Of a DNA stretch of 42,353 bases, positions 1 through 42,353 are shown in pieces. The stretch's first letter is position 1. The number at the start of each line of letters is the position of its first letter. Below the pieces are notes generated by a model, which ran no database searches, was not told where the DNA came from, and saw only the letters and a program-made list of their open reading frames with translations. This DNA comes from Candidatus Poribacteria bacterium (GTDB taxonomy: Bacteria; Poribacteria; WGA-4E; WGA-3G), in the NCBI GenBank assembly GCA_022824265.1, contig JAJEAG010000011.1:1-42353 (forward strand), read 5' to 3'. A program made the position numbers and the translations under genes.

Positions 1-170
1 TATTTCGTCCTAAGTCTCCAACGTCCACGCACAACTGTCGGCAGTGGCAAAGTCATCTGCGGCGCAGTCACCATGGGCAGACGGTTCTAAAATAGCATAG
101 GACTTACGCACGATTTGTAGGCGCGCTTTGATGAAGTTTAAAAAATAAATTAGGTAATTCGGACCTAAAC

Positions 171-200
171 CCGGTAGATGCGGTTTCCTAACCACACCGG
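171..200. repeat. Imperfect palindrome with core GGTTTCCTAACC
   Basis: CCGG outer arms (171-174 and 197-200) and an inner GGTT-TCCT-AACC stem form an imperfect hairpin. The 12-base core is the reverse complement of the loop region of the perfect hairpin at 40357-40386, and GGTAG precedes both cores on the appropriate strand. This points to one dispersed repeat family present at both ends of the window. Confidence 0.5.
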
Positions 201-275
201 ACGCTAAAAGGAACTAAAATTTACCCGATTAAACCCTTAATCTTCATTGCCTCGCCCGCATTCTCACACAGTCCC

Positions 276-303
276 GTAGGTCGGAGCGATCAAAGCGACC
301 TAC
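276..303. repeat. Inverted repeat GTAGGTCG/CGACCTAC
   Basis: Perfect 8-bp arms (276-283 and 296-303) flank a 12-base loop in non-coding DNA. There is no T-tract, so it does not look like a terminator. It is probably another REP-like intergenic element. Confidence 0.45.
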
Positions 304-695
304 AACATATTGTGTAGTAATTTATTGTGAGCTAATATGTTTGTCTTCAACAGTGAATGTATTACTGGAAAAATCCTTCAGCGTATTCAGCGTATTCAGT
401 GATTCAGACAGTTCAAACGATACTAACAAAAATGAGCAAAATAAAAAAAGCAAAATTCGCGTCACATTCCTTATCCTGACTGGATTCATAACGTCACTGT
501 GACTTTCAAAGAAGTCACATAAATATAACACAAATTCATTCGGTTTTCGCCAATACGAAGGTATTCGTCTTAATGGTCTCTCCTACAAAGGAAGGCATAA
601 TATGGAAAATAATAAGATTCGGAAAACTGAATGGCTATGTGCAAATATTAACATATCTTGTTTTTTTTCAGTGTTTTATATATAATTCATAGTGT

Positions 696-1325
696 GTGAC
701 TCAGACTGCACCTATAATCCATAACTGTGTGAGTGTATTTGTGCCGATATTATCACAAGTCAATAACCAATCTATTAATGTTGTTGCGTTGTGTGGCAGC
801 TTACGTCAAGGTAGTACCACACATGCAGCATTACAGATTGCCCTATCGGGGGCAAAAGAGGTAGGGGCAGAAGTAGAATTAATAGATCTGAGAAAATACA
901 AACTTATTTTTCATGGTGAAATTGTTGATGAATCTGAATATCCTCCGGATGTATTCAAACTAAAGAAAAAAGTAAAACGTGCACACGGAATACTTCTCGG
1001 TACACCCGAATATCACGGTAGTTTCAGTGGGGTACTTAAAAACGCATTAGATCTGATGTGGTTTGAGGAATTCGAAAACAAGGTCGTAGGGTTAGTCGGT
1101 GTTTCAGGTGGTAAGATGGGGGCAGGTAATGCAATATCTATGTTGAGGACGGTAAGTGCAACATTACGTGCTTTGGTCATTCCGACTGATGTATCTATTG
1201 CGCAGGCATCCGAAGCATTTGATGAAAATGGCAACTTACATGATAAACAATTGACAGACAGAGTCAAAGCTGTTGGTCGTCAGGTAACAAAATATGCTGC
1301 GCTATACAATTCTGAAAAAATGTAA
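696..1325 (+). CDS. NADPH-dependent FMN reductase family protein
   Basis: This is a flavodoxin-fold flavin reductase of the SsuE/ArsH/YieF type, expected to reduce FMN or quinone-like substrates with NAD(P)H in the cytoplasm. The fold is shown by the phosphate-binding segment CGSLRQGSTTHAAL near residue 33 and the family motif PEYHGSFSGVLKNALDLM near residue 108. The actual substrate cannot be told. The start is uncertain: the listed GTG has no clear ribosome binding site, homology begins only near residue 27 (INVVALCGS), and later GTG codons at about 729 and 741 are alternatives. The next gene, rnhC, begins 10 bases downstream, which suggests cotranscription. Confidence 0.82.
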   Translation: MTQTAPIIHNCVSVFVPILSQVNNQSINVVALCGSLRQGSTTHAALQIALSGAKEVGAEVELIDLRKYKLIFHGEIVDESEYPPDVFKLKKKVKRAHGILLGTPEYHGSFSGVLKNALDLMWFEEFENKVVGLVGVSGGKMGAGNAISMLRTVSATLRALVIPTDVSIAQASEAFDENGNLHDKQLTDRVKAVGRQVTKYAALYNSEKM

Positions 1326-1334
1326 ACAAAAGAT

Positions 1335-1988
1335 ATGAATGAAATACACAGTTGGACGAATTGGATCGGCACTGATGAATCGGGGAAAGGTGACTACTTT
1401 GGTCCTCTCGTTGTCGCAGGTGTTGTTGTAAATTCTGAATGTAGTAGTGAATTGTTGGAAAATGGTATCACAGACGGTAAAAATATCTCAAATACACGCA
1501 TCAGAAAACTCGCTAATTGGATGTGGAACGAATATGAAAGGCACATTGAAGTGGAACAAAGAATGCCCGATGAATATAATAATGAATATGACGATTTAGA
1601 AAATCGCGGTGAGAATTCTTCAAGAATACTTGCAAATATGCACATCAATGTCATCCAAACACTTTCTAAACGTTTTGGCGTGAAATACGCGCTTGTGGAT
1701 AAGTTTCCATATAATAACATGACATCATTACTCACACAAAAGGATATAAAGATAAAACAGGTAACTAAAGGAGAAAGGGATGTGGCTGTCGCTGCTGCCT
1801 CAATAATCGCACGTGATAGATTCTTGACTGGTATGGAGACTTTATCTAAGAAGTATGAGTTACAATTGCCGAGAGGGGCATATCAAGTGATAGATGCAGG
1901 AAAGGAATTTGTCAAATTGAATGGAGTGAATTCCTTACGAAATGTAGCAAAACTTCACTTTCGAACGACACAACAAGTCATCGGGTAA
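1335..1988 (+). CDS. rnhC: Ribonuclease HIII, catalytic domain only
   Basis: It cleaves the RNA strand of RNA-DNA hybrids. The segment GTDESGKGDYFGP at residues 13-25 is the HIII-type version of the RNase HII/HIII active site and supplies the first Asp-Glu pair. VDKF near residue 117 and the GERDVAVAAASIIARDRF stretch near residue 137 supply the remaining acidic residues. At 217 residues it is about 90 shorter than the Bacillus-type enzyme, because the N-terminal TBP-like substrate-binding domain is absent. The catalytic domain starts almost at the initiator, and the preceding gene ends 10 bases upstream, so no longer start is possible. The ribosome binding site is weak. Confidence 0.88.
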   Translation: MNEIHSWTNWIGTDESGKGDYFGPLVVAGVVVNSECSSELLENGITDGKNISNTRIRKLANWMWNEYERHIEVEQRMPDEYNNEYDDLENRGENSSRILANMHINVIQTLSKRFGVKYALVDKFPYNNMTSLLTQKDIKIKQVTKGERDVAVAAASIIARDRFLTGMETLSKKYELQLPRGAYQVIDAGKEFVKLNGVNSLRNVAKLHFRTTQQVIG

Positions 1989-2066
1989 ATGAATATTACA
2001 AAAAATGGATTCATCGGTTTCAAAAGAAGATAAGAATAGAATTAACAAGTAAAAGGTATAATAGCG

Positions 2067-3245
2067 ATGTCTGATTCCGAAAAGTTTTTTGTTATTCATT
2101 ATGCTGAGGTCGGACTAAAAGGAAAAAACAGAGTATTTTTTGAAAAGAAACTTGCCCGAAACATTAGACTATCCTTGCATGGCACTGAATATTCCGAGGT
2201 AAAAAGACTACACGATAGAATCGTTGTGTATCTTAAACCAGATACAAATATCGTTGAAATTGAAAATCGTCTGCGGCGGGTCATGGGTATCGCTCATTAT
2301 GAGTTTGTAGTACGTGCCGACAAGGACATCGCAGGAATAAAAAAGACTGCTTTGGAGTTGACAAAAGGCAAAACTTTTGAGACACTAAAAGTAGAAACAA
2401 AAAGGTCCGATAAGGCATTTCCTTTAACATCTCCTGAGATTAGCCGAGAGGTTGGCGGGTATCTGATTCAAGAAACCGGTGCACAAGCAGATATGCACAA
2501 TCCAGACCTGCGTTTTTGGATAAATATCTCACATAACGATACTTATATTTATACTGATAAACTTCAAGGAATAGGAGGACTTCCGGTTGGTGTCAGTGGT
2601 AAAGTTTTAGTGATGCTATCTGGAGGGATTGATTCCCCAGTTGCAGCATGGCAAATGATCAAACGCGGGGCAAAGGCAGTATTTATACACTTTTATAGTT
2701 ATCCATATACGGATAAAGCATCTTTAGAAAAAGTGATGGACCTTGCCCGTATTTTATCAGAATCTAACTATAGGAGCGTTGTTTATCTTGTGCCATTTGG
2801 TGACCTGCAACAGATCATAGTAACCAAAACACCCGCACCGTATAGAGTTCTGTTGTATCGTAGGTTTATGACACGAATTGCTCAACATGTGGCTGCACTT
2901 GTAGATGCTGAAGCACTCGTGACAGGAGAAAGTCTTGCCCAAGTGGCATCACAAACGCTTCCGAACCTGCGTTCAATTGAAGCAATTGCTGAGATACCAA
3001 TTCTTCGTCCACTCATCGGTTTTGATAAAGTTGAGATAATAGAAAAAGCAGAAGAGATAGGCACATTTGATGTATCAACACTCCCGCACCAAGACTGTTG
3101 CTCACTCTTTGTTCCCAAGCATCCTGCGACCCATGCGTCACATGCAGAGTTAAACAAAGCAGAGAAAGGATTAGATACAACAACACTTGTTGAAGAAGCA
3201 ATTCAGAGACTTGAAAAACAGGTTATTAGTTTTTCCTATGAATAG
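2067..3245 (+). CDS. thiI: tRNA 4-thiouridine synthetase ThiI (no rhodanese domain)
   Basis: ThiI adenylates uridine 8 of tRNA and transfers sulfur to it; in some bacteria it also serves thiamine thiazole synthesis. The order is an N-terminal ferredoxin-like/THUMP region (about residues 1-165), then a PP-loop ATP pyrophosphatase domain with SGGIDSP at 185-191. The 392-residue length matches the short Bacillus-type form that lacks the C-terminal rhodanese domain of E. coli ThiI, so sulfur must come from a partner desulfurase not seen in the window. The C-terminal HQDCCSLF segment retains cysteines. AAAAGG lies upstream of the ATG. Confidence 0.93.
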   Translation: MSDSEKFFVIHYAEVGLKGKNRVFFEKKLARNIRLSLHGTEYSEVKRLHDRIVVYLKPDTNIVEIENRLRRVMGIAHYEFVVRADKDIAGIKKTALELTKGKTFETLKVETKRSDKAFPLTSPEISREVGGYLIQETGAQADMHNPDLRFWINISHNDTYIYTDKLQGIGGLPVGVSGKVLVMLSGGIDSPVAAWQMIKRGAKAVFIHFYSYPYTDKASLEKVMDLARILSESNYRSVVYLVPFGDLQQIIVTKTPAPYRVLLYRRFMTRIAQHVAALVDAEALVTGESLAQVASQTLPNLRSIEAIAEIPILRPLIGFDKVEIIEKAEEIGTFDVSTLPHQDCCSLFVPKHPATHASHAELNKAEKGLDTTTLVEEAIQRLEKQVISFSYE

Positions 3246-3337
3246 ACACGTGGTAATGATTTAGTGATATAGTTTTATTCAATTTAGACTGCGGAATTTG
3301 CGGTATGAAGCCTCATTAACAAGGAGTTCGCAGATTT

Positions 3338-4348
3338 ATGGATAAGATATTGCTCATTCGCCTCAGTTCACTCGGTGATATTGTTTTAACAACCCCCGCA
3401 ATCCGAGCTGTTCGCGCACACTTCCCTAATGCCTATATTGCGATGTTAGTTGCTAAACAATCCGCTGATGTCCTATTACAGAACCCACATCTGAATGAAA
3501 TAATTCAATTCAATCGATCTGCAAAAGATAAGGATACAGGGGAGATGTTACGTATCATCCGTATCTTACGCCAACGAAGATTCGCGCTTACATTTGATTT
3601 TCAACGTAAGTTTCGCACAGAATTGCTCATGTATTTCAGCGGGGCAAATGAGCGTGTTGGGAAAGGTAGACTCTGTACTATTCGTGTTCCAAAACAGGGT
3701 AAACAACATGCAACGGAAGACTATTTTGATCTATTGCATGCAGCAGGAATCGTAGCAGAGAACCGTGAATTGGAGATATTCCTTTCCAAATCTGAACGGA
3801 CAGATGCTTGTTATGTATTTGAAGAAGCTGACGTATCGGAAATGCAGTTAAAAGTGGGTTTATTCCCAGGTGCAGGATGGAAGTTGCGGGAGTGGATGCC
3901 TGACCGTTTTGCCTCAATTGGAGATAAACTTGTAGAAAAGTTTGATGCACAAGTCATCATTTTTGGTGGACCGAAAGAAGGGGAACTTGTCCGTTCTGTC
4001 ACGAATCTGATGCAGCATCCTGCTATTCCGTTCGCAGGAAATCTTCAGATCCGTCAGTTAGCGGCTTGTATAGAAAAGTGTGATCTATTTCTAACAAATG
4101 ACACAGGTCCAATGCATATTGCTGCTGCTGTCAGGACACCCACAGTTGCACTTTTTGGACCTGGCGATCACGTACGTTTCCAACCACTTGGTGAATCTAA
4201 CACAGTAATTCGTCACGATGTGCCATGTAGTCCATGTAAACAGTTTACGGAAAAATGTAAAGATAATATCTGTATGAAACAGATAACAGTTGATGAAGTG
4301 TGGGATTCTATCTGCCAGATTCTTGATCGGCAGCGGATAGGTATGTAG
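3338..4348 (+). CDS. Glycosyltransferase family 9 (ADP-heptose:LPS heptosyltransferase-like)
   Basis: Members transfer heptose from ADP-heptose onto the lipopolysaccharide inner core on the cytoplasmic face of the inner membrane. The N-terminus ILLIRLSSLGDIVLTTPAIRAVR is the family signature. The C-terminal donor domain shows GLFPGAGWKLREW, the TNDTGPMHIAAA motif and FGPGDHVRFQP. Length (336 residues) is normal. CxxC-type cysteines near the end (CSPCKQF, CKDNICM) occur in several relatives. A good ribosome binding site (AAGGAG) supports the start. It implies an outer membrane with heptose-containing LPS, or at least GT9-modified glycans. Whether it is WaaC-, WaaF- or WaaQ-like cannot be decided. 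Confidence 0.85.
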   Translation: MDKILLIRLSSLGDIVLTTPAIRAVRAHFPNAYIAMLVAKQSADVLLQNPHLNEIIQFNRSAKDKDTGEMLRIIRILRQRRFALTFDFQRKFRTELLMYFSGANERVGKGRLCTIRVPKQGKQHATEDYFDLLHAAGIVAENRELEIFLSKSERTDACYVFEEADVSEMQLKVGLFPGAGWKLREWMPDRFASIGDKLVEKFDAQVIIFGGPKEGELVRSVTNLMQHPAIPFAGNLQIRQLAACIEKCDLFLTNDTGPMHIAAAVRTPTVALFGPGDHVRFQPLGESNTVIRHDVPCSPCKQFTEKCKDNICMKQITVDEVWDSICQILDRQRIGM

Positions 4349-4373
4349 ATATTCAACTTAGGCTATTACATTT

Positions 4374-6275
4374 CTATTCCGTATGTACGTCCCATAATAA
4401 CACCGTTCCGTCCCTACCTGCACTTATGATAGTTTTTCCATCAAGTGAAAACCTCGCATCAAAGACTGTGCCGATATGGCGTGAAAACGTAGTAATGATG
4501 TCTCCAGTAGTAGCATCCCACAAAACTACCGTAAAACTATTTCCACCTGCGCCAACGATAGTTTTTCCATCTGGAGAATATTCAAGTGAACTGACAAAAG
4601 AGGAATGTTTGGTAAGTGTAGATTTTGCATTACCTGTAGTAGCATCCCACAACCGGACCTCTCCCTCATCATCTCCACTCACGATAGTTTTTCCATTGGG
4701 TGAATACGCCACTGAATAGACTCGTGCAGTGTGTCCGTTAAGTATTGCTTTGACATCTTGTGTCGCAACATCCCACAAACGTAACGTTTTGTCAGAACTT
4801 GCACTTGCGATAGTTTTTCCATCAGGAGAAAATGCAACGGTCCGAACTTCGTCGGTATGACCAACGAATAAAGCTTTGCGTTTATTCGTCGTTAAATCCC
4901 ACAAACACAAGTCGTTACCACTACCATTCACCACAGTTTTACCATCGGGGGAGTATGCAACTGAAAAGACACCACCAGTAGACCCTTTTGTAAGTTTAGT
5001 TATGTATTTCGCTGTGGTGACATCCCACAACCCCAAATTACCATCAAATTCACCCGCCGCAATAGTATTGCCATCGGGTGAAAAGGCAAAGTTATCAATG
5101 ACTTCTGCAGTAAACATGGATTTGAGGTGTCCTGTCTCAGCATCCCATAAACATAAGAAATTCTCAAACTCATCACTTGCGATAGTTTTTCCATCTGGAG
5201 AATATGCGACGTTAAAAACAGCACCAAAATGTTCATCAAGTGTATTTAATAATTTACCTGATTGCACATGCCATATTTTTACGGTTGCGTCATCCTCACT
5301 CACACTTGCTATAGTCTCTCCATCAGGGGCAAACACAACATATTTGACTGAACCGGTATGTCCTTGTAACATGGATTTGAGCTTTCCTGTCTTCGCATCC
5401 CATAAACCTACGATTTTGTCTTCGCTTCCACTGGCAATAGTTTTTCCATCAGGTGAATATGCAACTGAAAGTACGGCATCGCGATGTCCCTCAAGGGTTG
5501 TACGTATCTGTTTAGATTCGACATTCCATAAAATTATGGTCTCGTCTTTACCTCCGCTAACAATAGCTTTTCCATCGGGTGAATACGCCACAGAAAGTAC
5601 ATCATTACGGTGCCCAGCAAGTGTAGCTACATTTTCTCCTGTTGTTGTTTCCCATATATAAATTGAGTTGTCCCTCCAATCACCTGTAGTAACAACTGTT
5701 TTTCCATCAGGTGAATAAGAAAGCGATTTGATACTACCACGAGGATATGAAAAATCAGTTTTCTGTTCACCTGTTGAGATGTCCCACAAATACAAGTAAT
5801 GATCTCTTCCTCCAACAATAGATTTACCATCAGAAGAAAAGGCAATGGAAAGCACACTGCCTAATCGTCCTTTAAGTGTAGTCTTTAGTTCACCCGTAGT
5901 AGCATCTATTATCCGTAGGGGTTGAGAATTTAGATTTTCACCTCCACATGCAATGGTCTTTCCATCAGGTGAATATGCTATACAACGTCCCCATTCTTTA
6001 GAATGTTTGTTGAAAAGATGTCTTTCTATGCCGGTATCAGCATCATAAATCCAGATACCGATAGTTGTGCACACAGCTAACTGTGTGCTATCAGGAGAAT
6101 ATGCTACATTACCAATTAGCATGCCTTTTCCGAGACGCGCTTTAGCACCTTGTGGAAGACCCCAATGCATATAATCTTGGGCGAGAACAGTGATTGGAAA
6201 ACATATTACAGAGAGGATTGATAATATAAACAAACTTACCGTAAAAAATTTTATTTTCATTATTTTATACTTCAT
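4374..6275 (-). CDS. Secreted WD40-repeat protein, 14 blades
   Basis: An N-terminal signal peptide (hydrophobic stretch ending ITVLAQ near residue 33) is followed by about 14 WD40 repeats filling the rest of the 633 residues. Each is marked by a variant of V-x-S-V-A-Y-S-P-D-G-K-T-I followed by L-W-D. Fourteen repeats fit two seven-bladed beta-propellers. No enzymatic domain is visible, so it is probably an extracytoplasmic protein-binding scaffold. The repeats are very alike at DNA level, which produces long meaningless frames on the opposite strand (for example 4876-5661). The start could also be the ATG at 6260. It converges with the heptosyltransferase, ending 25 bases away. Confidence 0.9.
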   Translation of the reverse strand: MKYKIMKIKFFTVSLFILSILSVICFPITVLAQDYMHWGLPQGAKARLGKGMLIGNVAYSPDSTQLAVCTTIGIWIYDADTGIERHLFNKHSKEWGRCIAYSPDGKTIACGGENLNSQPLRIIDATTGELKTTLKGRLGSVLSIAFSSDGKSIVGGRDHYLYLWDISTGEQKTDFSYPRGSIKSLSYSPDGKTVVTTGDWRDNSIYIWETTTGENVATLAGHRNDVLSVAYSPDGKAIVSGGKDETIILWNVESKQIRTTLEGHRDAVLSVAYSPDGKTIASGSEDKIVGLWDAKTGKLKSMLQGHTGSVKYVVFAPDGETIASVSEDDATVKIWHVQSGKLLNTLDEHFGAVFNVAYSPDGKTIASDEFENFLCLWDAETGHLKSMFTAEVIDNFAFSPDGNTIAAGEFDGNLGLWDVTTAKYITKLTKGSTGGVFSVAYSPDGKTVVNGSGNDLCLWDLTTNKRKALFVGHTDEVRTVAFSPDGKTIASASSDKTLRLWDVATQDVKAILNGHTARVYSVAYSPNGKTIVSGDDEGEVRLWDATTGNAKSTLTKHSSFVSSLEYSPDGKTIVGAGGNSFTVVLWDATTGDIITTFSRHIGTVFDARFSLDGKTIISAGRDGTVLLWDVHTE

Positions 6276-6299
6276 TGCTGGGTATCTGAAACCATAAAG

Positions 6300-7352
6300 T
6301 TAACCGCAGACATTTTCAAAAACTCGTAATAGATTTCCTCCGAGAATTTTCTGAATAGCAGTATCAGTATAACCGCGTTTGCTCAAACCTTCGGTAATTT
6401 TGGGATATTCGGTTGCATCCTTTAGCAGATCTCCACCACCGTCAAAATCTGAACCGATACCGACATGATCAAGTCCAGCAACATCAATTGCATACTCAAT
6501 ATGATTGAGCAGCTGTGCAAAGGGTGGTCTATTTCTCCAACCGTCTTCTGTGATAAATCCCGGAACGAATGTAATCCCTACAACACCACCGTTGACGGCG
6601 ATTGCCTTGAGTTGTTCATTTGTTAAATTACGAGAATGGTTACATAAGGTCATGCAGTTACTGTGTGAGGCTATGATGGGTGCGTCTGTTATATCAAGCA
6701 CATCCCAAAATCCGCGTTCGCTAATATGTGATACATCTACCAACATACCGAGTTTGTTCATCTCTTTAACTAACTGCACACCGAATTTCGTTAACCCACC
6801 TCCTGTCTCACCTTCATCATTTCCTGTAGATGCCCATGTGTTGGGATTATGTGTCAACCCTATTGAGCGGACACCGAGTAGATAAAGCGATCGTAATATA
6901 TTCAAACTACGTTCCACGGCTTCACTATTTTCTATAGTAAGGACAGCTGCGAGTTTACCTTCTTCCTTGGCAGTATGGATGTCATCTACTTTTCGAACGA
7001 TACGGATATCCGTTGCGTTTGCATCTACCTCTGCATTGAACCAACCAAACGCATCTAATGCATAAGATAGATGATTTTTCCAAGCGCGCGTTACATCAAC
7101 AGCGAAAAATGCCACATCTATTCCACCCTCACGCATTTTTGGAATATTGAGTTGAATACCGATAGCATCCTCTGCAGGAGGAACACGTCCACGTAGGTAG
7201 GCAATCGTTCCACTATGTACATCAGGATTTTTAGTATGTTCGTCTGCAAGACTTATGTTACCACGACGAATATGTGCAACGATAGAATCATTATGCGAAT
7301 CTATAACAATAGATTTTATATGTAAATCAAGAATTGAGGTGGATATTGACAT
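6300..7352 (-). CDS. Membrane dipeptidase family protein (peptidase M19)
   Basis: This is a zinc-dependent dipeptidase of the renal dipeptidase family, an amidohydrolase TIM barrel. Visible metal ligands are His and Asp in VIDSHND (residues 17-23), the bridging Glu in VLTIENSEA, and His in VDVSHISERG and IIASHSNC. GIGSDFDGGG near the C-terminus supplies a further conserved Asp. Length (350 residues) is typical. No signal peptide is seen, so it is probably cytoplasmic, cleaving dipeptides or related amides. AAAGGA seven bases before the ATG supports the start. It lies 24 bases upstream of the WD40 gene on the same strand. Confidence 0.9.
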   Translation of the reverse strand: MSISTSILDLHIKSIVIDSHNDSIVAHIRRGNISLADEHTKNPDVHSGTIAYLRGRVPPAEDAIGIQLNIPKMREGGIDVAFFAVDVTRAWKNHLSYALDAFGWFNAEVDANATDIRIVRKVDDIHTAKEEGKLAAVLTIENSEAVERSLNILRSLYLLGVRSIGLTHNPNTWASTGNDEGETGGGLTKFGVQLVKEMNKLGMLVDVSHISERGFWDVLDITDAPIIASHSNCMTLCNHSRNLTNEQLKAIAVNGGVVGITFVPGFITEDGWRNRPPFAQLLNHIEYAIDVAGLDHVGIGSDFDGGGDLLKDATEYPKITEGLSKRGYTDTAIQKILGGNLLRVFENVCG

Positions 7353-7426
7353 TTATATTTCCTTTAAATATAGTTGCTTTATCAATATAAACATAGATAT
7401 ATCTACATTCATGAGGTATTCCTGGA

Positions 7427-7830
7427 TTAGGTAAGATCAATACAGTATATTTGGTGGGAGTCTTCGTGGACTGAGTCAAATGTAATTGTCTTTCCATCTG
7501 ATGACCATCGGGGATGTAAATCACACCGAATGTCGCCACTAAACTGCTCATCGTAAATTCCTCACCTATCCAGTGCATCATACTTCCTTGCTGTAGATTG
7601 AAAGCAGAAGTCTGTGCAAAAGAATTAAATGCATGTGTCTCACGGTCAATTAGTCCAACTTTTGCCACATCAGATTCCGTTGGACAATGGGTATGAAACT
7701 CTGTTTCCAATCCAAGATGATACCGACCAGTTTTATCCAAAGGATTAATCCCATAATATCCGAAGAAATGATGCTTTGGAGAAGAAGATAGTTTGCCAAT
7801 TTTATAATCAAATCTAACTTTATGAGGCAT
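7427..7830 (-). pseudogene. Internally deleted and frameshifted beta-propeller-type protein gene
   Basis: The first ~95 codons (from MPHKVRFDYKIG to MMHWIGEE) read like the N-terminus of a larger protein, with FFGYYGINPLDKTGRY and a QQGSMMHW segment. After about 7550 this frame becomes unconvincing. Another frame then gives [18 protein letters not shown] followed by [11 protein letters not shown] and QIYCIDLT, ending at the TAA at 7427-7429, which looks like a propeller-type C-terminus. From memory, related planctomycete/poribacterial proteins run to nearly 400 residues with these two blocks at opposite ends. I infer loss of the middle plus a frame change at the junction. The original frame runs on to 7327 and overlaps the start of the dipeptidase gene. 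Confidence 0.7.
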
Positions 7831-7915
7831 ATTGAAACCTTATTTTTGACATTTTGAAACAATCCAACCGTGTTAACGTTATAATATGTTAACAAAAGGG
7901 GAAGGCTATTATACT

Positions 7916-8650
7916 ATGAACTTTATAGCCAAAACAGATATAGGTAACCTTCGGGATAGAAACGAAGACTCATATTTTTTTGATGATAAAAACCGACTGT
8001 TTGCAATTGCTGACGGTATGAGTGGACATGCGCGTGGTGATATAGCAAGTCGGATTGCACTCCAAGTCTTTGAGGAATGGGTGGCAGAATCACCAAATCC
8101 TGCAAGTGATTTAGGTCCAATCAACAGACTCAATATCCTTGAAAGACTTGCGATTGAAGCTAACCGGCGGGTATATACCATGGGACAAGAGTCTCTTCAA
8201 TATCAACGGATGGGAACAACACTTACCGCAGGTTTTGTAACTCCGAGTTACCTTGCCTATGTCCATATTGGTGATAGTCGTCTTTATGTGCTCCACAACG
8301 ACATTCTTACACAAATTACAACCGACGATTCATTAGTCCAAAAGATGATTGAGAAGGGTGAGATTACCCCCGAAGAAGGTCGTATCCATGCAAAACGAAA
8401 TATCATTACACAAGCTGTGGGATTATCTGAAGAGATAACACCTGCCACGAACGTTTGTCCACTTGCCCCTGGTGATATTGTCCTTGCATGCACTGATGGT
8501 CTACACGACCTAATTACCGATGATACCGAAACTCGCAATATCATTTCATCGGCACCAACGCTTGAATCAGCGAGCGAAAACCTAATCAGTAGGGCACTTG
8601 CCTATGGTGGCACTGATAACGTAACAGTCCTCCTCAGTAGTATTGATTAA
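7916..8650 (+). CDS. PP2C-family Ser/Thr protein phosphatase (Stp/PrpC-like)
   Basis: A metal-dependent phosphatase that removes phosphate from Ser/Thr residues, usually counteracting Hanks-type kinases. All PP2C motifs are present in order: RNEDSYF, FAIADGMSGHARGD, TTLTAGF, VHIGDSRLYVL, the ITTDDSLVQ...AKRNIITQAVG stretch, ACTDGLHDLI and GGTDNVTVLL, so the metal-binding aspartates are intact. Length (244 residues) fits the minimal bacterial form without a membrane anchor. I chose ATG 7916 because GGGGAAGG lies about 10 bases upstream and the domain begins at once; an ATG at 7886 would add ten unconserved residues. No kinase gene is in the window. Confidence 0.92.
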   Translation: MNFIAKTDIGNLRDRNEDSYFFDDKNRLFAIADGMSGHARGDIASRIALQVFEEWVAESPNPASDLGPINRLNILERLAIEANRRVYTMGQESLQYQRMGTTLTAGFVTPSYLAYVHIGDSRLYVLHNDILTQITTDDSLVQKMIEKGEITPEEGRIHAKRNIITQAVGLSEEITPATNVCPLAPGDIVLACTDGLHDLITDDTETRNIISSAPTLESASENLISRALAYGGTDNVTVLLSSID

Positions 8651-8704
8651 ATTGACCGTCATTCCAAACATTTTTTGACATAACCGATCCGATAATTTCT
8701 ATTC

Positions 8705-9154
8705 CTATGATTGCCCATTTCCATCTGCAGGAACAAGTCCCAACACCAGTTCATCCTCATCATATTCTTCCTGTATGTCTATAACTGGTGTGTCACCCAT
8801 CTCTGGCAATTCTATATGTGGTGCTTCTGCCCATAAGCGTTCCAGATTATAGTAAGAACGACTTTCATCCAAAAAGATATGGATAACGAAGTCGACATAG
8901 TCCAACAATATCCAATCTGTTTTATTAGCACCTTCTCGATGCCACGGTTGCTGATTCCACTTTTCTTCAAGTTCTTCTAAGATTGCTTCTGAAATACCTT
9001 CAACTTGTACATCTGAGATACCACTGAAAATCGCAAAATAATCGGTGAAACAATCGAGTTCACGTAGATCCAGAATCACAGGGTTCTGTGCCCGACGACT
9101 AACGGCTGCTGTTGCAGCATCTTTTACTATATCTAAAGTATTATTTGTATCCAT
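8705..9154 (-). CDS. rsfS: Ribosomal silencing factor RsfS
   Basis: RsfS binds ribosomal protein uL14 on the 50S subunit and blocks subunit joining when nutrients are scarce. The family core covers residues ~10-118: LDLRELDCFTDYFAIFSG, VEGISEAILEELEEKW, PWHREGANKTDWILLDYVDFVIHIF and SRSYYNLERLWAEAP. The 30-residue acidic C-terminal tail (EYDEDELVLG) exceeds the usual length. An AGGAGA motif precedes the ATG. It closes the nadD-yacG-yqeK-rsfS cluster, an arrangement widely conserved in bacteria apart from the inserted yacG. Confidence 0.95.
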   Translation of the reverse strand: MDTNNTLDIVKDAATAAVSRRAQNPVILDLRELDCFTDYFAIFSGISDVQVEGISEAILEELEEKWNQQPWHREGANKTDWILLDYVDFVIHIFLDESRSYYNLERLWAEAPHIELPEMGDTPVIDIQEEYDEDELVLGLVPADGNGQS

Positions 9155-9203
9155 CAGATAGTTCTCCTAATTATGAAGATATATCAATTGCCAGATGTTG
9201 AAA

Positions 9204-9890
9204 TTATGCATTTTCATTCACATCAAGATTAATTCTGTCGTTGCCTTTTCTGGTTTTTACTAATGCACTGTTATATGTGTTAATAGTATTTGGATGGATA
9301 ATACCTCCATATTGAAGCAGGTATTCAATTTTATATTGAGCAACTGTATGGACTGCTTTATCCAAATCGTTTTCCGCTAATAATCTTACCTGTGCTGCCT
9401 CTTTGTATTCCCTTTTCGGTTCTGCAAAATCTGCGACATATATTAATTTTGCTGTTAAACCCATTGATGCGCTGCCTGTTGTGTGGCATCGAATTGCTTC
9501 AAGGATGTCCAAATCAGTTATTTCGAATAAATCAATAGCATATTTAACACCAATGATAGCGTGTAACAACGCGGGCATTATCTGTTCTATTGGATCAAGT
9601 TGTATTTTATAAAGTGATACAGCATTGTATAGTTGATCATCACTCATCCATTTTGCTACATCATGCAAGAGTGCTGCCAAACTTGTTTTCCACAGATCCG
9701 CATTGTGGCATCGTGCTAATGCTACTGCGGTTTCCTGAACAGAGATAACGTGTTCAAAACGTTCTGGTGAAAGTTTCTCAGTTAGATGACGTTGTATTTC
9801 TACAGATTTAGGATGTTCCTTAAGTTCTGATAATGTTGGAAACGATAAAACAATGTTTCTGTTTACTGAATTTATCTTAGGTATGGTCAT
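9204..9890 (-). CDS. yqeK: HD-domain phosphohydrolase, YqeK-like
   Basis: YqeK-type HD hydrolases cleave diadenosine tetraphosphate symmetrically to ADP. The HD motif residues are visible: His in FEHVISVQETA, HD in LLHDVAKWM, His in PALLHAIIG, then AIRCHTTGSASM and IYVADFAEP. Length is 228 residues, with about 30 unconserved residues before the domain and a basic tail. It sits between yacG and rsfS in the classical nadD-yqeK-rsfS order, which supports the assignment. The ribosome binding site is weak, so the start could lie somewhat downstream. Confidence 0.87.
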   Translation of the reverse strand: MTIPKINSVNRNIVLSFPTLSELKEHPKSVEIQRHLTEKLSPERFEHVISVQETAVALARCHNADLWKTSLAALLHDVAKWMSDDQLYNAVSLYKIQLDPIEQIMPALLHAIIGVKYAIDLFEITDLDILEAIRCHTTGSASMGLTAKLIYVADFAEPKREYKEAAQVRLLAENDLDKAVHTVAQYKIEYLLQYGGIIHPNTINTYNSALVKTRKGNDRINLDVNENA

Positions 9891-9958
9891 GTTTTTGTTA
9901 GTATAGCTTTAATTCCATAGAGTAAGTTCACGTTGTATTTGTTAAAAAATGGTATTGA

Positions 9959-10216
9959 TTATTCTGTATCTTTTTCACTTTTAATTAATTTTAGAAGTGT
10001 CTCTTCCTGTATTTCAGAAAAGGTATCTTGTTCAAGTTTCGTTAATTCCTCAGAATCAGGTAAAGGAGTGCTAATACGATATTCCTCGTTTAGCCATTTA
10101 CCTAAATCTATCAACTTACACCTTTTGCTACAAAAGGGAAAATGTGCAGGTAAAGGTTCATCTTTGATATAAACAAATTCATAGTTTTTTCCGCAGAGAC
10201 TACATTTCAGTTGCAT
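9959..10216 (-). CDS. yacG: DNA gyrase inhibitor YacG-like zinc protein
   Basis: This 85-residue protein has the four-cysteine zinc site of YacG: C5-x2-C8 and C29-x3-C33 in FPFCSKRCKLIDLGKWLNEEYRIS, the diagnostic segment of the family. E. coli YacG binds GyrB and inhibits gyrase. The C-terminal half is acidic and predicted helical (ELTKLEQDTFSEIQEE), extending beyond the short E. coli protein. AAAGGAG before the ATG fixes the start. It lies between nadD and yqeK on the same strand. Confidence 0.87.
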   Translation of the reverse strand: MQLKCSLCGKNYEFVYIKDEPLPAHFPFCSKRCKLIDLGKWLNEEYRISTPLPDSEELTKLEQDTFSEIQEETLLKLIKSEKDTE

Positions 10217-10285
10217 ATTAACTCCTTTCCAAACTAAATCTTAACTTATTTTGCGGATAATGTTCATTATGTTCTATTTATGGTG

Positions 10286-10867
10286 TCATCTATATAGTTT
10301 GTGTTGGTCAATATATGCAACAACTGCTTCAGGAACAAGATATCTGACAGAAATATTATTACGAATTCGATTCCTTATCTCAGTTGCTGACATATCGAAA
10401 CCGGTTATTCGAAAAGTTGTAACACGGTTTCTGATTTCTGATGGAACAAGTTCTAAATCGTAATTTGGACGTGTTGTTACAATCAAGGTGCACTGTTTTA
10501 GAACTTCATCAAAATCTTTCCAAATTTTATATTCAATCAAGGAATCCGCGCCTATAATCCAAGCGAGTTCAGTTGTTTTACCATACTGCTGTCTTAACGT
10601 TTTGATAGTCTGGATTGTGTAAGAGGGTCCCTCGCGATCCAATTCTATCCGTGACACTTCAAAATACGGATTTTGTGCAGTAGCTAACTTCACCATTTGA
10701 TAACGATGTTCAGCAGAAACGAGATCTGGTTGGTATTTGTGAGGTGGACGTGCAGCGGGGATAAACAGTATTTTATGGTAACCCAGACCCTCACGCACTT
10801 GTTCGGCACTTAGCAAATGTGCATAGTGGATAGGATTGAATGTGCCCCCCATGATTGCAATTTTCAT
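10286..10867 (-). CDS. nadD: Nicotinate-nucleotide adenylyltransferase
   Basis: NadD joins nicotinate mononucleotide and ATP to give deamido-NAD in NAD biosynthesis. The N-terminus MKIAIMGGTFNPIHYAHL carries the nucleotidyltransferase phosphate-binding signature, with the H-x-x-H residues at 14-17. IPAARPPHK, WIIGADSL and the C-terminal MSATEIRNRIRN motif are the remaining signatures. Length (193 residues) is normal. It is the first gene of the - strand cluster nadD-yacG-yqeK-rsfS; its promoter should lie in the 740-base gap it shares with the divergent dcw cluster. Confidence 0.95.
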   Translation of the reverse strand: MKIAIMGGTFNPIHYAHLLSAEQVREGLGYHKILFIPAARPPHKYQPDLVSAEHRYQMVKLATAQNPYFEVSRIELDREGPSYTIQTIKTLRQQYGKTTELAWIIGADSLIEYKIWKDFDEVLKQCTLIVTTRPNYDLELVPSEIRNRVTTFRITGFDMSATEIRNRIRNNISVRYLVPEAVVAYIDQHKLYR

Positions 10868-11607
10868 CTGCTTTTTATTTTTATGCTGACTAAAGAAGAA
10901 CCAGATCTATTTGCTACGATTAAATTTTGATTTGTGTCTTGAGATTGACACACTATGTGTAAATATACCGTATAATATATCAATAATTCAGATTTTAAGT
11001 ATACCAATAACAAGAACAAAATACAAGACAAATTTGGATGTGAATCAGAGGCAGTAAAATGTCATATTTTAAACGATGGATAGAGATAAAGTAGGAATGT
11101 TACGTCCGTTGGACAGACAATTTTTACCTTTGTATTGAATAATCCGTTTAAGGAAATATTATTTCAATTTATTCACGATAATTGACAAGTTTAAAATGTC
11201 AAGTTTTCAGAGTTTTCAGAGTCAAGCACAATTTCTCCAATTTTTATATGAGGCTATGAACCCATATATTTACTGGGTTCATAGGGCTATTATGACTATA
11301 TTAGTCAGGAATGACTCTGAAACTTTTAGAATTTAGCTATAGGTTGGTTAGTTTGCTTTATAATACCTAAAACTACAATAAATTTGTCTGAATTGAGTTG
11401 GGAAATTCTTCCAAGAAATGTGATTTGAGACAGTTGAATAGCTCAAAAAAATAATTAGTATTTGGTACTGCAATTTAACCTGTATTAGTCAGATGAAGGA
11501 GGTAGTCCAAAAAATCAAAATCTATAGATAATGGTCAATATCACAGAAGAAATTAACTTATTAATAATTGGCATAATTCTTGCTACATTTGCTATTAAGG
11601 TGACAAT
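10868..11607. other. Divergent intergenic region between nadD and rsmH
   Basis: No gene is supported in these 740 bases; in particular no mraZ-like frame precedes rsmH. Contents: a TTGACA at 10945-10950 and TATAAT at 10971-10976 with an over-long 20-base gap; an inverted repeat TTGACA/TGTCAA at 11182-11202; the nested palindrome at 11214-11322; a repeated ATTAGTCAG (11300-11308 and 11484-11492); and a strong AAGGAGGT near 11496 with no start codon at usable distance. The region probably carries promoters for both flanking operons and a structured leader. Confidence 0.5.
11214..11322 (+). repeat. Nested (concentric) palindrome upstream of the dcw cluster
   Basis: Outer arms TTTCAGAGTCA (11214-11224) and TGACTCTGAAA (11312-11322) and inner arms CTATGAACCCA (11254-11264) and TGGGTTCATAG (11274-11284) are all perfect 11-base complements with nearly the same centre (about 11268.5). 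A further hairpin TGACTA-TAT-TAGTCA lies at 11293-11307. As RNA this gives a long stem with a side hairpin. There is no T-tract, so it is not an obvious terminator. It may be a structured leader or a small mobile-repeat relic. Confidence 0.5.
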
Positions 11608-12567
11608 ATGTCAGAAACACACATCCCTGTTTTACGTAACGAAATACTTGATTTTATTAAACCGAAGCCAGAAGGGGTTTATGTGGATGCGACAATAGGA
11701 TTAGGCGGACATAGCCATTGGATTTTAAAGAAATCTCAGCCTTCTGGTCGGTTGATTGGTATTGACAGGGATGTGAATGCACTTGCAATCGCTAAAAAAA
11801 GATTACTCCCATTCAAAGATCGGTTAAAGTTGGTACATGGGAACTTTGCTCAACTTCAGCGGATATTAGAATCTCAAGGTATTTCCAAAGTTGATGGCAT
11901 ATTGATGGACTTGGGTGTATCCTCATTGCAACTGGACTCACCCGAAAGAGGATTCAGTTTTCAACATTCGGGTCCCTTGGATATGCGGATGGATACACAG
12001 ATGTCTATATCCGCTTATCAGATTATCAATGAAAGTTCATCAGAAAGACTAACCAAGATTTTCAAGGAATATGGTGAAGAGCGTTTTTCAAAACAGATCA
12101 CTCAGCAAATCATTTCAGTACGTGATGAACAACAGATAAGTACTACAAAACAACTTGCAGAGATCATTGAAAAGGTCTACTCAAGGTATACAAAACGTTC
12201 TAAAAAATCCCCACAAAAAGGTAAAGGTATTCATCCTGCTACACGTGTTTTTCAGTCTTTACGGATTGAGGTGAATTCCGAACTTAAAAATCTAACATTA
12301 GGTTTAGAATCAGCCATCCCAGTGTTGAAATTTGGTGGAAGTGTCTGTGTAATAAGTTTTCATTCACTTGAAGATCGGATAGTAAAGCATACATTTCGCA
12401 AACATGCGAAATCTTGTATATGTCCACCGAACACACCAGTTTGTATCTGTGAACATAAAAAGTCGTTGGATATAGTTACAAACCGACCAATGATGCCATT
12501 AACAAGTGAAATTGAGGCAAATCCGCGTTCACGTAGTGCCAAATTACGAGTTGCAATTAAGGTTTGA
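11608..12567 (+). CDS. rsmH: 16S rRNA (cytosine-1402-N4)-methyltransferase RsmH (MraW)
   Basis: RsmH N4-methylates C1402 of 16S rRNA using S-adenosylmethionine. The SAM-binding start YVDATIGLGGHSHWIL, then GILMDLGVSSLQLDSPERGFSF and GPLDMRMD, ATRVFQSLRIEVNSEL and VISFHSLEDRIVKHTF are the classical family blocks. Length is 319 residues, including a Cys-rich CICPPNTPVCIC segment that is usual near the C-terminus. AAGGTG seven bases upstream supports the ATG. It opens the dcw cluster here; mraZ, its usual upstream neighbour and regulator, is missing. Confidence 0.96.
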   Translation: MSETHIPVLRNEILDFIKPKPEGVYVDATIGLGGHSHWILKKSQPSGRLIGIDRDVNALAIAKKRLLPFKDRLKLVHGNFAQLQRILESQGISKVDGILMDLGVSSLQLDSPERGFSFQHSGPLDMRMDTQMSISAYQIINESSSERLTKIFKEYGEERFSKQITQQIISVRDEQQISTTKQLAEIIEKVYSRYTKRSKKSPQKGKGIHPATRVFQSLRIEVNSELKNLTLGLESAIPVLKFGGSVCVISFHSLEDRIVKHTFRKHAKSCICPPNTPVCICEHKKSLDIVTNRPMMPLTSEIEANPRSRSAKLRVAIKV

Positions 12568-12614
12568 CCTGAAAATTTGTATCAATATTTAAAATCTAAC
12601 GTATAAATTATAAA

Positions 12615-12938
12615 ATGCAAAATCCGATAACTTTCAGTCCGTTGTTTAATGCAAAACCGAATCCGGAACCCAAAGTCGCCATGTTTTTTGTTTATTTGGT
12701 TTTAGGATTATCATTAGGTGTTTTTGGCGCAAGTATATGGTTTTCATCTTATGCAAAGGGTGTTTTTTTACAACGTAGACCTACATTTGAAAAGCAGCGT
12801 GAGAAAATACAAGATGAAATTCGAAAGCTTGAGTTGGAGGAAAATGCGTTAACTGATGTTGATAGGGTGCGTTCTCTAATAAAGGAATTAGGTTTAGTTG
12901 AACCTACAATAAGAACATTAGAATTACATGATAGATAG
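12615..12938 (+). CDS. ftsL: FtsL/DivIC-like small division protein
   Basis: A 107-residue bitopic protein: short cytoplasmic N-terminus, one membrane span (about residues 24-45, MFFVYLVLGLSLGVFGASIW), then a charged coiled-coil-like region (EKQREKIQDEIRKLELEENAL) and a short end. Sequence similarity in this family is poor. The call rests on topology, size and position between rsmH and ftsI, the invariant site of ftsL in dcw clusters. It would join FtsB and FtsQ in the divisome complex that activates FtsW-FtsI. Confidence 0.72.
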   Translation: MQNPITFSPLFNAKPNPEPKVAMFFVYLVLGLSLGVFGASIWFSSYAKGVFLQRRPTFEKQREKIQDEIRKLELEENALTDVDRVRSLIKELGLVEPTIRTLELHDR

Positions 12939-13082
12939 CATAACTGGAGAACAGCTGGTTGGTTAATATAAATTGCTATTACTAATCAGATAGATTAGCT
13001 TTAATATCTCTGATGACATACGATTGTTTTATTAAGAACTTTAATATCTTTTTACTGCATATCTGAAAGCGATAATCAGACT

Positions 13083-14975
13083 ATGAAAAATAATACATAT
13101 CTTTCAATTCGACGACTTGTAGTTGTTCTAATAGTCTTACAATTAGGGTTTCTACTATTGATTGGTAAGCTATTCAAACTACAAATACCTTTAGATGGTG
13201 GCTTAGAGGCATCTCGACGTGATTGGCGTTCGGAAGAAAATAATGATGTAAAACGTGGGAAGATACTTGATAGACATGGTACAGTTTTAGGTATTAGTCA
13301 AGACTTAATCTCGGTTAGTGCGGACCCTAAAACCTTTAATAAAAAATCTAACGCGCATACCGTTGCCTCACAATTAGCACCTCTATTGGATAGTACTACT
13401 TCCGAGTTATTAGCAACACTCAATCGCAAACGAAATGGGAAGTACGTCGAATTTGTCTGGCTTAAGAAAGGGATTGAATACGATAGGTTAGATGATATTC
13501 TTAACATTACTAATCAACACAGAGGACTTAAAATTGAGATTGAACCTGAACGCGTATATCCAAAAAAGCAGTTGGCATCACAAGTCATAGGATACCTGAA
13601 TGATTTAAATCATGGTGAAGGAGTAGAATACCAATATAACACTTTCCTTCAGAGGGTACATTCCGCCCAACCACAGGGAAATACTGGGTTACAATCTGTC
13701 TCTCTAAAAAATACTTCATCCACCGCATTACTTGGCAACAGCGGTTGTAATGTAGTTCTTACCATTGATGAAATCATTCAAGATATAGCAGAAAGAGAAC
13801 TTGAACAAGCGTGTAAGAAATGGAACGCTCCTAAAGGAACTGCAATTGTACTTGCAGTAGAAACGTCAGAGATATTAGCGATGGCGAGTTATCCAAGTTA
13901 TGATGTAAATGATCAGACAAATTCAAATGAGGACGCAAAACGAAATCTCGGAATTTGGTATCTTTTTGAGCCTGGTTCAATATTCAAGATTGTTGCATCC
14001 TCTGCTGTATTGAATGAAGGTATCATGTCACCTGCCTCAACAGTCTTCTGTGAAAATGGCCGTTACCGTCTTTCAAATAGACGTGTTATCAAAGATGTTT
14101 CAGCAAAAGGAGATTTGAGTCTTACAGAAGTAATCCAGAAGTCAAGTAATATAGGAATGATTAAGATTGTGCAAAGATTGGGACCTAAGTTATTCCAAGA
14201 ATATGTTGATAGGTATGGTTTTGGAATGAAAACAGGCATAGATTTACCGTATGAACAATCTGGCAGTCTTTATACACTAAGAAAATGGGATACAAATTCG
14301 CTTGGTTCTGTCCCGTTCGGTCAAGGTATCTCAGTTACACCGTTGCAGATGGTCAATGCTTTAGCAGCAATTGCCAATGGCGGTACATTGCACAGACCAT
14401 ATATTACAAAAGAAATTCGCGATGACCGTGGTAATCTTGTCAAAAAGAATCGTCCTGAACAAATCCGTCAAGTTATACATACAGAAACAGCAAGAAAGAT
14501 GACTGAAATTCTTGTTGGTGTTGTTGAAAAAGGAAGCGGAATGAGGGCAAGAATTGAAGGTGTTAGTATTGCTGGTAAAACCGGAACTGCGCAGAAAGCA
14601 GAAAAAGGTAAAGGCTATGCTGCGGGCAAAGAAGTAATGTCCTTTATGGGATTTCTTCCCGCGGACAACCCAAAAATCGCGATTATTGTAACCTTTGATG
14701 AACCCAAAGGTGCAAGATTTAGTGGTTTAGTTGCTGCTCCAGTCTTTAAACGGATTGCACAGCAAACACTTGAATATAGCGACAGGATAGGTTTATTTGA
14801 CTCCGTTCCAAGAAAAAGAAACAATAACAACAGACAATATGTAGAAAGAAATCAAAGTAATACAACTACAACTGGTTCTTACACCAGCAAACCTAAAAGA
14901 AGTACCTCATCTGAAAACCAACAAAACACCTCTATCCCTGAAAACACTCTTGTGAAAAATGGAGTGGGTTTATGA
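13083..14975 (+). CDS. ftsI: Septal peptidoglycan transpeptidase FtsI (PBP2b/PBP3 type)
   Basis: This class B penicillin-binding protein cross-links septal peptidoglycan. Order: one N-terminal membrane span (residues 12-30), a dimerization/pedestal region (about 50-205), then the transpeptidase domain with the nucleophile motif S299-I-F-K302, S354-S-N356 and K499-T-G. No PASTA domains follow; the last ~60 residues are an Asn/Ser/Thr-rich, probably disordered tail (NNNNRQYVERNQSNTTTT). Its TGA stop overlaps the ATG of murE, implying translational coupling and showing that TGA terminates normally in this genome. Confidence 0.95.
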   Translation: MKNNTYLSIRRLVVVLIVLQLGFLLLIGKLFKLQIPLDGGLEASRRDWRSEENNDVKRGKILDRHGTVLGISQDLISVSADPKTFNKKSNAHTVASQLAPLLDSTTSELLATLNRKRNGKYVEFVWLKKGIEYDRLDDILNITNQHRGLKIEIEPERVYPKKQLASQVIGYLNDLNHGEGVEYQYNTFLQRVHSAQPQGNTGLQSVSLKNTSSTALLGNSGCNVVLTIDEIIQDIAERELEQACKKWNAPKGTAIVLAVETSEILAMASYPSYDVNDQTNSNEDAKRNLGIWYLFEPGSIFKIVASSAVLNEGIMSPASTVFCENGRYRLSNRRVIKDVSAKGDLSLTEVIQKSSNIGMIKIVQRLGPKLFQEYVDRYGFGMKTGIDLPYEQSGSLYTLRKWDTNSLGSVPFGQGISVTPLQMVNALAAIANGGTLHRPYITKEIRDDRGNLVKKNRPEQIRQVIHTETARKMTEILVGVVEKGSGMRARIEGVSIAGKTGTAQKAEKGKGYAAGKEVMSFMGFLPADNPKIAIIVTFDEPKGARFSGLVAAPVFKRIAQQTLEYSDRIGLFDSVPRKRNNNNRQYVERNQSNTTTTGSYTSKPKRSTSSENQQNTSIPENTLVKNGVGL

Positions 14976-16513
14976 AACTCCAAAAACTTCTGGATAGGAT
15001 AGAAGTTAGCGAAATCACAGGAAATCGGAATCCGGAAATTACGGGTATTGTGAGTGACCATCGACAAGTCAAATCAGGATATGCCTTTGTCTGTTATCAA
15101 GGACTTAATGTAGATGGACATTCTTTTATTTCTGGAGCGATTAAGAATGGTGCCCGTGCCATTATTTCAGAAAAACAAACCCCAGACCTACCTAACGATG
15201 TAACTGGTGTTGTGACCTCCAATGGACGAATAGCACAAGCCCTTTGTGCTGCAAATTGGTTCGGTAATCCAGCAGAACGTCTAAAGTTAGTTGGTATCAC
15301 TGGTACTAACGGCAAAACATCAACAGCACATTTAACATACGGTATTCTTAGTACGGATGGGTATAAAACTGCTGTACTAGGGACAGTTGGACATACGTTT
15401 GATTCAACATCAAATGGTAAGGAGCCATCAAAAATAGAGATTCCAGCACTTCTGACAACCCCAGATGCGTTTCAACTCCATGCAATGTTAAAACAGATTG
15501 CAGATGCTGGTGTTGAACATGTTGTTATGGAAACCTCTTCACAAGGACTTGCTCAGCACCGATTAACTGGACTAACCTTTGATACAGCTGTTTTTACCAA
15601 CTTGACACAGGACCATTTGGACTACCATGGTTCGATGGATAATTACCTTTCTGCGAAAATGATGCTATTTGAACAGTTGAGTCCTACAGGTGTTGCAATT
15701 TTAAACGCAGATTCCACCGCGACACCCCGTATTATACAACATATTCAAAATAGGAAAATACTAACATACGGTCTTGAGAAAGCAGCTGATTTAGAAGCAC
15801 GAGATGTAGATAGTTCTTTACATCAGTTAGCGTTTACTGCAGTTTTAAATAAGAACGGCGTGTTTAGTCCTTCAGATATTTCGTGGAATGAGTTACAGGC
15901 TACCATTGGGTTACTTGGGGAATACAATATTTACAATGCCCTTGCTGCTATTGGCATAGGGCTTCGTTATAATTGTAGTGCTACATCAATTCATAATGGT
16001 CTTACATCAACTGTTGTTCCTGGACGTTTTGAACGGATTTTGACAAATGGCAAACCTGTTGAAGAATTTGCGATTATTGTAGACTATGCACACACTCCTG
16101 ATGGGTTAGAAAATGTGTTAACCGCTGCCCGTGGAATCACAGAAGGTAGGTTAATCTCTGTATTTGGTTGTGGTGGTGATCGTGATAGTGGAAAACGTCC
16201 TAAAATGGGTGCAATTTCTACGCAAATTGCCGATATGAGCGTGATTACCTCTGACAATCCGAGAACTGAGAATCCTGATGAAATCATCTCAGATATTGTG
16301 TCAAAATTACCACATAATGCAGCATTTTTATGTATTTCAGAAAGACGTGAAGCAATTCGTTATGCGATTTTGGATGCAAAACCAGGTGATGTGGTTGTAA
16401 TTGCTGGTAAGGGTCATGAAGATTATCAAGAAATTAACGGTAAACGTTTCCCATTTGATGACCGTACAGTTGCAGCTGAAATACTACAAAATTTACCAAT
16501 GCAGTCTACATGA
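14972..16513 (+). CDS. murE: UDP-MurNAc-L-Ala-D-Glu:meso-diaminopimelate ligase MurE
   Basis: MurE adds the third residue of the peptidoglycan stem peptide. The ATP-binding GTNGKTST sits at residues 111-118, TNLTQDHLDYHG at 209-220, and DNPR at 428-431; this last motif is the hallmark of enzymes that select meso-diaminopimelate over lysine, so a DAP-type wall is expected. Length (513 residues) is slightly above average. Its ATG lies inside the end of ftsI (4-base overlap). The C-terminal AGKGHEDYQ block is intact. Confidence 0.96.
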   Translation: MKLQKLLDRIEVSEITGNRNPEITGIVSDHRQVKSGYAFVCYQGLNVDGHSFISGAIKNGARAIISEKQTPDLPNDVTGVVTSNGRIAQALCAANWFGNPAERLKLVGITGTNGKTSTAHLTYGILSTDGYKTAVLGTVGHTFDSTSNGKEPSKIEIPALLTTPDAFQLHAMLKQIADAGVEHVVMETSSQGLAQHRLTGLTFDTAVFTNLTQDHLDYHGSMDNYLSAKMMLFEQLSPTGVAILNADSTATPRIIQHIQNRKILTYGLEKAADLEARDVDSSLHQLAFTAVLNKNGVFSPSDISWNELQATIGLLGEYNIYNALAAIGIGLRYNCSATSIHNGLTSTVVPGRFERILTNGKPVEEFAIIVDYAHTPDGLENVLTAARGITEGRLISVFGCGGDRDSGKRPKMGAISTQIADMSVITSDNPRTENPDEIISDIVSKLPHNAAFLCISERREAIRYAILDAKPGDVVVIAGKGHEDYQEINGKRFPFDDRTVAAEILQNLPMQST

Positions 16514-16591
16514 AATTGTTACATAGATGAGATATGTACATAATAATGCTGTACCAAGACAACTGATAATAGGTATATTGAATAGGCATTG

Positions 16592-17353
16592 ATGATGGGG
16601 CGAGTAAAGTTCATAGAAATAGATCAACTCAAGATTGCATATAATGTTGTAGGAACCGGTAAGCCTGTTGTTCTCCTCCACGGTTGGGGTTGCGAAGCTA
16701 ATATATTTAATTCCGTATTGGATACGTTATCAAGTACTCACCAAGTATTTGCCCTTGATCTGCCTGGATTTGGTCTGAGCGAGAATCCGCCGACAGCTTG
16801 GGATGCTTCAGACTATGCTAAATTGATCTCCTCATTCTTAGATAAACTCAACATCAGTAAAGTAAATCTCATTGGACATTCTTATGGTGGTAGAATATCA
16901 ATAGTTTTGGCGGCAGAAACACCGGAAAAGGTAAATAAACTAATCTTGGTGGATAGTGCTGGAATCATACCACGACGATACATAAAGTATTATATACGAA
17001 TATGTATAGCAAAAATTGGTCGTTTGATGCGACATTGTGGTACACTTGGTAATAGAATTGCTGACAGAATAGCGTATCAAGTAGGTTCAAAGGATTATCA
17101 GGAAGCAGGAGCAATGAGAGCAACACTTGTTAAATCGGTGAATCAAAATTTGAGACCGCTATTGCCGAAGATACAAGCATCAACATTGTTGATCTGGGGA
17201 GAGAACGATACTGATACACCAGTATCTGATGGTAGGATAATGGAAGCGGAAATTCCACAAGCAGAATTAGTGATTCTTGATAATGCTGGACATTACTCGT
17301 TTCTTGACCAAACGCATCAATTTTGTCAGATTGTGTCAAAATTCTTAGAATGA
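16592..17353 (+). CDS. Alpha/beta hydrolase inserted in the dcw cluster
   Basis: An alpha/beta-hydrolase of about 253 residues with a complete catalytic triad: nucleophile Ser97 in GHSYGG, acid at Asp206/208 in WGENDTDTP and His234 in NAGHYSF; HGWG near residue 30 forms the oxyanion region. A variable cap with basic and hydrophobic residues (RRYIKYYIRICIAKIGRLMRH) lies between. No signal peptide is seen. It is not a standard dcw gene, yet it sits between murE and murF on the same strand, so a link to wall precursors or lipid metabolism is possible but unproven. An upstream in-frame TTG at 16589 is the only longer start. Confidence 0.85.
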   Translation: MMGRVKFIEIDQLKIAYNVVGTGKPVVLLHGWGCEANIFNSVLDTLSSTHQVFALDLPGFGLSENPPTAWDASDYAKLISSFLDKLNISKVNLIGHSYGGRISIVLAAETPEKVNKLILVDSAGIIPRRYIKYYIRICIAKIGRLMRHCGTLGNRIADRIAYQVGSKDYQEAGAMRATLVKSVNQNLRPLLPKIQASTLLIWGENDTDTPVSDGRIMEAEIPQAELVILDNAGHYSFLDQTHQFCQIVSKFLE

Positions 17354-17571
17354 ACAGCCGATAATGATGGCAAGTTTTGCCATACAGAATATTTGAAGAA
17401 AAATGTAAAAATAGATAATTTAGTTACTCATCCAAAATTACACTTTAAAGCGCAATGAATGTGTCTGAGAAATTAGTTTGGTAGTAGGCATTTCATTGCG
17501 TATTTTGTTATCTTCGTAATAAGACATAAGTAAAATAAAGATCAGTAAATTACATTCACAATATAATAGCT
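17354..17571 (+). other. Gap between the hydrolase and murF with a long-armed inverted repeat
   Basis: Within this 218-base AT-rich gap, CGCAATGAA (17451-17459) and TTCATTGCG (17492-17500) are perfect inverted arms around 32 bases, followed by TATTTTGTTATC. It could be a weak terminator or attenuator splitting the cluster, or a repeat copy; GGTAGTAGGC inside the loop resembles motifs of the intergenic repeats elsewhere in the window. Confidence 0.4.
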
Positions 17572-19203
17572 ATGGTCAGTTCTATACTCTTTTATGTCCT
17601 GGTTGTTGCCTGTTATGTAAGAGGCATCATTAGGACAAACAGTGGTCTACATATATTACAACTTGACGGGTATAAACCTGGACGGTATCTGAAATGGATA
17701 TTGACACATATCAATCACTGCTTTGAAATCGTTGAGATAAGTATTGTCGCTGCAGTAGTGATAACAGTGTCAATTATTCCTAATATTCAGACAGAATGGT
17801 TTTTTTCCACACTTTGTCTCGTTTGGACAGCGTACCAAGTTTACAAGATAGTGTGGCGAAAAAAGACAAAAGCAAAAAAACCGTTGGTTTATACTGCTCG
17901 TGCAAAACGACTTTTTGGTTTAGCACTTACCCTACTTGTTGTAACTGCTGGATTAATCGGTGTAGTAGTCACAGATAACCGACTGCGAATTGGTGTTTTT
18001 TTATTCAGTGAACTTAGTGTGCCAATTCTCGTTGTAAGCAGTTATTTAATATTGCCTGTAGAACAATTAATAAACGGATTCTATTTACGTGATGCAAGAA
18101 AACGGATAAGAACACTTCAGCCAAAAATTATAGGCATTACAGGCAGTTATGGTAAAACAAGCACCAAATATATTCTTCACCAAATTTTATCACAAAAATA
18201 TAAAACTTTGATGACTCCAGATAGCTATAATACACCTATGGGGATATGTAAGGTTATCAGAGGCGACTTATTGCCAGAACATGAAATTTTTATTGTTGAA
18301 ATGGGAGCATATAAACGGGGTGATATCCGTGAGTTGTGTCATCTTGCTCCACCTGAGATTGGTATACTTACTGCTGTTGGTCCTCAGCATTTGGAGCGAT
18401 TTAAAAGTATTGATAACATTGCCCGTGGAAAGTATGAGTTAATTGAAGCATTGCCATCCGATGGATTGGCAGTGATAAATGTTAATAATGAGATTTGTGC
18501 CGGGTTAGCAGATAAAACCGACAGTGTACCTGTAATTCGATATGGCGTAGAAACCGAGTCATCTACAGACACATCCGTAAGTTTATCAGCACACGATATT
18601 ATCCAAAGCGGAAAAGGATTGACTTTTACAGTTGTTGCCAAAGAGGCAGGAGCAGCAGAAATAACAACTCGGTTACTTGGAAAACATAACGTTTCTAATA
18701 TACTTGCTGCAATTGGTGTCTCACTGTATTGCGGTATGACAATGGAAGAAATTAGAGACGCATTTGAGGCATTAGAACCTGTACCTCACCGTTTACAGTT
18801 GATACCTGGAGCTGCAGGTGTAACTGTTATTGACGATAGTTTCAACGCAAATCCGGAAGGTGCAAAAGCTGCCCTTGAGGTGTTAACCGACTTTGTAAGC
18901 GAAAAAGAAGGAAATAAAATATTGGTTACTCCAGGTATGGTGGAACTCGGTGAACTTGAGTATGAGGAAAATAAAAAGTTTGGTATAGAAGCATCCAAAG
19001 TATGTGATCTCGTAATCCTTGTAGGTCGCTCAAGAACTGCTCCTATATTAGATGGACTCAAAAAAGCCAACTATCCTGAAAAACAGATATATGTTGCAAA
19101 TAACCTTGATGAAGCACAACAACACCTTACCAAACACGTAACACCGGGAGATGTGGTGCTTTTTGAAAACGATTTACCAGACAATTATAATGAAGCAGTT
19201 TAA
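17572..19203 (+). CDS. murF: MurF-like Mur ligase with an N-terminal membrane domain
   Basis: The C-terminal two-thirds is a Mur ligase that should add D-Ala-D-Ala to the UDP-MurNAc-tripeptide: GITGSYGKTSTKY (P-loop at 191-198), EMGAYKRGDIRELC, LLGKHNVSNILAAIGV and VIDDSFNANPEGAKAAL are MurF-type. Unlike textbook MurF, the first ~180 residues are hydrophobic with about five likely membrane segments (near 3-20, 53-70, 75-93, 112-133, 139-163) in place of the soluble substrate-binding domain. The protein ends LFENDLPDNYNEAV. Similar membrane-linked MurF forms exist in several phyla as far as I recall. Position between murE and ddl and the absence of another murF support the role. The start lacks a good ribosome binding site. 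Confidence 0.85.
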   Translation: MVSSILFYVLVVACYVRGIIRTNSGLHILQLDGYKPGRYLKWILTHINHCFEIVEISIVAAVVITVSIIPNIQTEWFFSTLCLVWTAYQVYKIVWRKKTKAKKPLVYTARAKRLFGLALTLLVVTAGLIGVVVTDNRLRIGVFLFSELSVPILVVSSYLILPVEQLINGFYLRDARKRIRTLQPKIIGITGSYGKTSTKYILHQILSQKYKTLMTPDSYNTPMGICKVIRGDLLPEHEIFIVEMGAYKRGDIRELCHLAPPEIGILTAVGPQHLERFKSIDNIARGKYELIEALPSDGLAVINVNNEICAGLADKTDSVPVIRYGVETESSTDTSVSLSAHDIIQSGKGLTFTVVAKEAGAAEITTRLLGKHNVSNILAAIGVSLYCGMTMEEIRDAFEALEPVPHRLQLIPGAAGVTVIDDSFNANPEGAKAALEVLTDFVSEKEGNKILVTPGMVELGELEYEENKKFGIEASKVCDLVILVGRSRTAPILDGLKKANYPEKQIYVANNLDEAQQHLTKHVTPGDVVLFENDLPDNYNEAV

Positions 19204-19297
19204 TATACATCAATTGATTCAGAGTACGGGTAATGATTTGATCAGGATTGAAAAGATGTTACAAAGAACAATTGTATCTGTAAAGGAAATGTAAAAC

Positions 19298-20533
19298 ATG
19301 AATGTGGCACTCTTATTTGGTGGACGATCTCCTGAACACGAAGTATCTATAGTTACCGCGCACCAGGTCAATGCTGCTTTGTCAGAAACGCATGACGTTA
19401 TTCCAATTTATATAACAAAAGATGGTGCATGGTTAACAGGTGATAAACTCAATGAGTTGAATACATTTACAGAGGGAACACTCCCTCATGCAACTGATTT
19501 TGACACTGTTAGTATTGAATTTGATACAACCGCTAAATTTACTGTTTTACCGAAAAGAAGTGGTTTATTCAGTAAAAAAAGGGAACTTTCTATTGATGTT
19601 GTATTTCCCGCGATTCACGGAGTAAATGGTGAAGATGGTTCTCTTCAAGGACTTCTTGAACTGATGAATATACCTTATGTAGGAGCTGGTGTTGTAGGTT
19701 CTGGTATAGGTATGGATAAAATCATGATGAAAGCTGTTCTAAATGAGAATGGACTTCCTATAGTTCCTTATATACCATTCACAAAAAATGATTGGGATTC
19801 AGCGAATACCGAGATTTTAAAGGTAATTGAAGATACAATTTCATACCCAATGTATGTTAAACCTGCAATCAGCGGATCAAGCATTGGTGTGAGTCAAGTT
19901 ATAGACCAAGATGAACTACAAGATTCGATTGAACTTGCCTGTAGGTATTGCCGCCGTGTCATCGTTGAACAAGCTATTGTAAACGGCTATGAGATTAATT
20001 GCTCTGTGATGGGTACGCATCAGCCGACTGCATCTGTTTGTGAACAACCGATTTCAAGCACAGACTTCTTAAGTTTTGACGACAAATATATCCATGAAAA
20101 TTCGGATTCTGAATCAAATGCCGATGGAACGTCTGAGTCTAATGTTGCATCTGGAATGGCAGGTGCACAACGTGAAATACCTGCACCAATTTCAGATGAA
20201 TTAACGTTACATATACAAAAACTTGCAACTGAAACTTTTCATGTGCTTGATTGTGCTGGTATTGCCAGAATTGATTTTTTAGTAGACAGCGAAGAACAGG
20301 TTTATGTGAATGAAATAAATACGATTCCTGGTTCTTTCAGTTTTTACTTATGGGAACCGATCGGAATATCATTTCCTGAATTGGTATCTCAATTAGTTTC
20401 ACTTGCCGTAGAAACACATCAAGAGAAGAGCAGATTAATATATTCTTATACAACCAATTTGTTGAGTCAAGCAGGAGCAAGTTTTGGTAAGTTAAAAGGC
20501 AATGGTAACTCGAAACCAGAGGAAACCACTTAA
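19298..20533 (+). CDS. ddl: D-alanine-D-alanine ligase
   Basis: An ATP-grasp ligase that makes the D-Ala-D-Ala dipeptide used by MurF. Visible motifs: LLFGGRSPEHEVSIVTA at the N-terminus, PAIHGVNGEDGSLQGLLE, YVKPAISGSSIGVS, SFDDKYIHENS and the Mg-binding VNEINTIPGSFSFYLW. It is longer than usual (411 residues) because of a Ser/Asn-rich insert near residues 268-285 (SDSESNADGTSESN) between the KY loop and the REIPAPIS segment, plus a C-terminal extension. AAAGGAA precedes the ATG. Its place between murF and mraY is unusual; it often sits near ftsQ. Confidence 0.94.
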   Translation: MNVALLFGGRSPEHEVSIVTAHQVNAALSETHDVIPIYITKDGAWLTGDKLNELNTFTEGTLPHATDFDTVSIEFDTTAKFTVLPKRSGLFSKKRELSIDVVFPAIHGVNGEDGSLQGLLELMNIPYVGAGVVGSGIGMDKIMMKAVLNENGLPIVPYIPFTKNDWDSANTEILKVIEDTISYPMYVKPAISGSSIGVSQVIDQDELQDSIELACRYCRRVIVEQAIVNGYEINCSVMGTHQPTASVCEQPISSTDFLSFDDKYIHENSDSESNADGTSESNVASGMAGAQREIPAPISDELTLHIQKLATETFHVLDCAGIARIDFLVDSEEQVYVNEINTIPGSFSFYLWEPIGISFPELVSQLVSLAVETHQEKSRLIYSYTTNLLSQAGASFGKLKGNGNSKPEETT

Positions 20534-20643
20534 ATAGTGTATCTGTAGTAATTGGGTAAATCTAACTGCATACGATTATATAAATCTTTATTAGAACTTT
20601 GTCATAACACTTTATCCACCTTATGTTGGAAGCAGCAATATAG

Positions 20644-21762
20644 ATGTTTTATCACCTTTTTTTTGAAACCCTTGTCAGTATATTTCAACCTTTTGAAGTT
20701 TTTGGTTCAATACCTTTTCGTGCGGTTTATGCGACAGCAACAGCTCTTGTTATTTCGCTTGTATTAGGACCGTTTATGATCAGACGGTTAAAACAGTTGC
20801 GAATCGGTGAACATATTCAAGAGGAGGTGGAAAAAGCTCAACAGCAAAACGAAGATCAGAACAAGGCGGGAACTCCAACTATGGGTGGAATCCTAATTAT
20901 TGTAGCGGTATTGATATCCATCGTATTTTGGGCAAAGTTGGATCAACCATTTATTTATTTGATGATCTTTACGACGCTCTGGTTTGGGGGACTTGGTTTT
21001 TTAGATGATATGTGTAAAATTAGCAGGAAACAATCACTTGGTCTACGTGGTTGGCAGAAAATAGTCCTGCAAACAATAGGTGCATTAGCGATTGCATGTT
21101 ACCTTTATCAATGGGGTCCTGTTGAAGCGAATGATGCAGCCAGTCGTACAACATTACATATTCCATTTTTGAAAGACATACAACCTAATCTTGGATTTCT
21201 CTTTATCCCATTTGCAACCTTAGTTATCGTCGGCACATCAAATGCAGTGAATCTAACAGACGGAATGGATGGATTAGCGATAGGGTGTACTTTATTCGTC
21301 GCAGCGACAATTGGAGCATTGGGATATTTAACAAGCCATAATCTGATAGCAGATCACCTTAACCTATCACACTTACCGATTGGTGGTGAGGTAGTTGCAA
21401 TCTTTTGCGCCTCCTTAGCAGGAGCAGGTTTGGGTTTTCTATGGTATAATGGACATCCTGCACAATTATTTATGGGAGACACAGGTTCTCTACCACTGGG
21501 TGCAACGCTTGGAACTTCTGCGTTGTTAATCAAGCAGGAATTTCTTCTTATCATTGTTGGTGGTATATTTGTTGCCGAAGCATTATCTGTCATCATACAA
21601 GTCTGGTCTTACAGAACTTTTGGAAGACGGGTCATCAAGATGTCTCCTCTTCATTACCATTTCCTACTATCAGGATGGAAAGAATCTAAGGTTGTAATCC
21701 GTTTCTGGATTGTTGCCTTGATTTTAATGTTGATAGCATTAAGTACGTTGAGATTGGGATAA
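20644..21762 (+). CDS. mraY: Phospho-N-acetylmuramoyl-pentapeptide transferase MraY
   Basis: MraY transfers phospho-MurNAc-pentapeptide to undecaprenyl phosphate to form lipid I at the cytoplasmic membrane. It is a polytopic protein of 372 residues with the key loops LGFLDDMCKISRKQSLGLRGWQK (catalytic Asp pair), NLTDGMDGLAIGC, WYNGHPAQLFMGDTGSLPLG and the C-terminal HYHFLLSGWKESKVVIRFW histidine motif. PTMGGILII near residue 80 is also typical. The ribosome binding site is weak. Confidence 0.96.
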   Translation: MFYHLFFETLVSIFQPFEVFGSIPFRAVYATATALVISLVLGPFMIRRLKQLRIGEHIQEEVEKAQQQNEDQNKAGTPTMGGILIIVAVLISIVFWAKLDQPFIYLMIFTTLWFGGLGFLDDMCKISRKQSLGLRGWQKIVLQTIGALAIACYLYQWGPVEANDAASRTTLHIPFLKDIQPNLGFLFIPFATLVIVGTSNAVNLTDGMDGLAIGCTLFVAATIGALGYLTSHNLIADHLNLSHLPIGGEVVAIFCASLAGAGLGFLWYNGHPAQLFMGDTGSLPLGATLGTSALLIKQEFLLIIVGGIFVAEALSVIIQVWSYRTFGRRVIKMSPLHYHFLLSGWKESKVVIRFWIVALILMLIALSTLRLG

Positions 21763-21814
21763 TAGTATATGACGTAGATAACTCCTGCTTATATTCTTCA
21801 GATGAGGTAAATGT

Positions 21815-23287
21815 TTGAAACATCCTAACATGAACAGTTATGCAGGAAAAAGAATCACGATTTTTGGAGCAAATCGCAGTGGTATCGCAATTGCGCAATT
21901 ACTTTTTGATCTTGGTGCGATAATATCCGTTACAGATACACGTGACTCTGGTGCATTGGCTGAAGAAATATCTCAATTAGACGGATTACAGTTACAATAT
22001 TACCTTGGTGGACATGATGAATCTTGTATTGCCAATGCTGAATTAATAGTTGTTTCACCGGGAGTCCCATTAGATATTCCGATTTTAGTTGAGGCGAAGA
22101 ATAGGAATATCCCTATTTTGGGAGAATTGGAAATCTCAGCAAGTCTATGTCAATCTCGCATTGTGGCGATTACTGGAACAAAAGGAAAATCCACAACAAC
22201 CCTTTTGACAGCAGCCATTCTTGAGAAGTGTAAACTTTTTTCTTCTGTGGTAGTTGCAGGGAATATAGGTGTTCCGTTAGCAAGTATGGTGGGAACCATA
22301 ACAAAGAACGATATCGTAGTCGTAGAAGCAAGCAGTTTTCAATTAGAGAGTACAATCACCTTCTGCCCTGAAGTGAGTGTAATGTTAAATTTTTCACGAG
22401 ATCATCTTGATCGTCATAAAACAATGGATGCGTATTTTAACGCAAAACGCAAAATATACGTCAATCAGACTGAGAAGGATTGGATCGTGCTGAATGCATC
22501 AGACCCAAAAGTAAAAGGTCTTAACAACAACACTGAGGCTAAAAAAGCATATTTTACTGACAGTCCCGAACATGCTGAGATGGAGTTAAGTTTATTATGC
22601 CAACAGTTAGAATCGGATATAGGAGCACGTTTGCAAAGTAAGGCAGACAATGCTGACATTTACACCTTTATAGACAAACAGGAACATTGGATTTGTAATA
22701 CTGCAGAAATACCGTTAGCTGGGGCTCATAATGTTCGGAACACACTTGCTTCTGTTGTTATTGGCACTATCTACGGTGTTAAACCTACGGACATTAGAAA
22801 TGCTATCCTTGAATTCAACCGGACACATTCTGCTCTTGAACATGCTTATGAAAAAGTAAGTGTTATCAATGGAGTAGATTATATAAACGATTCAAAGGCA
22901 ACAAACGTCTTAGCAACATACGCTGCACTTGAATCAATCCAAGTATCATCACATCTGAACGAGAAAGCTAAACGGGTATACTTAATCATTGGTGGTTTTG
23001 ATAAAGGTAACGATTACCAAGCCATTGTTGAACTTGTCTGCACCAAAGTTAAGGTTTTGATATTGCTCGGGGAACATACACAGAACATACAAAAGGAACT
23101 TGCAGGTTGTACTGAGATGTGTCAGGCTGCAACAATGGAAGCTGCAGTTGAATTTGCACATAACCAAGCAATGCAAGGTGACATTGTGCTTTTGTCTCCT
23201 GCAAATGCGAGTTTTGATATGTATACAAATTATAAAGAACGTGGTGAAGATTTTAAAAGAGTTGTAAAATCACTTGAAACGAAATAA
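21815..23287 (+). CDS. murD: UDP-N-acetylmuramoylalanine:D-glutamate ligase MurD
   Basis: MurD adds D-Glu to UDP-MurNAc-L-Ala. Motifs: ITIFGANRSGIAIAQLL (N-terminal nucleotide-sugar domain), VVSPGVPLDIPI, AITGTKGKSTTTLL (P-loop), NFSRDHLDRHKTMDAY, GAHNVRNTLAS and NDSKATNVLATYAALES. The 490-residue length is somewhat above average owing to extra residues in the middle of the central domain. I favour the TTG start at 21815, with GAGG seven bases upstream, over the ATG at 21830, which is too far from that site. Confidence 0.95.
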   Translation: MKHPNMNSYAGKRITIFGANRSGIAIAQLLFDLGAIISVTDTRDSGALAEEISQLDGLQLQYYLGGHDESCIANAELIVVSPGVPLDIPILVEAKNRNIPILGELEISASLCQSRIVAITGTKGKSTTTLLTAAILEKCKLFSSVVVAGNIGVPLASMVGTITKNDIVVVEASSFQLESTITFCPEVSVMLNFSRDHLDRHKTMDAYFNAKRKIYVNQTEKDWIVLNASDPKVKGLNNNTEAKKAYFTDSPEHAEMELSLLCQQLESDIGARLQSKADNADIYTFIDKQEHWICNTAEIPLAGAHNVRNTLASVVIGTIYGVKPTDIRNAILEFNRTHSALEHAYEKVSVINGVDYINDSKATNVLATYAALESIQVSSHLNEKAKRVYLIIGGFDKGNDYQAIVELVCTKVKVLILLGEHTQNIQKELAGCTEMCQAATMEAAVEFAHNQAMQGDIVLLSPANASFDMYTNYKERGEDFKRVVKSLETK

Positions 23288-23317
23288 ACACACAAAAATA
23301 AATACACACAATTTGTT

Positions 23318-24529
23318 ATGCAAAATCAAAATACACTAAATTATGGTAATTCGACTGCATTTTCATCTGATCGGGCTCGTCCACAAATTTCGGGTTTCGG
23401 CAGAGTAGATGCAGGTTTGCTTGCTGTTACACTTTGCTTGGTGGGAATAGGAATATTGATGGTATATAGTGCGGGGCATGTATTATCATACAATCAGTAT
23501 GGAATCAGTTTTCACTATTTGAGGATCCAAGCCATAGCTTGTGTAATAGGCTTGGTTGGAATGGGAATTGCTTCATACATCCCGTATAGGTTTTATGAAA
23601 AGCACAGTAATTTGCTACTTTTCCTTGCCTTTGTATTACTAATCCTTGTTTTCACACCTATAGGTATAGGAGTAAGGGGAGCAGAGGGTGGTACTTTTAG
23701 ACGATGGATTGCCATAAAGAGTATTCGGTTTCAACCTGTGGAATTTGCGAAAATTGCCTTGCTAATTCATACAGCACATTTCTTAGCAAGAAAACCGGAA
23801 CGTATTAAAAGCTTTTTTCATGGTGTGTTACCTAACATTCTTATAATTGGTTTGATGTTTGGTTTAGTTGCAAAACAACCTGATTTCGGTTCTGCGGTTC
23901 TTTTAGCAGCAACCGCGGGATGTTTGCTGTTCATCGGAGGTATCAGATTATCTCACACATTCATGTTAGTAGGTGCTGGTGTATCGTTGCTGGCTGGATT
24001 TATTATAAGTAGTCCATACAGACTAAAACGTTTGACGGATTACTGGGCATCCTTACAATCGCCGGATGCAACGAGTTTTCAGTTGGGACGTTCATTGGAA
24101 GCACTGAAATGGGGTGGTTTTTACGGTGTAGGTATTGATGACAGTGCAGCAAAAATCAATTATTTACCGTATCCGCATACAGATTTTATTTTCTCAGTCC
24201 TGGGTGAAGAATTTGGTTTTATCGGTGCGGCGAGTGTTACAATTATCTTTATGATATTTGTGTGGCGCGGGATTTCAATTGCAAGACGCACTGAAAACAG
24301 GTTTGGGGCACTTTTTGCAACTGGACTAACGTTAATTATTGGACTACAAGCATTCATCAATATTGGTGTTGTAACAGGACTACTGCCAACTAAAGGTATT
24401 ACACTTCCATTTCTCAGTTATGGAGGTTCATCTCTTGTAATAAGTTTAGTCAGTGTAGGTATACTCTTAAATATATCCAGAAGTGCTACAAGGACATTAC
24501 CAAAAGCAAGAAAAAATGAACCTAAATAA
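23318..24529 (+). CDS. ftsW: Septal peptidoglycan polymerase FtsW (SEDS family)
   Basis: FtsW polymerizes lipid II at the septum together with FtsI. It is a polytopic SEDS protein of 403 residues with a ~25-residue soluble N-terminus. Signature segments include IGILMVYSAG, RFQPVEFAKIALLIHTAHFLARK, AKQPDFGSAVLL, LPYPHTDFIFSVLGEEFGFIGA and the C-terminal GLLPTKGITLPFLSYGGSSLV. Position between murD and murG supports FtsW over RodA. The start has no clear ribosome binding site. Confidence 0.95.
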   Translation: MQNQNTLNYGNSTAFSSDRARPQISGFGRVDAGLLAVTLCLVGIGILMVYSAGHVLSYNQYGISFHYLRIQAIACVIGLVGMGIASYIPYRFYEKHSNLLLFLAFVLLILVFTPIGIGVRGAEGGTFRRWIAIKSIRFQPVEFAKIALLIHTAHFLARKPERIKSFFHGVLPNILIIGLMFGLVAKQPDFGSAVLLAATAGCLLFIGGIRLSHTFMLVGAGVSLLAGFIISSPYRLKRLTDYWASLQSPDATSFQLGRSLEALKWGGFYGVGIDDSAAKINYLPYPHTDFIFSVLGEEFGFIGAASVTIIFMIFVWRGISIARRTENRFGALFATGLTLIIGLQAFINIGVVTGLLPTKGITLPFLSYGGSSLVISLVSVGILLNISRSATRTLPKARKNEPK

Positions 24530-24599
24530 AGACTGCTAATTATAAATACTCTGTTAAGATAGTATTAATATTTGACAAGACCAACCCATTTAAATGTAA

Positions 24600-25847
24600 G
24601 TGATATTAGTTGATGTGAAAAATCAGAATACACAACAGAAACGGCAAGACACTATAAACGAAAATATAAATAAGAAAAAACATTTGAAACGGTTCGTATT
24701 TGCTGGTGGTGGTACAGGTGGACATATATATCCTGCCGTTGGTATTGCCCAAGCTCTTCAACGACTCAATCCAGAAATAGACCTTGTATTTATTGGTGGG
24801 CGAGACCGATTAGAATCGACACTTGTTCCACAACAAGGTTTCAATTTTCTACCTATTACCGTAGAAGGATTCCCACGCAGCTTGACATTGAAGTGGATCC
24901 CTGTTATAATAAAAGTTTGTCAAGGACTGATGCAGTCGTTGAAATACTTGAAGCAATTAAAGCCGGAGGTGGTTATAGGAACAGGTGGGTATGTATCAGG
25001 TCCCGTTCTTTTTGCTGCTTGGTTAATGGATATTCCGATAGCGATTCAGGAGCAAAATGTGTCACCAGGATTGACGAATAGTATTCTTGCACGTTGGGCA
25101 AAGGCAGCGTATCTCGCATTACCGCCAAATAACCAACGATTTCCTGAACATATTGTTAAGGTGACAGGAAACCCGATTCGTCCTGGTATAACAGAATACC
25201 CGCGGAATGACGAGACTTACAACAAATACAATCTATCTCCATTACGTAAAACGGTCTTTGTTATGGGAGGCAGTCAGGGTGCACGTGCAATAAATGAAGC
25301 AATGATTGATGCCTGTCCATTAATTGCTAAATTTGCTACGTCTGTTGAACGGGAAATGAATAGAGACAGCATAGATTTATCTAACAATTCAACTCCGTGT
25401 AATATCCAGATTGTACATCAAACAGGAAAATCTCATGTTGAGGAAGTACAAGATGCGTATGTTCAACATGGAATTCCACACCACGTTCAATCTTTTTTTA
25501 ATACTGTAGAAGAAATATATAGCATTACAGATGTAATGATATGTCGAGCTGGTGGTATGACGGTATCCGAAGTAACCGCTTGTGGTATCCCTGCAATCTT
25601 CATCCCATTGCCTGCCGCTATTGGAAATAACCAGGTAATTAATGCAAAATCAGTAGCAAATTCTGGTGCAGCAGTAGTTCTTGAACAAGATAAGTTTACA
25701 CCCGAAGACCTTGTGGATCATCTAATCAATATTCTCACAGAGGATGAAACTTATCAACAAATGAGAGCTGCATCTAAAGACTTGGGACGACCGTTTGCTT
25801 GTGATACTATTGCCGAGTCGCTTTATAAACTTACAGATGCATTGTAA
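24600..25847 (+). CDS. murG: Lipid II-forming N-acetylglucosaminyltransferase MurG
   Basis: MurG transfers GlcNAc from UDP-GlcNAc to lipid I on the cytoplasmic side of the membrane. FAGGGTGGHIYPAVGIAQAL, GTGGYVSGPVLFAAW, IQEQNVSPGLTNSILA, MGGSQGARAINEA and CRAGGMTVSEVTACGIPAIFIPLP are characteristic. At 415 residues it is about 50 longer than usual: a charged N-terminal extension (residues 1-32) and an insert near 240-260 (VEREMNRDSIDLSNNS). The GTG start lacks a clear ribosome binding site, so the true start may be a little downstream (for example GTG 24615). Confidence 0.94.
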   Translation: MILVDVKNQNTQQKRQDTINENINKKKHLKRFVFAGGGTGGHIYPAVGIAQALQRLNPEIDLVFIGGRDRLESTLVPQQGFNFLPITVEGFPRSLTLKWIPVIIKVCQGLMQSLKYLKQLKPEVVIGTGGYVSGPVLFAAWLMDIPIAIQEQNVSPGLTNSILARWAKAAYLALPPNNQRFPEHIVKVTGNPIRPGITEYPRNDETYNKYNLSPLRKTVFVMGGSQGARAINEAMIDACPLIAKFATSVEREMNRDSIDLSNNSTPCNIQIVHQTGKSHVEEVQDAYVQHGIPHHVQSFFNTVEEIYSITDVMICRAGGMTVSEVTACGIPAIFIPLPAAIGNNQVINAKSVANSGAAVVLEQDKFTPEDLVDHLINILTEDETYQQMRAASKDLGRPFACDTIAESLYKLTDAL

Positions 25848-25906
25848 ACATAAGACTTATTTAGGTGTTTTAATTCATTCAATTCTGGTTTCGGTTTTGG
25901 GGGTAA

Positions 25907-27274
25907 GTGTTGTTTGGTAAAACTCAACACATCCATTTTATAGGTATAGGTGGGGCGGGATTAAGTGGTATTGCAGAAGTCCTTCTTGACCACAAATTTG
26001 ATGTAACCGGTTCAGACATAAAAAAAACTGCAACAACAGAACATTTAAAGACTTGTGGTGCCAAAATCTGGTATGGTCATGCTGCTACTCAAGTTAATGG
26101 AGCGGACGTTGTTGTTATGTCGCCAGCAATCCCATCGGATAATCCGGAATTACAAGCTGCACTGTACGCCAAAATCCCCATTATTAGGGGTGCTGAAATG
26201 CTGAATGAAATTACACGTATGCGGTATAGTATTGCCGTTAGTGGAACACACGGTAAAACGACCACTACAGCAATGACTGCCGCTGTCTTGTCAACACTTG
26301 ACCCAACGGTAATTGTAGGTGGTAAGTTAGTTGACGGTAGTAACGCACGAAGTGGTCATGGAAATGTGATGGTAATTGAAGCAGATGAGGCATACGGTTC
26401 CATAGATATGATTTATCCGACAATCGCTGTTGTAACCTCTGTTGATGCAGACCATTTGGACTACTACGAAAGTGTTGAAGAAATCGGAGAAACCTTTCTT
26501 ACCTTTATAAACAAAGTGCCATTTTATGGTTCTGCTGTTTTGTGTCTTGACCAAGAAAACATACAGAAACTCATTCCACAAGTTGAAAAGAAATATCTAA
26601 CATACGGTCTTGACACCCGAGCAGATTTGATTGCAGAGGAAATTGAGATTGATGGTCCTACTTCTCATTATCAAGTTCGTCACAACGGAGAACTGTGTGG
26701 AAAAGTACATCTAAAAATGCCTGGACGACACAACATCTCTAACTCTTTAGCTGCTATAGCAGTTGGACTCGAATTGGATATATCATTCGGAAACATACGT
26801 CAAGCACTTGAATCATTTCAAGGTGTTCATAGACGATTCGAGGTGTTAGGATCAGTCGATGATATTGTTGTCGTTGATGACTATGCACACAACCCTGCAA
26901 AATTAATGGCAGCATTACGAGGGGCAAGAGAAGGTTATAACCGACGCATCGTAGCAGTTTTCCAACCGCACCGATACGCACGGGTCCGTGACCTTGCAGA
27001 AGAGTTCTCAAGGTCCTTTTATCAGGCAGATATATTGATTGTCACATCTATCTTTGGAGCTGGTGAAGAACCGATTGAAAATGTAACAGGAGAAAACCTT
27101 GCTAACGCTATAGAAGCACATGGACACCCTAATGTAATTTACATATCCGATATGGATGATGTGGTTAATCGTCTTCTGAAGATTACACGTCCCAATGATT
27201 TGGTTATTACACTTGGTGCTGGTGATATCGTAAATGTAGGTCATAAATTATTAAGTAGACTTTCCACAGAATAG
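25907..27274 (+). CDS. murC: UDP-N-acetylmuramate:L-alanine ligase MurC
   Basis: MurC attaches the first stem residue, L-Ala. HFIGIGGAGLSGIAEVLL opens the UDP-MurNAc-binding domain, AVSGTHGKTTTTAMTAAVL is the P-loop, IEADEAYGSIDMIYP and TSVDADHLDYYESVEE follow, and DDYAHNPAKLMAALRGAR and VFQPHRYARVRDL mark the C-terminal domain. Length (455 residues) is normal and no MurB fusion is present. GTG start with a G-rich Shine-Dalgarno-like GGGGG just upstream. murB, often next to murC, is absent from the window. Confidence 0.96.
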   Translation: MLFGKTQHIHFIGIGGAGLSGIAEVLLDHKFDVTGSDIKKTATTEHLKTCGAKIWYGHAATQVNGADVVVMSPAIPSDNPELQAALYAKIPIIRGAEMLNEITRMRYSIAVSGTHGKTTTTAMTAAVLSTLDPTVIVGGKLVDGSNARSGHGNVMVIEADEAYGSIDMIYPTIAVVTSVDADHLDYYESVEEIGETFLTFINKVPFYGSAVLCLDQENIQKLIPQVEKKYLTYGLDTRADLIAEEIEIDGPTSHYQVRHNGELCGKVHLKMPGRHNISNSLAAIAVGLELDISFGNIRQALESFQGVHRRFEVLGSVDDIVVVDDYAHNPAKLMAALRGAREGYNRRIVAVFQPHRYARVRDLAEEFSRSFYQADILIVTSIFGAGEEPIENVTGENLANAIEAHGHPNVIYISDMDDVVNRLLKITRPNDLVITLGAGDIVNVGHKLLSRLSTE

Positions 27275-27285
27275 AGTATAATACA

Positions 27286-28242
27286 ATGGAATTGCTTAGA
27301 GCCGGTAAACATAGGAATAATGGTCCTGTGCATCGAATCATAAAATCGAAGGGTAACCATAACGCAAGGTATCGTGTGCGAAGGATGGTTATAGCCTTTA
27401 CTGTTTTAATAACGATGTTGTATATAGGAAAGATTCTTCTCGGTTTTTTTGATTTACAACACGTGCACGTTTCCATTGTACTTGCAGGTAATTCTCATTA
27501 TACAGAAGGTGATATTTATGATGTTTTAGGAGATAATCTTGAAAATATCATAATGGATTCTGAAGCTAAAACTGTTACATATTTGAAGGAAAATCTGAGT
27601 TATGCCAAAGATGCTTATGTTTCAAAAAACTATGTCAAACGACAGTTAACTATTGAAATTATTGAACGAGTGCCGTTTGCACGATTAAAACACTTAATAT
27701 TAACTGAAGAGAGACCAAAAGAAGCCAATCAACAAAACACTGGCAAGAAAAACACACATCAATATTATTTAATAGACGATGCAGGTTATGTGTTAGAAGC
27801 TATTACATCAGAAAGAGAAAACCACCTGGCACTAATACTGGATGAAGGGATTAAAGAACCAGAAATTGGTAAACAAATCAAAACTGGTACAACGCAACGT
27901 GGTATACATATCATCAAACTCGTAAGGTTGAGAAAGCCGGAACTAAGTAGACATTTGACGAGTATTGATGCACGAGTGTCTGATATGATAACAATTAATA
28001 TTGGCATTTTGCCGATGCAAGCATGGATCTCATCGGACATGATTGAGACAGGTTTAAACCATATTTGGTTGTTCATAAAACAACAAGGTCTTCATATCCT
28101 GCAGAGAGAAAAAATGCGTGTAAAAGGAACAACATTTGTGAATAAACGTGGAAATAATAAGGATATTAACATACCAGAAACAGTAACATATTTAGATGCA
28201 CGATATGAAGATACACTATTTTTAGGAGGAGAAAGCAGATAG
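27286..28242 (+). CDS. ftsQ: Cell division protein FtsQ/DivIB
   Basis: A bitopic divisome protein linking FtsB-FtsL to other components. A basic cytoplasmic N-terminus (residues 1-35) precedes one membrane span (about 36-56), then a POTRA-type domain beginning VHVSIVLAGNSHYTEGDIYDVLG, and the beta domain with LTIEIIERVPFARLKH and a YYLIDDAGYVLEA stretch. A Gln/Asn/Lys-rich insert (EERPKEANQQNTGKKNTHQ) interrupts the beta domain. Its TAG stop directly abuts the ATG of ftsA. Confidence 0.9.
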   Translation: MELLRAGKHRNNGPVHRIIKSKGNHNARYRVRRMVIAFTVLITMLYIGKILLGFFDLQHVHVSIVLAGNSHYTEGDIYDVLGDNLENIIMDSEAKTVTYLKENLSYAKDAYVSKNYVKRQLTIEIIERVPFARLKHLILTEERPKEANQQNTGKKNTHQYYLIDDAGYVLEAITSERENHLALILDEGIKEPEIGKQIKTGTTQRGIHIIKLVRLRKPELSRHLTSIDARVSDMITINIGILPMQAWISSDMIETGLNHIWLFIKQQGLHILQREKMRVKGTTFVNKRGNNKDINIPETVTYLDARYEDTLFLGGESR

Positions 28243-29478
28243 ATGGCAAAAGGAACAATTATCACCGGCTTGGATATCGGCTCAAGTAAGATCTCTGTTG
28301 TAGTATGCCATACCCTGCCAAGTTTAGATGGAGAAATGGAAATTATCGGAGTCGGTGCTGCAAGTTCACAAGGGTTACGCAGAGGAGTCGTAGCCGACAT
28401 CAATCTAACTGCAGGTGCGATTCGAGAGGCAATCTCAGAAGCTGAACTTATGGCAGGGGTCAATATAGAGTCAGTGTGTTTAGGGATAACAGGTGAGCAT
28501 GTTATGGGACAAACTTCACGCGGTGTCGTGACAGTAAAAAATAGTTCTCAGATAACTAAGGATGATGTAGACCGAGCAGTGCAATCAGCACGAACAATTG
28601 CTGCGATCCCCGAAGGTCATGATATTCTACATGTGATTGAACAGAACTTTATTATCGATATGGATAATAGGATTAAGGAACCGATTGGTATGTCTGGTTC
28701 TCGTTTGGAAGCAAACGCATATATTATTACTGGTAATTCAAGTGGAATTCAAAGTCTTCTAAATAGCGTTGAAAGTGCAGAAATACCAAGTGTGGAAACA
28801 ATTGCCATTGCACCTATGGCATCTGCTAAAGCTGTCTTGCAGAGAGATGAACGTGAAGTGGGTATTGCCCTTGCAGATATCGGTGATCAAACAACAGAAA
28901 TCATTGTATACAAAGAAGATGCTATTGAACACGTAGTTGTATTTCCAGTTGGTGGTCAACATGTAACAAACGATATTGCTCAATATTTAAAGGTAACTCT
29001 CCCTATGGCTGAAGAACTGAAACTTCACCGGGGATGTGCATGGACTGAGTGGGTAACTGAAGAAGATACTAATCCAGTGCCGATTACAACAGGATCTACG
29101 CCTCCACGATTCATCAGTCGTTTAGAATTAGCACAAATCATTGAATTCCGAATGGCACAAATTCTTGAAGCAATTGCAAGCGAACTTGGAGACTTACAAC
29201 TGCCTGGTGGACTTGTGTTAACAGGTGGAACAGCACTAATGGACGGATTGACAGAACTTGCAGAACATATATTACAGGTACGTGTCCAAGTCGGATATCC
29301 AAAGGAACTGAAAGGCTTAACAGATCGTGTAAATTATCCAATGTATTCAACGAGTTTAGGGTTAGCGATGTATGGAGAATCCTTACGTCGTGAAGAAAAA
29401 CAAGCCCATGCTTTACGACGTAGTTCAGGTTGGTTTGGAGGGGTTTTTCGTAATATAAAGGAATGGTTCGGTTATTAA
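28243..29478 (+). CDS. ftsA: Cell division protein FtsA
   Basis: An actin-like ATPase that tethers FtsZ to the membrane. Residues IITGLDIGSSKISVVVC form phosphate loop 1; RRGVVADINLTAGAIREAISEAE belongs to the SHS2/1C region; IALADIGDQTTEIIVYKE is phosphate loop 2; LPGGLVLTGGTALMDGLTELAEH is the adenosine motif. The C-terminus WFGGVFRNIKEWFGY is an amphipathic helix fitting the conserved membrane-targeting sequence. GGAGGAG just upstream gives strong initiation, and the gene follows ftsQ with no gap. Confidence 0.96.
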   Translation: MAKGTIITGLDIGSSKISVVVCHTLPSLDGEMEIIGVGAASSQGLRRGVVADINLTAGAIREAISEAELMAGVNIESVCLGITGEHVMGQTSRGVVTVKNSSQITKDDVDRAVQSARTIAAIPEGHDILHVIEQNFIIDMDNRIKEPIGMSGSRLEANAYIITGNSSGIQSLLNSVESAEIPSVETIAIAPMASAKAVLQRDEREVGIALADIGDQTTEIIVYKEDAIEHVVVFPVGGQHVTNDIAQYLKVTLPMAEELKLHRGCAWTEWVTEEDTNPVPITTGSTPPRFISRLELAQIIEFRMAQILEAIASELGDLQLPGGLVLTGGTALMDGLTELAEHILQVRVQVGYPKELKGLTDRVNYPMYSTSLGLAMYGESLRREEKQAHALRRSSGWFGGVFRNIKEWFGY

Positions 29479-30031
29479 ATTAATCAACAGCATTACAACA
29501 CACATTCAATTTAATATAAGTCTGAAGGCAAATAACATAAAAATGTAAATTACCTATATTATATTTATGATTCAACTGACGAGAATACTGACACACCACT
29601 GAAATTCACTTTTCTCCATGCTATAGCAATATATTGATTTAAAATATATTCTAATGTATAATTTAATTAGGTCTACAACACTAATATAGATTTGTAAAAG
29701 GTGGTGACAGAAATATTGTTATCTTAATAATGATATTTTAAATCAAGAGAAACAGTTACTTGATTAAATCGGAATTCTCTACTCTCAATATTATCGTAAA
29801 TTAACACCGTAGGGGTAAATGGGATGGTGTTATATTCATTGCTAAACTAAAAGTATATTATGAACGGACCAAAATTCACATTGTGATAGTGCTTGAAGAA
29901 ATTGAAATACTTTTGAAGTGGGAGGTATAAGGTTACCCTTGGAAATACAACATTATATAACTATTCAAAAGGATGTTATATGCGGCGGATGCACCGAAGG
30001 ATGAGTTGTCCAAAGGTGACTAAAAGAAATA
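29479..30031 (+). other. 553-base gap between ftsA and ftsZ
   Basis: No gene is visible in this AT-rich stretch. It holds a good sigma-70-type promoter (29634-29662) and a long untranslated leader to ftsZ, so ftsZ is probably transcribed separately from, or in addition to, the upstream cluster. AAAGGTGA near 30013 and AAAAG just before the ATG are the only ribosome binding candidates. I see no strong terminator hairpin. Confidence 0.5.
29634..29662 (+). promoter_or_regulatory. Candidate sigma-70 promoter for ftsZ
   Basis: TTGATT (29634-29639) and a perfect TATAAT (29657-29662) are separated by 17 bases, about 370 bases upstream of ftsZ. The region is AT-rich, so chance matches are possible. 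Confidence 0.5.
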
Positions 30032-31360
30032 ATGATAGATTTTGAACAAGAAGAATTTGATAATGCGAGTGCGAAAATAAAGGTTATTGGTGTTGGTGGA
30101 GCAGGCGGAAATGCTGTAAGACGCATGATAGAAGCAGGTCTCACCGGCATTGAGTTCTATGCAGTAAACACTGACCAGCAGGCACTTAGCACATGCCATG
30201 GAGCGAAACAAATTCCGATTGGAATGAGCACAACCAATGGATTAGGTGCAGGTGCAAATCCTGAGATCGGAAAAAAGGCTGCTGATGAAGATCGAGAAGT
30301 TTTACAAGAAATTGTTGATTCTGCAAACATGGTTTTTGTTGCAGCAGGTATGGGCGGTGGTACAGGAACTGGTGCTGCACCAGTTGTAGCTGCTCTTGCT
30401 AAAGAGAAGGGTGCTTTAACAATTGGTGTCGTTACACGTCCATTTAATTTTGAAGGTAGACATCGTGCAGAAAAGGCTGAAGTTGGATTGGATGAACTTC
30501 GTATTAGTGCTGACTCTGTCATCGTAGTTCCAAACCAACGCCTGATAGACACCATTGATAGGAAACTCCCTATTCCAGAAGCATTCAAGATAGGCGATGA
30601 GATTCTATTACACGGTGTTCAGAGCATCTCCGATATTATTACGGAGGCAGGTGAAATTAATGTAGACTTTGCTGACGTTGAAACTGTCATGCGTGATGCA
30701 GGAACAGCTTTGATGGGTATGGGACGAGCCACTGGAGATAATCGTGCTCAAGCTGCTGCTGCAGCTGCTATTTCCTCTGACCTACTTGAAGAAAACAGTA
30801 TTGCAGGTGCTGTTGGGATGATCGTAAATATCACATCACCTCCAGATTTTACAATGGCGGAATTGGATGACACGATGCGAGTAATTGTTGAAGCTTCTCA
30901 AGATGCACAACCCATCTTCGGATTGGTCTATAAGGATGAATTGGAACTCAACGATGAAGTGCTGGTGACTGTCATTGCTACAGGATTTGACCCACCTACT
31001 GATCCAAGTCATATATCAAGACCAAGTGGAGGATTCAGTGGGCAAGGTGGACAACCGAACCCGATGTTCCAAGGTAGCCGTGTTCGTAATACTGAATCCA
31101 GTGGTTCCGCCCGAGGACAACAAGGTTCGCAGCGTCCTGCATGGGACAGACAACCTCAGGAAAGAAAGGACGAGAGAGCACCCGCATCCACACAATCGAA
31201 AACATCTGCTCCTCAACGGCAGCAACCACCACAAAAAGCACAAGATGAACCTGAAAATGATCAGGCTGCAAATGATGAACAAGAACAGAACCGAGAAAAA
31301 CAGTGGGACATCCCAGCATTTCTTCGTGTTCAACAGCGACGGGATAAACGAAGAAACTAA
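30032..31360 (+). CDS. ftsZ: Cell division GTPase FtsZ
   Basis: The tubulin homologue that forms the Z-ring. IKVIGVGGAGGNAVRRM opens the GTPase domain; GMGGGTGTGAAPVVA is the tubulin signature G-box; NVDFADVETVMRDAG is the T7 loop region. After residue ~318 comes a Gln/Pro/Ser-rich disordered linker of roughly 100 residues. The terminal peptide WDIPAFLRVQQ matches the conserved tail that binds FtsA and other partners, followed by a basic end (RRDKRRN). Length is 442 residues. The start follows an in-frame stop, so no longer form is possible. Confidence 0.97.
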   Translation: MIDFEQEEFDNASAKIKVIGVGGAGGNAVRRMIEAGLTGIEFYAVNTDQQALSTCHGAKQIPIGMSTTNGLGAGANPEIGKKAADEDREVLQEIVDSANMVFVAAGMGGGTGTGAAPVVAALAKEKGALTIGVVTRPFNFEGRHRAEKAEVGLDELRISADSVIVVPNQRLIDTIDRKLPIPEAFKIGDEILLHGVQSISDIITEAGEINVDFADVETVMRDAGTALMGMGRATGDNRAQAAAAAAISSDLLEENSIAGAVGMIVNITSPPDFTMAELDDTMRVIVEASQDAQPIFGLVYKDELELNDEVLVTVIATGFDPPTDPSHISRPSGGFSGQGGQPNPMFQGSRVRNTESSGSARGQQGSQRPAWDRQPQERKDERAPASTQSKTSAPQRQQPPQKAQDEPENDQAANDEQEQNREKQWDIPAFLRVQQRRDKRRN

Positions 31361-31403
31361 TACTGTTCAAATTCTTGACTAATATTAATTATGAGGAATT
31401 ATA

Positions 31404-33146
31404 TTGGATTTACGCAAGCACACGCTTCAATTACTACAATCAGAAAAACACATAGTTGAAGATAAACGTGCATCAACACACTATAGGAAGTCTAACAGAT
31501 TCGCATTGGTTTATCCGAGTACATATCAACTTGGTATGTCAAGTTTAGGGGTACAGGTAATACATGCGACGTTGAATCGTCGTTTGGATACTGCTTGTGA
31601 ACGTGTTTTTATTCCAGAATCAAATTATGTTCACGAATTGATTAAGAAGAATATTCCACTTTTCTCATTAGAAACACAAACTCCTCTGAACGCATTTGAT
31701 ATAGTCGGTTTTTCAGTTTCATTTGAATCTGACTACGTCAATATCGTGCGCGCCTTGGAATTAGGTAAAATACCGCAGCTGTCTGATGAACGTTCAGAAT
31801 GGGATCCGCTTATTATCGCTGGAGGTATAAATATCTCATATAATCCAGAACCGTTAGCGGATTTTATAGATGTCTTTGTTGTAGGTGAAGCAGAACTGAT
31901 TATCCATGATTTGATGGATAAATTCAACGATTGGAAACAGTCCAATACCCCTAAAGCAGAATTACTAAAATCTCTCGCAAAAGAACCAGGTTTGTATGTT
32001 CCAAGTTTTTATGATGTTACATACAACTCAGATGGAGTTGTTGATCATGTCAATGCTAAGCCAGGATTTCCAGACAAAATTCGTTCCGCAGCAGTACCAG
32101 TTCTGAATGATGTGGAGACCTGTACACATATACATACACCTAACACAGAATTTTCCAACGCACACCTGATTGAAATTGTACGTGGGTGTGGTAGGCAGTG
32201 TCGTTTCTGTGTGGCGGATTATGCACGTAGATGGCCTCGACACCGTACCGTAGATAACACGCTTGAACTTGCAGAAAAAGCACGCGGTATTACGGACAAA
32301 ATTGGTTTGGTAGGAGCGTCTATTTCTGATCATCCGCAGATTAACGAGATAGCAACTGGTTTAGTTGATCGAGGATTTCGTATTTCTTGTGCTTCGCTTC
32401 GTGCAGAAACAGTTGAGGCTCCACTACTTGATGCACTTGCAGATAGTGATCAAGGTACGATCACTATCGCACCGGAAGTAGCAACTGAGGAACTACAAAA
32501 GGTTGTTAACAAAGCAATTCCCAAAGAACGTCTCTATTACATTTTTGAAGAGGCGTTGAAACGAGATATTCTTAACCTACGTCTATATTTTCTCATAGGT
32601 GTTCCGCAGGAAACACCGGACGATGTAACTGCAATCGTGGATATGGCACGAGAGATGCGTACTATCTTGTTACCACATGCTAAGCGCACAGGAAAAATAG
32701 GTCGTATCAGTTTTACAATTTCACCGATGGTGCCGAAGCCACATACACCATTTCAATGGGTAGCGATGGAACCACCAAAAACAATTGCAAAAAAACTTGA
32801 TTATCTGAAGCGAGAGATAAACAAACTTGGCAGTATCAAAGTATCCTCTGCAAGCGCACGAATGGCACACCAGGAGGCTGTATTTGCCAGAGGAGACCGT
32901 CGGCTTGGAAAGGTTATCCTTGATCTTGCACGCGGAAATACGTGGAACAACGCATTCCGCACACATGGGTTAGCTCCAGATTTCTACGCACTTCGTCAAC
33001 GAGGTTTCACCGAAGTAAACCCGTGGGATCATCTTGACCTTAACGTTAAACCCCAATTTTTACAACTTGAACACAACAAACACGAAAAGGGTTTTATGAC
33101 AAGTCAATGTGATACTACTGTCTGTAAAAAATGCGGTGCTTGTTAA
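31404..33146 (+). CDS. Radical SAM protein with N-terminal B12-binding-like domain
   Basis: A 580-residue protein of the TIGR03960-like group. Residues ~30-170 form a cobalamin-binding-like fold (YPSTYQLGMSSLGVQVIH, GFSVSFESDYVNI, IAGGINISYNPEPLADF). C262, C266 and C269 in RGCGRQCRFC are the 4Fe-4S ligands of the radical SAM core, which continues through TITIAPEVATEELQ and YFLIGVPQETPDD. The C-terminus ends in four cysteines (CDTTVCKKCGAC), a possible second metal site. The reaction is unknown. The usual DUF2344 partner is neither fused nor adjacent. The TTG start is favoured by GAGGAA eight bases upstream; it follows ftsZ by 43 bases. Confidence 0.87.
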   Translation: MDLRKHTLQLLQSEKHIVEDKRASTHYRKSNRFALVYPSTYQLGMSSLGVQVIHATLNRRLDTACERVFIPESNYVHELIKKNIPLFSLETQTPLNAFDIVGFSVSFESDYVNIVRALELGKIPQLSDERSEWDPLIIAGGINISYNPEPLADFIDVFVVGEAELIIHDLMDKFNDWKQSNTPKAELLKSLAKEPGLYVPSFYDVTYNSDGVVDHVNAKPGFPDKIRSAAVPVLNDVETCTHIHTPNTEFSNAHLIEIVRGCGRQCRFCVADYARRWPRHRTVDNTLELAEKARGITDKIGLVGASISDHPQINEIATGLVDRGFRISCASLRAETVEAPLLDALADSDQGTITIAPEVATEELQKVVNKAIPKERLYYIFEEALKRDILNLRLYFLIGVPQETPDDVTAIVDMAREMRTILLPHAKRTGKIGRISFTISPMVPKPHTPFQWVAMEPPKTIAKKLDYLKREINKLGSIKVSSASARMAHQEAVFARGDRRLGKVILDLARGNTWNNAFRTHGLAPDFYALRQRGFTEVNPWDHLDLNVKPQFLQLEHNKHEKGFMTSQCDTTVCKKCGAC

Positions 33147-33230
33147 ACAATTGCTGGATTGTGTTTTTATATTGCATTGATTTGATAATTGACATACGTG
33201 AGAATGAATTACTATGAGGAGGGACTTACA

Positions 33231-34010
33231 GTGTTAAGATGGGTAAAATTCACAATGGTATTGGTTACGTTACTGTCATTGTTCATTGTAGCTGAGCATA
33301 CCTTCGCAGATTTAGATGATGAATCACTCGTGTTATACTTTTCCTTTGATGAAGGCAAAGGGAACACAGCAAAAGATAGTTCTAATTATGGACATGACGG
33401 TGATCTTATCGCAAATCCATCATGGACTGATGGTAAATTTGACAGCATGGCAATTGAATTTGATGGAGCAAAAAGTCAATATGTACAAGTTCCAATAAAC
33501 GATACTCTCCAGTTGAGAGAACAGTTTACTGTAGCATTTTGGGTCAAACGTGGAGACAATCAGGTTGCGACATGGAACTATATGGTTTCTGCTGGTTCGC
33601 TTGTATGGGCAACCATTTTTAATCGAGATAGCCAAAAGACTTATTTATGGTCTAAAGCACCAGGTTGGACACAAAAAGGTATAACCAATGAAAACCAACC
33701 GCAAGATTGGGTGCATATTGCTGTGACGCATGATATACAGAATGATGTAAGCATTTATTATGATGGCAAAAAAGTCGGTGGTGGACCAAAACCACCAGCA
33801 ATTATACAGATTGACGGTTCAGTAATGGTTGGAGCAAGGCATCCTGGACTTGAGTTTTTTACGGGGATAATTGACGAAGTGTATCTCTTTAATCGAATCC
33901 TTACCGTTGATGAGATAAGCATGGTTAAAGATGGGGCATTTTTATCCGTAGAACCTGCAGATAAACTGGCTACAAGATGGGGTCTTATAAAAGCTGAAAA
34001 CAAAAAGTAG
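33231..34010 (+). CDS. Secreted LamG/concanavalin-like lectin-domain protein
   Basis: A signal peptide (MLRWVKFTMVLVTLLSLF, cleavage near HTFA-DLDD) precedes a single LamG-like jelly-roll domain: LVLYFSFDEGKGNTAKDSS, FTVAFWVKRGD, WVHIAVTHDIQNDVSIYYDGKKV and FTGIIDEVYLFNRILTVDEI are the standard blocks. About 259 residues, no enzyme domain; probably binds carbohydrate or a surface partner. I chose GTG 33231 because GAGGAGGG lies seven bases upstream and a clean signal peptide follows; a TTG at 33189 would add 14 unsupported residues. A strong terminator follows. Confidence 0.85.
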   Translation: MLRWVKFTMVLVTLLSLFIVAEHTFADLDDESLVLYFSFDEGKGNTAKDSSNYGHDGDLIANPSWTDGKFDSMAIEFDGAKSQYVQVPINDTLQLREQFTVAFWVKRGDNQVATWNYMVSAGSLVWATIFNRDSQKTYLWSKAPGWTQKGITNENQPQDWVHIAVTHDIQNDVSIYYDGKKVGGGPKPPAIIQIDGSVMVGARHPGLEFFTGIIDEVYLFNRILTVDEISMVKDGAFLSVEPADKLATRWGLIKAENKK

Positions 34011-34033
34011 GTTTAGGGTTAGGTTTAGCATGT

Positions 34034-34060
34034 AAGGGCAGAGATATCTCTGCCCTTTTT
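34034..34060 (+). terminator. Rho-independent terminator after the LamG gene
   Basis: A perfect 12-bp inverted repeat (AAGGGCAGAGAT at 34034-34045 with its complement at 34046-34057) runs into TTTTT. It ends the rightward transcript and separates it from the convergent leftward operon that ends at 34159. Confidence 0.85.
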
Positions 34061-34158
34061 CGTTTCTTGTTAGATTGAGTGTTTAATCTTAATCGGGTAG
34101 GTTGGACTGAACAACGCGAAGCAAATCCATTATGTTCTATAGTAGAGATAGAATCTTC

Positions 34159-34773
34159 CTATAGCGATTCCAATTCATTCAATGCAGTGATAATCTGATC
34201 CGAAGATGTTCGATGACCGTACCTTGCACCGAGGTCTTTCCAAGCGATTTTTCCATTAACATCAATAATGTAGGTTGTAGGACGCGCTAACCCTGAACCA
34301 TTCTGATCGAAAGCATTGTAATCATCGATAGTTAGTTTATCCTCATCTGAAAGTAGAAGATAAGATATACTTTCGTTATTACGTGTATGAGATGCCCCCG
34401 CTGGAGTATCAGCACTAATAGCAATTAATTCAGCAGCACCTGCTGATTTTATATTCTCATACCCATTTTGCAACTCACCGAGTTGTCCTCTACAAAACGG
34501 TCATCCGCCAGTGGCATAGAAGGCAAGTACAACCACTTTTCCTGCGTAATCGTTTAAGGAATGTAAATTTCCATCTCCATCAGGAAGTGAAAATACGGGT
34601 GCTGTTTCTCCAATTGATAGACCGTCTCCCGCAGGTAAAGGGTCGAAAGTTGGTTCTTCAGGTATTGTTAATATATTTTCCGGCAGCATATCAGTATCAA
34701 GGCAACTAAAACCTATCAATGTCACAGCAATTAGTGTGACAAACGAAAGTCCATTAATAAGTTTATTCATCAT
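34159..34773 (-). CDS. Peroxiredoxin-like (AhpC/TSA) lipoprotein, predicted selenoprotein
   Basis: Read through one in-frame TGA (34501-34503), this is a 204-residue thioredoxin-fold protein: a membrane-anchoring N-terminus with Cys near residue 24 (LIGFSC), GETAPVFSLPDGDGNLHSL, then VVVLAFYATGG-U91-PFCRGQLGELQ and a normal Prx C-terminal half (LIAISADTPAGAS, YIIDVNGKIAWKDLG). Relatives carry W-C-P-F-C-R here, so TGA stands exactly at the peroxidatic Cys, giving U-x-x-C. A six-bp hairpin follows (34471-34485). It should reduce peroxides outside the cytoplasm. The ATG overlaps the end of the sulfatase gene by 11 bases and AAGGAG lies upstream. Read conventionally it would be two broken genes; the Sec reading is an inference. 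Confidence 0.82.
34471..34485 (-). promoter_or_regulatory. Candidate bacterial SECIS hairpin of the Prx gene
   Basis: On the coding strand, CAACTC-GGT-GAGTTG forms a perfect six-bp stem with a G-first triloop; 21 bases separate the TGA from the loop. Both features match known bacterial SECIS rules (loop G, roughly 16-37 bases from the UGA). Confidence 0.65.
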
Positions 34774-36082
34774 ACTCAATTTCTCCTTCGTCTCCTTGTG
34801 TTTGCATCCATTTTTGAACATCCGCACGCATCTGTTCAAGAATCGGTTGTGATGTTGGATCATAAGCAATATTGTCAAATTCGTAAGGATCTGCAATTAT
34901 ATCGTACAGTTCCTCAACTGGATGGTGTTGTGTCAAATGAACAAGTTCAGCAGTATTTGGGTCATGTTTCGCTTTTTCCATCCAACTGTTCCATACTTCT
35001 GCATGACTTTCTGGTATACCCTCTACCTGTGTGAAATGCGTAGTCCAAGTATTTTCAGGCATAAGGTTTAAGATATATTTGTATCGGTTATTTCTAACAC
35101 ATCTTTGTGGGAATACGTTCATGTTACCATCGCGTGTATGTGTGCCGTATATTTTATCACGAAAAGTTGCTTGTTGTCCATATAAAACTTCCTTATAACT
35201 TTTACCATCTAATTCTTCAGAAGGTTGTCCTTCTGCGATATCTATAAGGGTAGGCAAAAAATCAATATGAGAAATCATTGCGTCTGATACAGAACCTGTT
35301 GGAACTACGCCTTTCCACCTTGCGATAAATGGAAGATGTATACCTGTATCATACAATGCCCACTTGCAGTGGGGCCATTCGGATCCGTGATCGGTTGTAT
35401 ATATAAAAAGTGTGTTATCTAAATATCCGTGTGTTTCTAATATTCTATCAATCTCTCCAATACGGGTATCCATCGTAGTGATATCCTGATAGTAGTTAGC
35501 AAGTGCTTTCCGTGCAATAGGTGTATCTGCTATATAGGGTGGTAAAGGTAATGTGTTGGGGTCATATATCTTGTTCGGTTCCCAAGTAACATGTGGATTG
35601 CTATCGCCTAAAATAAGACAGATCGGTTGATTAGGATTCTCATGTTGATGGGTGGATAGAAATTTTTCAACTGGAACGGTATCAAGACCTTCAGCGCGGT
35701 ATTTACGTCTATGTTCTTCCCGTTTTGGTAGAAATCCACCGATATATTCAAAATCGAAGAGCGATGCAGGTTTCACATGTATTTTTCCTGCGATTGCAAC
35801 TCTATAACCCTGTTCGCGTAGCAGTTTTGGTAAGGTATCAAGTGTCGAATGGCATTCTGTATGGTTTCCCATGGCACCGTGTCGCGCAGGATATAGTCCT
35901 GTGTATAGTGTGGAACGTGAAGGCGCGCAGGTAGGTGTTGGTGTAAATGCTTGCGTGAAACGCATTCCATGTTCAGCAATGCGATCTAAGTGTGGTGTTT
36001 TGATGTATGTATTACCGTAGCAACCGAGGTATTCCTTGCCATGATCATCGGAGAGATAGACAACGATATTTAGTTTCGTCAT
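34763..36082 (-). CDS. Type I sulfatase (formylglycine-dependent arylsulfatase family)
   Basis: This enzyme hydrolyses sulfate esters. C52 in PTCAPSRSTLYTG is the C-x-P-S-R site converted to formylglycine by a maturase. Metal-binding residues appear in VVYLSDDHGKEYLG at the N-terminus and in YTTDHGSEW further on. Length is 439 residues. No signal peptide is visible, so it is probably cytoplasmic and its substrate is unknown. Its ATG overlaps the stop of the PhyH gene (ATGA), and its end overlaps the Prx start, making a tightly coupled three-gene operon. The formylglycine-generating enzyme is not in the window. Confidence 0.92.
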   Translation of the reverse strand: MTKLNIVVYLSDDHGKEYLGCYGNTYIKTPHLDRIAEHGMRFTQAFTPTPTCAPSRSTLYTGLYPARHGAMGNHTECHSTLDTLPKLLREQGYRVAIAGKIHVKPASLFDFEYIGGFLPKREEHRRKYRAEGLDTVPVEKFLSTHQHENPNQPICLILGDSNPHVTWEPNKIYDPNTLPLPPYIADTPIARKALANYYQDITTMDTRIGEIDRILETHGYLDNTLFIYTTDHGSEWPHCKWALYDTGIHLPFIARWKGVVPTGSVSDAMISHIDFLPTLIDIAEGQPSEELDGKSYKEVLYGQQATFRDKIYGTHTRDGNMNVFPQRCVRNNRYKYILNLMPENTWTTHFTQVEGIPESHAEVWNSWMEKAKHDPNTAELVHLTQHHPVEELYDIIADPYEFDNIAYDPTSQPILEQMRADVQKWMQTQGDEGEIEYDE

Positions 36083-36939
36083 TCATATCCCTCAGCTGTT
36101 GGGAACGGTTTCATTTTCTCAGTGTTCTTGATTTCTATTTCAACAGGTTCTGGCGGGAATTGAGTACATACTTCACCATCTTTCATTGCCCAACGGGTTT
36201 GCGGAGGGATGCGTATGCTATTTCTTACAATATCAGGATTTGTCCACACGCCAGCGACAGCAATACGACTCTTGTCGCTCTTATTAGGAGGACTATAATG
36301 CCACATATTGCTATGCCAGAACACCACATCGCCAGGGTCCAATTCTATGTGGTGTATACCTTGTTTTTTTGTCATCTCCTTAACTGCTTCACGTGGTAGT
36401 TCTCCGTGGATACTATCTGGATATAACACATGTTCCACGATCTCTGTCTTATGGCTTCCGGGAATAAACTGCATGCATCCATTTTCCCGCGTTGCCGGTT
36501 CAAGTGGCATCCAGAAGTTGAATGGTTCCGTCTCACCATCACGCCAAAGTCCGTTATCCTGATGCCATGGAGTAGCACTCCCAGTACGCGCAGGTTTTAG
36601 GAAACAACTATTATATTTGACTAATATATCACCACCAAGAAAATGACGTGCTATGTTTAGCAATTTCTCACCAGCATGAATATTGTGCCATATTAAAGGT
36701 GATTGAACACAGAAGTTGGCTAATTTCCTGTAGCGTGCAATACGACCTTGTGGTGTATCTTCCATAGGATTCATTGGATCCATATCAACGAACTTTCCGG
36801 GTTCTGGCAGCATTATGACATTACGGATCACCCCGCGCAGTTCAGCAGCGAGGTCCGCAGAAATTACATTGTGGAGTATAAAGTATCCTTCTGACTCATA
36901 TTGCGTCTTTTGTTTCTCGGTTGGTTGCCAAAGCGACAT
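36079..36939 (-). CDS. Phytanoyl-CoA dioxygenase (PhyH) family protein
   Basis: A non-haem Fe(II)/2-oxoglutarate-dependent oxygenase. The iron triad is visible as H126-Q-D128 (ATPWHQDNGLW) and a distal His in DVVFWHSNMWHYS; the nearby Arg in SDKSRIAVAG would bind 2-oxoglutarate. About 286 residues with no signal peptide. The substrate cannot be read from sequence; the family hydroxylates diverse small molecules. I chose the ATG at 36939, with AAAGGAGA upstream; an ATG at 36975 would add a hydrophobic stretch that precedes this ribosome binding site. First gene of the PhyH-sulfatase-Prx operon. Confidence 0.9.
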   Translation of the reverse strand: MSLWQPTEKQKTQYESEGYFILHNVISADLAAELRGVIRNVIMLPEPGKFVDMDPMNPMEDTPQGRIARYRKLANFCVQSPLIWHNIHAGEKLLNIARHFLGGDILVKYNSCFLKPARTGSATPWHQDNGLWRDGETEPFNFWMPLEPATRENGCMQFIPGSHKTEIVEHVLYPDSIHGELPREAVKEMTKKQGIHHIELDPGDVVFWHSNMWHYSPPNKSDKSRIAVAGVWTNPDIVRNSIRIPPQTRWAMKDGEVCTQFPPEPVEIEIKNTEKMKPFPTAEGYE

Positions 36940-37268
36940 AGAAATAATATCTCCTTTGATGAATAGAAATATCACATCATTTGGACAATAATGACATTTA
37001 AATTCAAAAAATACATTTTTATTGTAACCAATACTTATATTTTAACGTAGATTTTTTAAAGGGTATATTATAGTTAGGAAACTATGCTGTCACAGGTGTT
37101 TTAAGTGATTTTTGTTAAATTAGTAGGAAAATTGTCAAATTAAACCTAATAGCGAAATTTAGCATAAATTGAATACAGTGTCAAGCAATTTTGGATGTAT
37201 CTATTCATCCTATTCCCAACATTTAATTTTGTAATTATCACTGTACTACCACATTTGCGGGATCTAAA
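36940..37268. other. Divergent gap between the PhyH operon and the UvrC-like gene
   Basis: An AT-rich 329-base region with no supported gene. It must contain the promoter of the leftward PhyH operon; a TATAAT on the - strand (37067-37072) lacks a convincing -35 partner. I see no strong hairpin. Confidence 0.4.
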
Positions 37269-38018
37269 ATGCTCACGAAAGAAATGGTGCAAGACGCACC
37301 TTTGGACCCGGGAGTCTACTTTTTCTATGGTGCATCGGGTAAAATCCTATATATCGGTAAGGCTAAATGTCTACGTAAACGGGTCCGTTCCTATATCCAT
37401 AATGTAAAGAATAGACGTTCAAAAATCAAACGACTTATCCGTTGGACGACTGCTGTCCGTTATCAGGTGTGCCAATCTGAACAAGAAGCACTTTTCCTTG
37501 AATCGCGTTTAATTAAAAAACATCTACCCTCATATAATTCCGCTTTGAAGTATGGAACGCAAACGTGGTATATCCGCATTGATGTTTCTGATGATTTTCC
37601 GCTACTTGAAAGAGTTCCAGAGATACAATCAGACAATGCAAGATATTTCGGTCCACTTTCAAGTCGCAGATGGACTGATGAAGCGATTGATGTTTTACAA
37701 CGGATATTTATGGTTAGAACGTGTCAAGGAATCATTACACCACATGCAGAATATAGAGCGTGCCTACAATACGATATGAAACGTTGTTATGCTCCGTGTG
37801 CTGCACTTATCACAAGAGAACTTTATAAAGAAATAATAATGAACATCATTAATCTACTTGATGGTGAGTATGAAAAAGTGCAAACAAATTTATTAGCAAA
37901 GCGGAATAGTGCATCTGCGATGTTACAATTTGAAAGGGCTGCTGCAATACATAAACAGATCTTACGTCTTCAAAAAATCTTTCCTTTTCTGGATGCACAT
38001 AGAGAAAAACCTTACTAA
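37269..38018 (+). CDS. GIY-YIG endonuclease resembling the N-terminal half of UvrC (Cho-like)
   Basis: A 249-residue protein with the GIY-YIG nuclease domain at residues ~10-95 (DPGVYFFYGASGKILYIGKAKCLRKRVRSY), the UvrC-type cysteine cluster ACLQYDMKRCYAPCAA (about 170-185), and a UVR motif (AMLQFERAAAIHKQILRLQ, ~217-235). The C-terminal RNase H-like nuclease and helix-hairpin-helix domains of UvrC are missing, as in Cho, so it could make only the 3' incision of nucleotide excision repair. The frame ends naturally and no remnant of the missing half follows, so I call it a short form and not a broken uvrC. Confidence 0.85.
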   Translation: MLTKEMVQDAPLDPGVYFFYGASGKILYIGKAKCLRKRVRSYIHNVKNRRSKIKRLIRWTTAVRYQVCQSEQEALFLESRLIKKHLPSYNSALKYGTQTWYIRIDVSDDFPLLERVPEIQSDNARYFGPLSSRRWTDEAIDVLQRIFMVRTCQGIITPHAEYRACLQYDMKRCYAPCAALITRELYKEIIMNIINLLDGEYEKVQTNLLAKRNSASAMLQFERAAAIHKQILRLQKIFPFLDAHREKPY

Positions 38019-38095
38019 CACTAACAGAGAGTCCTACTTATTTTTTTCTATAATTGTAGTTAATGAATGATACTAACCTGCATCATAAAAAGATA

Positions 38096-38123
38096 TTGAC
38101 AATATAAGTAATAATATGATAAT
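38096..38123 (+). promoter_or_regulatory. Candidate promoter of the tandem Sec-HMA genes
   Basis: TTGACA (38096-38101), a 16-base gap and GATAAT (38118-38123) lie just upstream of the strong AAAGGAGGT ribosome binding site (38141-38149) of the first HMA gene. Confidence 0.55.
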
Positions 38124-38155
38124 ATTGTAATGTAAATAACAAAGGAGGTATAACG

Positions 38156-38539
38156 ATGAGAATCGCGAAATATGCGCTGATTACACTCGTTACCTTTGCA
38201 CTCCTGACAGGTTGTGGTATGGTTGGTCAACAGGCAGAGATGCCGGAAGACACCACAATGGTGGCTGAAGAAAAACCGATGGAAGAAATTTCTGTGCCAA
38301 CACCAAAAAAATCAGCCTATCAGGAAGTGACACTTCAGGTGGAGGGCATGACTTGAGCATCGTGTCCCGCCGCAGTGCAGGATGCACTGAGTAAGGTCAC
38401 AGGTGTTGCAGAGGTCATTAGTGTAGAAAGATCCACCAAGAAGGCTGTCGTTAAAGTTGAAAAGGGCAAAGTTTCTAACGACGCTCTGATTAAAGCTGTT
38501 GAAGCAGATCCTCGTTTTACGGTATCATCCGTTAATTAA
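38156..38539 (+). CDS. HMA-domain lipoprotein, predicted selenoprotein (GMT-U-ASC)
   Basis: Read through the in-frame TGA at 38354-38356, this 127-residue protein has a lipoprotein signal (ALLTGC, Cys near residue 20), an acidic spacer, and a complete heavy-metal-associated domain: VTLQVEGMT-U67-ASCPAAVQDAL, then VTGVAEVISVERSTKKAVVKVEKG and ALIKAVEADPRF. In ordinary HMA proteins the motif is GMTCxxC, binding Cu(I) or Hg(II); here the first Cys is TGA. Homology continues unbroken after the TGA, no new start lies there, and a 7-bp hairpin follows. It is paralogous to the next gene. Expected location is the periplasmic face of a membrane; a metal- or redox-active U-x-x-C site is inferred. Confidence 0.85.
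38373..38389 (+). promoter_or_regulatory. Candidate bacterial SECIS hairpin, first HMA gene
   Basis: CAGTGCA-GGA-TGCACTG forms a perfect 7-bp stem with a G-first triloop; 23 bases separate the TGA from the loop. Spacing and loop G fit bacterial SECIS elements, and the spacing equals that of the paralogue. Confidence 0.7.
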
Positions 38540-38545
38540 CGACAT

Positions 38546-38575
38546 TTAAGGGCGGGGTTACTCGCCCTTTATTTC
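38546..38575 (+). terminator. Terminator-like hairpin between the two HMA genes
   Basis: AAGGGCG (38548-38554) and CGCCCTT (38563-38569) enclose an 8-base loop and are followed by a T-rich stretch. It may end or attenuate the first transcript before the second HMA gene. Confidence 0.65.
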
Positions 38576-38630
38576 TATAATCAATAATGTTATTCATAAT
38601 TCGTAAGAACAAATTTATAAGGATAAAATA

Positions 38631-38972
38631 ATGTTGAAAAGAGCACTTATCTGCATAGTAATGATGTTTGTTATCTTTGGATGTGCTAACCAGAAGGACT
38701 CTGCAGAGGACACAACAGAAGCAAATGTTGCCACTGAGGAAATTAGTTTACAAGTAACCGGTATGACATGAGGTGCTTGCGTTGCCAGTGTGCAGTCTGC
38801 ACTTAAAAAAGTTGAAGGTGTTACTGAGGTTGTCAGTGTTTCTCAAGCGGATGGTAAAGCAGTTGTGAAGGTCAAAAAAGATCAAGTTAAAGCTACTACT
38901 TTGGTAGAAGCTGTCGCAGCAGCTGAAGAAATTGATGAAAAACCACGTTTTACAGCAAAAGTAATTGAATAA
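38631..38972 (+). CDS. Second HMA-domain lipoprotein, predicted selenoprotein (GMT-U-GAC)
   Basis: Read through the TGA at 38769-38771, this 113-residue protein has a lipoprotein signal (FVIFGC, Cys18), a short acidic spacer and an HMA domain: ISLQVTGMT-U47-GACVASVQSALKKVEGVTEV, then VSVSQADGKAVVKVKKDQ and TLVEAVAAAEEIDEKPRF. The TGA is again at the first Cys of the GMTCxxC metal motif. The alignment with the upstream paralogue is nearly gap-free across the TGA. AAGGAT precedes the ATG. Two independent genes with TGA at the same catalytic position argue strongly against sequencing error or decay. A role in extracytoplasmic copper or mercury binding, or in redox chemistry, is inferred. Confidence 0.85.
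38790..38802 (+). promoter_or_regulatory. Candidate bacterial SECIS hairpin, second HMA gene
   Basis: GTGCA-GTC-TGCAC forms a 5-bp stem with a G-first triloop, 23 bases after the TGA, the same distance as in the paralogue. The stem is shorter, so it is less certain. Confidence 0.58.
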
Positions 38973-39043
38973 ATATGGATAGTAAATGGAGGTATTTTCG
39001 TATCTCCCTTACATATTTCAAACTATAATGATATTGTTTTGTT

Positions 39044-39076
39044 CCTCATGTGCTATTTGCCCATGAGGATTCTTTT
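39044..39076 (+). terminator. Rho-independent terminator after the second HMA gene
   Basis: CCTCATG (39044-39050) and CATGAGG (39062-39068) enclose an 11-base loop and run into ATTCTTTTTT. It lies just upstream of the next gene. Confidence 0.6.
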
Positions 39077-39102
39077 TTGATACCATAATTTCAAGGTATA
39101 AT

Positions 39103-40308
39103 ATGAAATTCTTATTAATGGGAGGTGTAGTCATTATGATACTGATGCATTCTATACCTATATGTGCTAATGAAAAATCATCAGTAGTATTTGAGGAGAT
39201 TGACCCTTATTTGGCTACACCCGCACCTGGACATCTGTATGAAATACCTGTTGTCATAATGAGGTATTTACCTACAGCAGATGGTAAGAATGTGGATGTT
39301 AGTAAAGCACCCGATTTTTACGACTTGGGTGAAATGTCCTTGAAAGAACTCAAGTCAAAGATAGATCTATATGACAAACGAGTGAAGTTTATGCTTGAAG
39401 AGGGAACTCGTTTTAGAGGTTATAAGAATTCTTCTGCTGTACCTTCCATTGGTTATAGGGTTGTGGAATATATCACTGTATATGAACAGACTCCACAAGG
39501 ACCAGTTTCTACTCACCTAAAGGATGGAACACCGTTGTACTCTCCTGACTACCATAAGATTTTTGAACGATTTAATATGGAGCATTATGTCAACGATTTA
39601 GGTGTCAAAGAGATATGGATGTGGATGGGTGGTGTGAATTCTGATTTTCCGTGTTATGATCCTGTTTTGCATAAACCGGAAGATTTCAGAAACTGGTGGG
39701 AATCAAATATGTCAAGTCCGTTGACAGGAGATATTTCGAATAGCAACCGTGATAATACAGACCTACCTATTTACGAATCTACATATACTGTGTATGGACA
39801 GAATTTCAGACGAAGCCATGCAGAAGCGGTGCATAATCATGGTCATCAGTTGGAAGCGATATTAAGTCATGCGAACCAATTACAATTCGGAAATACAGAC
39901 CTATTTTGGAAGAAGTTCGTTGGTCAAGATGAAGCAGGTAACTTTATTACAGGACGTGCTGGATGGACACACATGCCACCAAATACAACGAAACACTATG
40001 ACTACACGGGAACGATGACCCTCGTGGAAAGTGATATTGAGGATTGGACTCCTGATAATAGTGGAACAAAGACTTTGGTGAACGTTGATACTTATGGGAA
40101 TCTGAAGTATGCATGGCAAGAATCTAACCCTGAAGATATTCAGCAACGAATTGAGTCTCAGTGGTATATCTATTGGATGCAAAATATGCCTGGATATAAT
40201 AACGGTATACCGTTTGAGGATAGAGAAATGACGAATTGGTGGATATTCACTGCTGATTGGGATATGGCTGTTTCATCCGGTATGGGACTTGTTTCTAACC
40301 CTAAGTAA
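39103..40308 (+). CDS. Secreted protein of unknown function
   Basis: I do not recognise this 401-residue protein. A signal peptide (MKFLLMGGVVIMILM, cleavage near CAN-EKS) indicates export. The mature part is rich in aromatic and acidic residues and has several striking segments: a possible metal site EAVHNHGHQLEAIL (~245-258), the Trp-rich WMWMGGVNSDFPCYD (~177-191), a THMPPNTTKHYDY stretch and a C-terminal WWIFTADWDMAVSS. No repeat or membrane segment is seen in the mature part. The His/Glu cluster suggests an enzyme, but no family can be named. It lies downstream of the Sec-HMA genes behind a terminator; AAGG precedes the ATG. Confidence 0.75.
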   Translation: MKFLLMGGVVIMILMHSIPICANEKSSVVFEEIDPYLATPAPGHLYEIPVVIMRYLPTADGKNVDVSKAPDFYDLGEMSLKELKSKIDLYDKRVKFMLEEGTRFRGYKNSSAVPSIGYRVVEYITVYEQTPQGPVSTHLKDGTPLYSPDYHKIFERFNMEHYVNDLGVKEIWMWMGGVNSDFPCYDPVLHKPEDFRNWWESNMSSPLTGDISNSNRDNTDLPIYESTYTVYGQNFRRSHAEAVHNHGHQLEAILSHANQLQFGNTDLFWKKFVGQDEAGNFITGRAGWTHMPPNTTKHYDYTGTMTLVESDIEDWTPDNSGTKTLVNVDTYGNLKYAWQESNPEDIQQRIESQWYIYWMQNMPGYNNGIPFEDREMTNWWIFTADWDMAVSSGMGLVSNPK

Positions 40309-40356
40309 ATTACATTTGATTTTATAGTGAAATCCAAAAATATATTCACACTCCGT

Positions 40357-40386
40357 GGTAGGTTCGGTTAGGAAACCGAACCTACC
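40357..40386. repeat. Perfect palindromic repeat, 13-bp arms
   Basis: GGTAGGTTCGGTT (40357-40369) and its complement AACCGAACCTACC (40374-40386) enclose AGGA. The central GGTTAGGAAACC is the reverse complement of the core at 171-200. No T-tract follows. It looks like a REP/small dispersed palindrome, and could also separate the two convergent genes here. Confidence 0.65.
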
Positions 40387-40455
40387 AAAGTATATAAGGA
40401 ATTACGAATTTTACTATAATTTGATGCATTAATCCTTTCGCTTATCTGATGTTAC

Positions 40456-40472
40456 GGCACGCGGAGCGTGCC
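40456..40472. repeat. Second palindrome GGCACGC-GGA-GCGTGCC
   Basis: A perfect 7-bp GC-rich hairpin with a triloop, followed by TACTACC, 70 bases from the previous palindrome. It is probably another intergenic repeat unit. Confidence 0.55.
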
Positions 40473-40529
40473 TACTACCATGTTGGGTTTTTCACGTTCA
40501 ACGCAACCGTCACATGATTGATTTTTCGT

Positions 40530-41609
40530 TTAGTTGCCTCGACTTAAGGGATGTTCACGGTTTGCAATTGGAAATGGAACACGGCTGCCTGTAAGCTGAG
40601 ATTCGTACGCGCCTAAAATTATTTCCAAAGCAGCGATAGCATCTTCTGCAGCGGAAATGGGTTTGCGGTCGTTTTCTATTGCGTCTATTAGATCAAGAAT
40701 AGCAAGTTCGTTACCTTTGAAGAATGGGGTTTGGTCAAGATCAATTGCTTTCCACTCCTGCTCAGAATTTGATGGGACTAACACTGGATACGGATAAACC
40801 ATAAGTCTGTTTGCCACATCCCCTCGCAGTGAAAAAGTGCCTTCGCTGCCAACAATCTCCATACCGTATCTACCAGCACCAGCCTGATCTTTACGGGATT
40901 CAAAAAATCCTGAAACACCGTTTTTAAAAGCAAGGTAACTATTTATACAATCCCCTGCAACCGGTCCGACAGGTTCAGTCGGTTCGTGGTCATCACCGTA
41001 AGTTATTTCTTTTCCGTCCTTAGTAACGTGTGCCTGCATCCAATCTACATCACCAACGAAAAAACGCATCATATTGAACAGGTGTGTTCCGAGGACAATC
41101 ATATCCTCTCCCCCGCCGCGTCTATCCTGTTTCCCGCTGGCATGGATGGATTGGATAGTGCCGATTTTACCATCATCAAGCATTTGCTTGATTGTATGTG
41201 TTGCGGGTAGATAGACTGCTTGATGTGCAACTGCTACCTTCAATCCGTGTGCATTTGCAGTTTCTACGATTTTATCCCCTTCTGCAAGTGAACCTGTCAT
41301 AGGTTTTTCGCAGTAAACAGAACATCCCGCTTCAAGACACGCAGTTACCATATCCAGATGTTCTGTTACCCACCGTGAACAGACGCTTACGATGTCCAAT
41401 TCTTCCTTCTCTAACATCTCATTATAATTTGCGTAGCTGCGTTGGGCACCTGATTCTGCTACAGCCTTTTCTCTGCCTGCTTCATCAGGGTCGGATATGG
41501 CGATAAATTCTACGTTTTCTATGTCTTTGTAGCAGGTATGCAATCCGTGTCCGTAGTTTCCAGCACCAGTATGTCCGATTGCTGCTGCACGATATATTTT
41601 TTGACTCAT
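40530..41609 (-). CDS. Gfo/Idh/MocA family oxidoreductase
   Basis: An NAD(P)-dependent sugar/inositol-type dehydrogenase of about 359 residues. The N-terminal Rossmann fold begins YRAAAIGHTGAGNYGHGL, followed by FIAISDPDEAGRE, DIVSVCSRWVTEHLDMV and the diagnostic CEKPMTGSLAEGDKIV (Lys of the EKP motif). The C-terminal alpha/beta domain includes SIHASGKQDRRGGGEDMIVLGTHLFNMM with the conserved His. The substrate is unknown. ATG 41609 is chosen because AAAGGAA lies seven bases upstream and the Rossmann fold starts at once; in-frame ATGs further up lie within the insertion element. Confidence 0.9.
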   Translation of the reverse strand: MSQKIYRAAAIGHTGAGNYGHGLHTCYKDIENVEFIAISDPDEAGREKAVAESGAQRSYANYNEMLEKEELDIVSVCSRWVTEHLDMVTACLEAGCSVYCEKPMTGSLAEGDKIVETANAHGLKVAVAHQAVYLPATHTIKQMLDDGKIGTIQSIHASGKQDRRGGGEDMIVLGTHLFNMMRFFVGDVDWMQAHVTKDGKEITYGDDHEPTEPVGPVAGDCINSYLAFKNGVSGFFESRKDQAGAGRYGMEIVGSEGTFSLRGDVANRLMVYPYPVLVPSNSEQEWKAIDLDQTPFFKGNELAILDLIDAIENDRKPISAAEDAIAALEIILGAYESQLTGSRVPFPIANREHPLSRGN

Positions 41610-41619
41610 AATATTTCCT

Positions 41620-42353
41620 TTCTCTGACATACTCCCAAGTCTAAAGACTTGGGGTTCTTTCCTTGATTGTATCAAGGTTTCCTGCTGACACAGGACAACA
41701 TTGGACTTCTAATCTGCGTCCAACGGGCGTTGCCATAGACACCACTACGGGGTTGCCAAAACAACCCAGATACTTTTTTCTTATATTCAGCGCACCAACA
41801 CCATCGCGATGATTGGAAAATCCACATTTACATTTGTATTCGCGCGTTGTCGATTTCTTTCTGTTAGCACATTGTGGACAAGTTTGTGAAGTGTATGCTT
41901 CATCAATCTTTTTGACTGTGATACCAACCGATTTTGCTTTGTAGGTAATCAGTTGTGCGATCTTACCAAACGCCCACTGATGTAGTTTCTGATTAGCCCG
42001 TTTGCCATAGTTGATATTTTCTCTTATGCCAGTCAAATCCCCCATCACAATCGTTCCTATATTCTTCGCTTGACAGAGTTCAACAAACTTTGTGGTATGC
42101 TTGTGTAGGCAATCCTTGATCTGATTATCAAGATTTCTGATGCGTTTCCACTTACGCCTCACAAAATACCAAAATCGTTTAGAACCCCTTGCGCACTTGT
42201 CAATACTTGAACTCATTGATGCTAAAACCTTGTTTCTCAATCGGTATAGACTGCGTATATACCGCCCGTTGAAAATCGTGGTATTTACACCATCACAACA
42301 CACAATCGGATGTATCTCACCTACATCAACACCCATCACATCAGCAGACACAA
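41620..42353 (-). mobile_element. Right part of an IS200/IS605-type element (cut by the window edge)
   Basis: The element carries tnpB and ends near 41620-41633 with a subterminal hairpin: CCCAAGTCT (41634-41642) and AGACTTGGG (41645-41653) around AA. Such hairpins mark IS605 ends. The tnpB stop codon lies inside the hairpin. No TnpA gene is visible and the left end is outside the window. The right end sits about 20 bases from the oxidoreductase start. The exact boundary is not determined. Confidence 0.7.
41641..42353 (-). CDS. tnpB: TnpB/OrfB, RNA-guided nuclease family (N-terminus beyond the window)
   Basis: About 236 C-terminal residues of an IS605-type OrfB. GVDVGEIHP near the left edge is RuvC-I with its Asp; the C4 zinc finger is CPQCANRKKSTTREYKCKCGF; NHRDGVGALNIRKKYLG is RuvC-III with its Asp. 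At RuvC-II, where E-D-L is usual, the sequence is IVMGDLTGIREN, so the catalytic Glu is not at its canonical place. This could mean an inactive protein or a rearranged active site. The start lies beyond 42353. Its 3' end and the hairpin would encode the omega/reRNA scaffold in a typical element. Confidence 0.88.
   Translation of the reverse strand, partial: VSADVMGVDVGEIHPIVCCDGVNTTIFNGRYIRSLYRLRNKVLASMSSSIDKCARGSKRFWYFVRRKWKRIRNLDNQIKDCLHKHTTKFVELCQAKNIGTIVMGDLTGIRENINYGKRANQKLHQWAFGKIAQLITYKAKSVGITVKKIDEAYTSQTCPQCANRKKSTTREYKCKCGFSNHRDGVGALNIRKKYLGCFGNPVVVSMATPVGRRLEVQCCPVSAGNLDTIKERTPSL

Follow-up and report, generated by a model that had tools for sequence, protein, structure and literature searches.

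In each of two tandem genes on the + strand of a Candidatus Poribacteria contig, one in-frame TGA codon takes the place of the first Cys in the HMA motif. That both codons are decoded as selenocysteine (Sec) is established about as firmly as sequence evidence allows. This near-certainty comes from the combination of the Sec machinery found in the genome, the conserved TGA column, and the conservation of a downstream hairpin that is lost in Cys paralogues. Probably, the codons are read by SelB and tRNA-Sec, and the products form an exported, lipid-anchored pair of HMA proteins with a UxxC loop that captures or buffers a soft metal rather than carrying out catalysis. Below, the whole stretch of DNA analysed (42,353 nucleotides) is referred to as the window.

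The tandem gene pair and its products

The first gene (38156..38539, +) codes for a 127-aa protein with a single Sec residue, U67, specified by the TGA at 38354..38356 (+), a column conserved in the family. The protein is composed of a signal peptide with the lipobox LTGC, a linker, and an HMA domain with the motif GMTUASC. The second gene (38631..38972, +) codes for a 113-aa protein, again with one Sec (U47, TGA at 38769..38771, +), a signal peptide, an FGC lipobox-like site, and an HMA domain with the motif GMTUGAC. In alignment the two proteins are 46% identical. An earlier, sequence-only reading of this DNA had described such a paralogous pair with TGA in place of the first Cys, and both genes are confirmed. 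It had also held that the HMA domain is complete only if TGA is read. Consistent with this, both read-through proteins match the Pfam HMA family PF00403 above its cut-off (E 2e-9 and 4e-10; 38.1 and 40.3 bits versus a gathering score of 24.8), and since the matches begin at residue 59 in protein 1 and residue 40 in protein 2, the TGA falls within the domain. The entire GMTxxxC metal loop is retained in the alignment. The AlphaFold2 model of protein 1 has the order beta-alpha-beta-beta-alpha-beta, with a pLDDT of about 85 over the HMA domain, and the nearest solved structure in a fold search is MerP (1osd; 46% identity, E 1.5e-6).

Read from the sequence by eye, a lipobox is present in both proteins, as LLTGC-G and VIFGC-A, respectively. 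The lipobox Cys is invariant across 30 aligned proteins, the homologues having been picked for a lipobox-like site. Judging from the lipobox, both proteins are likely to be exported and lipid-anchored outside the cytoplasm. Upstream of gene 1 lies a promoter-like site, TTGACA-16-GATAAT (38096..38123, +), with 11 of 12 consensus matches; it is a consensus match only, and the region holds 6 such sites versus 4.4 expected. A hairpin resembling an intrinsic terminator (38548..38569, +; 9 pairs, followed by TATTTCT) separates the two genes. Given these two features, genes 1 and 2 are perhaps not strictly co-transcribed.

Conservation of the TGA column

For comparison, 85 genomes of the phylum Poribacteria were searched for HMA genes. 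Within the family to which this genome belongs, at least 58 of 59 genomes have TGA at this column of an HMA gene, and so do the 14 remaining genomes of the order without exception. Paralogues carry Cys at this column, namely P-type ATPases, the one or two domains that close poly-HMA chains, and some cytochrome fusions. The homologues thus show either TGA or Cys, as expected from the sequence-only reading, plus a single TAA in one copy of a third lipoprotein subfamily (L240, genome G076), which presumably reflects decay. The worry that resequencing might turn the TGA into TGC or TGT can be laid aside: TGA recurs in dozens of independent assemblies, including the single-contig chromosomes OY282386.1 and OX639973.1, which excludes a sequencing error.

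Protein similarity had been reported to continue past the TGA, and the codons 3' of it show a dN/dS of 0.13-0.45 in seven of eight comparisons, while the eighth comparison contains three changes, all synonymous. These values indicate that purifying selection acts downstream of the TGA. In a domain tree, which is built on 74 columns and contains many open forks, the Cys domains that end the poly-HMA chains of four genomes cluster together, and the two copies of the pair form separate lines within the genus.

Hairpins downstream of the TGA codons

Each TGA is followed by a SECIS hairpin, AGTGCA-GGA-TGCACT in gene 1 (38374..38388, +) and GTGCA-GTC-TGCAC in gene 2 (38790..38802, +; with comparative support). 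In both, the first base of the loop is a G located 23 nt after the TGA, in agreement with the equal spacing noted earlier. The RNA folding that had been proposed as a check gave a divided answer. Folded as single sequences, the sites are unremarkable: site 1 has a z of -1.6, and site 2 a z of +0.3, its minimum-energy fold being a different one that does not support the hairpin. Taken singly, both window hairpins score weakly in free energy; the evidence for the hairpin comes from comparison.

A hairpin of the form AGTGCR-GNN-YGCACT, or a close variant, is nearly universal at the Sec sites, 20-34 nt after the T of TGA, with a spacing of 23 nt from the TGA to the loop G. All five inner pairs together with a G-first loop are kept at 172 of 184 distinct TGA sites, versus 9.8 +/- 3.1 expected (never more than 21 over 2000 draws) under a null in which synonymous codons are sampled anew while each protein stays fixed; the 184 sites are kin by descent, so that the counts are not independent. 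The first base of the loop is G at every one of the 184 sites. The Val residue encoded by the 5' arm uses GTG at 183 of them; elsewhere in these domains, GTG accounts for 21% of Val codons. Among the 25 sites where the Gln codon CAG of the 5' arm is replaced by the Arg codon CGG, 9 have C as the facing base, compared with 0 of 158 sites with CAG, which marks this C as a compensatory change. Only 2 of 18 Cys paralogue sites have the hairpin. Outside the phylum, the same hairpin was found only at two Acidobacteria loci and one Akkermansiaceae locus.

Selenocysteine decoding

The sequence-only reading had made its interpretation depend on the presence of Sec machinery. In this genome, of 4.45 Mb and 97% complete, the machinery was found: selA (609 bits), selB (354 bits), tRNA-Sec and selD all score above their family cut-offs. 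The tRNA-Sec has the anticodon TCA (UCA) and is located about 60 bp downstream of selB; selD is itself a selenoprotein gene, with an in-frame TGA in the catalytic loop (KCAGUASK). Across the phylum, tRNA-Sec was detected in 72 of the 85 genomes, including every single-contig genome with TGA genes, and the genomes with TGA genes that gave no tRNA-Sec match are mostly fragmented assemblies. An Rfam scan of the window returned no match.

TGA is the terminal stop of 5 of the 28 long ORFs in the window, and it is therefore not globally reassigned. The same count could be taken to mean that the two TGA codons are genuine stops, or that the genes are decaying, with short truncated lipoproteins as their products, and the TAA in a paralogue of another genome would fit this as well. 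It is, however, highly improbable in view of the retention of TGA in nearly all relatives, the selection beyond it, the conservation of the hairpin against synonymous drift, and the full Sec machinery. Even harder to credit is a recoding of TGA as Trp or Cys by a different code or a suppressor, for which we found no supporting point. The alignment of the TGA column with Cys, the use of TGA to end normal genes here, and the presence of tRNA-Sec(UCA), selA, selB and selD all speak against it.

Other Sec-containing HMA proteins

Three of the four HMA domains in this genome, which was searched family by family, carry Sec. The fourth, GMHCENC, opens a long P-type-ATPase-like frame and has no Sec. 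The third Sec-HMA domain (GMTUGVC; L024/L026) is at the C-terminus of a 532-aa fusion protein (contig C89 of this genome, G000; locus L026:4913-6511) that also has a signal-like N-terminus, a c-type heme motif of the CxxCH type (CQGCH) and a WD40 propeller. The L026 fusion adjoins a sulfatase gene and DUF1549/DUF1501-like genes. In cytochrome-WD40-HMA relatives from another family of the order (L082, L086 and L102), Cys replaces Sec.

In related genomes, HMA domains are also found as chains: L059 (G076) has 5 HMA domains with 4 Sec, L062 (single chromosome OY282383.1) has 5 with 3 Sec, and L060, L061 and L063 have 4 with 3 Sec each. A single gene of this kind can therefore contain as many as four Sec together with four internal SECIS hairpins, and the last domain or domains of such chains have Cys and no hairpin. 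The poly-HMA proteins stand alone and begin with a signal-like N-terminus; their gene adjoins, in G047 and G071, the same UvrC-like gene that flanks the pair elsewhere. A third lipoprotein subfamily, with the motif GMDUGGC (L226-L241, mainly G050), is represented by seven copies in G050.

Beyond this phylum, UxxC is found in HMA lipoproteins or exported proteins of Planctomycetota, Armatimonadota, Acidobacteriota, SAR324 and Verrucomicrobiota. P-type ATPases of Aquicultor, Dehalococcoidales and Clostridia (L112, L128, L136, L148, L155, L166, L169 and L188) likewise have UxxC, Sec being the first ligand of an N-terminal HMA domain. One ATPase locus from Tissierellia (L128) has two HMA domains with Sec in each.

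Genomic neighborhood of the pair

Downstream of the pair is a gene for a 401-aa secreted protein (39103..40308, +) of no recognised family, with an HNHGH motif. It had no match in Pfam, NCBIfam or PDB, and AlphaFold2 gave no usable model (mean pLDDT 36). The protein is strongly conserved among relatives, and in two genomes of the same genus (G035 and G039; loci L071 and L070) its homologue is fused to the second Sec-HMA lipoprotein. On the evidence of this fusion, the 401-aa protein is a likely functional partner of lipoprotein 2. A short UvrC-like GIY-YIG protein of 249 aa is encoded at 37269-38018 of the window, and many genomes of the family conserve its gene next to the pair.

The window encodes a probable third selenoprotein, a lipoprotein with a peroxiredoxin-like AhpC/TSA domain and the motif GGUPFC (34159-34773, - strand; TGA at 34503-34501). 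It is full-length only if the TGA is read (Pfam E 1.8e-29), and this TGA is followed by a stable hairpin (z of -2.4). The gene lies 3.3 kb from the pair and remains near it in related genomes (cluster 8). No metal-resistance gene or metal operon adjoins the pair in this or related genomes, the neighbors being housekeeping genes.

Possible function

At neutral pH, Sec is deprotonated, and compared with Cys it is the softer and stronger ligand for Hg(II), Cu(I) and Cd(II). In the scheme that we propose, SelB and tRNA-Sec would read the UGA, helped by the compact hairpin that begins about 17 nt downstream, and would thereby convert the first HMA ligand to Sec (GMTUxxC). Each protein would then be exported and anchored by lipid outside the cytoplasm via its lipobox. 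There, the UxxC loop of the ferredoxin-fold domain, similar to that of MerP or CopZ, may hold Hg(II), Cu(I) or Cd(II) in a tight complex; with its lower pKa, the softer selenolate would bind where an oxidising periplasm and competing ligands disfavor CxxC. We infer export, lipidation, metal binding and a role in capture or buffering rather than catalysis; for metal binding, the basis is the fold together with the motif. Four features jointly favor the capture or buffering of a soft metal outside the cytoplasm: export of the proteins, a metal loop that is intact, the multiplication of the domain, and the presence of Cys in the cytoplasmic pump. Because the multiplication of Sec-HMA domains raises binding capacity, a stoichiometric ligand fits better than a catalyst. 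Together, these features suggest that Sec is used here as a metal ligand and not for catalysis alone. Speaking against this reading are the lack of metal-resistance genes beside the pair and the searches for MerT (with silent controls) and MerA described below, which gave nothing above the cut-offs.

It is also possible, though we think it rather unlikely, that Sec is real but the UxxC is a thiol/selenol redox site, acting in selenenylsulfide exchange or in the reduction of peroxide or metal, with metal binding being incidental. This alternative has to be taken seriously, since many selenoproteins use UxxC as a redox motif, in bacteria the usual one (PMC13188914), and since one Sec-HMA domain is fused to heme c and a WD40 protein, which could point to electron transfer. 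The peroxiredoxin-like selenoprotein gene kept in the neighborhood of the pair and the known oxidised form of MerP (1osd) are in line with it, too. On the other hand, the fold is that of HMA and not of thioredoxin, the whole GMTxxxC metal loop is preserved, and three to four Sec per chain are more natural as a binding stoichiometry. A narrower possibility is that the proteins are mercury-specific, MerP-like carriers that feed a transporter as part of a mer-type pathway. MerP is indeed the closest solved structure, and the NCBIfam match to it is strong (50.7 bits), albeit under the cut-off of 92.55. Nevertheless, we consider such a pathway improbable. A search for MerT found no match in this genome, although the control genomes were equally silent. 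The closest flavoprotein in the MerA search scored 396 bits versus a cut-off of 454 and has neither the C-terminal CysCys nor an HMA domain, and the pair has no mer neighbors. The lipid anchor with its long linker and the multiplied HMA domains are likewise at odds with a MerP-type carrier.

Relation to known selenoproteins

Sec in HMA-type metal proteins is already known, and the caution that related proteins may have been listed before proved well placed. One such case is the family NF041115 (UxxU_metal_bind, the 'putative mercuric reductase' of selenoproteome surveys), which shares with the window proteins a small HMA-type domain with Sec in the GMTxxxC loop. However, it has two Sec per loop (UxxU), whereas UxxC is the motif of the window proteins, whose scores of 50.5 and 48.4 bits fall short of its 95-bit cut-off. 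MerP (TIGR02052) shares the fold, the GMTC/UxxC loop and export; in contrast to it, the window proteins (50.7 and 38.5 of 92.55 bits) have a lipobox and a linker and are not part of a mer operon. Two Sec-containing 'Mercuric transport protein MerP' sequences were reported in the GOS survey (PMC2398784); the entry gives no motif, and the likeness is by name. The cation-transporting ATPase E1-E2 selenoprotein [GenBank:ABB15669.1] has UxxC and belongs to the same metal-pump class, but its HMA is a cytoplasmic domain of a membrane pump, whereas in the window proteins the domain is exported and stands on its own. NF045683 (MerT_CopZ_Se, a MerT/CopZ fusion-like heavy metal transport selenoprotein) combines Sec with a CopZ/HMA-like domain; it is a transporter fusion, to which the window proteins score 44.4 and 29.3 bits versus a 375-bit cut-off. 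For the poly-HMA relatives, the best multi-domain sequence match is the N-terminal repeats of ATP7A/ATP7B, likewise a series of HMA domains. These repeats all have Cys and are part of an ATPase, unlike the stand-alone poly-HMA proteins with their 3-4 Sec.

In the literature on HMA selenoproteins and on Poribacteria with selenocysteine, we found no description of the proteins reported here. A 2026 inventory of 119 prokaryotic selenoprotein families, only a small subset of which have 2-3 Sec, includes neither UxxC HMA lipoproteins nor the fusions nor a protein with four Sec (PMC13188914). A bacterial protein with four Sec, encoded by a gene with as many embedded SECIS hairpins, exceeds the 2-3 Sec of that inventory. 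An enrichment of SelA/SelB in sponge symbionts was noted earlier (PMC5649159). Poribacteria are sponge-associated, and the present data tie selenium use to sponge symbionts.

Sec is costly, and its presence is nearly always explained by catalysis. We tentatively put forward, as an idea with somewhat less than an even chance of being right, that Poribacteria possess an extracytoplasmic, selenium-based metal sponge in which Sec serves as a stoichiometric ligand, made up of the tandem lipoproteins, the chains with up to four Sec, and the heme c/WD40 fusion. Should exported domains with a Sec ligand form such a conserved set, small soluble domains would allow a direct test of whether Sec serves metal affinity, and the Sec and Cys domains paired inside one poly-HMA chain would provide natural controls.
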